From assembly GCA_030448185.1 (NCBI GenBank), contig JAUJNL010000012.1, positions 1-64,000 of the forward strand: 64,000 bases of DNA. Reading direction: 5' to 3'. The DNA is from Cytophagales bacterium (GTDB lineage Bacteria > Bacteroidota > Bacteroidia > Cytophagales > 172606-1). Positions 1-64,000 of this stretch are shown in pieces. The notes below the pieces were generated by a model. It worked only from the letters and a program-made list of their open reading frames with translations. It was not told the DNA's origin and ran no database searches. The position numbers were made by a program, and so were the translations under genes. Numbering within the stretch: position 1 is the stretch's first letter; each line of letters starts with the position of its first letter.

Positions 1-28
1 CCTAGGTTTTCTTTTTTCGGATGCCTCC

Positions 29-430
29 GTGCCCACCTGGTGGACACAATTACCCGCTAAAACTCCTTTACTCACCGGTTGGCTGGCCGGTCCCCGGGCC
101 GAAACTCTTTCCGGAAACGCTTCGCTGTTAGACCAGGCTTTACATTCACTGGCTTATCTGTTCAATGTAAGCTACTCCTACCTACAGGAGCAGTTGGGTG
201 CCTCCCAGGTAGTCAACTGGGCAGCGAATCCTTTTTCCCGCGGGGCTTATACCTATGTTGCCGTAAATGATTCCTCGGCCAGGCAGCAGTTGGGTGAGCC
301 CCTGCAAAACACCTTATTCTTTGCCGGAGAAGCACTGTACAATGGACCCGCTATAGGCACGGTTGAGGCAGCACTGGTAAGCGGCACAAACGCCGCAAAA
401 ATATTGCTGGAGGATGCACAAACTGAATAG
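29..430 (+). CDS. C-terminal part of a flavin-containing amine oxidase/FAD oxidoreductase, likely truncated by the window edge
   Basis: C-terminal motif LGEPLQNTLFFAGEALYNGPAIGTVEAALVSGTNAAKILL resembles the FAD-binding tail of amine oxidases. Confidence 0.7.
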   Translation: MPTWWTQLPAKTPLLTGWLAGPRAETLSGNASLLDQALHSLAYLFNVSYSYLQEQLGASQVVNWAANPFSRGAYTYVAVNDSSARQQLGEPLQNTLFFAGEALYNGPAIGTVEAALVSGTNAAKILLEDAQTE

Positions 431-583
431 CTAATAAGCCTGACTCCTAATTTATTAGGCTACTTTATTCTTTAGGCTATTTCTAAATAATACAGTAAAG
501 AGGTAGTTTTTGAACCTGCAGCACCAGATTACTGTTCTCTAAATGCCCATTAAATAATTTAGAACGGCTTATTAAACACATTA

Positions 584-1777
584 TTGCTATTGACAACTAC
601 CGATAAAAAACAGGAAACAGCCGTGCTGGTAGCCGTAGCGACTACGGGCCAGTCAGCGGAGAAAACGCAGGAGCACCTTCAGGAATTAGCTTTCTTAACC
701 GAAACGGCTGGAGTCAGGGCCAGTAAAGCTTTTATGCAGAAGCTGAAACAGCCTGATGCCCGCACTTATGTAGGGAAAGGCAAACTTGCCGAAATAGCTG
801 CCTACGTAAAAGAGAACGGGATCGACTCAGTTATTTTTGATGATGACCTGTCTCCGGCTCAAGTGCGTAACCTGGAGCAGGTATTGGAATGCAAAATTCT
901 GGACCGCAGCCTGCTTATCCTGAGCATTTTTTCCCAAAGAGCTCAAACTGCCCAGGCCAGAACGCAGGTGGAATTAGCGCACTACCAGTATATGTTGCCG
1001 CGCTTAACCAGAATGTGGTCCCACTTATCCCGGCAAAACGGGGGAGTAGGTACGCGTGGCGGTCCTGGTGAAAAAGAATTGGAGACTGACCGCCGGATTG
1101 TGCGGGACCGGATTACCTTACTGCGGGACAAGTTAAAGAAGATTGAGAAACAGAGTACGACCCGGCGCAAAGGCCGGGAGCAAGCCGTGCGGGTAGCCCT
1201 GGTAGGGTATACCAACGTAGGAAAATCTACGCTAATGCGTTCCATGGCGAAAGCCGACGTTCTGGCCGAAAATAAATTGTTCGCTACCCTGGACGCCACC
1301 GTCCGGAAAGTAGTGCACGACCAGATTCCGTTTTTGCTGACCGACACGGTAGGGTTCATTCGCAAATTGCCCACTACCCTGGTAGAATCTTTTAAGTCTA
1401 CCCTGGATGAGATTCGGGAAGCTGACATTCTGCTGCACGTAGTAGATGTTTCGCATCCCGGTTGTGAAGAGCAGATTGAGATTGTAAACCGTACCTTAAG
1501 CGAAATCGGGGCCGCTGATAAGCCTACGATTTTGGTTTTCAATAAAGTGGATTTATACCAGCCCGAGCAGGCTACCGGAAAAGACGGCGACGAGGCTACT
1601 TTTGAAGATACTCTGACGCGGTTAAAGTCAACCTACTGGAACCGGCAGGATCTAGCAGCTGTATTTGTATCGGCCCAGCAGTGCCAGCATTTAGATGAAC
1701 TCTGGCAGGTTGTGATGCAGGAAGTAGGCAAAGTCTACTACACCATTTTCCCCAACTATTTGTCGCAGGCTGGTTAA
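584..1777 (+). CDS. hflX: GTPase HflX
   Basis: G1 GYTNVGKST, G3 DTVGF, G4 NKVD; N-terminal HflX domain with GPGEKELETDRR motif. Confidence 0.95.
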   Translation: MLLTTTDKKQETAVLVAVATTGQSAEKTQEHLQELAFLTETAGVRASKAFMQKLKQPDARTYVGKGKLAEIAAYVKENGIDSVIFDDDLSPAQVRNLEQVLECKILDRSLLILSIFSQRAQTAQARTQVELAHYQYMLPRLTRMWSHLSRQNGGVGTRGGPGEKELETDRRIVRDRITLLRDKLKKIEKQSTTRRKGREQAVRVALVGYTNVGKSTLMRSMAKADVLAENKLFATLDATVRKVVHDQIPFLLTDTVGFIRKLPTTLVESFKSTLDEIREADILLHVVDVSHPGCEEQIEIVNRTLSEIGAADKPTILVFNKVDLYQPEQATGKDGDEATFEDTLTRLKSTYWNRQDLAAVFVSAQQCQHLDELWQVVMQEVGKVYYTIFPNYLSQAG

Positions 1778-1902
1778 ATAAATACACCATAGGGAAGGCA
1801 GAGTCTTCCCTTCAAGTATAATTAGAAAGTGGACCTGATTGGTCCTCTTCTTTTTTATGGGGTTGCATATTACCCGAGCACACCCGGTAAGCTCTCCTCC
1901 GT

Positions 1903-1944
1903 TTCAGTACTTGCGTTCATAAGCACTGAAATGGAGGAGAAACC
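1903..1944. terminator. Hairpin between the ends of hflX (+) and the T9SS gene (-)
   Basis: tctcctccgtttcagt ... actgaaatggaggaga, 16-bp stem with one mismatch. Confidence 0.5.
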
Positions 1945-1969
1945 TACATTTTACTTTGAATTTAGACGT

Positions 1970-3550
1970 TCACTGCGCTTTAACGAGCCGGTAGCGTTTG
2001 GCTTGGTTACCCGTGCCTACTTCCAGAATATACACGCCGGGAGTATACTCGTTGCCCAGGGTAATTGTTTGCTCAGCCCGTACCTCAGTAAGCACCTTCA
2101 CGACTCTGCCCCGCATATCGTACATGCGCACGGGTACTTTGCCTTGCTCTTGCCCCGTTACCTTCAGCGTGAAAGCCTGTGTAAATGGATTAGGAGCATA
2201 ACTCACGGCCCTACTAGCAGCTTCGAGCCCTCGGTCTACCGCCCGCCGGGCATTGGCTGCGGAGTTAGTTACCGTAAAGTTTACCGTCAGGCTGGCCCCG
2301 GCTGTTCCCGTGGCGTTAGCCCCGGCATAAGGGGTAGCCGTCAACGTGTGTGTACCCTCGGCCAGTGCGCCGTCGTAGTAGTCTCCATCGATATCTCCAA
2401 ACAAGGCGTAGGGGAATACGTTTTCAGTATTTTTCTGGCCGTTCAGGTCAAATACTACGCTGCCAACGATACCAGGACTAGCCGTAGCCCGAACACTTAG
2501 GTTACTGGTAGGCAACGCAGCCAGATCCAGCACGTCTCCATCAGCTAGTGGTTGGATGTCGGACTCCGTATCGGCATTCACCAGGGTAAAGCCCGTTACG
2601 GCAGAGGGCGCACTATTCACCACGGTGAAATTTACCGTAAGGCTCGTACCAGCCATGCCAGTGCCACCAGCTCCCGCGTAAGGAGTAGCCGTCAACTTGT
2701 AATTGCCAGGGGCGAAAGTTTCGCCGAAGTAATCATTACCAATGTTGCCAAACAAGGTGTAGGAGACGTATTCTCCGTATGATTCCTGCTTTGGGTGCCG
2801 CTCAAATCAAACAGGACGCTGCCCAGTGGTTCGGGTGCAGTATACGCTCTGATAGTTAGGTTTTGGGAGGAAAGTGTAGCCAAGTCAATCGTATCATCCT
2901 CAATAATGTCTTTAATAATTTCATCGGTATCGGCATCAATCAGGGCAAAGCTTGCTACTTTCTGGTTCGGAGGGTTACCGTCATCCGTGACTTCAAAAGA
3001 TTGAGTGACACCAGGAGCAGCATTATAATTAGTATTGCCCACCTGCGAAGCCCCTACAATGACAGTTCCTATACCGGTAAGGGTTACTACATTGCCAACA
3101 ATAGTAGCCGGCCCGGAAATTACCGTGAAAGTAACGGGTAGTCCTGAGTTTGACGTAGCAGTGAGATTAAAAGGAGATTCCTGGAGTATTTTATCGGGTA
3201 TGGGCTCGAACGTGATAGTCTGTTCGCTTTAATTACCTGAAAGTCAGATATAATCTGATCGAATTGGCCATCTGCATTGATTACTCTTACATTGTATATA
3301 CCTACCGGCAGGTTGTTTGGGCTATTACCCGTAATGGTAGTTGAATTTACAATATTTAAATTATCAATGTTGACTCCTCCTATTTCGACTTTGGTTGCAT
3401 TATTGAAGTTCGATCCACTGATGGTGAAGACTACGGAACTACCAAAGATGCTGATTTGGGGTTGTATGGAAACAATATTCGGCGGAAGCACATTAGTTAT
3501 AGTCAAGCCTTTAACTACCGTGGCAGATTGACCGTCAGGATTGGTTGGAA
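1970..3550 (-). pseudogene. T9SS-exported multidomain protein: IPT/TIG domain, Ig-like domain, two ~110-aa tandem domains, T9SS type A sorting domain; 5' truncated and frameshifted
   Basis: Minus-strand ORFs 3120..3605, 2692..3042 and 1970..2755 read as one protein across frameshifts near 3228 and 2775; C-terminus YAPNPFTQAFTLKV...GVYILEVGTGNQAKRYRLVKAQ is a sorting domain. Confidence 0.75.
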
Positions 3551-3887
3551 GGCCATTCAGTTGGCTCCGCGGGAAAAGGCCATCTACCGGGAGCAGGGGC
3601 ATCAACTCGTGAAACAGGAAACCCCCTCAGTAATTACCTATGCAGCAGGCACCGAATATGCCATGAACTTTACGGATACACCTATACCAAAAATTATCAA
3701 ACGGATTGAACGGAAGTTTAATGTATCATTTGTGGGGTCCACGGAGACATTTGCTAATTGCCGGCTCACGGCCGATCTGACCGATCAGTCACTGGAACGG
3801 ACACTTCAAATGGTTACCCTTTCAGTAGACGCTTCTTACCGGATCGTGCAGGATAAGGTGTATTTGGAAGGAACCAGCTGCCCCTGA
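3540..3887 (+). pseudogene. C-terminal fragment of a FecR-family anti-sigma factor (DUF4974)
   Basis: LAPREKAIYRE...TPIPKIIKRIERKFNVSFVGSTETFANCRLTADLTDQSLERTLQMVTLSVDASYRIVQDKVYL; the FecR body and an upstream sigma factor are absent. Confidence 0.75.
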
Positions 3888-4057
3888 AGGATGATTATTC
3901 CTCGATTGTCAGTAACGCATCCATTGTCAGAAAGGCCCATGAACCCCTAATCTTTCACCATAAAAAAACAGTCAACGAATAAGCCCTGAACACTGCCCCT
4001 TGTCGGACAGATGATCTCTTTTTGCCTCATCCCAACCAAATAAAACCATGTAAAACT

Positions 4058-7000
4058 ATGAAAAGGACTACCAAACACTTTCGTTGGCGCTTCTTCGCCA
4101 AACGAGTCGCCTTGTTGCCCATGGCACTGGCAACCCTGCTGATTCAACTGACAGTAGCCCGGCCACAGCTGAAGCAGGATTTACTGAACCAGCGGATTTC
4201 CATTGAGGTAAAAAACCGTTCCCTAACCGAGATTCTGACCGAAATAGAAAAGAAGGCGCCGGTTAAGTTCGTGTACAGCAATAACTTCTTCCAACCCTTC
4301 ACCAATTTGTCACTGTCGGCCCGGCAGGACAAACTGCAGACGGTACTCGATAAGTTGTTCCGGCCACTAAACATTGGCTATCAGCTGATGGACAAAGGCT
4401 ACATTATCCTGAAGAAACCGGTTTCACCGGCCCATTCAGTGGTAACCATGCAGAGTCTGCTGGGAAAAACGTCGCTGCAGGAAATCGGAGCCGCCACGCA
4501 ACTAGCGGCGGAGGAACGGGAGATTACCGGCACCGTTACTACGGCTGATACCAAAGAACCCCTGCCCGGCGTAAATGTCATGCTGAAGGGAACCGCTACC
4601 GGGGTCACTACCGACGGCAAAGGCAATTACCGGATTACCGTTCCTGAAGGCAGCACCTTAGTATTTAGCTTCGTGGGCTATACCACGGAAGAAATTCCGG
4701 TAGGTAGCCAGACCATGCTCGATGTTACCCTGGTTCCTGATGTTAACAATCTGAACGAAGTAGTCGTAGTTGGCTACGGCACGCAGAAGAAGGAAAACCT
4801 GACCGGAGCCGTAGACCAGGTAACCTCAGAGGTGATCGAAAACCGGCCCATCGCTAACCTGGGCCGTGGTTTGCAGGGCGTCATTCCCAACCTGAACATT
4901 ACTTTTTCGGACGGCCAGCCGGGAAAAGGACCTAGGTTCAATATTCGGGGCACTACCTCCATCAATGGCGGTGAACCGCTGATCCTGGTTGATGGGATCC
5001 CGACGGAACCCGATCTGGTAAATCCCAATGACATTGATAGAATCTCGGTACTGAAAGATGCAGCCTCCGCAGCCATTTACGGGGCCCGGGGTGCATTTGG
5101 CGTCATTTTGATCGAAACCAAATCAGGCAGTAAGAATAAAATGCGGGTCAGTTATACTAACAATTTCGCCCTGAATACGCCCACAATTCTGCCTAAGGCC
5201 GTGAAAGACCCATACGCCAGTATGAACTTTACCAACGAAGCCAACAAAGCCTATACGGGTAAAGATTATTTTACGCCCGAAGATATGGAGTATGCCCGGC
5301 AGCGGTCTGCTGACCCATCCTTACCCGCGGTTGTGATCGAACCGGGCAGCAGCGGAGAAAGATACAAGTACTTTGGCAGTACGGATTGGTTTAAGGAAAT
5401 GTACCGGCCGGCGCAGCCCCAGATGCAGCATAATCTGAGTGTATCGGGTGGCAGTGAAAAGATTACCTACTTTTTATCCGGTGGCTACCTCAACCAGAAT
5501 GGCATTTACCGGTACGATGCCGATCAGTTCAAGCGGTACAACTTCCGGACCAAACTGGGCATTGAGCTGACCAAGTGGCTGACGCTGACCAATAACCTGA
5601 ACTACAGCAATGGCATCTATGAATACCCCACCTTTTACGGCAACAACGTAGATATTCAGCGGTACGTAGTGTTGCTGGGCGCGGCGCAATACGTGCCCAA
5701 AAATCCGGATGGCACCTGGACGTACAATGGCTTCCCGGTAGCTTTTCTGCAGGATGGCGGGCGGGGTACCCGCAACGAAAAACTCTTGCAAAACACCCTG
5801 GGCTTCCGGATGTCGTTTCTGCAGAATAACTGGGAGATTATCGGAAACTACACCTACCAGAACGACGGATATGATCTGAAGGAACAGTATAAAACGCTGA
5901 AATACAGTACGCAGCCGGGCCAATTCTCGCAAACGGGAGTCAATCGGGCAACCAACGGGTCCACGGACAATTACTACCACGTCTTCAACCTGTATTCCAG
6001 TTACCAGCGGCAGTTAGGGCTCCATTACCTGAAAGGAATGGTCGGTTTTAACCAGGAACTGAGAACGTTCAGTGGATTTCAGGCCAACCGTACGGGCCTG
6101 ATCAGTGACCTGTCCAGCCTCAACTTGGCGGCGGGAGATCAGACGGTGGACGGCAGTGCCAGCGAATGGGCCATCCGGGGGCTTTTTTACCGCCTCAACT
6201 ATCAGTTTAATGACAAGTATCTACTGGAACTGAATGGCCGCTACGACGGTACTTCCCGCTTTCCCCGGAAGGACCGCTTCGGCTTCTTCCCCTCGATATC
6301 GGCGGGCTGGCGGATCTCCGAAGAAGGTTTTTTTGCGGGAGCAAAAAGAATGGTGGATCAACTGAAACTAAGGGCTTCGTACGGTACGTTGGGCAATCAG
6401 CTCATCCGGGATGAGAACGGCCGGGAAATTCCTTATCCCTACATACCGGGCATGAGTACTGCCCTTTCCGGAGCTATTCTAGGCGGCGTGAGGCCACTAG
6501 TCGTAAACAGTCCTGGCCTGGTATCCCCAACCCTGACCTGGGAAAAAGCCACTACCCTGGACTTTGGACTCGATGCCACTGTGCTCAATAACCGGCTGGA
6601 CTTTACCTTCGACTGGTATATCCGCCATACCCGGGACATGCTGACCAAAGGCCGAACGTTGCCTGCCGTACTGGGCACCACCGAACCCCGCGAAAACGCC
6701 GCCGATCTCCGCACGGAAGGCTGGGAACTTTCCGTGAAATGGCGGGATGATTTCAACCTGTTCGGGAAACCTTTTGACTACGACCTGGGGGTAGTATTAT
6801 CCGATTACCAGGCGAGAATTACCCGCTTTGATAACCCCAACGGGTACCTGGGTGATTACTACGTGGGCCAAAAGTGGGGTGAAATCTGGGGGTTGGAAAC
6901 GGAAGGTTTCTTCCAGTCGGATGATGAGATCAAGAACCACGCCAACCAGACTGCGGTCATGCGTTTTCCGGCCACCATTGGGGCAGGTGACCTCAAATTC

Positions 7001-7603
7001 AAAGACCGAAACGGCGACGGAAAAGTTGACTTCGGCAGCAATACCTTAAGTGATCCCGGCGACCGGTTGGTAATCGGAAATTCCACTCCCCGGTATAGTT
7101 ACGGGGCAAATGGCCGCTTTTCGTGGAATAATTTTACCTTTTCCTTTTTTCTGCAGGGCATCGGCCGGAAAGACTATTATCCGGGCGGCGAAGTGGCTTA
7201 CTTCTGGAGTGCCTACAACCGCGTGAACAATACCCCGCTGGAACATATCGTTGGCAACTACTGGACGCCCGAAAACCCGGATGCGTATTATCCGCGGCTC
7301 AAAGCCTACATTGCCTTTGACAAGAACAAGGAACTGGGAACCGCCCAGACCCGCTACCTGCAGCGTGCAGCATACCTCCGTCTGAAAAACCTCACGCTTG
7401 GTTATACCATCCCCACGGGTTTGACCCGGAAGATGGGCGTGGAACGCTTGCAATTCTACGTGAGCGGCGAAAACCTGTGGGAACGTACCAGATTGGTAAT
7501 GCCGGTTGATCCGGAAGCCCTCAACGCTTCACACAAGTGGGGAGACGGGCAGACCTATCCCTTCCAGCGCACGTACTCTGCGGGCTTAAACGTGACTTTC
7601 TGA
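4058..7603 (+). CDS. SusC/RagA-family TonB-dependent outer-membrane transporter with N-terminal STN domain
   Basis: STN domain (ISIEVKNRSLTEILTEIEKKAPVKFVYSNNFF), carboxypeptidase-like domain (TVTTADTKEPLPGVNVMLKGTATGVTTDGKGNY), plug VVVGYGTQKKENLTGAV, C-terminal aromatic residue. Confidence 0.97.
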   Translation: MKRTTKHFRWRFFAKRVALLPMALATLLIQLTVARPQLKQDLLNQRISIEVKNRSLTEILTEIEKKAPVKFVYSNNFFQPFTNLSLSARQDKLQTVLDKLFRPLNIGYQLMDKGYIILKKPVSPAHSVVTMQSLLGKTSLQEIGAATQLAAEEREITGTVTTADTKEPLPGVNVMLKGTATGVTTDGKGNYRITVPEGSTLVFSFVGYTTEEIPVGSQTMLDVTLVPDVNNLNEVVVVGYGTQKKENLTGAVDQVTSEVIENRPIANLGRGLQGVIPNLNITFSDGQPGKGPRFNIRGTTSINGGEPLILVDGIPTEPDLVNPNDIDRISVLKDAASAAIYGARGAFGVILIETKSGSKNKMRVSYTNNFALNTPTILPKAVKDPYASMNFTNEANKAYTGKDYFTPEDMEYARQRSADPSLPAVVIEPGSSGERYKYFGSTDWFKEMYRPAQPQMQHNLSVSGGSEKITYFLSGGYLNQNGIYRYDADQFKRYNFRTKLGIELTKWLTLTNNLNYSNGIYEYPTFYGNNVDIQRYVVLLGAAQYVPKNPDGTWTYNGFPVAFLQDGGRGTRNEKLLQNTLGFRMSFLQNNWEIIGNYTYQNDGYDLKEQYKTLKYSTQPGQFSQTGVNRATNGSTDNYYHVFNLYSSYQRQLGLHYLKGMVGFNQELRTFSGFQANRTGLISDLSSLNLAAGDQTVDGSASEWAIRGLFYRLNYQFNDKYLLELNGRYDGTSRFPRKDRFGFFPSISAGWRISEEGFFAGAKRMVDQLKLRASYGTLGNQLIRDENGREIPYPYIPGMSTALSGAILGGVRPLVVNSPGLVSPTLTWEKATTLDFGLDATVLNNRLDFTFDWYIRHTRDMLTKGRTLPAVLGTTEPRENAADLRTEGWELSVKWRDDFNLFGKPFDYDLGVVLSDYQARITRFDNPNGYLGDYYVGQKWGEIWGLETEGFFQSDDEIKNHANQTAVMRFPATIGAGDLKFKDRNGDGKVDFGSNTLSDPGDRLVIGNSTPRYSYGANGRFSWNNFTFSFFLQGIGRKDYYPGGEVAYFWSAYNRVNNTPLEHIVGNYWTPENPDAYYPRLKAYIAFDKNKELGTAQTRYLQRAAYLRLKNLTLGYTIPTGLTRKMGVERLQFYVSGENLWERTRLVMPVDPEALNASHKWGDGQTYPFQRTYSAGLNVTF

Positions 7604-7629
7604 TTCTATCCTTTTAGCTGATTGATCCC

Positions 7630-9366
7630 ATGAAAAAGATACTATTTTCTCTATTGGCGCTGCTGACATTGGCGGCCTGCAACGATGATTTTATGGAGAG
7701 ATACCCTTTAGATCAGGTATCGCCGCAGACTTATTTCCGCACGGAACCTGAGTTGAACACCTATATTAATGGACTCTACTCCTACTTGCCTTTGCCCAAT
7801 GAGGTGTTTTCGGCTGATTTTCAGAGTGATAATGTAGAAACCAAAGCGTATAACCGGGTGGTGGCCGGCCAGCACCTGGTGGAAACGGATGCATCCGCAG
7901 CCCAGTGGAACTGGGATTACCTGCGGAAGGTAAACTTCTTCCTGGAAAACTACGGCCGCGCTGATGTACCTCCCGAAACCAGGCAACACTACGCCGGTAT
8001 TGCCCGGTTTTTTCGGGCCTGGTTCTATTTTGATAAAGTAAAACGTTTCGGGGCGGTGCCCTGGTACTCCAAGTCACTCTCCTCCGCCGATGCTGACCTG
8101 TACAAAGCCCGGGACTCCCGGGAACTGGTTATGGATTCGGTGCTGGATGACCTGAACTTTGCCGCCGCCAACATCCGCGCCAATGCGCCTTACAGTACGG
8201 TAAACAAATGGGTAGCCCTGGCCCTAAAAGCCCGGGTAGCCTTGCACGAGGGAACTTACCGCAAGTACCACAACCTGGGCAATGAACGGAAATTTCTGGA
8301 AGCGGCCCGCGATGCGGCACAGGCTATTATAACGGGGGGAGTATATAAACTGTATTCCACCGGCAACCCGGCTAAAGATTACCAGGATTTGTTTACGGCG
8401 GAAGACGCTAAAGTCATTGAAGTGCTGCTGCCGCGGGTATATAATTTCGACTTAAAGGTAACCCATGCGGCTAATGGTACTTTTATTACGCCTACCCTGG
8501 GCGGGCCCGGTTTAACCAAGTCTTTGATCGACTCTTACCTCACCAAAGAAGGTACTCCCTTCACAGCAATCCCGGGTTACGACACGGCTAGTTTTTATTC
8601 CGAAACCCAGAACCGTGACCCCCGGCTGGCTCAAACCATTCGCACGCCAGGTTATACCCGTCTGGGGGCTACCCAGAAGCTGGTGCCCGATTTTGACAAT
8701 GCCCGTACCGGCTACCAAGCCATTAAGTTTGTAACCGGCACGACTTCAGACGGATTTAATACCAATACCAATGACCTGCCCATCTTCCGCTACGCCGAAG
8801 TGCTGCTGATTCTGGCGGAGGCAAAAGCCGAACTGGGTGGACTTACCCAAGCGGACCTGGAGGCCACTGTCAATAAACTCCGCCAGCGGGCCGGCATGCC
8901 CAACCTCAACCTCGCCGGACTGGCCATTGACCCGGTACTTGAATCCCAATACCCAAATGTAAACGGATCGCAGAAAGCGGCTATCTTAGAGATTCGCCGG
9001 GAAAGAAGGGTAGAACTGGCCCTGGAGGGATTCCGCTACCAGGACCTGATGCGCTGGAAAGCCGGTCGCCTGCTGGCCCAACCATTTAACGGAATGTACT
9101 TTCCCGGCAAGGGGACCTTTGATCTAGACAGAGATGGCAAGGTGGATATTGCCTTGGTGGACAATGTGCCTACCAGCCGTCAGCCGGGAGTGCAGTACCT
9201 GAAACTGGGCGAGGTATTTGTGCTTTCAGAAGGCAGCAAAGGTCGTATTATTGCGCAGCCGAACCTGAACAAGGTGTTTGACGAAAACAAGCACTATCTT
9301 TTTCCCCTGCCGCGAACCGAACTCGTATTGAACCCGAATCTGGTGCAGAATCCGGGCTGGGAATAG
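7630..9366 (+). CDS. SusD/RagB-family nutrient-binding lipoprotein
   Basis: Lipoprotein signal LLALLTLAACNDDF; SusD features such as IRRERRVELALEGFRYQDLMRWKAG. Confidence 0.96.
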   Translation: MKKILFSLLALLTLAACNDDFMERYPLDQVSPQTYFRTEPELNTYINGLYSYLPLPNEVFSADFQSDNVETKAYNRVVAGQHLVETDASAAQWNWDYLRKVNFFLENYGRADVPPETRQHYAGIARFFRAWFYFDKVKRFGAVPWYSKSLSSADADLYKARDSRELVMDSVLDDLNFAAANIRANAPYSTVNKWVALALKARVALHEGTYRKYHNLGNERKFLEAARDAAQAIITGGVYKLYSTGNPAKDYQDLFTAEDAKVIEVLLPRVYNFDLKVTHAANGTFITPTLGGPGLTKSLIDSYLTKEGTPFTAIPGYDTASFYSETQNRDPRLAQTIRTPGYTRLGATQKLVPDFDNARTGYQAIKFVTGTTSDGFNTNTNDLPIFRYAEVLLILAEAKAELGGLTQADLEATVNKLRQRAGMPNLNLAGLAIDPVLESQYPNVNGSQKAAILEIRRERRVELALEGFRYQDLMRWKAGRLLAQPFNGMYFPGKGTFDLDRDGKVDIALVDNVPTSRQPGVQYLKLGEVFVLSEGSKGRIIAQPNLNKVFDENKHYLFPLPRTELVLNPNLVQNPGWE

Positions 9367-9419
9367 AGATGGAACGGATAGCACAACCGGTAGAAAGGGA
9401 GTATTTCATTAAAATTAAA

Positions 9420-11285
9420 ATGCTGATGAATAAATCAACAGCCGTTTGCCGGCTATTAACCGTTCTGATCCCGTTTGTCTCCTGCCTGACCAGTGTCGGG
9501 CAGGCGCTTACCTTCGCCTTCGTCTCCGATACCCACATAGGCGCACCAGCCACGGCTGCCGAAGACCTGCAACGCACCGTCGATGACATTAATGCCATGC
9601 CGGAAGTGAGCTTTGTAGTCATTACCGGCGATATTACCGATTACGGCTCGGACGAAGAACTCCGGGAAGCGAAACGAATCTTTGACCAGCTCAACAAGAA
9701 GTGGTACATCATTCCCGGAAACCACGACACCAAATGGTCGGAGAGCGGCGGCAACAGCTTCCGGAAGGTATTCGGCGACGAACGGTTTGCGTTTCAGGCG
9801 GGAGAGTACTGGTTTGTGGGCTGCGGCAGCGGACCTAACATGCGAATGGCGCCGGGCCTGGTTTCGCGGGAAGATATACTCTGGCTCGATTCTACTGTCA
9901 CCCAAATCAAGGCTACGGGCCAGCCGCTGATTTTTCTGAATCATTACCCCCTAGACGCCGGCCTGGCCAACTGGTACCTGATTATCGATAAAATTAAGCA
10001 GGCCAATGTACAGGCGGCTTTGTGCGGTCATGGCCACCGCAGCCGGGCCATGAATGTAGAGGGAATACCCGCAGCAATGGGCCGATCCAATCTGCGAGCC
10101 AAAGACTCCATTGGTGGATATAATCTGGTGACCATCGAGAATGACACGATGTCTTTTGCCGAACGGATTACGGGCAGTCATACCAAACCCGTCTGGCACA
10201 CCATTGAACTGAAAAATCACCACTTCAGACTGGAGACCAACGCCCATCCCCGGCCCTCTTATCAGGTAAATACCCAGTATCCAAACGTAAAAGAAGCATG
10301 GCTGCTCCAGGACAGCAGTGATATCGGGGCGGGCATAGTAGAAGTGAAGGGTTTGAGCATTTATGCGAATACGAAGGGGCAGGTAGTGGCTTTGTCTACG
10401 GATAAGGGTCAGGTGCAATGGCGCTTTGCTACGGGAGGAAAGATTTATTCTACCCCTGCCGTACAGGGAAATAAAGTAGTGGTGGCATCTACCGATGGCA
10501 GTATTTATTGCCTGGATAAACGCACTGGGAAGCCCCTCTGGCAGTTCAAGACGGACAAAGCCATTGTAGCCTCTCCTCTGATTAGAGGCAAGACGGTATT
10601 TATTGGCAGTTCGGAAGGCAAATTCAGGGCTCTATCGTTGGCGGACGGCAAATTACAGTGGGAATACAACCAGGTAGCCGGTTTTGTGGAAAGCGTGCCC
10701 GTAGCCGATAAAGAAAAGGTTTTTTTCGGTTCCTGGGGGTCCCATTTTTACGCATTGGATCAGAAGACCGGGCAACTTGCCTGGAAATGGACCAATGGCA
10801 AAAGCCGTAATTACTCCCCGGCAGCCTGCGTACCGGTGCTGGTCGACGGACGAATCTATCTGCAAACACCTGACCGCACAGTAACCGCCATTGATGCCGC
10901 TTCGGGCAGGGAAATATGGAAATCCAACAAACACAAAGGCTTCGAATCCATGGGCGTATCCGAGGATCGGTCTCTCATTTACGTCAAGTGCATGAATGAT
11001 TCCCTCTGGGCCATTTCAACTAAGGGAGCTGTGATGCAGGATCCCTGGTTTGTCAATTGTGGTTTCGGCTATGAGATCAGCCCTTCACCCGTTGTGGAGA
11101 AAGACCAGTTGGTATTCATTCCGACCGACGAAGGTATATTATACGCCGTAGACCGGAGAAACAAGCAAGTGGTATGGGCACACAAATTCTCCAATGCGAT
11201 GCTCAACCGGGTGCAACCCCTCAAAGGCAATCACCTGCTTGTCACGACCATGGACGGGAAAGTAGCCAGGGTAAGCTACGAGTAA
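9420..11285 (+). CDS. Secreted metallophosphoesterase fused to a PQQ-like beta-propeller
   Basis: Metallophosphoesterase motifs SDTHIG, GDITDYG, GNHD, GHGHRSR; then PQQ-type blades (VVASTDGSIYCLDKRTGKPLWQFKTD etc.). Confidence 0.92.
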   Translation: MLMNKSTAVCRLLTVLIPFVSCLTSVGQALTFAFVSDTHIGAPATAAEDLQRTVDDINAMPEVSFVVITGDITDYGSDEELREAKRIFDQLNKKWYIIPGNHDTKWSESGGNSFRKVFGDERFAFQAGEYWFVGCGSGPNMRMAPGLVSREDILWLDSTVTQIKATGQPLIFLNHYPLDAGLANWYLIIDKIKQANVQAALCGHGHRSRAMNVEGIPAAMGRSNLRAKDSIGGYNLVTIENDTMSFAERITGSHTKPVWHTIELKNHHFRLETNAHPRPSYQVNTQYPNVKEAWLLQDSSDIGAGIVEVKGLSIYANTKGQVVALSTDKGQVQWRFATGGKIYSTPAVQGNKVVVASTDGSIYCLDKRTGKPLWQFKTDKAIVASPLIRGKTVFIGSSEGKFRALSLADGKLQWEYNQVAGFVESVPVADKEKVFFGSWGSHFYALDQKTGQLAWKWTNGKSRNYSPAACVPVLVDGRIYLQTPDRTVTAIDAASGREIWKSNKHKGFESMGVSEDRSLIYVKCMNDSLWAISTKGAVMQDPWFVNCGFGYEISPSPVVEKDQLVFIPTDEGILYAVDRRNKQVVWAHKFSNAMLNRVQPLKGNHLLVTTMDGKVARVSYE

Positions 11286-11351
11286 TACCTAGCTAGTTAA
11301 ACAATTCTTCATCAATTCGACGTCTGCTGCAAGGAGAATATTGCTTAAAAC

Positions 11352-11386
11352 AAAAGAAGCCTGCTAAGGACAGCAGGCTTCTTTTG
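11352..11386 (+). terminator. Rho-independent terminator
   Basis: aaaagaagcctgctaaggacagcaggcttctttt. Confidence 0.8.
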
Positions 11387-11409
11387 GTCGGGTAATCTAT
11401 TTTTTATGA

Positions 11410-12372
11410 TCACATTAAGCCAAATTTGATCGGTAAAGAATAGCGTACCGATACCGCCTTTCCGCGTTGTCTGCCTGGAACCCATTGCGGCATAATAGAA
11501 ATGACCCGTGCAGCTTCTTCATCACAGCCTCCCCCGATCCCTTTTAGTATAGTTACATCTCTTACCACTCCATTATATCCCACTACAAAACCAATATACA
11601 CAGTACCTATTATTCTTTTCTTCCGCGCTTCCTTAGGGTATTTTATATTTTGATTTAAAAAACCATAAAATGCTTTAACTCCTCCTGGAAATTCTGGCAT
11701 CTTCTCAAATGAATTATTATCATAGATTTGAGTGCTACCATCCGGAGCGTAATAGGTTCCTATCACCAATCCTTCTGGGGAAAATTCTTCTCTGTTTTCA
11801 ACGCTGCCATCTTCCCGGTAATACATCCATTCCCCATCCTTCTGGCCATTTTTGTACTGACCTTTGGCGCTGATCTTCCCGTTTTGTTGCCAATAAAGCC
11901 AATTTCCTGTTCCATTTTTCACATGCTGCACTCCGGTCGAATCCCAAAAATTTTCTATCCGATAAATGTGCCAATCGTATATTGGACCAGTTTTGTTAAA
12001 GTTATCTACGTAGTAGCCTTGCTGGCGAATTTGTCCGTTTGTATACCACTCCTGCCATTTTCCGACTCTTTCGCCGTCTATATACTTTCCTTTCGAGTCT
12101 AGCTGTCCATTAAGATGAAAATACTCGAAGTCGCCACTTTCCTTTCCGTTAGCAAAATTACCCATCATACGCTTCTTTCCCACTGAATAATACTCAGTAA
12201 CCGGACCATTTAATTTTCCGGTGGAATCCTTTGTCACAATTCGAAAATGTTCTCCTTTTTCCGAATCTGATATAGGTCGCCAGTTTTTATCCAGCCACTC
12301 CTGCACTTGCTGCTGGGCGTAAGTTTGAAATGAAATAAAAAAGAATACAAAAAGTAAAACACTAATTCTCAT
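11410..12372 (-). CDS. MORN-like repeat protein with TonB C-terminal domain
   Basis: Repeated GxxNGKxxxxGxYxxGxKxGxWxxY motifs; C-terminus EMPEFPGGVKAFYGFLNQNIKYPKEARKKRIIGTVYIGFVV is TonB_C. Confidence 0.85.
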   Translation of the reverse strand: MRISVLLFVFFFISFQTYAQQQVQEWLDKNWRPISDSEKGEHFRIVTKDSTGKLNGPVTEYYSVGKKRMMGNFANGKESGDFEYFHLNGQLDSKGKYIDGERVGKWQEWYTNGQIRQQGYYVDNFNKTGPIYDWHIYRIENFWDSTGVQHVKNGTGNWLYWQQNGKISAKGQYKNGQKDGEWMYYREDGSVENREEFSPEGLVIGTYYAPDGSTQIYDNNSFEKMPEFPGGVKAFYGFLNQNIKYPKEARKKRIIGTVYIGFVVGYNGVVRDVTILKGIGGGCDEEAARVISIMPQWVPGRQRGKAVSVRYSLPIKFGLM

Positions 12373-12476
12373 AAAGTGCCGATTTGAAAAAATTTCTGCT
12401 AAACAGAGTAAGTAAAAAAACATTTTAGAAGCTTATTATTCATGACACCCAAATTTCGATCCCCAAATCAATACGA

Positions 12477-13118
12477 CTAATCCTGCAAAAAAGGATTAAA
12501 CTTCTTTTCCTGCCCGATAGTGGTTTCGGGGCCGTGACCGGGATAAACCGTAACGTCATCACCTAAGGGGAAGAACTTATTCTTAATACTATTGATCAGG
12601 GTACGGTAATCGCCGCCGGGCATATCGGCGCGGCCAATACTGCGCTGGAACAGCACGTCACCACCGATGCAGAATTGCCCCTGCCGGTGGTAAAAAGCAA
12701 TGTGGCCCGGGGCATGACCGGGAACAAACAGCACTTCCAGGGTAGTATTACCGAAGCCTACTTTGTCTCCTTCGTTCAAGTACCCATCCGGTTCAGTGGG
12801 CTCGTAGGCCAATATGCCGTACATCGGAGCATAGAGTTGCACGGCTCGCAGTGTGGCTTCATCCTTTGGGTGAACCAGCAGTTTTACTCCGTACGTCCGT
12901 TTCACGAAGGCATTGCCCAGTACGTGATCCACGTGTCCGTGGGTATTGAGCAATTGTACCACTTGCAGCTTTTCCCCTTCAATAAAGGCTTTCAAGGCTT
13001 CTTTTTCCTCCCGGTCGTAGCAGCCGGGGTCAATGATGACGCATTCTTTGGTGTCATCGTACAACACGTAGGTGTTCTCCGATAAGGCATTGAAAGTGAA
13101 GACTTGAATCTGAACCAT
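12477..13118 (-). CDS. MBL-fold metallo-hydrolase (glyoxalase II-like)
   Basis: NTHGHVDHVLG, VPGHAPGHIAFY, GGDVLFQRSIGRADMPGGD, YPGHGPETTIGQEK. Confidence 0.93.
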   Translation of the reverse strand: MVQIQVFTFNALSENTYVLYDDTKECVIIDPGCYDREEKEALKAFIEGEKLQVVQLLNTHGHVDHVLGNAFVKRTYGVKLLVHPKDEATLRAVQLYAPMYGILAYEPTEPDGYLNEGDKVGFGNTTLEVLFVPGHAPGHIAFYHRQGQFCIGGDVLFQRSIGRADMPGGDYRTLINSIKNKFFPLGDDVTVYPGHGPETTIGQEKKFNPFLQD

Positions 13119-13312
13119 GATTTTCCTGATGAAAAGATTAGCTTGATTATACCCCTTAATAAATTTGGACATTGGCTACTGGCATAATCAGCACCAAAAA
13201 TAATCCAATTATTAATTTAACGCTTGCCTGTTTCCCTGGCACGAATACGATATTTAAGCAACTAACTAAAGAATCAGGGTAATCCTCCGATCATGCAAAT
13301 CAAGGTTCAGAC

Positions 13313-14026
13313 CTATTTATACAGCAGAAACACAGTTGGCTTCTTGTGCAAATCTGGGGGCTGCCTGCGCCAATCCTGAACCAGTTTGGTCTGAATCAGT
13401 TCGTCGGGAGCGGTAAGTTGGGAGGCAATGCAGAGGGGTGTTTGGGACTGGCAGGTTTTCAAAATTTCTTCGAGTAATTGGTTGTTTCGGTAGGGCGTTT
13501 CCATGAAAATCTGGGTCTGATTCCGCTGCTGGGCTTCCTTTTCCAGGTACTTAATCGTTCGGGACCGGTCCGCCCGGTCAATGGGCAGGTAACCGTGAAA
13601 TACAAAGGATTGTCCGCTGAAACCAGCCCCCATTAAAGCCAGCAGAATCGAAGAAGGTCCAACCAGGGGCACCACCCGAATCCCTGATTTATGCGCCAGC
13701 TTTACAGCTACTGCCCCTGGGTCGGCCACTCCCGGACAACCGGCTTCAGATAAGACGCCCATATCCTTTCCGGTAAGTATCAGTTTGATCTGTTCGGCGG
13801 TTTCAGCCTCTGGCGTTTCTTTGCTTAACTCATAAAATGTCAGGCTTTCAATGGTTTTACCGGTTTTCAATTCGCTGATAAACCGACGGGCAGTCCGGAT
13901 ATTTTCGGCAAAGAAATAATCGATTTGGGTGATTGTTTCGCGTACCTGGGGAGAGAGCACCTTTTCGGCCGTGCCGGGAGCCAGGACCGTAGGAATCAGA
14001 AAAAGGGAGCCGGGAGTAGCAGACAT
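13313..14026 (-). CDS. RsmI/YraL-like SAM-dependent methyltransferase
   Basis: LFLIPTVL, SEAGCPGVADPGA, VVPLVGPSSILLALMGAGFSGQSFVFHGYLP, METPYRNNQLLEEIL. Confidence 0.88.
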   Translation of the reverse strand: MSATPGSLFLIPTVLAPGTAEKVLSPQVRETITQIDYFFAENIRTARRFISELKTGKTIESLTFYELSKETPEAETAEQIKLILTGKDMGVLSEAGCPGVADPGAVAVKLAHKSGIRVVPLVGPSSILLALMGAGFSGQSFVFHGYLPIDRADRSRTIKYLEKEAQQRNQTQIFMETPYRNNQLLEEILKTCQSQTPLCIASQLTAPDELIQTKLVQDWRRQPPDLHKKPTVFLLYK

Positions 14027-14333
14027 ATAGAGATAAGATTTCGAGGGTTGGAGTGGCGTGCGGATGTCGGAAATGTTAAATGGGTATTAGGTATCAGGTA
14101 TTAGTGAGTGGTCATCGGGAAAAAAGGGTTATTAGGTACTCGGTATTGGTCAATTAGTATTTATTTTAATGCCTTTTTTCCCGAATACCGAGTACCTAAT
14201 ACATCACATCTGATTGGCCTCATTTTTGTTTTACGTCTGGTATCTCAAATCTTTTGACTGTTTAAACCTTGACACCATTACACAGTCAAAGCTATTGAGA
14301 ATTAGTATACGTAGTGTAACCTAAATTGCTTTC

Positions 14334-14459
14334 GTATGAAACGTTTCTGTATCTCATTGTTTTTATTGTTGGGGGTGGTTGTTAACGAATATGCGTGGGG
14401 GCAAGTCCGGGTGGTAGTCGCAATTGTGGAAAAAGACCAGTTGGTAATACCTAGCTAGT
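14334..14459 (+). pseudogene. 5' fragment of the small secreted protein gene seen intact at 17021, fused to a fragment of the PQQ-propeller gene
   Basis: MKRFCISLFLLLGVVVNEYAWGQVRVVV resembles MKRFCISLFLLMGLFVTENAWAQVRVVV (17021); then attgtggaaaaagaccagttggta matches 11090 region. Confidence 0.8.
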
Positions 14460-14514
14460 TAAACAATTCTTCATCAATTCGACGTCTGCTGCAAGGAGAA
14501 TATTGCCAAAAGCC

Positions 14515-15125
14515 TGCTAAGGAAGGATCACATTAAGCCGATTTGATTATACGCCGTAGACCGGGAGAAACAAGCAAGTGGTACCTATTATGGTATTTTA
14601 TATTTGATTTAAAAAACCATAAAATGCATAAATTCGGCATCTTCTCAAATGAATTATTATCGATGCTCATCGGGTGCTGCAATCCTTCTGGGAAAATTCT
14701 TCTCTGTTTTCAACGCTGCCATCTTCCCGGTAATACAATCCCCATCCTTCTGCATTTTTGTCTGACCTTTGGCGCTGATCTTCCCGTTTTGTTGCCAATA
14801 AAGCCAATTTCCTGACTGGGGAATCCCAAAAAAGTAAATGTGCAATCGTATGTTGGACAGGTAATTATCTACGAGTATTTGTCCGTTTGGCACTCTTTGC
14901 ATCCCAATAAAGCAAAATTACCCTTACTCACTGAATAATACTCAGTAACCGGACCATTTAATTTTCGTGGAATCCTTTGTCACAATTCGAAAATGTTCTC
15001 CTTTTCCTGGAAGCCACTCCTGCACTTGCTGCTGGGCGTAAAGTTTGAAATGAAATAAAAAAGAATACAAAAAGTAAAAACATTCTCAAAGTGCCGATTT
15101 GAAAAAATTTCTGCAAACAGTAAAA
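14515..15125 (-). pseudogene. Decayed copy of the MORN/TonB_C gene (11410-12372)
   Basis: Shared blocks such as ctgtttttcaacgctgccatcttcccggtaatac and gacctttggcgctgatcttcccgttttgttgccaataaagccaatttcctg, with deletions. Confidence 0.9.
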
Positions 15126-15177
15126 AAACATTTTAGCTTATTATTCTTTAATTCCAGTCCACAAATCAATACGACTA

Positions 15178-15805
15178 ATCCTGCAAAAAAGTTAAACTTC
15201 TTTCTGCCCGATGGTGGTTTCGGGGCCGTGACCGGGATAAACCGTAACGTCATCACCTAAGGGGAAGAACTTATTCTTAATACTATTGATCAGGGTACGG
15301 TAATCGCCGCCGGGCATATCGGCGCGGCCAATACTGCGCTGGAACAGCACGTCACCACCGATGCAGAATTGCCCCTGCCGGTGGTAAAAAGCAATATGGC
15401 CCGGGGCATGACCGGGAACAAACAGCACTTCCAGGGTAGTATTACGAAGCCTACTTTGTCTCCTTCGTTCAAGTACCCATCCGGTTCAGTGGGCTCGTAG
15501 GCCAATATACCGTACATCGGAGCATGAAGTTGCACGGCTCGCAGTGTAGCTTCATCCTTTGGGTGAACCAGCAGTTTTACTCCGTACGTCCGTTTCACGA
15601 AGGCATTGCCCAGTACGTGATCGTGTCCGTGGATTGAACAATTGTACCACTTGCAGCTTTTCCCCTTCAATAAAGGCTTTCAAGGCTTCTTTTTCCTCCC
15701 CAGTCGTAGCAGCCGGGGTCAATGATGACGCATTCTTTGGTGTCGTCGTACAACACGTAGGTGTTCTCCGACAAGGCATTGATGAAGACTTGAATCTGAA
15801 CCATA
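15178..15805 (-). pseudogene. Frameshifted copy of the MBL-fold hydrolase gene (12477-13118)
   Basis: ORFs 15192..15428, 15290..15670 and 15552..15827 carry pieces of the same protein in different frames. Confidence 0.93.
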
Positions 15806-16007
15806 TTGTCTGAACCGTTGATACCAAAAATAATCCAATGAGGTCCTAAATCGGATTACCAATTTCCTCATTCAGCTAAATGCCTATAGCTTCCCAAACT
15901 AAGCTTATTGGCACCACCCCTCAATTATTGATTTAACGCTTTGGCACGAATACGATATTTAAGCAACTAACTTCAAATCATCATTCCGATCATCAGCGGT
16001 TCAGACC

Positions 16008-16715
16008 TATTTATAGAGCAGAAACACGGTCGGCTTTTTGTGCAAATCCTGGGGGCTGCCTGCGCCAGTACCTGAACCAGTTTGGTCGAATCAGTTCGTC
16101 GGGAGCGGTAAGTTGGGAGGCAATGCAGAGGGTGTTTAGGACTGGCAGGTTTTCAAAATTTCTTCGAGTAATTGGTTGTTTCGGTAGGGCGTTTCCATGA
16201 AAATCTGGGTCTGATTCCGCTGCTGGGCTTCCTTTTCAGGTACTTAATCGTTCGGGACCGGTCCGCGGTCAATGGGCAGGTAACCGTGAAATACAAAGGA
16301 TTGTCCGCTGAAACCAGCCCCCATTAAAGCCAGCGAATCGAAGAAGGTCCAACCAGGGCACCACCCGAATCCCTGATTTATGCGCCAGCTTCACAGCTAC
16401 TGCCCCTGGGTCTGACACTCCCCGGACAACCGGCTTCAGATAAGACGCCCATATCCTTTCCGGTAAGTATCAGTTTGATCTGTTCGGCGGTTTCAGCCTC
16501 TGGCGTTTCTTTGCTTAACTCATAAAATGTCAGGCTTTCAATGGTTTTACCGGTTTTCAATTCGCTGATAAACCGACGGGCAATCCGGATATTTTCGGCA
16601 AAGAAATAATCGATTTGGGTGATTGTTTCGCGTACCTGGGAGAGAGCACCCTTTTCGGCCGTGCCGAGAGCCAGAACCGTAGGAATCGAAAAAGGGGCCG
16701 GGAGTAGCAGACATA
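16008..16715 (-). pseudogene. Frameshifted copy of the RsmI-like methyltransferase gene (13313-14026)
   Basis: Near-identical nucleotide blocks; ORF 16378..16560 reads KTGKTIESLTFYELSKETPEAETAEQIKLILTGKDMGVLSEAGCPG. Confidence 0.93.
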
Positions 16716-17020
16716 TAGAGATAAGATTTCGAGGGTTGGAGTGGCGCGCGGATGTCGGAAATGTTAAATGGGTATTAGGTATCAGGTATTAGTGAGTGGT
16801 CATCGGGAAAAAGGTATTAGGTACTCGGTATTGGTCAATTAGTATTTATTTTAATGCCTTTTTCCCGAATACCGAGTACCTAATACATCACATCTGATTG
16901 GCCTCATTTTTGTTTTACGTCTGGTATCTCGATCTTTTGACGGTTTAAACCTTGACCCCATTATGCGGTCAAAAGCTAGTAGAGAATTAGTATACGTAGT
17001 GTAACCTAAATTGCTTTCGT

Positions 17021-17275
17021 ATGAAACGTTTCTGTATCTCATTGTTTTTATTGATGGGGCTGTTTGTTACCGAAAATGCCTGGGCGCAAGTCCGGGTGGT
17101 AGTCAAAATGTCCCGCCTCCCGCCGGGTAGTGTATGTAGCGCCGCGTCCGGTTCCTCCACCTCCCCCGTGGTGATTGTGCAGCCTGCCCCGGTAAGGTAT
17201 GCGTATGTTCAACCGGCTCCGGTAGTGGTAGTTCAGGAACGGCAGCATCACCGCCATTGTTCCCGGCGCTGGTAA
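17021..17275 (+). CDS. Small secreted protein, Pro/Val/His-rich
   Basis: Signal peptide MKRFCISLFLLMGLFVTENAWAQ; low-complexity PVRYAYVQPAPVVVVQERQHHRHCSRRW; followed by a terminator. Confidence 0.6.
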   Translation: MKRFCISLFLLMGLFVTENAWAQVRVVVKMSRLPPGSVCSAASGSSTSPVVIVQPAPVRYAYVQPAPVVVVQERQHHRHCSRRW

Positions 17276-17289
17276 GAGTATTCGGGAAG

Positions 17290-17330
17290 ACAATACAAAA
17301 AGGAGGCTTTGAGCCTCCTTTTTGTATTGT
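17290..17330. terminator. Strong bidirectional-type terminator
   Basis: acaatacaaaaaggaggctttgagcctcctttttgtattgt. Confidence 0.9.
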
Positions 17331-17420
17331 TATTTTCCAACCGAGTAATGACTACCCGTTTTTAATCGCCGGCACTGAGATAAATCTGCGGCAGAACATT
17401 AACCTTACACTTTACTCACT

Positions 17421-17645
17421 ATGGACCCAAACATGCAAGGCATTGGCAGAATGTTACTGATCGGCGGCAGGTATTGGCCCTGGTAGGTTTGTTTTTTATT
17501 CTTTCTCCAAAAATTCCCTTTTAGGCCGTTTGCCCGAGGATATTCTGGTGAAACGGAAAATTTTACGTTTATTTCCCGCTGGCCACCAGTATTCTGCTGA
17601 TATACTTTTCTCCCTGGTCATATGGCTGATCCGGCGGTTTGGCTC
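17421..17645 (+). pseudogene. DUF2905-type small membrane protein, frameshifted
   Basis: MDPNMQGIGRMLLIGG + (shifted) LFFILSPKIPF-GRLPEDILVKRK + LVIWLIRRF gives the DUF2905 layout after ~1-nt corrections. Confidence 0.65.
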
Positions 17646-17814
17646 TTGGGAAACCTTTTATAAACCTCACCCCCGCCCCTCTCCTGCTGAGAGGGGAGCC
17701 AAAATCGTCTTATTCAAAGTCCTTCTCAGTGGGGGACGAAAACGAGAGTTTTCGGGCCAGCCTGAGAGAGGATTTGAAGGATTTAGGATGGGGTTTACTG
17801 CTCGGCTCGTTAAT

Positions 17815-18567
17815 GAACTTTTCAATCATCTCAACCAGAACCTGCGGCTTTCGGCGTGAACCCAATGTCCCGCATCAGGTACCGTTTCCAGCCGGGAATT
17901 AGGAAAATGATCTTAATCAGTTTGGTATCTTCGTCCTTAATGTATCTTGAGTTGCCACCCCGGATAAATAATACCGGTTTTCGGAGTAGAAATGCGTAGG
18001 CAGACCTTCCCCACGTTCTCAATCCCTTCGCTGATGGCCGCAAGATTAAACCGCCGGGCAAATTTACCGCTTTCAGTCCGGTAAAGGCTTTTCAGCAAGA
18101 AATTGTCGCGTATCGGGCACTGCAATGTGGCGGGCTATCTGTTCTTCGGCCTCCTGCCGGCTCCCGATTTTCTCCAGGTCAACGGCGAACAGACCGGCTA
18201 ACTCATCAGCATGGTGCGGACGGTAGTATTTGGGTGCAATATCCACCACTACCATTTTACTGAAAAGTTGAGGTGTGTAGCGGCCCGCAAAATACATGGC
18301 AATCTTGCCTCCCATGGAATGTCCGATAATGATGGACTGTTCGATCTGATGTTTCCGGAGAAATTCCTGTAAATCGGCACTCATCACCTCGTAGTTGAAC
18401 TCGGGGTCGTGGGGAGAACGGCCGTGATTACGGTTATCAACCAGGTAAACCATATATTTTTCGGCCAGAACCTTGGCTACACTCTGCCAGTTGTCCAGCA
18501 TCCCGAAAAGACCGTGCAGAATAATAATGGGGGCTCCCTGCCCTAATACTTTATAGTTAAGCTCCAT
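17815..18567 (-). pseudogene. Alpha/beta-fold hydrolase (YbfF-like), intact N-terminus, frameshifted C-terminus
   Basis: LHGLFGMLDNWQSVAKVLAEKYMVYLVDNRNHGRSPH, GHSMGGKIAMYFA; downstream frames carry FNLAAISEGIENVG, PVLFIRGGNSRYI. Confidence 0.8.
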
Positions 18568-18788
18568 ATTGATGTGCTGATTAGAGGATGTACTGATAGG
18601 CTAATGGTGTCGGAATGCGGATTTCGGAAATAATTTGAAATTGGGCTAAGGTTTGTATAACGTTAGTTATACAGTTATCGGACTGTGCAAATGTACGGTT
18701 TGAAATGCAATAGCCCGGCATAGGGTCCGGGCTACTGATAGAAATGCTTCTTATTAACCAGAAACTGAAAACTAACAACCGTTAACTA

Positions 18789-19856
18789 TTAATAAGGCAG
18801 ATCCAGCAGAAAACCGATGGTAAAGTTGGCGTCCCAGTCAAATATAAACTGATTGGTGCCGGTTGCATCGTGAATGGCCTTGTAAATATTCAATCCCGCT
18901 TTGGACTTGGCATTTTCCAGCTTGTATTCGTCAGGATCGTTTAATACCGTGTAGCGCTCCTTGTCTTTGCGGATGGGTTTGGCCAGCTCAAAGGGCACGC
19001 CGCCAATGATAAAGCAGGTTTGCCGCTTGCCCGAAGGGACTTGCTTGGCCTTGTCAATTACCTCGTTGTATACGGTTTTATCATCCGTATTATTCTGGAA
19101 ATACTTAGAGCCATACGTTTCCACGGATTGTAAGCGGCCTCCTTCTTTCCAGGAAATCTTGGTATTACCCGAGCCAATATCCACTACGAAAGCCTTGTCT
19201 TCGTATTCCTGTGGTAACACGCTTCTTAGCCCCAGTACGCCTTCCTGTTCGGGAGTTACTTGGTTTACCACGTAGTTAAGGGATTTAAGCGCCCTGGTAA
19301 TCTTTACGGTACTTTCGGCTTTAGCGGCGCCAGAACTCACCACAAAGTGAATTTCTTTGCCATTGACCCCAAAATCCAGCATGCTACCGATATATCTTTT
19401 CAGACCAGCCCGGATATCGTCATCCGAAGCCATATTTTCCAGCACGAGGCTGTTTCCGAATTCGGCCTTTTCGAGTTTCCAGCGTTTCTGCGGATCTACG
19501 CGGATGATAAATGAGTTGAATCCGCTGGCGCCCATTTCAACTACGCCTTTCAGCTTGCCGTTTTCCGGGGCAGGAGGCGTATAGGTAAAAGCGGAGGCAG
19601 TGGTCGCAGGAGCCGCCGCATCACCCGTGGAAGCGGTGGCATCAGAACCGGTACCCGTGCCGGTGCCTTCTTCATTGGAAGCAGAACCAGCGTTGGATTG
19701 GCTACCCGCGTTATCAGAAGATGTAGTTTCTGTTTGGGCCGTCTTATCTCCTTTGCCAATAATGCCCTGATTCTGTAATACTCTGAAAATACCATAAAGA
19801 CCGGCTATAATCAGAACGATAATAATTAATCTTCCGAATACGGTTAGTCGTTGCAT
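18789..19856 (-). CDS. Membrane-anchored protein with an actin/exopolyphosphatase-like (ASKHA) domain
   Basis: N-terminal TM helix GRLIIIVLIIAGLYGIF; Ser/Thr/Gly/Ala linker; phosphate-1-like motif AFVVDIGSGNTKISW. Confidence 0.55.
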   Translation of the reverse strand: MQRLTVFGRLIIIVLIIAGLYGIFRVLQNQGIIGKGDKTAQTETTSSDNAGSQSNAGSASNEEGTGTGTGSDATASTGDAAAPATTASAFTYTPPAPENGKLKGVVEMGASGFNSFIIRVDPQKRWKLEKAEFGNSLVLENMASDDDIRAGLKRYIGSMLDFGVNGKEIHFVVSSGAAKAESTVKITRALKSLNYVVNQVTPEQEGVLGLRSVLPQEYEDKAFVVDIGSGNTKISWKEGGRLQSVETYGSKYFQNNTDDKTVYNEVIDKAKQVPSGKRQTCFIIGGVPFELAKPIRKDKERYTVLNDPDEYKLENAKSKAGLNIYKAIHDATGTNQFIFDWDANFTIGFLLDLPY

Positions 19857-20446
19857 AAATAGTTGGGATTAGTAAGGTGGTTATTAAAGACTTTACTCTT
19901 TTGGGTGTTTATACGGCTAAAGTTTACAAAATATTTCCAATCTTGTTACCATTACCGGGATAAACCCGTTCTTTCCGCTTTATGCAAAAATTCTTTTTGT
20001 GTAACCCATTGGCAAAACAGTAACTGCAAACAAGTCTATTTCGGGGGCCTCCAGCCAGTATAAGCAATCTCACTGCTTGCTGGCAATCAGATAAACGGCT
20101 TTGCCTTGCCGCACGGTAAAACTTTCCTGCTTGGGCTCTGGCGGCCGCTTGAGTAACGGCATTAGCTCTTCCAGGAGGGCAGGTTGCCGATATTTCTCCC
20201 ATTGCAACTGAATCCTTCCCGAAGGCTTTTGAAGGAACGGAAGAAATGGCTGTCTGCCTTTTCTCTGGTCTTATTATTCAGTCAAAAAGCAGCCCGTAGC
20301 CCCGCTACTTTGCTTGCCTTTGTAAAGGCGTAATTATATCTTGCAAGCAGCTGAAGATGATGCAATCCTATTGTTAGCCGGCAGCTGATTTACTGGGTTT
20401 AAACTGCCATTTACGCCGGCAACCCAAAAGGCGTAATCCCGACCGG

Positions 20447-20872
20447 ATGAAACCGAACAAGTTCAATAAAATTTTAGTAGTGGACGATGACCGCGCCAGC
20501 AATTTTCTCACCAGTTCTACGCTGGAGGAAATGGACGTTGCCGATGAAGTTATTCAACTCCACAGTGGCCGTGCGGCTCTGGAGTTTCTGAAGGGCAGCT
20601 GTGAGGACAAAAGCAAGGTTAAACAAGATTGTCCGGATCTGATCTTACTTGACAACCGGATGCCCGGTATGAATGGAGCCGAGTTTCTGGCTGCTTTCCG
20701 TGATTTCAGAAAGGACCACCCCGCTATTCATACCTCAGTAGTCATTCTTTCCACTGCGCTTCATGAGCCCTTTGTAATGCAAATGAATCAGTTGGGCGCC
20801 GTAGCCTGCCTGGAGAAACCATTAACCGAAGCAGATGTAACAGAGTTGGTCCAACAACTGGGGCAGCCATAA
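20447..20872 (+). CDS. Single-domain response regulator (CheY-like receiver)
   Basis: ILVVDDDRAS, LILLDNRMPGMNG, VILST, EKPL. Confidence 0.9.
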   Translation: MKPNKFNKILVVDDDRASNFLTSSTLEEMDVADEVIQLHSGRAALEFLKGSCEDKSKVKQDCPDLILLDNRMPGMNGAEFLAAFRDFRKDHPAIHTSVVILSTALHEPFVMQMNQLGAVACLEKPLTEADVTELVQQLGQP

Positions 20873-21036
20873 GCTTTCCACTCCTGATGTCTTCCAGTCA
20901 GTAATGACTGACCTTAATTTATATCCTCTTTCCGCGGGTTAGTCTTTCTTAATGGCCCATTCATCTAAAAGATAAGAAGTAACAGTTATTTAATGCGTTA
21001 AAGCAGTATTTATGTTAAAAAAACAGATACTGCGCT

Positions 21037-21429
21037 ATGTTTGTCAATAACCTGTACGACAAGACTTACGAATGGTTATTCTCCATTTGGTCCGGCAAAT
21101 CCAACCTGCGTGAGATAAAGGATACTTATCTGAGCAGTTTGCACATGTTGCAGGCTACCGGCGCAAAACTGCTGGTTATTGACCTCCGGCAACTGGAGTA
21201 CAATGTACAGGCGGATCAGATGGTAGATTGGATGCGGCAAGTCTGGCAACCCGAAGCCCAGCGGTGTGGTCTGGAAACATTAATTCATATTGTTCCATCC
21301 ACACCATCCGACGGAGACGAATGGCCTTTCGTGCTGGAAACTGCTCTGGGCATTCCCCAGTTTGAAAGCGTAGAACAAAGCATCAAGTGGCTTCAGATCC
21401 AGAGAAGTCAAAACCCGGCCTGGATGTAA
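21037..21429 (+). CDS. Hypothetical protein, STAS/SpoIIAA-like
   Basis: Complete ORF; MLQATGAKLLVIDLRQLEYNVQADQMVDWM layout. Confidence 0.45.
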   Translation: MFVNNLYDKTYEWLFSIWSGKSNLREIKDTYLSSLHMLQATGAKLLVIDLRQLEYNVQADQMVDWMRQVWQPEAQRCGLETLIHIVPSTPSDGDEWPFVLETALGIPQFESVEQSIKWLQIQRSQNPAWM

Positions 21430-21509
21430 GCTAACAGCTATCTTAGCACTATCCGGGAGTAGATGATACCCATGGTTAGTTATCAGATTGATTTCTAATC
21501 AGGCACGCA

Positions 21510-21553
21510 AAAAACACTACGGGCAGGAAGTACTTCCTGCCCGTAGTGTTTTT
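21510..21553. terminator. Perfect 44-bp palindrome between convergent genes, probable bidirectional terminator
   Basis: aaaaacactacgggcaggaagt|acttcctgcccgtagtgttttt. Confidence 0.85.
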
Positions 21554-21667
21554 AAACTGTAACCTGTTTCCGGGAAATACAGATAGGATCCAAAACTGCT
21601 TCCGTACGATGTTTCGTTAGAGAATAAAGTGGTAATCCGAAACAGCAACTCCCGAACCGGTACCCAC

Positions 21668-23572
21668 CTAATACAGCATCCGGAACTTAATGGTATGTTC
21701 AATATTCTTCAGATCTTTCACTACATCTTTGCTGTACTCCTTGGCCACATCCGTAATCACGTAGCCCACTCTTTCGTTGGTCTTTAAGTATTGCCCCAGA
21801 ATGTTGATGTTATACCTTGACAACATACTGTTGATCTGCGCCAGAATACCCGGAACATTACGGTGAATGTGAATAAACCGGTGCGCCTCGGCCAAATCCG
21901 GAAGCTGAATATTCGGAAAGTTAACGCTGCCGAAGGTATTGCCCTTGTTGATAAACTCAATCAATTTATTGGGCACGTAGTTGGCAATGTTTTCCTGGGC
22001 TTCCTCGGTACTGCCTCCGATATGCGGCGTCAGAATTACGTTTGGCAAGCCCCGCAATTCGTTCAGAAATTCCTCCTGATTGGTTTTGGGCTCGTAGGGG
22101 AACACATCCACCCCAGCTCCGGCTACTTTCTTGCGCTTAATGGCATTGACCAATGCCTGTATATCTACCACGTGGCCGCGGCTCAGATTCAGGAAAATTA
22201 CGCCGTCTTTCATTTGGGAAAACTCCTTCTCTCCGATCAGGTTTTTGTTCTCCGGGCGGCCATCTACATGCAGCGTCACCATATCGCTGACCCGCAACAG
22301 TTCGGCCAAGGTTTTGCAGCGCTTCGCATTCCCTAATGCCAATTTTTCTACCCGGTCATAATAGTATACTTCCATGCCCAATGCTTCTGCCAGTACCGAT
22401 AGTTGCGTACCAATACTGCCGTAGCCCACGATCCCTAGTTTTTTACCCCGGATCTCGAAACTGTTTTTGGCTGATTTATTCCAAACGCCACTGTGCATGC
22501 CATAGCTCTTATCAGGAATATTCCGGATAAGCATGATAATTTCGCCAATAGCCAGCTCTACTACCGAACGGGTGTTGCTGTAAGGGGCGTTAAAAGCGGG
22601 AATACCTCTTTCCAGGCAAGCATTCAGGTCAATCTGGTTGGTACCAATGCAGAAAGCGCCGATGCACATGAGTTTGTTAGCATTTCCAAGTACCTTTTTG
22701 GTCACCTGGGTTTTGGAACGAATGCCCAGTACCGTTACGTCTTTGATCCGTTCGGCCAGTTCATCCTCATCCAGACCACCGGCTACTACATCTACTTTAA
22801 AACCTTCTTCCCGGAACAACTCCAGGGCTCTGGGGTGAATATTTTCCAGCAGCAGTACATTGATCCGGTTTTTGGGGTAAGAAAGGCTGGCCGGCAGTTT
22901 GTTGACGAACAAAAACTCGTCCAGACTCGGGGTGATATGGTCGGCCATGCCCACGACGCGTTCCCGCTCTACGTTTTCGGTAAAGGCGAAGAATTTATTG
23001 GCGTAACCAGCTTCCTTGATTTCGTAATCCGTATAGCCATCCCCGATCACGTATACATCCCCCTGTAGATTCAGATTTTTGATGCAGGTAGGCTTGCCCT
23101 TATTGGCGGAAAGCGGATTGCTGCGGTCAAAACCCACGATATTGCCGGCCTCATCAAATTCAAAAGAATTGGCCACTACGTTTTCTTCTTTAATGCCAAA
23201 CTCCGTTACGATGGGTACAATAAACTCCCGGAATCCATTGGAGATAATATAAATCTGATCGGCAAACTCCCGGAAGAAGTTACGATTCCGTTCAAAGGAA
23301 GGAGAAACCTTGGTTTTCAGAACTTCGATCAGTTTGGGCAGGTGGTCGCGGCGGGCTTGCAGCAGGGTAATCCGTTTTTCCAGCGATTCGGTAAAGGAAA
23401 GTTCGCCATTCATGCCCAGATCGGTGATGCGCTTGATTTCCTCCAGTTTCTCTTCCTGTCTGGGATGGCCAGCTAAGGAAATTTTGCACAGTTCGTCCAT
23501 TGCCTCCACACTGGTGAAGGTACTGTCGAAGTCAATAATGAAAAAACGGGCTTCTTTGGTTTGGGTTTCCAT
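21668..23572 (-). CDS. Bifunctional HAD phosphoserine phosphatase-like / D-3-phosphoglycerate dehydrogenase
   Basis: N-terminal HAD motifs (IIDFDSTFTSVEAMDEL, ISNGF, GDGYTDYEI); C-terminal SerA (GIVGYGSIGTQLSVLAEALGMEVYYYDR, GGSTEEAQ, ACT-like tail). Confidence 0.9.
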   Translation of the reverse strand: METQTKEARFFIIDFDSTFTSVEAMDELCKISLAGHPRQEEKLEEIKRITDLGMNGELSFTESLEKRITLLQARRDHLPKLIEVLKTKVSPSFERNRNFFREFADQIYIISNGFREFIVPIVTEFGIKEENVVANSFEFDEAGNIVGFDRSNPLSANKGKPTCIKNLNLQGDVYVIGDGYTDYEIKEAGYANKFFAFTENVERERVVGMADHITPSLDEFLFVNKLPASLSYPKNRINVLLLENIHPRALELFREEGFKVDVVAGGLDEDELAERIKDVTVLGIRSKTQVTKKVLGNANKLMCIGAFCIGTNQIDLNACLERGIPAFNAPYSNTRSVVELAIGEIIMLIRNIPDKSYGMHSGVWNKSAKNSFEIRGKKLGIVGYGSIGTQLSVLAEALGMEVYYYDRVEKLALGNAKRCKTLAELLRVSDMVTLHVDGRPENKNLIGEKEFSQMKDGVIFLNLSRGHVVDIQALVNAIKRKKVAGAGVDVFPYEPKTNQEEFLNELRGLPNVILTPHIGGSTEEAQENIANYVPNKLIEFINKGNTFGSVNFPNIQLPDLAEAHRFIHIHRNVPGILAQINSMLSRYNINILGQYLKTNERVGYVITDVAKEYSKDVVKDLKNIEHTIKFRMLY

Positions 23573-23581
23573 ACAGGAAAA

Positions 23582-24133
23582 TCAGTTGGGAAATTGAATA
23601 TAGGTTACAGGTACAGTATTCGTTAGCCAGACACCATTGTCAGATTGATAGAAAATGAAACCGTTTTGGTACATGTCACCTGAACGGATGGTAAGGATGG
23701 TTGGTAAGCCGTGACGACTGCCGACTTTACGGGCTGTTTCTTTGTCGGCCGCGAGGTGAACGTGCTGGCGGCTTTGTTTAATCAGGCCAGCCTCCTGAAT
23801 ACCAGCAAGAAAGCGGGTGGCGGTTCCGTGGTACAAATACAGGGGAGGCTCTACCGGAACCAGTTCCAGATCTACCGATACGGAATGCCCCTGGTTAGCC
23901 CTTATTTTTAAACCGTCTTCACTGAAGCGGAAACGCTGCTTGTCATTGGATTGTACCACTTCCTGCAGTTCCTCCAGACTTACTTTGTGCCCCCGCTTAT
24001 TCAGGGCAGTTAACAAGGTATCTACGGGTATCCAGCCGTTTTCGTCCAAAGCAATGCCAATCGACTGCGGCTGATGCCGTAGTACTAAGCTTAACGTCTT
24101 ACTAACAGTAATCAATCTTTTCTCCTGACTCAT
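23582..24133 (-). CDS. kptA: RNA 2'-phosphotransferase KptA/Tpt1
   Basis: SKTLSLVLRHQPQSIGIALDENGWIPVDTLL, RIRANQGHS-like segment, LYLYHGTATRF, HVHLAADKETARKVGSRHG. Confidence 0.93.
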   Translation of the reverse strand: MSQEKRLITVSKTLSLVLRHQPQSIGIALDENGWIPVDTLLTALNKRGHKVSLEELQEVVQSNDKQRFRFSEDGLKIRANQGHSVSVDLELVPVEPPLYLYHGTATRFLAGIQEAGLIKQSRQHVHLAADKETARKVGSRHGLPTILTIRSGDMYQNGFIFYQSDNGVWLTNTVPVTYIQFPN

Positions 24134-24163
24134 GCGGCCGATACCTCCTGAACAGTTGGCAAT

Positions 24164-25218
24164 TTAGTACTTTTCCTTCAGAAACCGGAGAGCCCGCTGT
24201 TCAGCCCAAGTCATTCCGTTTAACTTATAACTGGCAAATCCGCAGTGGCCACCCTGCTCAGGTATTTCCAGGAAAACGTTTTCGAGTTCCCGCACCTGCG
24301 CTACCGGGTAACACTCCGGGGACAGAAAGGGATCATTCTTCGCATTGACAATCAACGTAGGAATGGCAATATGCGCCAGAAACTCTTTAGAGCTGCATTG
24401 CTGATAATAGGTAGCAGCATCCTTAAATCCATGCAGTGGGGCAGTATAGAAATCATCAAAATCCTTGATTCGTTTGACCTGCTTGTACAGATCCAGGCTC
24501 AGTTTGTCGGGCATCAGGGCCGATTTGGCTTCGATTTTCTTACGCAGATTATTCAGGAAGCGTCTTTCATAAATATAGTTACCACGCTGAGAGAGCGTTT
24601 CCGAACTGGTATTCAGGCAAAGCGGCACGGAAAATACTGCCCGGCGGATGGAAGCAGGCAGTTTTGAGCCCTGTTCCCCTAAATATTTTAAGGTCAGATT
24701 ACCACCCAAGCTAAAGCCGATCAGAGCTACCGTTTCGTAGCAATCACAGGCAATGGCGTAACGGATCACGTGTTCCAGATCATCAGTGGCCCCGCTATGA
24801 TAAAATCGCAGATTGCGGTTGATTTCACCACTACACCCCTGAAATTCCACGCCAGCACATCCCATTTGTTGGCATGCAGGGCTTGACCATTCCCTTTATG
24901 TAAGGCCGCTGGGAGTCACCTTCCAGTCCGTGCGAAATAATGGCCGGAGTTGGCAAACCCCTGCCGCGACCAGTCCAGGTCCAGAAAATCACCATCCGGC
25001 GTATCAATTCGTTCCCGGCGATAACGGACTCCGCTCACTTTTCGTAAAACTGCCGGGACAATGGTTTGCAAGTGTCCATTGAACAGGTAAAAAGGTGAAC
25101 GGTAATCGGATTGAGAATCGGCATGTATACCAGTAGTAAATAGTTCCAAAAGTAAGCGTTTCCGGACAGGAATTCTAAACTTTGATTTTAAGGCGTATAA
25201 CTTCCTTACGAATCCCAT
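24164..25218 (-). pseudogene. YheT-family alpha/beta hydrolase, frameshifted near 24.85-24.92 kb
   Basis: N-part PFYLFNGHLQTIVPAVLR...DTPDGDFLDLDW; C-part FQGCSGEINRNLRFYHSGATDDLEHVI, ALIGFSLGGNLTLKYLGE in another frame. Confidence 0.8.
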
Positions 25219-25351
25219 TAATCGTCTTTATTATGCAAATTCCGCAATAAATAGTTTGGAATTGAGTTAGAATACCCTTAATTTAACCCGAACACCAATT
25301 GTGTAAGATTATGGTACGAAATGAAGCACCCGGTTTAATTGCCAAAAGATT

Positions 25352-25900
25352 GTGTACAACCTCGTGTTGTTAGCAGCTTTATCTGGCCTTTTTGTTTTTG
25401 CCACTTCTAAATTAGAGGGCGGAGACCTTGGTTTCCCTACGCTGGTGGTAGTGAGTATTCTTACCCTAGCCCTTACGTTTGACGTGATTATTTTTGCCAT
25501 CCGTAATCCAACCAATCAGTTATTTGTTCAGTATAGTGATCCCCGCACCGAAGAACGTTTAGATGCTATTCTCTATACCATGGGCTACCGCCTGAAAGAC
25601 CGGAGTGGCGAGATGAGTGTGTATAGTCCCTCCTTCTGGATTGGCGGCACCAACGGTAAAGTTCGTCTGCGTTTCACCCGTAACCAGGTAGTAGTAATCG
25701 GACCGCAGTTTGCCCTGCACCGGCTGGCTGAGCGACTTTGGCTATTCCAATACCCCGATATCGGTTTCTCCTGGGAAGACCAGGCGCAGGAACGCCGTTA
25801 CGCCCAAACCAATGCCGGGTACGAAGAAGCCGCACAAATGGCTCCCTTCGGCGCCAACACGGGCTACGAACCGACTACCGGAACATCTGCCAGCAGGTAA
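25352..25900 (+). CDS. Conserved hypothetical membrane protein
   Basis: Long ORF with TM segment LVVVSILTLALTFDVIIFAI, followed by a terminator. Confidence 0.55.
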   Translation: MYNLVLLAALSGLFVFATSKLEGGDLGFPTLVVVSILTLALTFDVIIFAIRNPTNQLFVQYSDPRTEERLDAILYTMGYRLKDRSGEMSVYSPSFWIGGTNGKVRLRFTRNQVVVIGPQFALHRLAERLWLFQYPDIGFSWEDQAQERRYAQTNAGYEEAAQMAPFGANTGYEPTTGTSASR

Positions 25901-25935
25901 TCTGCAGAGCAATAAAGATCTACCCCATTCTATGG

Positions 25936-25966
25936 AATCCCTCTTCTGAAGAAGAGGGATTTTTTT
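25936..25966 (+). terminator. Rho-independent terminator
   Basis: aatccctcttctgaagaagagggattttttt. Confidence 0.85.
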
Positions 25967-26255
25967 GTTTATGATGCCCGTGGGAATGCAAGGGAAAGGG
26001 GATCAGGGGCGGTAGGGGTGTTAAAAAAAGTTAAATAGGTTAAGAAAAGTTAAATCAGATCCCTTCTTTTAGGGTTCGTACCAGCCCACCCTTTATTTGC
26101 ACGTAGCATAAAGACGACAAGCCGTGAGAAAAATACCTGTATACCTGAGTAAGTTGAGTATTTCCTAGCCTTTCTCTTTTCATACCTGTTCATCCCAGGC
26201 CTTTTAACTCACAACCAATCATTTTAACTATTTCTTATTCAAATAGCTATCCGAT

Positions 26256-27920
26256 ATGAAAAACGCTTTCTTCCTTTGCTTGCTGCTAAGCCATATTACC
26301 ACTTTTGCCCGGCCAGCCATTACCGAAAATCAAAAACTGGAGAGCTTGGCTAAAGTTTGGGGCTTCCTGAAGTATTATCATCCTCAGGTAGCCAAAGGCA
26401 AAATCGATTGGGATCAGGAACTGATTCAAAAGATGCCATTAGTAACCAAGGCGGCTACTCCCCAGGAATTAAGCCAGGTATACATAAGCTGGATTAATCA
26501 GCTTGGCAAAGTAAAACGTTGCGGGAAATGTGATAATAAGCAGATTGCTGACAGTCTAAGCCTTAACCTGGATCTTGACTGGGTCTACGATTCTACCTTA
26601 TTTACTCCCGAGTTAACGCAACAGTTAGATTACATCCGAAAGAACCGGAATCAGAAGAAGAATTATTATGTCAACTACCTTTATCCTTTATTTCCCGGAC
26701 AGGCAGCATTCAAAAATGAGAAAAAGTACGAAGGAATGGAATTCCCTGCCGAAGAGTACCGCTTGCTGGGCCTGTTCCGGTATTGGAACATTATTAACTA
26801 TTTTTACCCTTGTAAATACACGATTGACGAGGATTGGAACACTGTGCTCGCGGATATGCTTCCCAAATTCAGAAATGCGGCTACTCCCATGGAATATCAT
26901 CTAGCCATGCTGGAACTTATAGCAAGTATCCACGACAGCCATGCCTGGTTTAATACAAAATATACGTACCGATATTTTGGCCTCTACCGGGTGCCGTTTC
27001 GATTCAAAATCATTGATAATAAAGCAGTGGTTACTGGTTTTTACAATGACTCATTAGCCCGGCTTAATGATATTCGCTATGGCGACGTAATTACGCACGT
27101 TGAGGACAAAACTGTTAATGAGGTATTACAGCCCAAACTAAAATACATTAGTGCTTCTAATTACGCAACGCAACTCAGAAATGCCAGCGGCGTGATTTTC
27201 AGTGGTTCTACTGATTCTGTTAGAATGACTTTTGAGCGTAATGGCAACATCTACACCAAATCCGTTAAGCGATATTTTCCTTATTTGGTTGCTAACCGGA
27301 ATTTGCAAGCCAGTAAGGCGCAGCCCTGGAAATGGATCAGTAAGGATATAGGCTACGTGAATATGGACGAAATATCACCCAAACAGGTTAAGATCATGAT
27401 GAATGAGTTCCGGGATATAAAGGCCATCATTTTTGATATCCGGAATTACCCTAAGCCCATTGGTCATAATGTTGCTGCCTATCTCAATAAGGATAAAAGC
27501 ACCTATGCCAACTTTACCTATCCTGATCTTTCTTATCCGGGTATCAACAAGCGAAAGTCGGCCTGGAAAGCAGGAAGAAAGAATAATAAAAATGTTTATC
27601 CGGGGCAAGCAGTGCTGCTATTTAATGAAGATACGCAAAGTCGGGCTGAGTTTACCTGTATGGCCCTCCAATCGGCTCCCAAAGTTATCGGCGTAGGTAG
27701 TCAGACAGCGGGGGCCGTGGGAAACATAACCCGTATTGTTTTTCCGGGTGGCTATGAAACCACTATAACCGGAATGGGTGCATATTACCCTGATGGTCGT
27801 CCGACTCAACGGATTGGGATTGTACCTGATATTGAGGTAAAGCCCACTATTGAAGGAATACGGTCTGGCAAAGATGAAGTGCTAGAACGTGCCTTGCAGT
27901 ATTTGCAAACGGGAAAATAG
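26256..27920 (+). CDS. S41-family C-terminal processing peptidase
   Basis: Signal peptide; LFRYWNIINYFYPCK, PDZ-like region, ...AGAVGNITRIVFPGGYETTITGMGAYYPDGRPTQRIGIVPDIEVKPT. Confidence 0.85.
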   Translation: MKNAFFLCLLLSHITTFARPAITENQKLESLAKVWGFLKYYHPQVAKGKIDWDQELIQKMPLVTKAATPQELSQVYISWINQLGKVKRCGKCDNKQIADSLSLNLDLDWVYDSTLFTPELTQQLDYIRKNRNQKKNYYVNYLYPLFPGQAAFKNEKKYEGMEFPAEEYRLLGLFRYWNIINYFYPCKYTIDEDWNTVLADMLPKFRNAATPMEYHLAMLELIASIHDSHAWFNTKYTYRYFGLYRVPFRFKIIDNKAVVTGFYNDSLARLNDIRYGDVITHVEDKTVNEVLQPKLKYISASNYATQLRNASGVIFSGSTDSVRMTFERNGNIYTKSVKRYFPYLVANRNLQASKAQPWKWISKDIGYVNMDEISPKQVKIMMNEFRDIKAIIFDIRNYPKPIGHNVAAYLNKDKSTYANFTYPDLSYPGINKRKSAWKAGRKNNKNVYPGQAVLLFNEDTQSRAEFTCMALQSAPKVIGVGSQTAGAVGNITRIVFPGGYETTITGMGAYYPDGRPTQRIGIVPDIEVKPTIEGIRSGKDEVLERALQYLQTGK

Positions 27921-27930
27921 GATAAAAGAC

Positions 27931-27957
27931 AAAGCCCCGGCATCACGCTGGGGCTTT
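27931..27957. terminator. Rho-independent terminator
   Basis: aaagccccggcatcacgctggggcttt. Confidence 0.8.
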
Positions 27958-27985
27958 ATCGTTTATGGGAAGGTAAAACTTCCGT

Positions 27986-28852
27986 TTACGCAGTCACGCC
28001 TTTCAGGGCTTTTACCATCGTTTCACCAATCAGGGCGGAGACTCTACCACATGGACGCCGCACTCACGCAAGATCCGCATTTTAGCTTCGGCGGTATCAT
28101 CCGCGCCGCCAATAATAACACCGGCATGACCCATCCGGCGGCCCTTAGGAGCAGTCTGACCGGCAATGAACCCAACTACGGGTTTGCGGTTGCCATTCGC
28201 CTTAATCCAGTGGGCTGCTTCAGCTTCCATGCCACCGCCAATCTCACCGATCATCACGATGCCTTCCGTTTCGGGATCATTCATCAGCAGTTCAACGGCT
28301 TCTTTCGTAGTCGTTCCGATAATGGGGTCGCCACCAATCCCGATAGCCGTAGTCTGACCTAAGCCAGCTTTGGTTAACTGGTCGACTGCTTCGTACGTAA
28401 GGGTACCGGATTTGGAAACGAGTCCTATTCGGCCTTTTTTGAAGATAAATCCCGGCATAATGCCTACTTTACATTCTTCGGCCGTGATGATACCGGGGCG
28501 ATCAACCGAACACCCTTGCGCTTGATGTATTCCTTGGCATAGATCATATCCGGGTGGGAATGCCTTCGGTAATAGTCACGATTAGTCCGATTCCCGCATC
28601 GGCTGCCTCCATGATGGCATCAGCCGCAAATGCCGGGGGTACAAAGATGATGGAAACATCCGCACCGTTTCGCGTACCGCGTCTTCTACGGTATTGAATA
28701 CGGGACGATCCAGATGCTTACTCCCCCTTTGCCTGGGGTTACACCGCCCACTACCTGGGTACCATACTCAATCATTTGTCCGGCATGGAAAGACCCTTCG
28801 GAGCCGGTAAAGCCCTGTACAATAATGCGGGAATTTTTATTGACTAAAACAT
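27986..28852 (-). pseudogene. sucD: Succinyl-CoA ligase (ADP-forming) alpha subunit with multiple small indels
   Basis: [36 protein letters not shown]...GHAGVIIGG in one frame; [51 protein letters not shown] and [16 protein letters not shown] in others. Confidence 0.93.
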
Positions 28853-29107
28853 ATGAGGATTCAGTTAAAGTTTTGGCAAAAATAGGCTTAAATGGGAGAA
28901 AGCAAAATTATGTACCCATTTGCTGCGATGCTTACCAATTGATTAATGCTTCAGTAAATGAATAAATTAAATGGATAAATTGCTCACGCATCACGAATGG
29001 CTTTACCTGATGCGGAACTTTGGACAACTGATTTATAACTTTACGTCAACAAAATTATTTAATTGCCAGCAATTAGGCATTGTCACATCACTTCATCAGT
29101 TATTTAT

Positions 29108-30031
29108 ATGGTTATTTACAACAATAAAGAATGGTTTAATTCTCTGATTAACTTTTACCGGAGTTATATCATCCGGGTATTGCTCCGCTACGTACTCATT
29201 ATGGGCCTGATCACTACGATTATATGCGTGCTGATTTTGGACGTGTTTAAAACTGGTATCCGGTTTCATTCCGGTACGTTCTCCCTACTGGGCATTGTAC
29301 TGAGTATTTTACTGGTATTCCGGACCAATACGGCGTATGACCGCTGGTGGGAAGGTCGCAAGCAATGGGGCAGCCTGGTCAATACGAGCCGTAATATTGC
29401 CCTGTCTTTGCATACGTTACTGGAACGCACCGATACCCAAAACCGGGATTTCTTCTCCAAGCACCTGGCTAACTTTGCCATTGCTCTGAAAGAACACCTC
29501 CGTACAGGCGTGAAACTGGAAGAACTTCACCACCTGACGGACCCGGAAAAACAAACCTACGGACGTCGGCAGCATATTCCTAATTTCATCCTCAGCCAGC
29601 TATACGAAGGCGTGCAGGAGCTTTACCGGGCCGGGGTAATCAGCGGCTATGACCTGATGCAGTTAAAAACGCACGTTGGTACCCTGACCGATATACTAGG
29701 CGCCTGCGAACGGATCAAAAAAACGCCCATTCCCTTTTCCTACAATATTTATATCAAAACATTTATTCTGGCCTACGCAATCATGCTGCCTTTTGGATTG
29801 ATCGAAGAATTCGGGTATTATACGATTCCAGTGGTCATGCTGATTTTCTTTGCCTTCGTGGGCGTAGAGTTACTGGCCGAGGAAATCGAAGATCCTTTTG
29901 AACTGGACTGTAATGACTTGCCTACTGGCACAATCGCCACAACCATCGGCAATAATGTAGCTGAAATTTTGTGCTTGTTTAGCGAAGCGGAAAAGGAAGA
30001 AAAACGGGAGTTATTTGAAAAAATATTTTAA
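29108..30031 (+). CDS. Bestrophin/UPF0187 family channel protein
   Basis: FRTNTAYDRWWEGRKQWGSLVNTSRN; LLAEEIEDPFELDCNDLP. Confidence 0.93.
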   Translation: MVIYNNKEWFNSLINFYRSYIIRVLLRYVLIMGLITTIICVLILDVFKTGIRFHSGTFSLLGIVLSILLVFRTNTAYDRWWEGRKQWGSLVNTSRNIALSLHTLLERTDTQNRDFFSKHLANFAIALKEHLRTGVKLEELHHLTDPEKQTYGRRQHIPNFILSQLYEGVQELYRAGVISGYDLMQLKTHVGTLTDILGACERIKKTPIPFSYNIYIKTFILAYAIMLPFGLIEEFGYYTIPVVMLIFFAFVGVELLAEEIEDPFELDCNDLPTGTIATTIGNNVAEILCLFSEAEKEEKRELFEKIF

Positions 30032-30181
30032 GATGATAGGCTGATCGGTGGATGTGCCAATGGGCGGGCAAGTCCCCATCTTCCGTAATGATAACGTTAA
30101 TGACCAGTTAATCAGCTTTGGCCAATCACCCGTAATGCAAAGATACTGGTTCAAGGCCTGCAACTTTCAACCTATACCTGT

Positions 30182-32512
30182 TTGAATTCAAATCAGAAAG
30201 TAAGCGAACTGCTGGCCCGCCTGGAGGCATTAAGTCAATCGGTAGAAGGGCAACAGCAGGAAATCCGGCTGATCCGGCAGGAGCTCCGGCAACTGCTGGC
30301 CCCTGCCGATGCGCCACCTCAGGTTGAATCATCCATTTTACCGGAAGAAAGCTTTCGAAAAACGGCACCCCCCACTCCGATAGTGCCATCAGCGGTAACT
30401 TCCGAAAACGGTCCCGTGTACCGGGCCCCTTACGCCAAACCAGTTATTCCTCCGGCTCCGGCCGCGGGCAAACGGAATCTGGAAGAATACATCGGCGGTA
30501 ACCTGATCAATAAGATTGGTATTGAAATACTGGTACTGGGCGTGGGTATTTTTCTGAACTATGCCATTGAAAACGACTTGATCAGCCCTGCCATGCGGAT
30601 CGTGCTGGGGGCGGTGGCTGGTTTATTGCTCGTAGGATTGGCTTACCGGCTTAAGAAGGATTATCATGCCTACAGTGCTGTACTACTTAGCGGCGGCGTA
30701 GCTACGCTGTATTTCAGCACCTACGTAGCCTACGATTTCTATAGCCTGTTGCCCCACGCAATTGCCTTTATCCTGATGCTGGCGGTAACTATTTTTACGG
30801 TATATGCCGCTATTAAATTTGATCAGCAGGTAATCGGTGTCATGGGACAGGCAGGCGCTTATGCAGTGCCTTTGTTGCTGAGCCAGGGTTCGGGACAAGT
30901 GGCGGTTCTGTTTACCTATATGGTTATTATTAACGGCGGCATTGCCTGGGTAGCTTTCAGTAGAAATTGGCCGCTGATGAATGCAACTGCCTTTGTACTC
31001 ACCTGGCTGACGTTCGGCGGCTGGTTTGCCCTGGTGTTCGTTGCGGACAAGCACCTCCCGATTGCCCTGATTTTCGGTTTCCTGTTTTTTGCCCTTTTTT
31101 ACGTTATACTGGCTTTCTATCAATTGCCTCATGCCCATCTGCAAAAGCGTAATACCGCTTTTCTGCTGCTAAATGCTTCATTGTTCTATCTCTTTGGGTA
31201 CCTGGCACTGGATGCCTCGGCATTTGCCCATTTGGGCGGTACCTTTACGCTGCTGGTAGCCTTGCTGCACGGCGGCGTAGCCTGGCTGTTTTACCATAGG
31301 GGGGCTTCTCCCCTCTTTTACGTGTCGTTGGCCCTGTCCATCACATTCCTGACGATTGCCATTCCCGTGCAGTTCAATCAGGCCCCGGTTACGTTGCTGT
31401 GGGCTACCGAAGCGGTAGTATTGTACTGGATCAGTCTACGGTCCCGGACGGAATTGTTTGCCTCTTTTGCCGCGGCGCTGGTGCTGCTTTCCAGCTTCAG
31501 CCTGATGGCCAACTGGAGTTCCTATACCACTGATCCCCTTCAAGGGCTTCCGTTCCTATTGAACCGGTACTTTATGGCCGCTCTATGGGTAACTGCTTCC
31601 CAGATTATAATCAGGCGGCTGGCCTCGAAATACCAGGAACCATCCGGCAGCTATTTGGCAGATCTTTTCAAAACGGCGTTACCCGTCATTACGGGCCTGT
31701 TGCTATACAGTGCCTTTTTTCTGGAAATCAATCACTATTTCAACTACCGGATTAGTCAGTTGACCACTTCTAAACCGGAAGCAAATCTGCTGGTCATCAA
31801 TGACCTCGAAAATCTGCGCCAGCTCTGCCTGATTAGTTTCTCGGCCCTGTATATAACTATAGCCGGTCTGCTGGCTATTCGGTTACGTGCCGGCAAAGCC
31901 TGGAATCAGGCCGCACTGGGGTTGGCTTTATTGGTAGTAATCTGGTGGCTGGTAGCCGGACTGGGTGCTGCGGAAGATCTTAGGGAGAGTTATATGCAGA
32001 CCAACGCTGGTGCCGTTTCCTTCTATCTATGGATCAGGTACGTGGGCTACACCAGCGTAGGCGTTATGCTCTTCCTGGGAACCCGGATTCTCCGTACGGT
32101 TTCCCCTACCAAAGACCATCCCCTGCTCCGGCTATTCACGATTGCGGTTCATACTTTTGTACTGGCCGTCCTCAGCGCCGAATTGCTGCAATTGTCGATG
32201 TGGCTCGGACGGAGTGACCTAACTTCCCGCAAGCAGTGGGCGCAAAAGGTAGGTTTCAGCGTGTTATGGGGCCTCTACTCGCTGGGACTGGTGGCCTATG
32301 GCTTCCGGGGAAAACAAAAGCTGCTCCGGTTCATGGGCATTGGCCTGTTTGCCATTACGCTGACGAAGCTTTTCCTGTTTGATCTGAGTAATATTCCTAC
32401 CATTGGCAAAATCATTGCCTTCGTGGGCCTGGGTATACTATTGCTAATCATTTCCTTCCTGTATCAGAAATATAAATCCGTTATTCTGGGGGAAGAAGAA
32501 CCGGCGGAATAG
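30182..32512 (+). CDS. DUF2339 polytopic membrane protein
   Basis: N-terminal coiled coil; EEYIGGNLINKIGIEILVLGVGIFLNYAIENDLISPAMRIVLG, then many TM helices. Confidence 0.85.
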   Translation: MNSNQKVSELLARLEALSQSVEGQQQEIRLIRQELRQLLAPADAPPQVESSILPEESFRKTAPPTPIVPSAVTSENGPVYRAPYAKPVIPPAPAAGKRNLEEYIGGNLINKIGIEILVLGVGIFLNYAIENDLISPAMRIVLGAVAGLLLVGLAYRLKKDYHAYSAVLLSGGVATLYFSTYVAYDFYSLLPHAIAFILMLAVTIFTVYAAIKFDQQVIGVMGQAGAYAVPLLLSQGSGQVAVLFTYMVIINGGIAWVAFSRNWPLMNATAFVLTWLTFGGWFALVFVADKHLPIALIFGFLFFALFYVILAFYQLPHAHLQKRNTAFLLLNASLFYLFGYLALDASAFAHLGGTFTLLVALLHGGVAWLFYHRGASPLFYVSLALSITFLTIAIPVQFNQAPVTLLWATEAVVLYWISLRSRTELFASFAAALVLLSSFSLMANWSSYTTDPLQGLPFLLNRYFMAALWVTASQIIIRRLASKYQEPSGSYLADLFKTALPVITGLLLYSAFFLEINHYFNYRISQLTTSKPEANLLVINDLENLRQLCLISFSALYITIAGLLAIRLRAGKAWNQAALGLALLVVIWWLVAGLGAAEDLRESYMQTNAGAVSFYLWIRYVGYTSVGVMLFLGTRILRTVSPTKDHPLLRLFTIAVHTFVLAVLSAELLQLSMWLGRSDLTSRKQWAQKVGFSVLWGLYSLGLVAYGFRGKQKLLRFMGIGLFAITLTKLFLFDLSNIPTIGKIIAFVGLGILLLIISFLYQKYKSVILGEEEPAE

Positions 32513-32520
32513 GGAGCTTA

Positions 32521-32895
32521 AGTGGATGTGCTGATTAGATCATGTGCTGATGTGCTGATAATCTCTTATGAAGAACTTATTTTATAATTTATTTCGTCGT
32601 GGTGCTTAATTCCAAGTTGTTTGTAAAATGATTCATTTGTAACCTACTTCGGTCGACGGCTCTGCTTACTGGATATTTCTTGCCATTAAGACCCAAATGG
32701 GTGTACAACAAATTGCCGATTGTTCATCCGCATTTATAATGCGGAACAACATGAAGAACCGACTAAATAGGTAATGCTAAACGCTAAAGGTTAAATGAAT
32801 GAAGTTATAAAATAGAATAATCAACAGTTTTACACTTATCCCATTGCGCATTCATCATTAGCACATCAGCACATGATCTAATCAGCACATCCACT
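32521..32895. repeat. Palindrome-bounded intergenic element with 36-bp perfect inverted repeats
   Basis: agtggatgtgctgattagatcatgtgctgatgtgct (32521-32556) is the exact reverse complement of 32860-32895; a second weaker inverted match (tattttataa/ttataaaata) lies inside. Confidence 0.9.
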
Positions 32896-32917
32896 CAATC
32901 ATCTATTTAATCTTCGT

Positions 32918-33885
32918 ATGTCCCTCTCTCCCCCCTTATCTGTCCCAACCCTGGCAACGATTCAGGAGGCCCATGCCCGGATAAAACCTTATATCCACCA
33001 AACCCCGGTACTCTCTTCGGGCAGCCTCAATGCCATCGCGGGTGCCGAAGTTTATTTTAAATGCGAAAACCTGCAGAAAATCGGTGCTTTTAAAATACGG
33101 GGTGGACTGAACGCCGTGCTTTCGTTACCGGAGGAAGAAAGACGTAATGGCGTGGCTACGCATTCTTCCGGGAACCATGCCCAGGCCATTGCCTACGCTG
33201 CCCGCGAGGTAGGGGTAAAAGCCTACATTGTGATGCCGCGAACTGCACCGGAGATCAAGCAGAAGGCAGTAGCCGGCTACGGAGCCGAAGGTATTTTGTG
33301 TGAACCTACGCTTCAGAGCCGCGAAGATACCTTGCAGGCGGTAGTAGCCGCACCGGGAGCCGCTTTGTGCATCCCTTCGACGACTACCGGGTGATCGCCG
33401 GACAGGCAACTGCGGCGAAAGAACTACTGGAAGAAATTCGGGATTGAACGGTGTAATGGCACCTGTCGGCGGCGGCGGATTGCTAAGCGGAACGGCACTG
33501 GCCGTGCATTACCTGGCGCATATGGGACGAACGCGTAATCGCCGGAGAACCCGAAGGAGCCAACGATGCGTTCCGTTCGCTGCAAGCGAGAAGTGTACCG
33601 CCCCATTTTGGTGGTTAACACGATTGCCGATGGATTGCTTACCACCCTGAGCAGTAACACCTTTGCGATTATCCAGCAATACGTGGGTGGGATCATTACC
33701 GTAACTGACCGGAAATTATTGCCGCCATGCGGCTAATCTGGGGATGGATGAAGGCAAAATTCGAGCCTTCGCCCGCCGTACCGTTTGCTGCCGTACTGAA
33801 AGAGAAACTTTTGCGGGTAAAAAGTAGGCATCATTCTATCGGAGGCAATGTGGATCTGGACAAATTGCCTTTCAAATCCTAATTT
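32918..33885 (+). pseudogene. Threonine/serine dehydratase, frameshifted
   Basis: IHQTPVLSSGSLNAIAGAEVYFKCENLQKIGAFKIRGGLNAVLSL...THSSGNHAQAIAYAARE; later frames carry GVMAPVGGGGLLSGTALAV. Confidence 0.88.
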
Positions 33886-33916
33886 GGCGGCAACGAAGTA
33901 AACCACTGCTACAACC

Positions 33917-34425
33917 ATGAGAAAACTCATTCTGAACCTGACGTCAGCCTGGATGGATTCATCGAAGGACCTAACGGTGAATTTGACTGGTGCCTGACCG
34001 ACCAGGATTACGGCATGACCGGGTTTATGAACCGGATTGATGCCGTTTGTTCGGACGGAAAAAGCTATCAATTGCTGAAGCAGTACGAGGAGCATCCTTA
34101 TCCGGATAAAAAGAAATACGTCTTCTCCGAAACCCTTCCATCCATTGACTCCTATGCCCCGGAGGTAATTACCCCGGAACGCCGCGCAGAGAGGTAACGC
34201 AATTAAAGGAGCAGCCAGGCAAAGATATCTGGCTTTATTTGGTGCCGTGCTTACTTCACATCTGCTTAACGCGGGGGCTGGTCGACGAACTCCTGTTATC
34301 TGTCCATCATTCTGTTAGGAACTGGTAAGCCCTTGTTTTCCGACATAAAGAGAGAGTTCACTGTCAGCTTTTGCATACCCAAGCTACACTACGGGACTGG
34401 TGCAGCCATTATCGGGTAAAAGTAA
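33917..34425 (+). pseudogene. Dihydrofolate reductase-family (RibD C-terminal-like) protein, frameshifted
   Basis: MRKLILNLT...; GMTGFMNRIDAV; KSYQLLKQYEEHPYPDKKKYVFSETL; further segments in shifted frames. Confidence 0.75.
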
Positions 34426-34463
34426 GCAGATCGGAAAGTAGGTTATTTAGTCAATACGCCGGT

Positions 34464-34885
34464 TTTACTGTTCAATCATCTTATGGATGTGCTTTTCAGC
34501 TCCAAACATGTTTTCGTAACAGGCCACAATGCGGTGTCCTTTATCCAGCAGGTACGTGATGCGGCGGGTAAACCGGATCGGGGAATAGTTGCCTTGTAAA
34601 GTTCAGCTACCTGTCCATTGGTATCCGCCAGCAGGTCAAAGGGTAATTTATGAGCTTTCTTAAATTCCAGGTGGGTTTCCACCGGGTCACGGCTAATGCC
34701 GAAAACGGGAATATCCATATTCCGGAACAGGGAAAATGTATCCCGGAACTCACAGGCCTCTTTGGTACAGCCGGCGTAAAATCTTTGGGATAAAATAAAT
34801 GATGCAGAAGTTGCCTTGCATGTCTGACTGAGGAGGCAAAATTACGACCGGAGGTAGAAGGCAACGTAAAATTTGGCGCGGCTGA
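34464..34885 (-). pseudogene. Peroxiredoxin (BCP/AhpC-like), frameshifted
   Basis: YPKDFTPAV (shifted CTKEACEFRD), MDIPVFGISRDPVETHLEFKKAHKLPFDLLADTNGQVAELYKA. Confidence 0.8.
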
Positions 34886-35116
34886 TTAATCGATAATGGC
34901 ATTAGGACAATGAAAAATGTTGAAGGCTAAATATTATAGGCTAAAAGATAGAGCCATTTACGCCTGTTAAGCGTTTTGGTTTAACTTACTTTTTATTGGC
35001 ACCCAAATGAGCAGCCTAACGATTGGTTTGGTTCGACCGAATAATAGAACGCATAAGTAATTGGAAAACAAACCAGAACAAGTCTAATGCTGTTTCGGCC
35101 TAGTCATCCCTAAATT

Positions 35117-35805
35117 ATGATTGATCTCGAAACTAAACGGCTTTCCCGGCTGATTTCCATTCTGACGTTGCTGCAAATCAAACAGCCCGCAGCGCTGAAC
35201 TAGCTAACCGGTTTGCTGTCAGTACTCGAACCATCTATCGTGACATCAGAAGTTTAGAAAAATGCAGGCATTCCCGTGGTAATGCATGAAGAAAGGGATA
35301 TTCATTGCTGGAGGTACCGTCTTCCGCGGTCATGTTTACCGAAGGCGAGGCCAATGCCCTGGTAACCGCCGAACAGTTCATTCTCATCAATAAAGACGCG
35401 TCTCTGGTGAAAGAATATGGGCAAGCCGTGAACAAAGTAAAAGCCATCTTGCGGAATAGTGCCCGAGACAAAGCAAACCTGCTTGCCAGCCGCATTAAAA
35501 TTTATCCCGCTACTTCGCCTGAATCTACAAGCGACTATCTATCCGCCATCCAGCATGCGCTGACCAATTATAACCTGGTCCAGATGCAGTATCAGTCTTC
35601 TTCCAGTGCATATACCAGCCGGGTAGTCGAACCCTTTGCCTTACTTAATACGCAAGCAAACTGGTTGTTGATAGGCTGGTGTCACCTCAGAAAAGCTTAC
35701 CGGGTTTTCCGGCTGGACCGAATTGTGAAACTGACGGTTTCAGAAGAAAAGTTTACCTCTCATTCAATGACGTTGAAGGAATATTTTAGAAAATACCACG
35801 AATAA
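35117..35805 (+). pseudogene. YafY-type HTH/WYL transcriptional regulator, frameshifted at the N-terminus
   Basis: MIDLETKRLSRLISILTLLQIKQP then shifted HTH; WYL part SRVVEPFALLNTQANWLLIGWCHLRKAYRVFRLDRI. Confidence 0.8.
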
Positions 35806-35904
35806 TTTCAGTACCTCTGACATAGGGCTGTCACGGACCGCGGTTACGTTTGCCACCAGTATTGCGTCGGTTAAACTTTATTATTCACATTAAAATCAAT
35901 ACCG

Positions 35905-36768
35905 ATGTATATTATTTTAGGTGGTACGGGTCACGTTGGATCTGCAGTAGCGCAGTCCTTACTGGAACGGGGACAAGCCGTTACCATAATTTCCCGTAAT
36001 GCGAAAAAAGCAACTAGCTGGAAACAAAAAGGAGCCCAGGTTGCCCAGGTAGACGTTCATGACACTTACGCATTGCATCAGGTTTTCAGGAATGGAAAAA
36101 GGTTGTTCCTGCTTAACCCTCCGGCGGCTCCTTCAGCCGATACGGCGGCTGAAGAACGTAAATCACTGGCATCCATTCTTAAAGCCTTGGATGGTTCAGG
36201 TCTGGAGAAAATAGTGGCCGGGTCTACTTATGGGGCGCAACCCGGCAATCGTATCGGAGATTTGGGCATACTATACGAGATGGAAGAGGCTTTGGCCGAG
36301 CAGACAATTCCCGCTACGATCATCCGGGCCGCTTACTACATGAGCAATTGGGATATGTCCCTTCTTACTGCCCGGCAAGAAGGCAAAGTATATTCCTTGT
36401 TTCCCCCTGACTTTACCTTGCCCATGGTAAGCCCCGATGATATTGGGAGAATGGCGGCCCAGCTACTGGTGGAGCCTGCGCCCCAAACCGGTCTGCACTA
36501 CGTAGAAGGTCCGAAATTTTACTCTCCGGCGGATGTAGCTGCGGCCTTTGCAAACGCCTTAAGGAAGCCAGTAGAAGCAGTAGAAATTCCCCGTGGGGAG
36601 TGGATACCCGCACTAACTCGCGTTGGTTTCTCTAAGGAAGCTGCCAAGTCCTTGGCGGCAATGACGGCCATAGTCTTAGAGAAAAAGTATGACTTCCCCG
36701 CCTCTCCTTTACGAGGCACCACTACTATTCAGGAGTATATTACCAAGTTAATAAGCGACGGACAATAA
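35905..36768 (+). CDS. NmrA-like NAD(P)-binding protein
   Basis: MYIILGGTGHVGSAVAQSLLERGQAVTIISRN. Confidence 0.9.
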   Translation: MYIILGGTGHVGSAVAQSLLERGQAVTIISRNAKKATSWKQKGAQVAQVDVHDTYALHQVFRNGKRLFLLNPPAAPSADTAAEERKSLASILKALDGSGLEKIVAGSTYGAQPGNRIGDLGILYEMEEALAEQTIPATIIRAAYYMSNWDMSLLTARQEGKVYSLFPPDFTLPMVSPDDIGRMAAQLLVEPAPQTGLHYVEGPKFYSPADVAAAFANALRKPVEAVEIPRGEWIPALTRVGFSKEAAKSLAAMTAIVLEKKYDFPASPLRGTTTIQEYITKLISDGQ

Positions 36769-36885
36769 GTATCCGGACTCCGTTTGGCTGCATGGCACCG
36801 ATTGATAAGAACGTGGCGTAGGAAGGTACATGCGGATTAATCTGTGGGAGTCATCTTTGTTTAAACCCAAAACCGTACCAACAGG

Positions 36886-37302
36886 ATGACTCCCTCAATG
36901 CAGACAGTAGCTACGCGTGAATTGGTCGAAAACTTCGTCGAAGCCTTATTACAGAGAAATCTGGAGAAAATTGTCAGTCTTTTTTCCGATAAAGTAGATT
37001 GGTATATTCCCGGCCCGGAAGCTTTAGCACCTTGGTTAGGTAAGCGAAACAGCCGTAAGCAAGTTGAAGACTTTTTCCGGCAGTTATGGCAGCAGACTGA
37101 GCCGATCAGTGGCAAACTAGACCCTATTTTTGCAGAAGATACTTTTGCGGTTATAACCGGCAGTTTTAGTGTCCGAATGCTTCAAACTCATAAAATTTTT
37201 GAATCCTTGTTTTTTATCCAGATTGCCGTGGAAAACGGGCTTATTGTCAGGTATCGTCTGTTAGAAGAAGGGTACGGTTTGAGCATTGCATTAAAGGCAT
37301 AG
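36886..37302 (+). CDS. SnoaL/NTF2-like family protein
   Basis: VENFVEALLQRNLEKIVSLFSDKVDWYIPGPEALAPWLGKRNSRKQVEDFFRQLW. Confidence 0.85.
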   Translation: MTPSMQTVATRELVENFVEALLQRNLEKIVSLFSDKVDWYIPGPEALAPWLGKRNSRKQVEDFFRQLWQQTEPISGKLDPIFAEDTFAVITGSFSVRMLQTHKIFESLFFIQIAVENGLIVRYRLLEEGYGLSIALKA

Positions 37303-37322
37303 ATTTATTCAATGCCAACTTA

Positions 37323-38088
37323 TCAGCTACTCTTTAGCCACTCTTTTTCCGTACCGCCAGACGGAATGAATCTTTCGGGTGTTCGCAATGGTGAAGGCCG
37401 GATTTGCATCCAGCACGATAAAGTCTGCTGCCTTTCCCGCTTCCAGCGTACCCGAAAAATCAGCCATGCCCAGCAGGCGGGCTCCGTTGCGGGTGGCAGA
37501 GGTAATGGGTTGCTGCGGGGTAAGTCAGGGATGTACCATTTCTTCCAGCTCCAGATGTTCGGAAAACCCTGCGTACGAACCGGCTGTGCTTCTGAATCAG
37601 AACCCATAGTGATGGGTACAACCAGCATCGTGCAGTTTTTTAACGTTCCGGAGGGCCATTTTAAAAGCAGCCATGTCCGTTGACCGGCCGGGTGCGTTTT
37701 TTAATTTACTCCGAAAGTCTTCACTTTGGATCATTTCGAGTACGCCGGGTTCCAGCGATTGCCGGAAGAAAGGTTCATTGATCCGGGTTCCCTGCAGCAG
37801 CCCCATAGGGGCGTGAGTATAAATCAGTGCCGGCATCCCGGTTTTCCCCGTCAGGTCAACTACTTTGGCTCCTTGGGGAGGTTTATAGTCCTTAGCCGTA
37901 GCCACCGATTGTATCCGGCCATCCTCGATCACCAGCGAAATGCCCTTTTGCGGCTCCCTTCCCGTTCCATCAATCAGAGTCACATTCCGGATAAGGGTTA
38001 CCTCTCTGCCCTGCTCTGGCATCTGGACCGCGGCTCCGGACAATAGGAAGAGGTTGATAAGGCCGAAAAGGAGAGTTGTCTTTTTCAT
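37323..38088 (-). pseudogene. Amidohydrolase, internally deleted and frameshifted
   Basis: N-part TLIRNVTLIDGTGREPQKGISLVIEDGRIQSV; C-part in shifted frame LEAGKAADFIVLDANPAF; total coding length only ~250 codons. Confidence 0.75.
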
Positions 38089-38589
38089 GGCTGGCGGCTC
38101 TGATTGTAAAGAGGAAGGCTGTAAGAAGTTTATCAGCAAAAGAACTTTTCCGTTGAGTTACTATTGATCCATTTTTACACAATCAATCTTCTCATAGTGT
38201 GATCTATTTCTGTTATGCGGGTTTGCACACCTGGGTTTATTGTTCCCAATTTTCCAGTTTAACCGCTACCGGGTATCCTTTTTGAGTTATTGCTAAGCTT
38301 ACTTGTCACATGAGAAATAAAGCAGCTATAATTGTATCCTGATCAATTTTAATTATCCAACCCCAGCAACAGCCGCATTTCGTTTCATCAAATCCTATTA
38401 CTTGTGCCTTTTCTCCACAATAAGGCTTTCCGGCAAATTTCCACTTTGCATCTCGTTTGCCTGCTTGCTGCGGTTACGAAAGAAGAAATGATTAGAATCC
38501 CTAAAAAGGTAATTACCCGGCAGGCCATTAATCTATTTTAATTGTAATTAAGTAGTTTTTTACAATTATTTTAAACTATCCCCTCTGAA

Positions 38590-38669
38590 TTGTCATTCCG
38601 GAGGAGAATCTTCTCAGTATAGGTCGATCACTATTGTAATCAAGAGAAGATTCCCTCCGGGAATGACAA
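38590..38669. repeat. Intergenic hairpin repeat
   Basis: ttgtcattccgg-aggagaatcttctc ... gagaagattccctccgggaatgacaa. Confidence 0.75.
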
Positions 38670-38803
38670 AAAATAGTATAAACTAATTTCTGTGATCTAC
38701 TTAAGATACTGAATACGTAAAGACAATAAGGAAACGTCAGGGTGATATCAGTAATTCTGAAAAAAATGATTTTCTCATTACTCTTTACTTCTTAAAGGCT
38801 AAT

Positions 38804-39346
38804 TCATTCCTTTCCATTTGGGCAATGTGTCTTTGAGCATGCTTGGCCAGGGAAGTGAATGTACTCGTACACATTTATCTTTCCCAGGCCATTTACCGTC
38901 ATGGTAGTTTTATACAAAACCCCTTCCTCATTGGGCATTTGGTCCAGATACTGAAGGCATGCATTTTTCTGGGCAGCAATTGTATTTCTGATATCGGAAA
39001 GTGATGCTCTCCCGGTGGGCTCCTTATACTCAGGACGTACCCAATCAAAGGATTTATAGATTCCTATTTCATCCAGCTTTGCTCTTTCAAACGAATAACT
39101 TTCTAACTCTTTAGCCAAATCAAGGTTATTCACATTCTTTAACGCTTTCAGCACCCCTTTATCAATCAGTTTCAGTAAAAAGTGGCTGGTTAATGAAATA
39201 TGCTCCAATATCTCGTTGATTGTCCAGTCATTATTAGGTGGACGGTAATCCCGCACAGCTTCCGGCTTATCAAACCAAGTATCTACCTCCGTAAATACAT
39301 GATTAAGCGTGGCTTTTATTTCAATAATTAGCTCTTGGATTCTCAT
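38804..39346 (-). CDS. DinB-like family protein
   Basis: NDWTINEILEHISLTSHFLLKLI and four-helix layout. Confidence 0.75.
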   Translation of the reverse strand: MRIQELIIEIKATLNHVFTEVDTWFDKPEAVRDYRPPNNDWTINEILEHISLTSHFLLKLIDKGVLKALKNVNNLDLAKELESYSFERAKLDEIGIYKSFDWVRPEYKEPTGRASLSDIRNTIAAQKNACLQYLDQMPNEEGVLYKTTMTVNGLGKINVYEYIHFPGQACSKTHCPNGKE

Positions 39347-39422
39347 TCTTTATTCTGACTGTTGTCCTACCACAAGATAACCATCATCCATAACAATAAG
39401 CGTCTTATCCGGGTATCGGTTA

Positions 39423-39914
39423 CTACTCTTTATCAAAGAATTTCTTATTCTGAATAAGCCTATTCATCATACTGGCAATTCTTTCCGCTTTGGTTTCTTC
39501 TTTTTTCGCCTCATAGATCCAGCTCAGATACGCCTTCTGTTCGCCTTCCGAAAAGCTCAGGAAAGTTTGGAATACCTGGGGCAATTCATTGGCAAAACAT
39601 TCCAGTAGTTCCTGGGGAATTTCCAGGGGTGTTTCGTCCGGAAACAGTACTACTTTAATAAAATCGCCTTCTTTTTTACCGATCTTCTTTCTGATTTCCG
39701 CTTTGACCGGCAGGAAAAGCCGGCTATTCCCCATGGGCATTAACCGGTAACTTTTTATCAGGAAACCGTCAATACTGCCTTTCACTTTCACCCAGCCGAA
39801 AGGAGCCGTTTTGTTAGGTTGAATTTCAGGGATGACGGCGTATGTCCACCCGCCTTTTCCGGGAAACTTTTCCAACAGATATTCTTTATCTACTAATGGC
39901 TTTTCTTCGTTCAT
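39423..39914 (-). CDS. DUF1905/YdeI (OmpD-associated) family protein
   Basis: GWVKVKGSIDGFLIKSYRLMPMGNSRLFLPVKAEIRKKIGKKEGDFIKVVL; FLSFSEGEQKAYLSWIYEAKKEETKAERI. Confidence 0.85.
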   Translation of the reverse strand: MNEEKPLVDKEYLLEKFPGKGGWTYAVIPEIQPNKTAPFGWVKVKGSIDGFLIKSYRLMPMGNSRLFLPVKAEIRKKIGKKEGDFIKVVLFPDETPLEIPQELLECFANELPQVFQTFLSFSEGEQKAYLSWIYEAKKEETKAERIASMMNRLIQNKKFFDKE

Positions 39915-40000
39915 GTGATTGGTCTGCTTTCCGGCAGCATCCCCAAGTACGCAAAGACGCTGCGGCTCCGGAAAAACTATTTATCCAGTAACTATTTTCC

Positions 40001-41308
40001 CTACTTAACCATCTGCTCAACTGCCGGGTTGGGTTCCATAATGGCTTGATACACCAGCACCCGGAATTTGTCGGCGAGGTCACCGTAACTGTTAGGGTAT
40101 TTCTGAGTCATCAGCAGGGCCACCACACCTTCTTTGGGGTCGGCCCAGTAAGTAGTGCCAAAAATGCCGCCCCAATCAAACGAGCCCGCGGAAACGCCTA
40201 AGCGGACCGCTTCCCGTTCGGTAGTAAGTCCGAAACCCAAGCCGAACTTCTTGAACCCCAGATTCAGGTCGCCGATCTGATTACTGGTCATCATCCGGAC
40301 CGTAATGGGACTAAGCAGCCGCTTGCCGTTGTATTCGCCGCCATTCAGCAGCATTTGCAGAAAAATGGCGTAATCATAGGCCGTGGATGAGAGCCCCGCT
40401 CCGCCGGAATAGTAGCTCCCGGCTTGTTTGGGATAGTCAGGGCTCTGTCCGTTCCGGGCTGGCATTTTGGTAATGGCTTTTTCTTTATCCTCGGTGTACA
40501 GCACCGCCAGCCGGTTCTGCTTTTCCTTAGGCAGATAAAAATAGGTATCCTTCATCCCTAATGGCTCAAATATACGGGTACGGAAAAACTGGTCCAGCGT
40601 CATTCCTGAGGTAACTTCCACCAGATACCCAAGCACATCGGTATTGAGGCCGTACGAAAACTTTTCACCGGGTTGATGGATCAGGGGCAGGGCCGCCAGG
40701 GAATTAATGGCGTCGGCTAGCTTCCCGTTCGGCGTACCGATCCCGCTTGGTATTTTGGCTTTGGCGTAAATGGCATTGGCTTCCTTGGTACCAATCGAGG
40801 GGTAGCTGATGCCTGACGTATGCGTCAGCAATTGCCGGATGGTAATTTCCTGTTTGGCGGGGATGGTCGTGTACGTTGTATCTTTTTCGTTGAATTGATC
40901 CAGCACTTTGGGCTTGGCAAAGGCGGGGATGAATTTGGAAATAGGATCATCCAGCAGAAACTTTCCTTCTTCAAACAGCATCATGACGGCTACGCTGGTA
41001 ACGGCCTTAGTCTGGGAAGCAATCCGGAAAATAGCGTCTTTTTTAAGGGGTGTACTGGCCTCCCGGTCATCCTGCCCGAAGCTCTTGTGGTACACGATCT
41101 TCCCGTTCCGGGCAATAAAGGCAATGACTCCGGCCTGATAGCCTTTGTCAATGTAATTTTGAACCACTTTGTCAACTCGCCCGAGCCGCTCAGGGCTGAA
41201 ACCGGCCGATTCTGGTTTGGCTTCCTGCAACACGGAATGTTTGGCAGTTTGGGCGAAACCTGACGAGAGAATCAGCGCAAAAAACAGCGTAAAAATTGTT
41301 CTATACAT
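40001..41308 (-). CDS. Serine hydrolase, class C beta-lactamase-like
   Basis: FRIASQTKAVTSVAVM (SxxK), FSYGLNTDVLGYLVE (YxN), signal peptide. Confidence 0.92.
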   Translation of the reverse strand: MYRTIFTLFFALILSSGFAQTAKHSVLQEAKPESAGFSPERLGRVDKVVQNYIDKGYQAGVIAFIARNGKIVYHKSFGQDDREASTPLKKDAIFRIASQTKAVTSVAVMMLFEEGKFLLDDPISKFIPAFAKPKVLDQFNEKDTTYTTIPAKQEITIRQLLTHTSGISYPSIGTKEANAIYAKAKIPSGIGTPNGKLADAINSLAALPLIHQPGEKFSYGLNTDVLGYLVEVTSGMTLDQFFRTRIFEPLGMKDTYFYLPKEKQNRLAVLYTEDKEKAITKMPARNGQSPDYPKQAGSYYSGGAGLSSTAYDYAIFLQMLLNGGEYNGKRLLSPITVRMMTSNQIGDLNLGFKKFGLGFGLTTEREAVRLGVSAGSFDWGGIFGTTYWADPKEGVVALLMTQKYPNSYGDLADKFRVLVYQAIMEPNPAVEQMVK

Positions 41309-41479
41309 GATTAATGCAGGTTGTAGTCATTCCGTAAGTAATGGGAAAGTGGGGTGGTTTCCAAATAAGGAAGCGGTATGTTTCAGATTCTTTAAAATGG
41401 CGTTAACAGTTCCCGGACAAAACAGTCTATCCTGCTTTCTGCTGCCAATAGCATCATCCGTTGCAGACCATGTTTAGTC

Positions 41480-42373
41480 TTATGGCTGTGCGTTTGCAGA
41501 CAACTTTGCATAGGCTCTTACCGGAAAAGTACCGGCTCCTTTGAACTTTGGGGGAGCGGCGCTAAACCAATACCCACTTTCGGGCAATTTTTCCAGGTTG
41601 CACAAATGCTCCACGATCAAAATGCCTGCCCCGAGTAGTATCGTATGAACCGGACGGTTTCTTTTGCCCGTGTTGTCAATGTTGTGGCTGTCAATGCCAA
41701 CTAATGTAACCTGACAATCCCGCAGGTATTCGGCAGCTTGCCCCGTAAGATAGGGATGATGCTCAAAATACGTTTCGGTATTCCAGTGTCGAGACCAGCC
41801 GGTTTTTACCAAAACGGCGCGGTTTCTTATTTCTTTTCCCGTAAAAAAATCAATGCCTACTTCCGTCACTCCTTCCGCATGGATAGTAATGGCTTCTAAA
41901 TCCACCAAAGCTTCTAAGGTAATTTCCGATAGATCTTTTCCGTGCGCATACCGGTGGAAGGGACAATCCAGGTAGGTGCCGGTATTGGTAACCATTTCTA
42001 TTTTACCTATCTGAAACTCAGTCCCTTCTTCGTAAAAATCCCTCGATTTCTCCCGGCTCAGGAAATCACAAATGAGTGGGGCAGGCAAACCCCTGTAGGT
42101 AACCAGTCCGTCAAAAATCGTATGGCTCAAATCGATCAGGTGTTCAGCAACAGGGGCATTCACCGGCTTCCGTTTATGGGGTTCCTGCCTATAATGCTTG
42201 TTGCGAATGTGTACTTTACCCACCATCAGGAGGCGCATATCAGCGACAATATAATCAGCCAGTTCCTGGTCCGAAATTTCGTTACCGGCAATATCCAGCC
42301 GAAAATCCTGCCCTTGGATACCGCCTCCATTGGTAAACTCAATGGCAAAATCAAAAACGACTCTTTTGTCCAT
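41480..42373 (-). CDS. Cyclase family protein (kynurenine formamidase-like) with N-terminal extension
   Basis: HLIDLSHTIFDGLVTYRG, TGTYLDCPFHRYAHGKDLSE, VGIDSHNIDN. Confidence 0.85.
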   Translation of the reverse strand: MDKRVVFDFAIEFTNGGGIQGQDFRLDIAGNEISDQELADYIVADMRLLMVGKVHIRNKHYRQEPHKRKPVNAPVAEHLIDLSHTIFDGLVTYRGLPAPLICDFLSREKSRDFYEEGTEFQIGKIEMVTNTGTYLDCPFHRYAHGKDLSEITLEALVDLEAITIHAEGVTEVGIDFFTGKEIRNRAVLVKTGWSRHWNTETYFEHHPYLTGQAAEYLRDCQVTLVGIDSHNIDNTGKRNRPVHTILLGAGILIVEHLCNLEKLPESGYWFSAAPPKFKGAGTFPVRAYAKLSANAQP

Positions 42374-42420
42374 GTTAGCGATGTTTTAGTTCTACGCAAG
42401 ACCCCATAAAGTCAAAGAAA

Positions 42421-42453
42421 AAAGCAAATCTGAGCGGTACAGATCTGCTTTTT
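42421..42453 (-). terminator. Hairpin upstream of the cyclase gene and downstream of ppk
   Basis: aaagcaaatctgagcggtacagatctgcttttt. Confidence 0.55.
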
Positions 42454-42501
42454 CTCTCTACTTCTAATTCTAAACTATTTACTCATAAATTCCTAGACTC
42501 C

Positions 42502-44607
42502 TCAAAACAGCTTGGCCCGCATGATTTCTTCTTCAGTCACCTTATAGAATGCCTTATGGATATTGAGGGTTTCTCCGTCCGTGACGCACTTGTAGTAGTC
42601 GCCGTTCTCCTGCATGATGTACGAGTTGACATTATCCCGGAGATTATAATCCAGAATCAGAATGGCCTGCTGCTTGATCCGGGGGGATATCAGGCCGAAC
42701 AACGATTCAATCCGCCGCTCGAAGCTGCGAACCATCACATCGGCGCTGCCACCGTAGACTTTGGGGTCACCGGCATTGTGGAAATAATATACGCGGGTAT
42801 GCTCCAGAAAATCGCCGACAATGGAACGTACTGAGATATTTTCGCTCAGCCCTTCCCGGCCCGGGCGCAGGCAGCAGATGCCCCGTACAATCAGTTTAAC
42901 TGGTACGCCGGCCTGGGAAGCACTATAAAGCTCATCAATTGTGGCCTTGTCCTCCAGGGAATTGAGTTTAATGACAATACCGCTGGGCTTGCCTTCCTGC
43001 GCATTACGGGCCTCGTTGCGGATCAGTTCGATCAGTCTCTGACGCATATCGCGGGGCGCTGTAATCAGATTCTGGTAGTCGTTTGGCTGCGAGTGGCCGG
43101 TAATTACATTAAAGAATTCGGAAATATCCTGGGCGTATATTTCATTAGTAGTCAGCAAGCCAATATCCGTGTAGAAACGGGAGGTATCTTCGTTGTAGTT
43201 TCCGCTGGACAGGTGTACGTACCGGGTCACTTTGTCGCCGTCCTTCCGGACAATCAGCAGCAGTTTGGTATGCGTCTTATACCGGCTGATCCCGTAGATT
43301 ACGAAGCAACCGGCCTTCTGGAGCCGTTGCGCTTCCCGAATGTTATTTTCTTCGTCAAACCGGGCTTTTACCTCAAACAGTACGGAAACGTGCTTGCCAT
43401 TTTCGGCGGCTTTGAGCAGGGCTTCGGTGATTCGCGACTTCTTGGCCAGCCGGTAAATCGTGATTTTAATGGCCAGCACGCCGGGGTCTTCGGCAGCCTG
43501 CTCCAGCAAGTGCACTACCGGTTCAATGCTGTTATAGGGATGATGGAGAAGCAGATCCTGCTTTTTCAGCATCTGGAATAGATTGTTGTATTCCTTAGTA
43601 TCGTGCACCCCAATGGGCGGAATGGTAGGCGGAATAGCCGGAATCCGGTCCCGGAACTCTTTGTGATTGACAATTTGCCAGAGCCCGGTAAAGTCGATCA
43701 TGCTGTTGGCGACAAAAACATTGTCGTCATCCAGTTCCCAGCGGCCTTTCAGAATTTTCATCATGTAGTACGAAGATCCCGGCTCCACCTCAATCCGGAC
43801 GACGCGGCCGGTACGGCGGGTTTTGAGCTTCTGCTTGATCTCGTCAATGAAATCAGCTTCGATATCGTCACTCTCTTCGAGGGTAAAATCCCCATTGCGG
43901 GTAATCCGGAAAAGATTAATGGAGAGGATTTCCACGTTGCGGTAGAGTTTATGGATCTCAGTCCGGATAATTTCCTCAATGGGCACGAAAATCAACTGCT
44001 CATCGCGGTACACTTCGTAAAAACGGGGCAAGTTCTGCGGAATCTGCACGAAGGAAAGCCGCTTGCCTTCCTTGGTATCTTCGGGCGTACGGGTCACCAC
44101 GCCGAAGATGAGCAGTTTGTTCATCAGGATCGGAAAGGTATGGTACCCATCAAACACCATTGGCGTGAGCATCGGGAAGATGGTACGCATGTAATACGCC
44201 ACGGCGTCGGTCCGCTCTTCATCCGTCAGTTCGCTCAGGGCGGCAATGTGAAAATTGTTCCGCTTAAACAGCGGATGCAGATTGACCTTGAATTCATCAT
44301 ACTGCTCCCGGTAAAACTGCTGGGCCGTATTGAGCAAGGTCTTCCGGAAGGGCATTTCCCGCAACCCTGAGTAATCGACCCGTTCTTTGCCGTAGTCGAG
44401 GTAGTTGTATAAACTTCCCACCCGAATCATGAAAAACTCGTCGAGATTGGAAGCCGTAATGGCCAGAAACTTAAGCCGCTCAAAGACCGTCCGGTCAGGA
44501 TTTTTTGCCTGATCGAGTACCCGCCAGTTAAATTTGAGCCAACTCAGATCGCGACTGATGTAGTTACTCTGTTCAATTACATTTGATACTCTCTCACGTA
44601 GCAGCAT
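42502..44607 (-). CDS. ppk1: Polyphosphate kinase 1
   Basis: SNYISRDLSWLKFNWRVLDQAKN; ITIYRLAKKSRI; YKTHTKLLLIVR; HLSSGNYNEDTSRFYTDIGLLT. Start placed at MLLRERV because the upstream ORF extension crosses a terminator. Confidence 0.95.
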   Translation of the reverse strand: MLLRERVSNVIEQSNYISRDLSWLKFNWRVLDQAKNPDRTVFERLKFLAITASNLDEFFMIRVGSLYNYLDYGKERVDYSGLREMPFRKTLLNTAQQFYREQYDEFKVNLHPLFKRNNFHIAALSELTDEERTDAVAYYMRTIFPMLTPMVFDGYHTFPILMNKLLIFGVVTRTPEDTKEGKRLSFVQIPQNLPRFYEVYRDEQLIFVPIEEIIRTEIHKLYRNVEILSINLFRITRNGDFTLEESDDIEADFIDEIKQKLKTRRTGRVVRIEVEPGSSYYMMKILKGRWELDDDNVFVANSMIDFTGLWQIVNHKEFRDRIPAIPPTIPPIGVHDTKEYNNLFQMLKKQDLLLHHPYNSIEPVVHLLEQAAEDPGVLAIKITIYRLAKKSRITEALLKAAENGKHVSVLFEVKARFDEENNIREAQRLQKAGCFVIYGISRYKTHTKLLLIVRKDGDKVTRYVHLSSGNYNEDTSRFYTDIGLLTTNEIYAQDISEFFNVITGHSQPNDYQNLITAPRDMRQRLIELIRNEARNAQEGKPSGIVIKLNSLEDKATIDELYSASQAGVPVKLIVRGICCLRPGREGLSENISVRSIVGDFLEHTRVYYFHNAGDPKVYGGSADVMVRSFERRIESLFGLISPRIKQQAILILDYNLRDNVNSYIMQENGDYYKCVTDGETLNIHKAFYKVTEEEIMRAKLF

Positions 44608-44654
44608 ACGGTTAAGCAAATTTTGTAAGGGTCTTAGTATATATTGTATAAATG

Positions 44655-44685
44655 AAAAAGGAGCCGAAAGCAACGGCTCCTTTTT
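44655..44685 (-). terminator. Terminator between gyrB and ppk1
   Basis: aaaaaggagccgaaagcaacggctccttttt. Confidence 0.88.
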
Positions 44686-44715
44686 CGCTTTCAGCTTATA
44701 TTCTGAATCATCCAA

Positions 44716-46776
<2,061 letters not shown>

Positions 46777-46960
46777 TCACGGCTTTATCTAGCCTAATTC
46801 GGGCAATACCGTTGCTTATATAACATAGTTTGAAAGCAAAAAATTGAGCCTGGGTGAAAGAAACCCAAACCAGCGGAACCCGTAGTGTAACGTGCAGTAC
46901 TATTGTGTTTCCCAGGCCCGGTCACGTATTCAGGCAGGACGTTAACTACCCGGTAAAACC

Positions 46961-47590
46961 ATGCACGAACGCTATTTTGAAAAAATCCGGCAACGCTTAC
47001 AAGCGGAATTGCCCGGAGAAAAAGCTCAATTGAGGATGGCCAGTACACTTCGGTCCGTACTTAGCTTGCGTTCTCATCCGGATAAGGGTACCCGCATTGG
47101 GGCCGTATTGATTCTTTTTTATCCCAAAGAAGGACTCATTCATGTCCCGCTGATCCGGCGGCCCGTTTACAAAGGGGTACACAGCGGACAAGTAGCTTTT
47201 CCCGGAGGACGGGTGGAAGAAGGTGATAAGAACCTGATTGAGACGGCCCTCCGCGAATCTCAGGAGGAAGTAGGTATTAATCCGGACGAGATTGACGTGC
47301 TGGGCAGTTTAACGCCGCTGTACGTGCCAGCCAGCAACTTTATGGTGCATCCGGTCATTGGCGTCACCCGGCACCCTCCCGATTTCAGGCTCGACGCCTA
47401 CGAGGTAGACGCCCTCCTGGAAGTACCCCTGGATGAATTACAAGATATTACCCGCATGGGCACCAAGGAAATTGTTATCCGCGAAGGCGTAACCATTCAG
47501 GCCCCATTTTACGACCTGCAGGGGCACACCGTGTGGGGAGCCACCGCCATGATGATCAGCGAACTGCTGGAAGTACTGTCTGAACCATGA
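46961..47590 (+). CDS. NUDIX hydrolase (CoA pyrophosphatase-like)
   Basis: Nudix box GGRVEEGDKNLIETALRESQEEVGI. Confidence 0.93.
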   Translation: MHERYFEKIRQRLQAELPGEKAQLRMASTLRSVLSLRSHPDKGTRIGAVLILFYPKEGLIHVPLIRRPVYKGVHSGQVAFPGGRVEEGDKNLIETALRESQEEVGINPDEIDVLGSLTPLYVPASNFMVHPVIGVTRHPPDFRLDAYEVDALLEVPLDELQDITRMGTKEIVIREGVTIQAPFYDLQGHTVWGATAMMISELLEVLSEP

Positions 47591-47762
47591 TTTACCTGAT
47601 TAAAGGATTACCTTGATTAATGCAATAATTGAATAATGTGCGGATGCACAGGTGAAAGAAGAGCCTTGATCAATTGTTTGAAGCAGGATTCTCATGATTA
47701 ACAACATTCTCAGGATGAGGACAGTAAAATCAAGGTAATCCTTTAATCAGGTAAATCATGGT
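47584..47762. repeat. Intergenic element bounded by 35-bp perfect inverted repeats
   Basis: accatgatttacctgattaaaggattaccttgatt (47584-47618) is the exact reverse complement of 47728-47762; the NUDIX stop codon lies in the left arm. Confidence 0.93.
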
Positions 47763-47770
47763 CCATTTAG

Positions 47771-47778
47771 TATCTTTG
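47771..47778 (+). promoter_or_regulatory. Bacteroidota-type -7 element TAnnTTTG
   Basis: tatctttg 15 bp upstream of the 47793 start codon; the -33 region would fall inside the right repeat arm. Confidence 0.45.
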
Positions 47779-47792
47779 TATAATTCTTATTT

Positions 47793-47936
47793 ATGACCGA
47801 ATCGGAAGACCCTGCCCGCAATACCTCTGAACTCCCTCCCTTCCTCAATACCTGGCGGAAGATGTACATTGCCGTACTGGTTCATTTGGCCGTGCTGATA
47901 CTGCTTTTTTATGCTTTCACCTGGTATTTTGAATAA
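47793..47936 (+). CDS. 47-aa single-pass membrane protein upstream of the SSS symporter
   Basis: MTESEDPARNTSELPPFLNTWRKMYIAVLVHLAVLILLFYAFTWYFE; TAnnTTTG just upstream; below the 60-aa cut-off of the ORF track. Confidence 0.7.
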   Translation: MTESEDPARNTSELPPFLNTWRKMYIAVLVHLAVLILLFYAFTWYFE

Positions 47937-47988
47937 TTCCGGGGTGCACACTTACCCTGCTTCCCCTTCCGTTTATCACAATAGTAAC

Positions 47989-48136
47989 GTTCTTTTGAAA
48001 TATTCCTCTTTATTTCGCAGTAAAGAAGAGGATTCCCCTAATATAATATTAGCAGATTCATGGTTCTTTTGAAATATTCCTCTTTATTTCGCAGTAAAGA
48101 AGAGGATTCCCCTAATTTATTATTAGCTGATTAATG
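47989..48136. repeat. Tandem duplication of a 74-bp leader segment containing a hairpin
   Basis: gttcttttgaaatattcctctttatttcgcagtaaagaagaggattcccctaat... at 47989 and 48063; each unit ends in ATG, the second being the symporter start. Confidence 0.95.
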
Positions 48137-49828
48137 ACCAACCTAGACTGGGTTGTTCTGGTTGCCACACTGGCCTTCATAGTCTTGTACGGCATGTGGA
48201 AAGGAAGAAAAAACCAGGACATCCGCGAATATTTGCTGGCAAACCGATCCATGCCCTGGTATGCAGTAGGATTATCCATCATGGCAACGCAAGCCAGTGC
48301 CATCACCTTTCTTTCAGCCCCTGGCCAGGCATTTTCAGATGGCATGCGGTTCGTACAGTTTTACTTCGGCCTGCCGATTGCCATGGTGGTGCTGTGCGTG
48401 ACTCTGGTGCCTATTTACCATAAACTGAACGTATTTACGGCCTACGAATACCTGGAAAGCCGGTTTGACCTGAAAACCCGTTCCCTGGCTGCTTTTTTAT
48501 TCCTGATTCAAAGAGGTGTATCTACCGGGGTCAGTATTTATGCCCCGGCCATTATTCTCTCCTCCATCCTGGGATGGAACACCAACATTACTTGTATCAT
48601 TATCGGACTGCTGGTGCTGTTGTATACCGTGATGGGAGGCACCAAGGCGGTCAGTCATACGCAAATGGGCCAGATGACCGTCATTCTAAGCGGAATGGCC
48701 ATTGCCGGAATCCTCACGGTGTACATGCTTCCGGATGAGGTATCTTTTGTGGACGCCATGAAAGTAGCCGGAAAAGCCGGTCGTCTCAACGTGATTGACC
48801 TCAAATTTGATCCCAGTAATCAGTACAATATCTGGACGGGCTTGTTTGGCGGTTTTTTCCTGGCAATGTCTTACTTCGGCACGGACCAATCCCAGGTAGG
48901 CCGGTACCTGTCGGGCAGTTCGGTCGGGCAGAGTCGCCTGGGATTAATTTTTAATGGCTTTATTAAAGTACCCATGCAGTTCTGCATTCTCTTCATCGGC
49001 GCTATGGTATTTGTGTTTTATCAGTTTTTCCAGCCACCGGTGTTTTTCAACAATGTGGAGGTGAATAAAGTGAAACAGGGAGCCTATGCTACGCAATTTC
49101 AAGCCCTGGAACAGGAACATACGATAGCCTTCCAAGCCAAGCAACAAGAAGTTAAAGGATTGCTGGATGCCATCCACACGGATGATGAATCCCAAATTAC
49201 TGCCGCAGCCATCCGGTTTGATACTGCCGAAGCGAAAGTAAGCGGCATTCGCAAGCAGGCCATTGACCTGATCCGGAAAAGCAACCCAGAGGCGGAACTG
49301 AATGACACCAATTATGTATTTCTGACCTTTGTCAAAAACTATCTTCCGGCGGGCCTGGTGGGCTTGCTGATTGCGGTAGTGTTTTCCGCCTCGATGTCGT
49401 CCATTGCGGGAGCCTTAAATTCGCTTACTTCTACTACTATTGTAGACGTCTATAAGCGAACCTTACGGCCCCATGAAGATGAAAGTCATTACCTATTAAT
49501 GTCCCGGTGGTTTACCTTCGGCTGGGGCATTTTCAGTATTATCGTAGCCCTGTACTCCGACAAGCTAGGCAACCTCCTGGAAGCAGTCAACAAACTCGGG
49601 TCTTTATTTTACGGGGTCATTCTGGGCATTTTTGTGTGCGCCTTCTTCCTTAGGCACATCCGTGGCGGGGCTACTTTTTACGCCGCATTGGTTTCCCAGG
49701 GAGTCATTTTTGCCCTATTTGCCTTTACCCCTATTGCTTTCCTTTGGTATAATGTCATCGGTTGCCTATTAGTAGTGCTAATAGCGGTACTAATCAGTGC
49801 AGGACAAAAAAAAGCCGCCCTTCAGTAG
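48134..49828 (+). CDS. Sodium:solute symporter (SSS family)
   Basis: WYAVGLSIMATQASAITFLSAPGQAFSDGMRFVQFYFGLP; SASMSSIAGALNSLTSTTIVDVYKR. Confidence 0.95.
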   Translation: MTNLDWVVLVATLAFIVLYGMWKGRKNQDIREYLLANRSMPWYAVGLSIMATQASAITFLSAPGQAFSDGMRFVQFYFGLPIAMVVLCVTLVPIYHKLNVFTAYEYLESRFDLKTRSLAAFLFLIQRGVSTGVSIYAPAIILSSILGWNTNITCIIIGLLVLLYTVMGGTKAVSHTQMGQMTVILSGMAIAGILTVYMLPDEVSFVDAMKVAGKAGRLNVIDLKFDPSNQYNIWTGLFGGFFLAMSYFGTDQSQVGRYLSGSSVGQSRLGLIFNGFIKVPMQFCILFIGAMVFVFYQFFQPPVFFNNVEVNKVKQGAYATQFQALEQEHTIAFQAKQQEVKGLLDAIHTDDESQITAAAIRFDTAEAKVSGIRKQAIDLIRKSNPEAELNDTNYVFLTFVKNYLPAGLVGLLIAVVFSASMSSIAGALNSLTSTTIVDVYKRTLRPHEDESHYLLMSRWFTFGWGIFSIIVALYSDKLGNLLEAVNKLGSLFYGVILGIFVCAFFLRHIRGGATFYAALVSQGVIFALFAFTPIAFLWYNVIGCLLVVLIAVLISAGQKKAALQ

Positions 49829-49866
49829 TCTGAGGCGGCAGTATGGTAGCGTACGTTAGGTTAGGG

Positions 49867-50184
49867 TCAGATAGCTAATTTAATGGATCCATCATTGGTG
49901 ATCCTGAAGCCTGTTTTGCCGATGACTACTGCGTTTTCTGCCCATACATCGGTACCGTGGAAGGTATCCTCAGGATACTCCCAAACGGAGTAAGTTACCT
50001 GCAGGGTCTTGCCACATTTCTTGCAAGGCTTGCTTATAGCCGTACGGTGGCAGGTTTGAGTTCCCATCAGTTCTTCACTGACGGAGGCAACCGAAAAATT
50101 GAATTCCTTAGGTTGAATAACGGTGATGTTTTTACAGCCCAGACACCTGATACTGGTGATTCCGGAAGAAATAATTTTTCCCAT
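49867..50184 (-). CDS. Hypothetical zinc-ribbon-like protein
   Basis: MGKIISSGITSIRCLGCKNITVIQ...CHRTAISKPCKKCGKTLQVTYSVWEYPEDTFHG; CxxC pairs. Confidence 0.5.
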   Translation of the reverse strand: MGKIISSGITSIRCLGCKNITVIQPKEFNFSVASVSEELMGTQTCHRTAISKPCKKCGKTLQVTYSVWEYPEDTFHGTDVWAENAVVIGKTGFRITNDGSIKLAI

Positions 50185-50879
50185 AACATAGCTAGTTGAT
50201 TTCTGCAATGTATTCCGGATTTTCCGTGGAAGTAACCTGGCTACTGCTAACATACATTAAATAAATTAAAGTTTTTCGGTAATAAAGCCAAGATTAAAAG
50301 TAATAAAGCTAATGAAAAGTAACGCATCTATTAAAAAAGATTTATATCAGATGAGCTAAACTAGCTGGTATCATTACTTTCAATCCGGTTTATCTACCTT
50401 TTATTCTGTGAAATTACACATATACGACACTTGAGGGGAAGTATCCCCGGCTGCGGACCGCTTTACTACCGATTACGTACAACGCAATCTAATGCTTTAG
50501 TAGGCTTCTCATCAGGGAATACCCTTACGGGCGCATGCAAGTATCTGGGTAATTTTGCAAAATCCAGCGTGATTAGTTTGGGTAATTGCCAGTTTGCAGG
50601 GCTCGATGAATGGGCCCGCATGCATAAGAGCAATGAAGGCGGTTGTCAGCATTACCTGCATAAGCCACTACTTACTCTTTTAGAAGGTAAGCCAGGCAGC
50701 ATCGCTTTCCGTATTGCAATAGCTTATGACCTTAGCGATGAATGTTATAAAATAGATGATTTTATTGCTCAGCTTTATAGCGGAGGAACAGGCACACCCG
50801 TAACAACCAATCAGCCATGCACGGAGGCGTCCGCTGGCAGAAGGAAAAAGGGAAACCGGCTCATGACTCGCCGGGCTGC

Positions 50880-51704
50880 TTATAACAGCTGTCCGATTCC
50901 GAATGTCAGAACAAAAAGAAGGGTAGTGAGAGCCATCTGCTTTAAATAGGGGTCCAAATCAGCCGCTGAGGTGTAGCGGGCTACGGCTCGGGCATTCTTC
51001 AGGAGCAGTGGCACGATAAGCACAAACAAAAATTGCCACGGACTCCGGTAGTTGATGATCACGTAACTCAAGGCTAGTACAATACCGGTTACCAACAGTA
51101 CATGATGATACTGTACTGCTTTTGACCGCCCCAGCCGGACTGGAATGGATAGCTTTCCGGCCTTCCGGTCTGATTCGATGTCACGGATATTGTTGACGTT
51201 AAGCACGGCAGTGGAGAACAAGCCGCAGGATAAGGCTGGCAGGATAAAGGACCAATCAAAAGCGCGGGTGTGCAGGTAGAACGTCCCTAATACACCCAAT
51301 AATCCAAAGAAAAGCAGCACTGAAATGTCACCCAGCCCAGCATACCCATAAGGCTTTTTTCCGGCCGTATACGTAATAGCTGCCGCAATGGCGCAAATGC
51401 CTAATCCGAAAAAGAAAAGAATCGTCTGCCGGGAGGCGTCTTTCAGCGCTTCATACAGCAGCCATATACCGGAAAAAAGGGCCAGCAGACTGAAAAAGAC
51501 CACTGCCATCAGCATTTGCCGAGAAGTGATCTGCCCTGACTGCACGGCCCGTTTAGGCCCTACCCGGTCGGCGCTGTCAGCTCCGTGAACCGAGTCGCCG
51601 TAATCATTAGCCAGGTTAGACAGAATTTGCAGGAAGACGGTAGTTAGGGCGCAGAGCACAAAAATACGCCACTGAAAAGCATGAAATCCAAGCGCGGTGG
51701 TTCA
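50880..51704 (-). pseudogene. menA: 1,4-dihydroxy-2-naphthoate polyprenyltransferase, N-terminus missing
   Basis: LSNLANDYGDSVHGADSADRVGPKRAVQSGQI, NNIRDIESDRKAGKLSIPVRLG; the frame runs upstream through ALGFHAFQWRIFVLCALTT to a stop without a start codon. Confidence 0.8.
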
Positions 51705-51850
51705 TTAGGGTAGTAAAGGTATTGGGTAGTAAGGTACTGGGTAATAGGTATTAGAAATTGGGAACCGGAGTAGTAAACAGTAAAGCTATTGACTCTACAC
51801 TTTTGACTGTTTAACTACTCTCAATATCCTAGTACCTAGCACCCAATCCT
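51705..51850. repeat. Dispersed imperfectly palindromic GGTATTRGGTA-type intergenic repeat
   Basis: ggtattgggtagtaaggtactgggtaataggtattag ... cttttgactgtttaactactctcaatatcctagtacctagcacccaat; related to 14075-14300 and 16775-16980. Confidence 0.65.
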
Positions 51851-51862
51851 TAATGTCTAAAT

Positions 51863-52421
51863 TTAACTGTTAATGGCATCCATGATTTCTTTGTCCATGG
51901 GCTTCACCTTGGAATCAAAGAACTTAACCACTTCACCTTTTTCATTGATCAGGTATTTGCAAAAATTCCAGGTAGGCTCCTGATTCACGTTTCCGTTCAG
52001 TTCCTTCTTGGAGAGCCACTGATATAATGGGTGCTGGTCTTCGCCTTTCACCGAAATTTTCTCAAACAGCTGGAAGGTTACGCCGTAATTCTTCTTACAG
52101 AATTCTTCGATTTCAGTATTCGAGCCGGGTTCTTGTCCCTTAAAATTATTAGCGGGAAAGCCCAGGATCACCAATTTATCACCGTACTGATCATGCAGCT
52201 TCTGCAAGTCGGCATATTAGGGCGTGTAACCGCACTTGGAAGCCACATTTACCACCAACACTTTCTTGCCTTTGTATTTTTGAGAAATCAATGGTTTGTC
52301 CGTCAATAGACTTTACTTTGAAATTGTAGAAGTTTTTCTGGGGTTTAGGCGTTTCGTTTTTACCACTAGTAAGGCCAAAGGCAGAGGCCAGCAAGGAAAA
52401 GGTCAGGACAAGGAGTTTCAT
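51863..52421 (-). pseudogene. Glutathione peroxidase, frameshift plus in-frame stop
   Basis: LQKLHDQYGDKLVILGFPANNFKGQEPGSNTEIEEFCKKNYGVTFQLFEKISVKG; N-part NFYNFKVKSIDGQTIDFS; ASKCGYTP*YADLQ across the stop. Confidence 0.85.
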
Positions 52422-52586
52422 GTTGGAAAGATTTAGGGTTAAGTTAATGTGCTGATATGCTAATAAATGGGTGATTAAAGATTTCTTGTGGCTTAGCGTC
52501 TTTGAAACTTTAGCCCTTTAATCAGGTGAACGCTTAATGATGGTACTCTTTTTAATCATGTAAATCCCGGTTCAGACATTCCGGAT

Positions 52587-53190
52587 TCAGACACCAAAAC
52601 GGACAGATTCAGTGAGCGTTGACAGAACGGAAATTTCCCGGTTCCAGCTGGAAGTAATCCAGTGCTGGTCTTTACCGGCTTCCATAATTTTTTCATTCGC
52701 TGTAAATACCCAGATCACCTTTTCAACCCCAGCGTTGAGTAATTCATCCGTTTTCTGATGATAATAGTTCATCGTTACGGCCACGTCTTCCAGATCGGCT
52801 TTCGTGTCTACCTCGATTACTACTTTGGGCGGAACCGCCAGATAATGATCCTGCAGGGGAACACCCTTCAGTTGGGCTTTCTCATAAATTGCAATATCAG
52901 ATTGCGCCATAGCTTTTGCGTGGTCATAAAGCCAAACTCATTGGTCATAACCAGATATTGTTGAGGTAGGTTGATATACAAATGTCGTAGTATACAACTA
53001 ATAATAAATCCTTGCTGGTAACCGCTTCCACGATAGATTCAATGGTTTTCGTGCCTTTGAGATACTGTTTATAGCCACGGTAATACACCGGTGAGCCGTC
53101 GGACAGCCGTTCGTAAACCAAGGCCTCCGGAATGGTTTTCCGCTGGGAAAAATTACGTTGAAACTTACTTTTATCCTTAAGGGTGGTCAT
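52587..53190 (-). pseudogene. Uma2-family (DUF820) putative nuclease, split by a frameshift
   Basis: PEALVYERLSDGSPVYYRGYKQYLKG plus VPPKVVIEVDTKADLEDVAVTMNYYHQKTDELLNAGVEKVIWVF. Confidence 0.7.
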
Positions 53191-53280
53191 AATCAGTAAA
53201 TACTAAAACTTTACTTGCTTCATCCCAATCTACACAAATCAATTTAATCATCGGCATCATTTCCATCAACAGTTCTGACA

Positions 53281-55062
53281 CTACATCCGTTCCGGCACGC
53301 CAATACCCAATAAAGCCATAGAACTGCGAATAATTGTCTGGGTATGCGCGGTCAGCCCACCCCTTATGTTTCTTTTTATTTCTGTTTGTGCATTGAAAAT
53401 AGAAAGTTCAGTGTAAAAACGACTATAAGTTCTGGACAAATCATAAGCATACTGAGCCAAGACCGAGGGTGCATATTGTTCACCAGCCTCCCTTACTTTT
53501 TCAGGAAAGGCCGCAAGGACCGCAATTACCTCTTTCTCCGCTGGATGCAACGTCTTTAAAGCTTCCCATCTTAACGCTATGTTCATCTGCTGGGCCGTAC
53601 GAACAATGGCGGCAGTACGGGCCTGAGAGAACTGGATGAAAGAAGCCGAATGGCCATTAAAATCGATTGATTCTTCCGGATTAAATAGCATCCGTTTTTT
53701 CGGATCAACCTTCAGCAGAAAATATTTCAAAGCTCCCAAACCAATCATTTCATAAAGCTGCTGCGCATAACTATCCTCGAAGTTCTCAATCTTGCCCAGT
53801 TCCTTGGTACGAGCTTCGGCAGTTTCCACCATTTCCTGCATTAGTTCGTCGGCATCCACTACCGTACCCTCCCGCGACTTCATTTTGCCCGTCGGCAGAT
53901 CTACCATACCATAGGAAAGGTGGTATAATCCGTTGGCGTAGGGCTTGCCCAGCTTCTTGAGGATCAGGAAAAGCACCTGAAAATGGTAATCCTGTTCGTT
54001 GCCGACCACGTAAATCGACTTATCCATTTTGTAGTCGCTGTACTTCAGGTCGGCTGTGCCCAAGTCCTGGGTCATGTATACGGAAGTACCGTCACTGCGC
54101 AGCAGCAGTTTCTCATCGAGACCGTCAGCAGTGAGGTCAATCCAGACGGAGCCATCGGATTTACGGTAGAAAACGCCTTTTTGCAAACCTTCCTCAATAA
54201 TGTCCTTGCCCAGCAAATACGTGTTTGATTCGTAGTAGAACTGATCAAAGGCTACGCCCATCCGCTGGTAGGTCCCTTCAAACCCCTGGTATACCCAGCC
54301 ATTCATCTTTTTCCAGAGTCCCACTACTTCCGCATCGCCCTGTTCCCACTTCCGCAGCATTTCCTGGGCCTCCTGGATCAAAGGCGCTTGTTTTTTGGCT
54401 TCTTCCTCACCCACGCCCTGATTTTTTAGGGCGTCAATCTCTCTCTTGTAGGCTTTGTCAAACTCGACGTAGTACTTACCGATCAGGTGGTCGCCCTTGA
54501 TTCCGGCCGATTCCGGCGTTTCTCCCTGGCCAAATTTCTGGTAAGCCAGCATCGACTTGCAGATGTGAATACCACGGTCATTGACCAGGTTGGCCCGTAC
54601 TACTTTATAACCATTGGCCTTCAATATTTCCGAGACTGAATAGCCCAGGAAGTTGTTCCGTAAGTGTCCCAGGTGCAGGGGCTTATTGGTATTGGGGGAA
54701 GAGTACTCCACCATCACCGTCTCTCCGTTAGCCGGAGCGTAGCCATAGTTTTCGTCAGCCACCAGTGCTGCAAATACGTCTAACCAGACCTCGTCGGTCA
54801 GCGTCAGGTTTAGAAATCCCTGCACTACGTTGAACCGGGCTACCACATGGGTGCTGCTGCGCAGGTATTCGCCGATCAGGTTGGCCGTTTCGGGCGGACT
54901 CTTACGGGTAAGTTTGGCGTAGGGGAACGTGACAAAGGTATGGGAACCTTCAAATTCCTTGCGGGTTGGCTGCAAGGGTACTTCCGAAGCAGGCAACTCT
55001 ACGCCAAACAATTCTTTTAATGCCTGACTGACAGACTGTTGCAAAACGGTTTCTATTTGCAT
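53281..55062 (-). CDS. argS: Arginyl-tRNA synthetase
   Basis: VMVEYSSPNTNKPLHLGHLRNNFLG (HIGH region), GMVDLPTGKMKSREGTVVDADEL (KMSKS region). Confidence 0.97.
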   Translation of the reverse strand: MQIETVLQQSVSQALKELFGVELPASEVPLQPTRKEFEGSHTFVTFPYAKLTRKSPPETANLIGEYLRSSTHVVARFNVVQGFLNLTLTDEVWLDVFAALVADENYGYAPANGETVMVEYSSPNTNKPLHLGHLRNNFLGYSVSEILKANGYKVVRANLVNDRGIHICKSMLAYQKFGQGETPESAGIKGDHLIGKYYVEFDKAYKREIDALKNQGVGEEEAKKQAPLIQEAQEMLRKWEQGDAEVVGLWKKMNGWVYQGFEGTYQRMGVAFDQFYYESNTYLLGKDIIEEGLQKGVFYRKSDGSVWIDLTADGLDEKLLLRSDGTSVYMTQDLGTADLKYSDYKMDKSIYVVGNEQDYHFQVLFLILKKLGKPYANGLYHLSYGMVDLPTGKMKSREGTVVDADELMQEMVETAEARTKELGKIENFEDSYAQQLYEMIGLGALKYFLLKVDPKKRMLFNPEESIDFNGHSASFIQFSQARTAAIVRTAQQMNIALRWEALKTLHPAEKEVIAVLAAFPEKVREAGEQYAPSVLAQYAYDLSRTYSRFYTELSIFNAQTEIKRNIRGGLTAHTQTIIRSSMALLGIGVPERM

Positions 55063-55277
55063 AAAGGGTAAATAACACAGTCTTTTCTATCGTGCCGATA
55101 ATGGAACGAATGGGAAAAACAGTGCGTTTTGGATAAATGAATCATTGCACATAAGCGGAAAACGCCGTAAAATCACCTGGAAGCCAGCCATTTTAAATTT
55201 CCGTTAAGTGCATTGCAAAGATGCTCTTTTCTGGTCATTTTCGCACTCTTACTTTTAAAAGCCCCCTAGCCGCCACG

Positions 55278-56669
55278 ATGCAGAGCTACATTGATCTCAT
55301 TGAACAAACCTTTGAATTTCCAACCAAAGAATTCAAAGTAGAAAATAATGAATTGCTTTTTAATGATGTACCCCTGACGGACATTATTAAGGAATACGGA
55401 ACCCCGATGAAGGTAACGTACCTGCCTAAAATCAGTGAGCACATTCAGAACGCCAAACGGATTTTTAGTGGCGCTATTAAGAAATACAAGTATAAAGGCA
55501 GCTATACGTATTGCTACTGCACCAAATCATCACACTTTCAGTTTGTGATTGAGGAAGCCCTGAAGAATGGTATTCACCTGGAAACTTCTTCGGCTTTTGA
55601 TATCGAAATTATCAAGGATCTGCATAAACGGGGCAAGATTGACGAAAATATTTATATTATCTGCAATGGCTATAAACGGCCCCTGTATACGGATAACATC
55701 AGCCAGCTGCTCAATGAAGGCTTCCGTAACTGCATGCCCATTCTGGACAACCTGACCGAATTGGACGCCTATGATACGAAAGTAGAAGGCCCCGTGCAAC
55801 TGGGTATCCGGATTGCGGCTGACGAGGAACCTAACTTTGAGTTTTATACCTCCCGGTTAGGCATCCGGTACAGTGATGTGAATATGCTGTACAAGGAACG
55901 TATCAAGAACAATCCGAAGTATAGCCTGAAGATGCTGCACTTCTTCATCAATACGGGCATGAAGGATACCGCTTACTACTGGAGTGAGCTGAGCCGCTTC
56001 ATTTACAAGTATTGCGAATTGAAAAAAATCTGTCCTGAATTAGATACCATCGATATTGGCGGAGGATTTCCGATTAAGACTTCCCTTACGTTTGAATACG
56101 ACTATGAGTACATGGCAGACCAGGTGATTGAAAACATTCAGTGGATCTGCGAGAAAAACAATGTGCCCGTACCGAATATTTTTACGGAGTTTGGCAGCTA
56201 TACCGTGGGGGAAAGCGGTGCCGTAATTTATTCAGTGATCGACCAGAAGTTGCAGAATGACAAAGAGTTATGGTACATGATTGATGGCTCATTCATCACG
56301 CATCTGCCCGATGCCTGGGGGCTCAACCAGAAGTACATCATGATGGCCATTAACAACTGGGACAATACCTACCATAAGGTGAATCTGGGCGGACTTACCT
56401 GTGACAGTATGGATTATTATAATTCAGAAGCTCATACGTCAGAAGTGTTCCTGCCCCGCATTGATGAAGGGGAAACCTTATACATCGGTTTCTTCCATAC
56501 GGGAGCCTACCAGGAGTCATTGGGAGGCTACGGCGGGATACAGCACTGTTTGATTCCGGCGCCCAAGCACATAATCATTGACCGGGATGCGGATGGCAAG
56601 ATTGTGTCGAGATTATTTGCCCCGGAACAAACCAGTGAATCGATGCTCAAGATATTGGGATACAAGTAA
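55278..56669 (+). CDS. PLP-dependent (fold III) arginine decarboxylase
   Basis: SYTYCYCTKSSHFQFVIEEALKNGIHLETSSAFDIEI; DIGGGFP; FTEFGSYTVGESGA. Confidence 0.88.
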   Translation: MQSYIDLIEQTFEFPTKEFKVENNELLFNDVPLTDIIKEYGTPMKVTYLPKISEHIQNAKRIFSGAIKKYKYKGSYTYCYCTKSSHFQFVIEEALKNGIHLETSSAFDIEIIKDLHKRGKIDENIYIICNGYKRPLYTDNISQLLNEGFRNCMPILDNLTELDAYDTKVEGPVQLGIRIAADEEPNFEFYTSRLGIRYSDVNMLYKERIKNNPKYSLKMLHFFINTGMKDTAYYWSELSRFIYKYCELKKICPELDTIDIGGGFPIKTSLTFEYDYEYMADQVIENIQWICEKNNVPVPNIFTEFGSYTVGESGAVIYSVIDQKLQNDKELWYMIDGSFITHLPDAWGLNQKYIMMAINNWDNTYHKVNLGGLTCDSMDYYNSEAHTSEVFLPRIDEGETLYIGFFHTGAYQESLGGYGGIQHCLIPAPKHIIIDRDADGKIVSRLFAPEQTSESMLKILGYK

Positions 56670-56808
56670 GTGATGCGGATAGAAAAATAAGGGGTATATT
56701 ATAAAACATTACACTTATTTTTCGTTAATAGTCAGACGCAGAGCATGGGGGTGATTGTAGTCCGGAAATTATCACTACTTTTAGATAAAGATTTTCACAA
56801 ATATCGGT

Positions 56809-56949
56809 ATGAAAAAAATCGTTTTACTTGCTTTTGTTGCCACCGTTGCGCTGTCGTCTTGTGCCCGCAGATACACCTGCCCCACATACTCCAAAGCTAC
56901 TGATAAGCAGCATCAAAGCATTCAGACTCCTGATAAAGCCCGCGCATAA
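56809..56949 (+). CDS. 46-aa small lipoprotein
   Basis: MKKIVLLAFVATVALSSCARRYTCPTYSKATDKQHQSIQTPDKARA; lipobox LSSC; followed by a terminator; not in the supplied ORF track. Confidence 0.75.
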   Translation: MKKIVLLAFVATVALSSCARRYTCPTYSKATDKQHQSIQTPDKARA

Positions 56950-56976
56950 CGGGTTTTTAAGGAATCAAGCGTTTCA

Positions 56977-57010
56977 TCCCCTGCGCAAATGCACAGGGGA
57001 TTTTTTATTT
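56977..57010 (+). terminator. Rho-independent terminator
   Basis: tcccctgcgcaaatgcacaggggattttttattt. Confidence 0.88.
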
Positions 57011-57079
57011 AGCGCAATGCCCACTTCACCCCTCTTCCTCCGAACCTTGAACATCGCTAACCGAACCTCGAAAATATTC

Positions 57080-58930
57080 TCAATATTTCTGGACTTCATC
57101 CAGTTTGCGGTTCAGTTCGAAGGCAGCGCTGATTAGCCCCAGATGGGTGAAGGCCTGCGGAAAATTGCCCAGATGTTCACCCCGGAAACCGAGTTGTTCG
57201 GCAAACAGCCCCAGATGGTTGGCGTAACCCAGCATCTTTTCAAAGATCAGCCGGGCCTTTTCTACCTGCCCGGACCGGGCCAGGCATTCTACGTACCAGA
57301 AGCTGCACATGTTAAAGGTGCCTTCTTCACCCAGTAAGCCGTCGGAGGCGCCACTATCCGTGCGGTACCGGTACACCAAAGAATCGGAAACCAGCTCTTT
57401 TTCAATGGCCTCCATCGTACTGAGCCATTTGGGTTCGTAGGGGTTGATAAACCGGATCAGCGGCATCAACAAGGCGGCGGCATCCAAAATTTCTGCCCCC
57501 TTGTACTGCACAAAAGCCTTCTTTTTTTCGCTCCAGAAGTTAGCATAAATATCTTTATATATTTCATCCTTGACCTCACGCCATCGGCTTATGGGGGACG
57601 GGAAAGACCGGGAATCAGCCACCCGGATGGCCCGGTCCAGGGCTACCCAGCACATAAACCGCGATTGCAGAAACTCCCGTTTTTCGTTGCGAACTTCCCA
57701 GATTCCATGGTCAGGTTGGTTCCAGTTTTTACAAACAAACTCTACCTGGGGCTCCATTTTCTGCCAGAACTCATACGTGACTGGTCCGCCATATTTATTG
57801 TATAAGTAAATAGAATCCATCAGTTCGCCGTAAATATCCAGCTGAAACTGCGAATAGGCTGCATTGCCGACTCGAATAGGAAAAGAACCAGCATATCCTT
57901 CCAGATGCGGGAGTGTAGTTTCTTCCAATTCAGGATCGCCATCAATCTTATACATAAGCTGCAAGGTTCCCTGCTGCTCGGTGATCTGGGTCAGTTCATT
58001 TCCGATCCAGGTCATAAAAGCCGCTGCTTCTTCCATCAGCCCAAGCCGCAGAAAGGCGTACATGGTAAAAGCGGCATCCCGTACCCAGGTGTAGCGGTAA
58101 TCCCAGTTGCGGCTCCCCCCGATCACGGAAGGCAGCCCGAAAGTAGGCGCCGCTACCGCCGATCCGAACTGATAGGAAGTCAGAAGTTTGAGGGTCAGCG
58201 CCGACCGGTTTACCGTCTCCCGCCAGCGGCCCGTATACTCAGATTTGCCAATCCAGCTTTTCCAGAAATTGACGGTAGCATGAAAACTATCAGTGGTATA
58301 ATACCGGATCGCTTCGGCTGGCTCACGCTGCGTTTCGGTGGATAGGGCCTCCAGTACAAAACAGGCTTGTTGCTTTTCGCCCAGGGTAAAATCGGCATAC
58401 ACATCCTGGCCTTCTATTACCATAGGTACGTCGCTGATCAGCCGGAAGGCCGTTTGATCTTCCCCCTGGCTCCGGAAAATAATTTCATACCCTTCTCCTT
58501 CCAACGTGTGTCCGGCCCGGGCGTAATCAAAGCGGGGCTGGCAGCGCATCCGGAGTTTCATCTCCCCGCGGGGCACTACCACGCTACGAACCAAAACGCA
58601 GTTTTTCTCCTCCGCTTTTACGGGCATGAAATCGGTGATTTCGGCCACACCTTGCCCAGATAAGAAGCGGGTAAACAGTATGGTGGTATCGGGCAGGTAG
58701 AGTTGCTTGAGGTCAACCTCCGGTTTTTGGTCTGGCTCCTCAGCCACCGCCGGACGAATATCAAAAAAACCACCCTTCTCCTTATCTAGCAGCGCAGCAA
58801 AAATACTGGGTGAATCAAAACGGGTAAAACACATAAAATCAATGGAGCCTTCCGTTGAAATCAGTGCCACGGTATGAAGGTTACCGATAATGCCATAGTT
58901 ACCGATGGGTTGATAGCTGTTATTGTTCAT
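57080..58930 (-). CDS. Glycoside hydrolase family 15 (glucoamylase/trehalase-like)
   Basis: YQPIGNYGIIGNLHTVALISTEGSIDFMCFTRFDSPSIFAALLD; SRNWDYRYTWVRDAAFTMYA; HLGLFAEQLGFRGEHLGNFPQAFTHLGLI. Confidence 0.95.
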   Translation of the reverse strand: MNNNSYQPIGNYGIIGNLHTVALISTEGSIDFMCFTRFDSPSIFAALLDKEKGGFFDIRPAVAEEPDQKPEVDLKQLYLPDTTILFTRFLSGQGVAEITDFMPVKAEEKNCVLVRSVVVPRGEMKLRMRCQPRFDYARAGHTLEGEGYEIIFRSQGEDQTAFRLISDVPMVIEGQDVYADFTLGEKQQACFVLEALSTETQREPAEAIRYYTTDSFHATVNFWKSWIGKSEYTGRWRETVNRSALTLKLLTSYQFGSAVAAPTFGLPSVIGGSRNWDYRYTWVRDAAFTMYAFLRLGLMEEAAAFMTWIGNELTQITEQQGTLQLMYKIDGDPELEETTLPHLEGYAGSFPIRVGNAAYSQFQLDIYGELMDSIYLYNKYGGPVTYEFWQKMEPQVEFVCKNWNQPDHGIWEVRNEKREFLQSRFMCWVALDRAIRVADSRSFPSPISRWREVKDEIYKDIYANFWSEKKKAFVQYKGAEILDAAALLMPLIRFINPYEPKWLSTMEAIEKELVSDSLVYRYRTDSGASDGLLGEEGTFNMCSFWYVECLARSGQVEKARLIFEKMLGYANHLGLFAEQLGFRGEHLGNFPQAFTHLGLISAAFELNRKLDEVQKY

Positions 58931-59036
58931 AAAGAGTTACGTATTTGTTCCTTTACGTAAAACGATGCTTTTAGGTATAAACTTAAATTCCGGCGGAAAA
59001 ATAATTCTCTTGAGCAGAATGCTTAGCAGTCGTTGT

Positions 59037-59960
59037 TTAGTCTTTTTTGGTAATCACCAGGTTCCGGAAATGAGCTTCGGTACCCGAACCAATCCACAAG
59101 CCTACACTGCCTGCGTGAGTTGGGCCGTGCTTTAAGTCGTTGATGATCAAAGTAGGTTGTTCCTGCCCGTGGACGTAGAGTTTGGCTTTATCCTCTTCCA
59201 CTTCAATTTTTACTTTCGTCCATGCGCCTACCGCTAAGTCCACGTAGGATTCGTACTTTTCGGGCGTTTCTTTGCGGCTCTTTTCCCAGGGAAGGTCGGG
59301 ATAGGAAATATACTGCACGGAGTGGTTTCTACGGACTTGGTCCTGGGCTCTGCCATTGGTGGGCCGTAAATAAATGCACTCGAACTTGGAATCATGCCCA
59401 CTAATGCGAAAGGCAATGCCGACAAAACCACGAGCTGATTCTACGGCTGTAGCCGAGGACTTTCCTGCCAGCTCTACTTCGATGATCCCATTGCGGAAAG
59501 TAATATCTTTAAGTTTGGCGTATTTTACTTCCGAGGTAATGCCCTTAGCGGTATCGGCTACCCGTACGGACTGCTTTCCTAATACTACTTTAACACTTTA
59601 GATAGGTGTATGACAAATTGCAGATGTTCATCCCTAATACTACTTTAACACTTTAGATAGGTGTATGACAAATTGCAGATGTTCATCCGCATTTGTAATG
59701 CGGATGGCGGAGTTCAGCATTTTAAATGCTGCTTTAAAGGGTTCCGCATTGCAAATGCGGAACAACCAGACAACCAAAGGTTATACGTATGATCTAAAGT
59801 GTTAAAGTAGTACTAAATAAGATTCAGAAACCACTGTTACATGAACCGGCAGGAGTCCCTCCGTACTTTTTAAGGCGATGGTCTGTTTGCCGTTCTGGCC
59901 TATTGCTTCCTTGCAAAACAGCAGCATTACGGCGAATAATAGTATTGTTCCGATACGCAT
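59037..59960 (-). pseudogene. Secreted DUF1080 (3-keto-disaccharide hydrolase-like) protein, interrupted by a MITE-like element
   Basis: C-part ...GFVGIAFRISGHDSKFECIYLRPTNGRAQDQVRRNHSVQYISYPDLPWEK... to 59037; N-part MRIGTILLFAVMLLFCKEAIGQNGKQTIALKSTEGLLPVHVTVVSESYL from 59960; the frame is continuous when 59583-59816 is removed. Confidence 0.85.
59583..59812. mobile_element. Non-autonomous MITE-like palindromic insertion (~230 bp including a 55-bp tandem duplication)
   Basis: TIRs tactactttaacactttagat / atctaaagtgttaaagtagta (21 bp, perfect) flanked by CTAA at 59579-59582 and 59813-59816; three internal palindromes. Confidence 0.88.
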
Positions 59961-60002
59961 ATTGGCAGTCAATGGGGTATTGGTAGTCCTTATTATTGTT
60001 TA

Positions 60003-60584
60003 TTACTGGTACTGGACTCGAAAAACAAACTTGTATTGTTCTTCTAAACGTTGATCAAAATGATTCACTTTACTTCCTGCAGGAGGAAATACTCGCCAGG
60101 CGCCTCCAGAATTAAAAGAAGTAAATTCATACTCGGGTAACAGGGTGAGCTTCTGTTGGGTAACTATTTCCTGCGCCTCTCTTTGGGCTTCCAGTATAAT
60201 TGATAAGAGTAACTCAATATGGTTTTCTGCTTTAAAAAGAGCTTTTCTAACCGTACCATCTACTTGGGGATGGCCTTCTAAGTAAACTTCCACTTTCTGA
60301 TAAGATTCCCAATTAAGTAACAGGGTATAAGAAGGATAATTATAGGCAAATTCCCCGTTTTGCATATGATTTTCAACTGGTCCCTGGAAGGGTATTCTTG
60401 TTTCTCGTAGGAAGGCGAGTAATGCCTCATGCTCCCTTTCTAAAGACCGCTGGTAAACTGACTGATCAGGAAAAATAAACATGGTTACAAACTCTATCGC
60501 TTCGGGAACGGCTGTGCTTTCCTGCTTACTGTATATTTCTATTTCAAGGTGGTTATCGCATGGTTCAGTGTTAGTGGCTGGCAT
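60003..60584 (-). CDS. Hypothetical protein
   Basis: Complete 193-aa ORF, no recognised motif. Confidence 0.45.
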   Translation of the reverse strand: MPATNTEPCDNHLEIEIYSKQESTAVPEAIEFVTMFIFPDQSVYQRSLEREHEALLAFLRETRIPFQGPVENHMQNGEFAYNYPSYTLLLNWESYQKVEVYLEGHPQVDGTVRKALFKAENHIELLLSIILEAQREAQEIVTQQKLTLLPEYEFTSFNSGGAWRVFPPAGSKVNHFDQRLEEQYKFVFRVQYQ

Positions 60585-60664
60585 AATTCATCAGTCAAGG
60601 TTAACTATTCTTTACAGTCCATTGGCTTTCATTCATTTTATTTTTTGCCGGTAAACAGTAGTAG

Positions 60665-61303
60665 CTAAAATTGAATGGTTTGTACCGTATTCAAAAACTC
60701 TTGAAAGTATTTAGGGGCCTGGGTAATCCTTAGATTTTGAAAATCTTTTCTTGGCATATAGTTCTTTAGAATAAGCAAGCATTCGGCTAAATCATTTTGT
60801 CGGCTGCCAAATCTAGTTCCGGATAATAACTCAAACCCAAAATCAGCATATAATTTTATGGCTCGATAACTAGCTGGTTGCGTGTGAAGATAAACCGGGT
60901 AGCTGTCTTCTTGCAAGTCTCGCATAATGATCGAAAACAGGGCTCTGCCAATGCCTTTCCCTTCGTAATCTTTCAATACTTTAAACCATTGAATGGTATT
61001 AAATGCATCATACGCTTTCCACAACAGGCAGGTAGCAATCGGTCTATCTTGGGTATTACATACAAACAAGGTGTTGGAAAAGAATAACGATTCCTTTCCG
61101 CCATACGTAGTTTGGAAGTATTCCTCCATAAACCCTTCATACCCGGCAGCAGTAACCGGATCATCAAAAGGCATTGCTTTCCAAATATTGAACTCATCCG
61201 GCCGGCAACTTCTTACATAGTAACCCAGGGGTAGTTTAGCAAGAGCTTCCTTATGTAATGCCTCACACATCATAAAAATATTTTTATCCGGCATTTCTTC
61301 CAT
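60665..61303 (-). CDS. GNAT-family acetyltransferase
   Basis: TIQWFKVLKDYEGKGIGRALFSIIMRDLQEDSYPVYLHTQPASYRAIKLYADFGFELL. Confidence 0.85.
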   Translation of the reverse strand: MEEMPDKNIFMMCEALHKEALAKLPLGYYVRSCRPDEFNIWKAMPFDDPVTAAGYEGFMEEYFQTTYGGKESLFFSNTLFVCNTQDRPIATCLLWKAYDAFNTIQWFKVLKDYEGKGIGRALFSIIMRDLQEDSYPVYLHTQPASYRAIKLYADFGFELLSGTRFGSRQNDLAECLLILKNYMPRKDFQNLRITQAPKYFQEFLNTVQTIQF

Positions 61304-61829
61304 CTCTGTGAGTTGTGTTTTTGCGTGCCACTAACGTAGCATGGCGTACCATGCATTTCATACGCTGAGCCCATTGCAGTGAGATTCTGCGCTGGGGAAG
61401 GCCGGTTAACGGGGAATAAGGTGTTGGTGACAGAACTTATTCCTTTAACCTATCCAAAGGCTCATTGATTTGAGAAGTATCCACCCACCTTTCTCTTTTT
61501 TGAATACTAATAAGCTTCCTGAACCTGTAGTAGGTGCTCCTGTTCCACTATGCTCCATCACGGCAATGGTCCCATTTTATTAAACAGGGGTTTAGAGTAT
61601 TTATGCAGGCCATAATTTCCATATTTAGCTCGATATTCCTCCCAGCTCTGTTCAAGCTGTTCCGGATTTTCAGGTAGAGTAAAGATTGAATCTTGTGCTT
61701 ATGGAGAAAGGCGCGCCAGCACAACAATTTCATAATCAATCATCAGACTATGCCGGCTTGACTTATCGTATGCATTGTTACCGCCGGCGCCCTTTTCAAG
61801 GGCATTTACTGCCCGTAGAAAAATTGCTT

Positions 61830-63524
61830 TCATCTGGCTTTCCGATTCTTGGCAACAAGTTCAAATACAAATGCTTTTGTCACATCAGTTCCAGCGATGA
61901 AGTCGTCCAATGAAACTGAAACCGGGTAGTCCGGCATAACGCCTCTTCCCCGGTTAGCTAACTTCTCTTCGATGGCCAGTATTGACTTCCAGGTTGCTAC
62001 CTTTACCCCGATCTTACTATTTGGAAGTTTTAGGCCAAACATTGCACCGCTAACGTAAGATCTATATTCGCCACCTGTCTCTTCACCGACAATGAATACA
62101 TTTTCCAGGCTCGATGCAATTGAGGTGAAGTCAGTACTGGCAGAATAGTTTCTGCCATCCGTAAGAATATAAACGGGGCCGGTAAATGGAATGTCCGCAG
62201 GTTTAATAAGTCCTAAATAAGATTCATCCTGCCAAAAAAAATAGCCATTTCCACTGTCAACCAACCGGTCCAGGTACTTCTCTTTGATCTGGTTCAAAGA
62301 CTTTGCATATGGTTTGTAGCTAAAATCTTTATCAAACAATCTGAAATCATTTGACTTCACTTGTATGGATTCGTAAATCCTGGCTGGCTTGGTGATCAAA
62401 TACGAATATAACTGGGCAACATGCTCTTCTTCGCGTATCCCACCTTCACCCCGCAGGTCAATGATGAGGCTCCGGACGCCTCTTTGCCGGATTCTTTGAA
62501 AATAGGTTTGAAGCGAATCGTTAAATACGCGAGAATCATCAATCCGGAAGTATGCCGCTTTCAACCCATCATCGATTGTTAGTTCAAGTGGTGTTTTCTT
62601 TCTCTTCGCGTGTAGCTGAAAAGAAAAATGACTAAATGAATCTTCTAATCCGGTTGGGCCTCTTCAACAAATAGAGCATAAAACCACGGAAAATAGTCAT
62701 TCAATGAAGCCGTTTACCCGTTTCGTTATACCCATCGGCAGGAATGAACGGCCAAATCATCTCCTTTATTTCCCAGGGCGTCTTTCCGTTAATTTGAGTT
62801 ATTTGACAACCTTTGGAAAACTCAATTTCTTTCACTAATGATTCGGATACGTATAATTTGTCATCAAAGTATTGGATATTGAATGGGAAAATATGTTGCT
62901 TTTTGTTTATACCACCATTTTAGTAACGCCGTGCGGGTGTGCATATTCCTGACTTTTCCGACGTGCCAAGCAATCAGCCGATAAAACTCACTGTGAGACA
63001 TCGGATGGGTGAACAGTTGAAGGGAACTGTCTTTCAATGCCTGCCACTCTCCTTCAGTCAGATAGTCAAAAAGGCCGGTATGGACTTTCTCCATGATGGT
63101 GTAAAACTTTGTGTAGTCTTCTTTGAGCTGAGCCGGAGAATATTGTTTGCGCCAAAAGTCGCTACGTACGATCACTTCCTTCAGCGAGGTAGCCTGGCTG
63201 ATGAGGTCGATCTGTAAGCTTGCATTGTCTTTCAACGATACAATTGGCTGAGCGTACTTTATATAACCAACATAGGTGACAACCAAAGAATCATTGGCAC
63301 TTGTACCTGGAACGTTCAGTCTAAATTGCCCGGATCGGTCGGACTGTGTCCCAAGGGTAGTGCCTGAAATGCGAATAGAAGCCCCTACCAGTAATTCTTT
63401 CGTTTTAGAATCTATTACAATGCCAGTAAGCGTAATATGATCCTGCGACTGAACATTGCTAGCAGCAAACAGGCTGAGTATTAGCAAAAAGGGTAGTCCT
63501 ATAAAAGTAATGATGACAGGTGTT
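61830..63524 (-). pseudogene. CarboxypepD_reg-like plus S41 peptidase, frameshifted, start codon not found
   Basis: N-part LTGIVIDSKTKELLVGASIRISGTTLGTQSDRSGQFRLNVPG; C-part SLIIDLRGEGG, VYILTDGRNYSASTDFTSIASSLENVFIVGEETGG. Confidence 0.8.
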
Positions 63525-63634
63525 TTACCCTCCTAAAATGGGAAGAGAGTGGCCCATAATACTGTAATTCCCCTCATTTTTTCAAGGAGGGATTAGGGGG
63601 TGCTTATAGCCATCATTACTTTTATAGGACTACC
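63492..63634. repeat. 24-bp perfect inverted repeat pair around ~95 bp
   Basis: ggtagtcctataaaagtaatgatg (63492-63515) and catcattacttttataggactacc (63611-63634). Confidence 0.9.
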
Positions 63635-64000
63635 GCAAAAAGATATTTAAACGGCGCATTTGCTGATTTTTAAGCTGAGTAAACAACGGCCTTAGCCGGC
63701 CTTTAGTGTCTATTTAGTCCAACAGATCAGGCCTGTCTGGGGACGTTGACGGTAACGTAACGAGCACCCCCGCACACCGGGCTTGAGTGAGCCCTGCGGG
63801 AGGGAGTCCCGTAGTCGGCGGGTGCGGTGTCGGCTATTCGGCTTTTCTGTTTTTCATTCTTTTTTCTTTCCTTCCGGCTTTCACTTCCTCACACCAAACG
63901 CCCTTTTTCTCTGCTTGCAAGCAACGGCTCAGCCATTCCCGTAAACTGGTCCTGTTGCGGTAAGGCTTTGCAGTGAGGCAAGGCCGGTTAACGGTGAATG

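Follow-up and report, generated by a model that had tools for sequence, protein, structure and literature searches.

The window, by which is meant the whole stretch of 64,000 nucleotides analysed here, very probably contains a 175-bp non-autonomous MITE with IS701-type ends, lodged in a CTAA site of a gene for a secreted protein, its core apparently of foreign, IS5-like derivation, and the 55-bp repeat at its left end most likely an assembly overlap. The evidence for these parts differs in kind: the insertion is seen directly, in the repeats, the target duplication and an ortholog that preserves the site before the event, while the length of the element, the agent that would have moved it and the origin of its interior are deduced from comparison with other copies and other elements.

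Insertion, host gene and empty site

A search of the window locates TACTACTTTAACACTTTAGAT at 59583-59603(+), 59638-59658(+) and 59792-59812(-), all three matches being perfect where 0.01 would be expected by chance, and CTAA stands at 59579-59582, 59634-59637 and 59813-59816. The perfect 21-bp terminal inverted repeats (TIRs) with a flanking CTAA duplication, which an earlier reading made from the sequence alone had proposed, are thus borne out, and the insertion is genuine; its extent had nevertheless been given wrongly as 230 bp, the third copy of the TIR and the tandem left end of 55 bp having been overlooked, and 175 bp is the most likely value. The features are as follows.

59037-59960, minus strand: host gene, secreted-type protein with a weak DUF1080/PF06439 match, split by the MITE and truncated after 52 codons
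59579-59582: left target duplication, CTAA, repeated at 59634-59637 in the duplicated unit
59579-59633, plus strand: extra CTAA and left 51 bp of the element, 55 bp; 100% tandem repeat of period 55, most likely an assembly join artefact
59638-59812: MITE proper, 175 bp (as in copies C106 and C43), non-coding, the duplicated left end being discounted
59638-59658, plus strand: left TIR, IS701-type end TACTACTTTAACACTTTAGAT, a perfect copy of the repeat that also agrees with the IS701 end consensus wherever the latter is fixed
59659-59770: MITE core with three palindromes (59686-59704, 59743-59761 and, between them, AGCATTTTAAATGCT), related, by alignment, to the left end of a second, IS5-like family with duplications of 8 bp
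59792-59812, minus strand: right TIR, perfect inverted copy
59813-59816: right target duplication, CTAA

As had been stated, the element encodes no transposase, since it comprises 175 bp with in-frame stops. In its presence the host frame meets a stop 3 codons past the junction, leaving a protein of 52 aa, and removal of 59583-59816 yields the single continuous frame that had been predicted, of 229 aa. This exact restoration had been taken as strong support for an insertion; the frame does join, but it adds no evidence, as the same is to be expected of any clean insertion flanked by a target duplication, and it is an ortholog free of the element that adds it. The closest ortholog (G006:C180, from a member of the same family) is uninterrupted, its protein being 77% identical, and its DNA aligns without gaps to the joined host gene from base 83 to 690, across the junction at base 147. 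It carries the joined sequence that had been foreseen, and it is a direct empty site. The assignment of the host gene to DUF1080 is less firm, for a match to PF06439 is present in the profile search, but its 20.5 bits fall short of the 26.8 set as the curated cut-off.

The TIR recurs in the genome, as had also been anticipated, with 31 matches at up to 3 mismatches where the reversed control pattern has 1. Apart from fragments at contig ends, 13 full-length MITEs of 175-210 bp were read, which fall by their ends into two subgroups (...TTTAGAT, or ...TTTAATA with ...GTTACGC). The 4-bp duplications, mostly CTAA, TTAA or TTAG and so of YTAR type, are exact in 9/13 full copies and show one mismatch in 3/13; copy C13a is without a matching right duplication. 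The element is, in other words, a dispersed MITE family with copies at unrelated sites, and the 98-99% identity of the window copy to three others (C106, C43, C205) suggests a recent spread. A DNA search of 58 relatives did not find the MITE outside its own genome, and the exact end pattern, sought over 84,980 genomes, gave one match, in a Saprospiraceae MAG, with neither a transposase nor a convincing partner end adjoining.

The 55-bp repeat and the length of the element

The stretches 59579-59633 and 59634-59688 form a 100% identical tandem repeat of 55 bp, through which CTAA and the left end appear twice; the remaining full copies of the same subgroup have a single left end and measure 175-193 bp. 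The termini of contigs C3, C20, C64 and C192 lie inside repeats and agree with other copies over exactly 55 bp, after which the flanks diverge, the terminal matches of C68 and C70 reaching at most 52-54 bp, and the terminus of C192 is the very 55-mer that is duplicated in the window. It was these terminus-to-interior matches that gave the 55-bp limit, pairwise comparison of a sample of 83 contig termini having returned no overlaps. Since contig ends match repeats for exactly 55 bp, the repeat in the window resembles a join in a k=55 assembly graph with its overlap left untrimmed, and this is most likely what it represents. The join of the two flanks is itself correct, because both are part of one gene. 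As the extra 55 bp are most likely an assembly duplication, the true element would most likely be 59638-59812, of 175 bp.

The repeat could instead be a real tandem duplication that arose in vivo, through slippage or one-ended transposition for instance, seeing that it is present in the assembled sequence within a gene context coherent on both sides, and that another tandem left end of the same genome (C3:46900-46939) has a period of 19 bp that k=55 would not explain. Nevertheless, the period is precisely that of the contig-end matches, down to the shared 55-mer of C192, the duplication is missing from the rest of the full copies in this subgroup, and in C56 a right end of about 55 bp, standing alone, resembles a join of this sort; an origin in the cell is accordingly rated as quite improbable. 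The lone right end in question (C56:33158-33213) is itself probably another assembly join, and at the tandem left end in C3 it was noted that the TIR includes TTAG, at which a second element might have inserted. Elsewhere in the window, 47989-48136 hold a two-copy tandem repeat of 74 bp at 94%. The case serves as a warning that duplicated transposon ends may be mimicked in a short-read assembly by overlaps of k-mer length; a literature search for reports of such join artefacts found nothing pertinent.

IS701-type ends and the palindromic core

The IS701 family, of IS4-related DDE elements, is characterized by lengths of 1400-1550 bp, ends of the form ---YACT-Y--YR and repeats of 4 bp (PMC2266710, Table 1 for the ends). 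In the window, TACTACTTTAACAC fits every fixed position of this end consensus, and the CTAA duplication has the 4 bp of the family. For IS701 elements the target consensus is YTAR; a literature text search for YTAR together with IS701 found nothing, and the term is used here as a reading of the sites of this genome.

A full-length insertion sequence with the same TIRs and 4-bp duplications, which the sequence-only reading had proposed to look for, was found in part: the genome holds one of 1558 bp with a TTAG duplication (C108:22136-23693), but its ends, TACTACTTTGACAG/TACTACTTTAACAG, are only nearly the same and its transposase is decayed, with many stops. The best-kept piece of the latter matches NF033540 IS701 (NCBIfam) at 4e-9 and PF13546 (DDE_5, Pfam) at 1e-4, the second value being below the cut-off. 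C143 holds part of another such remnant, its end being of this type too. In another genome of the class (G303) there is an intact insertion sequence of 1516 bp with ends TTCTACTTTGACA and a CTAA duplication, whose transposase reaches 242 bits with the IS701 model, for which the cut-off is 150, and on an Allochromatium tepidum plasmid an annotated IS701 transposase lies between TACTACTTTGTCA repeats with TTAA flanking. An intact IS701 transposase with the ends of the MITE was not found in the present genome, whose assembly is 75% complete. The other IS701/DDE_5-type transposases of the genome were considered as partners, and none has these ends.

Beyond about 19-21 bp there is no evident sequence in common between the MITE and the C108 element, and an origin by internal deletion of the latter is thus unsupported. 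On the other side, the interior has, across 107 bp, some 80% identity with another repeat family, the second of this genome, whose ends are GGGTGTACGACAAAnTGCAGA; three palindromes follow one another in the same order in both, and both have the AACAAC tail and the AGCTTCGCTGAGATAG loop insert. Of this second family the genome shows 120 matches to the end sequence, and its duplications are of 8 bp; 19 copies were inspected, L221 and L229 with identical flanks among them, and in 13 the duplication is exact. Its likely source is an IS5-like relative of 1335 bp (C36:4012-5347, equivalent to L211:513-1848) that has the ends of the family, with TACCGGGT at either side. Its transposase, of DDE_Tnp_4 / IS5 type, is broken, and at its left end this relative carries the palindrome cluster of the MITE, a cluster that the C108 element does not have. 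The MITEs of the second family (for example L048, L052, L053, L212-L229), with GGGTGTACGACAAA ends and a palindromic core, are far commoner than those of the window family; a probable remnant lies in the window itself at 32699-32745 (the end sequence with 2 mismatches and one TCCGCATT...AATGCGGA palindrome), and the AGCTTCGCTGAGATAG insert occurs in the core-palindrome loop in copies of both families (L035-L038, L211). The window MITE does not belong to this family, its breakpoints being at the outer TIRs with 4 bp and not at GGGTGTACGACAAA ends with 8 bp.

From these alignments the core does not look like a shrunken IS701 element, and the MITE is probably a composite, with IS701-type ends on an IS5-like core; the more specific proposal, that such ends took over the core, with its palindromes, from an IS5-like MITE, is put forward tentatively, with somewhat less than an even chance of being right. 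The MITE entered a CTAA (YTAR-type) site in a gene whose product is a small secreted protein; the 4 bp were duplicated and the host protein was cut short. Most likely it was cut and joined by a DDE transposase of the IS701 family, which would have been supplied in trans and have worked on the 21-bp inverted repeats.

The interior could nonetheless have been inherited by internal deletion, a common origin of MITEs, from an IS701 element that itself carried the palindrome cluster and is missing from the assembly, as the incompleteness of the latter would allow. This is unlikely, as it would have to accommodate the identity of the interior to the second family, down to the palindrome order, the tail and the loop insert, and the one IS701-type element of the genome is without the cluster. 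Still another reading would make the outer repeats incidental and would assign the movement of the MITE to the IS5-like transposase that goes with the inner family, whose palindromes, abundant ends and 1335-bp relative are all at hand, or to a REP-type (Y1) single-strand transposase recognizing the palindromes. Against it, the breakpoints and the 4-bp duplications, exact in most full copies, are at the outer repeats, where the empty site also stops, while the inner family duplicates 8 bp at its own ends; and Y1 elements are not known to make target duplications or to carry long TIRs, so that both features of the MITE speak against REP/RAYT-type mobilization. Very little likelihood is left to this reading.

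Place among known elements

What has been documented is a small family of IS701-type MITEs, for which there are a clear empty site, a consensus of the ends and a candidate for the transposase source; the case also illustrates two MITE families, otherwise unrelated, with a common core. If the composite reading is true, elements without genes can swap their ends, and hence change the transposase that mobilizes them.

The window element is a further example of an ordinary kind, an IS701-type MITE, its size now corrected, although few of these seem to have been described, a full-text literature search having returned a single open paper in which IS701 and MITEs are both named in full. With bacterial MITEs in general, such as MITEAba12 (PMC6382973), it shares a short and non-coding sequence, TIRs, a target duplication, several copies and a presumed mobilization in trans, and it differs from them in its IS701-type ends. 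With the IS5-like element and its many short copies it has in common the palindromic core, in the same order, whereas that family has GGGTGTACGACAAA as its TIR, 8-bp duplications and a DDE_Tnp_4 transposase. Finally, with the IS701 insertion sequences it shares the ---YACT-Y--YR ends and the 4-bp target duplication, and the longer elements with its type of end encode NF033540/PF13546 transposases as that family does, while the MITE, in contrast to them, is of 175 bp, has no gene and has an interior unrelated to the IS701 element of its own genome.
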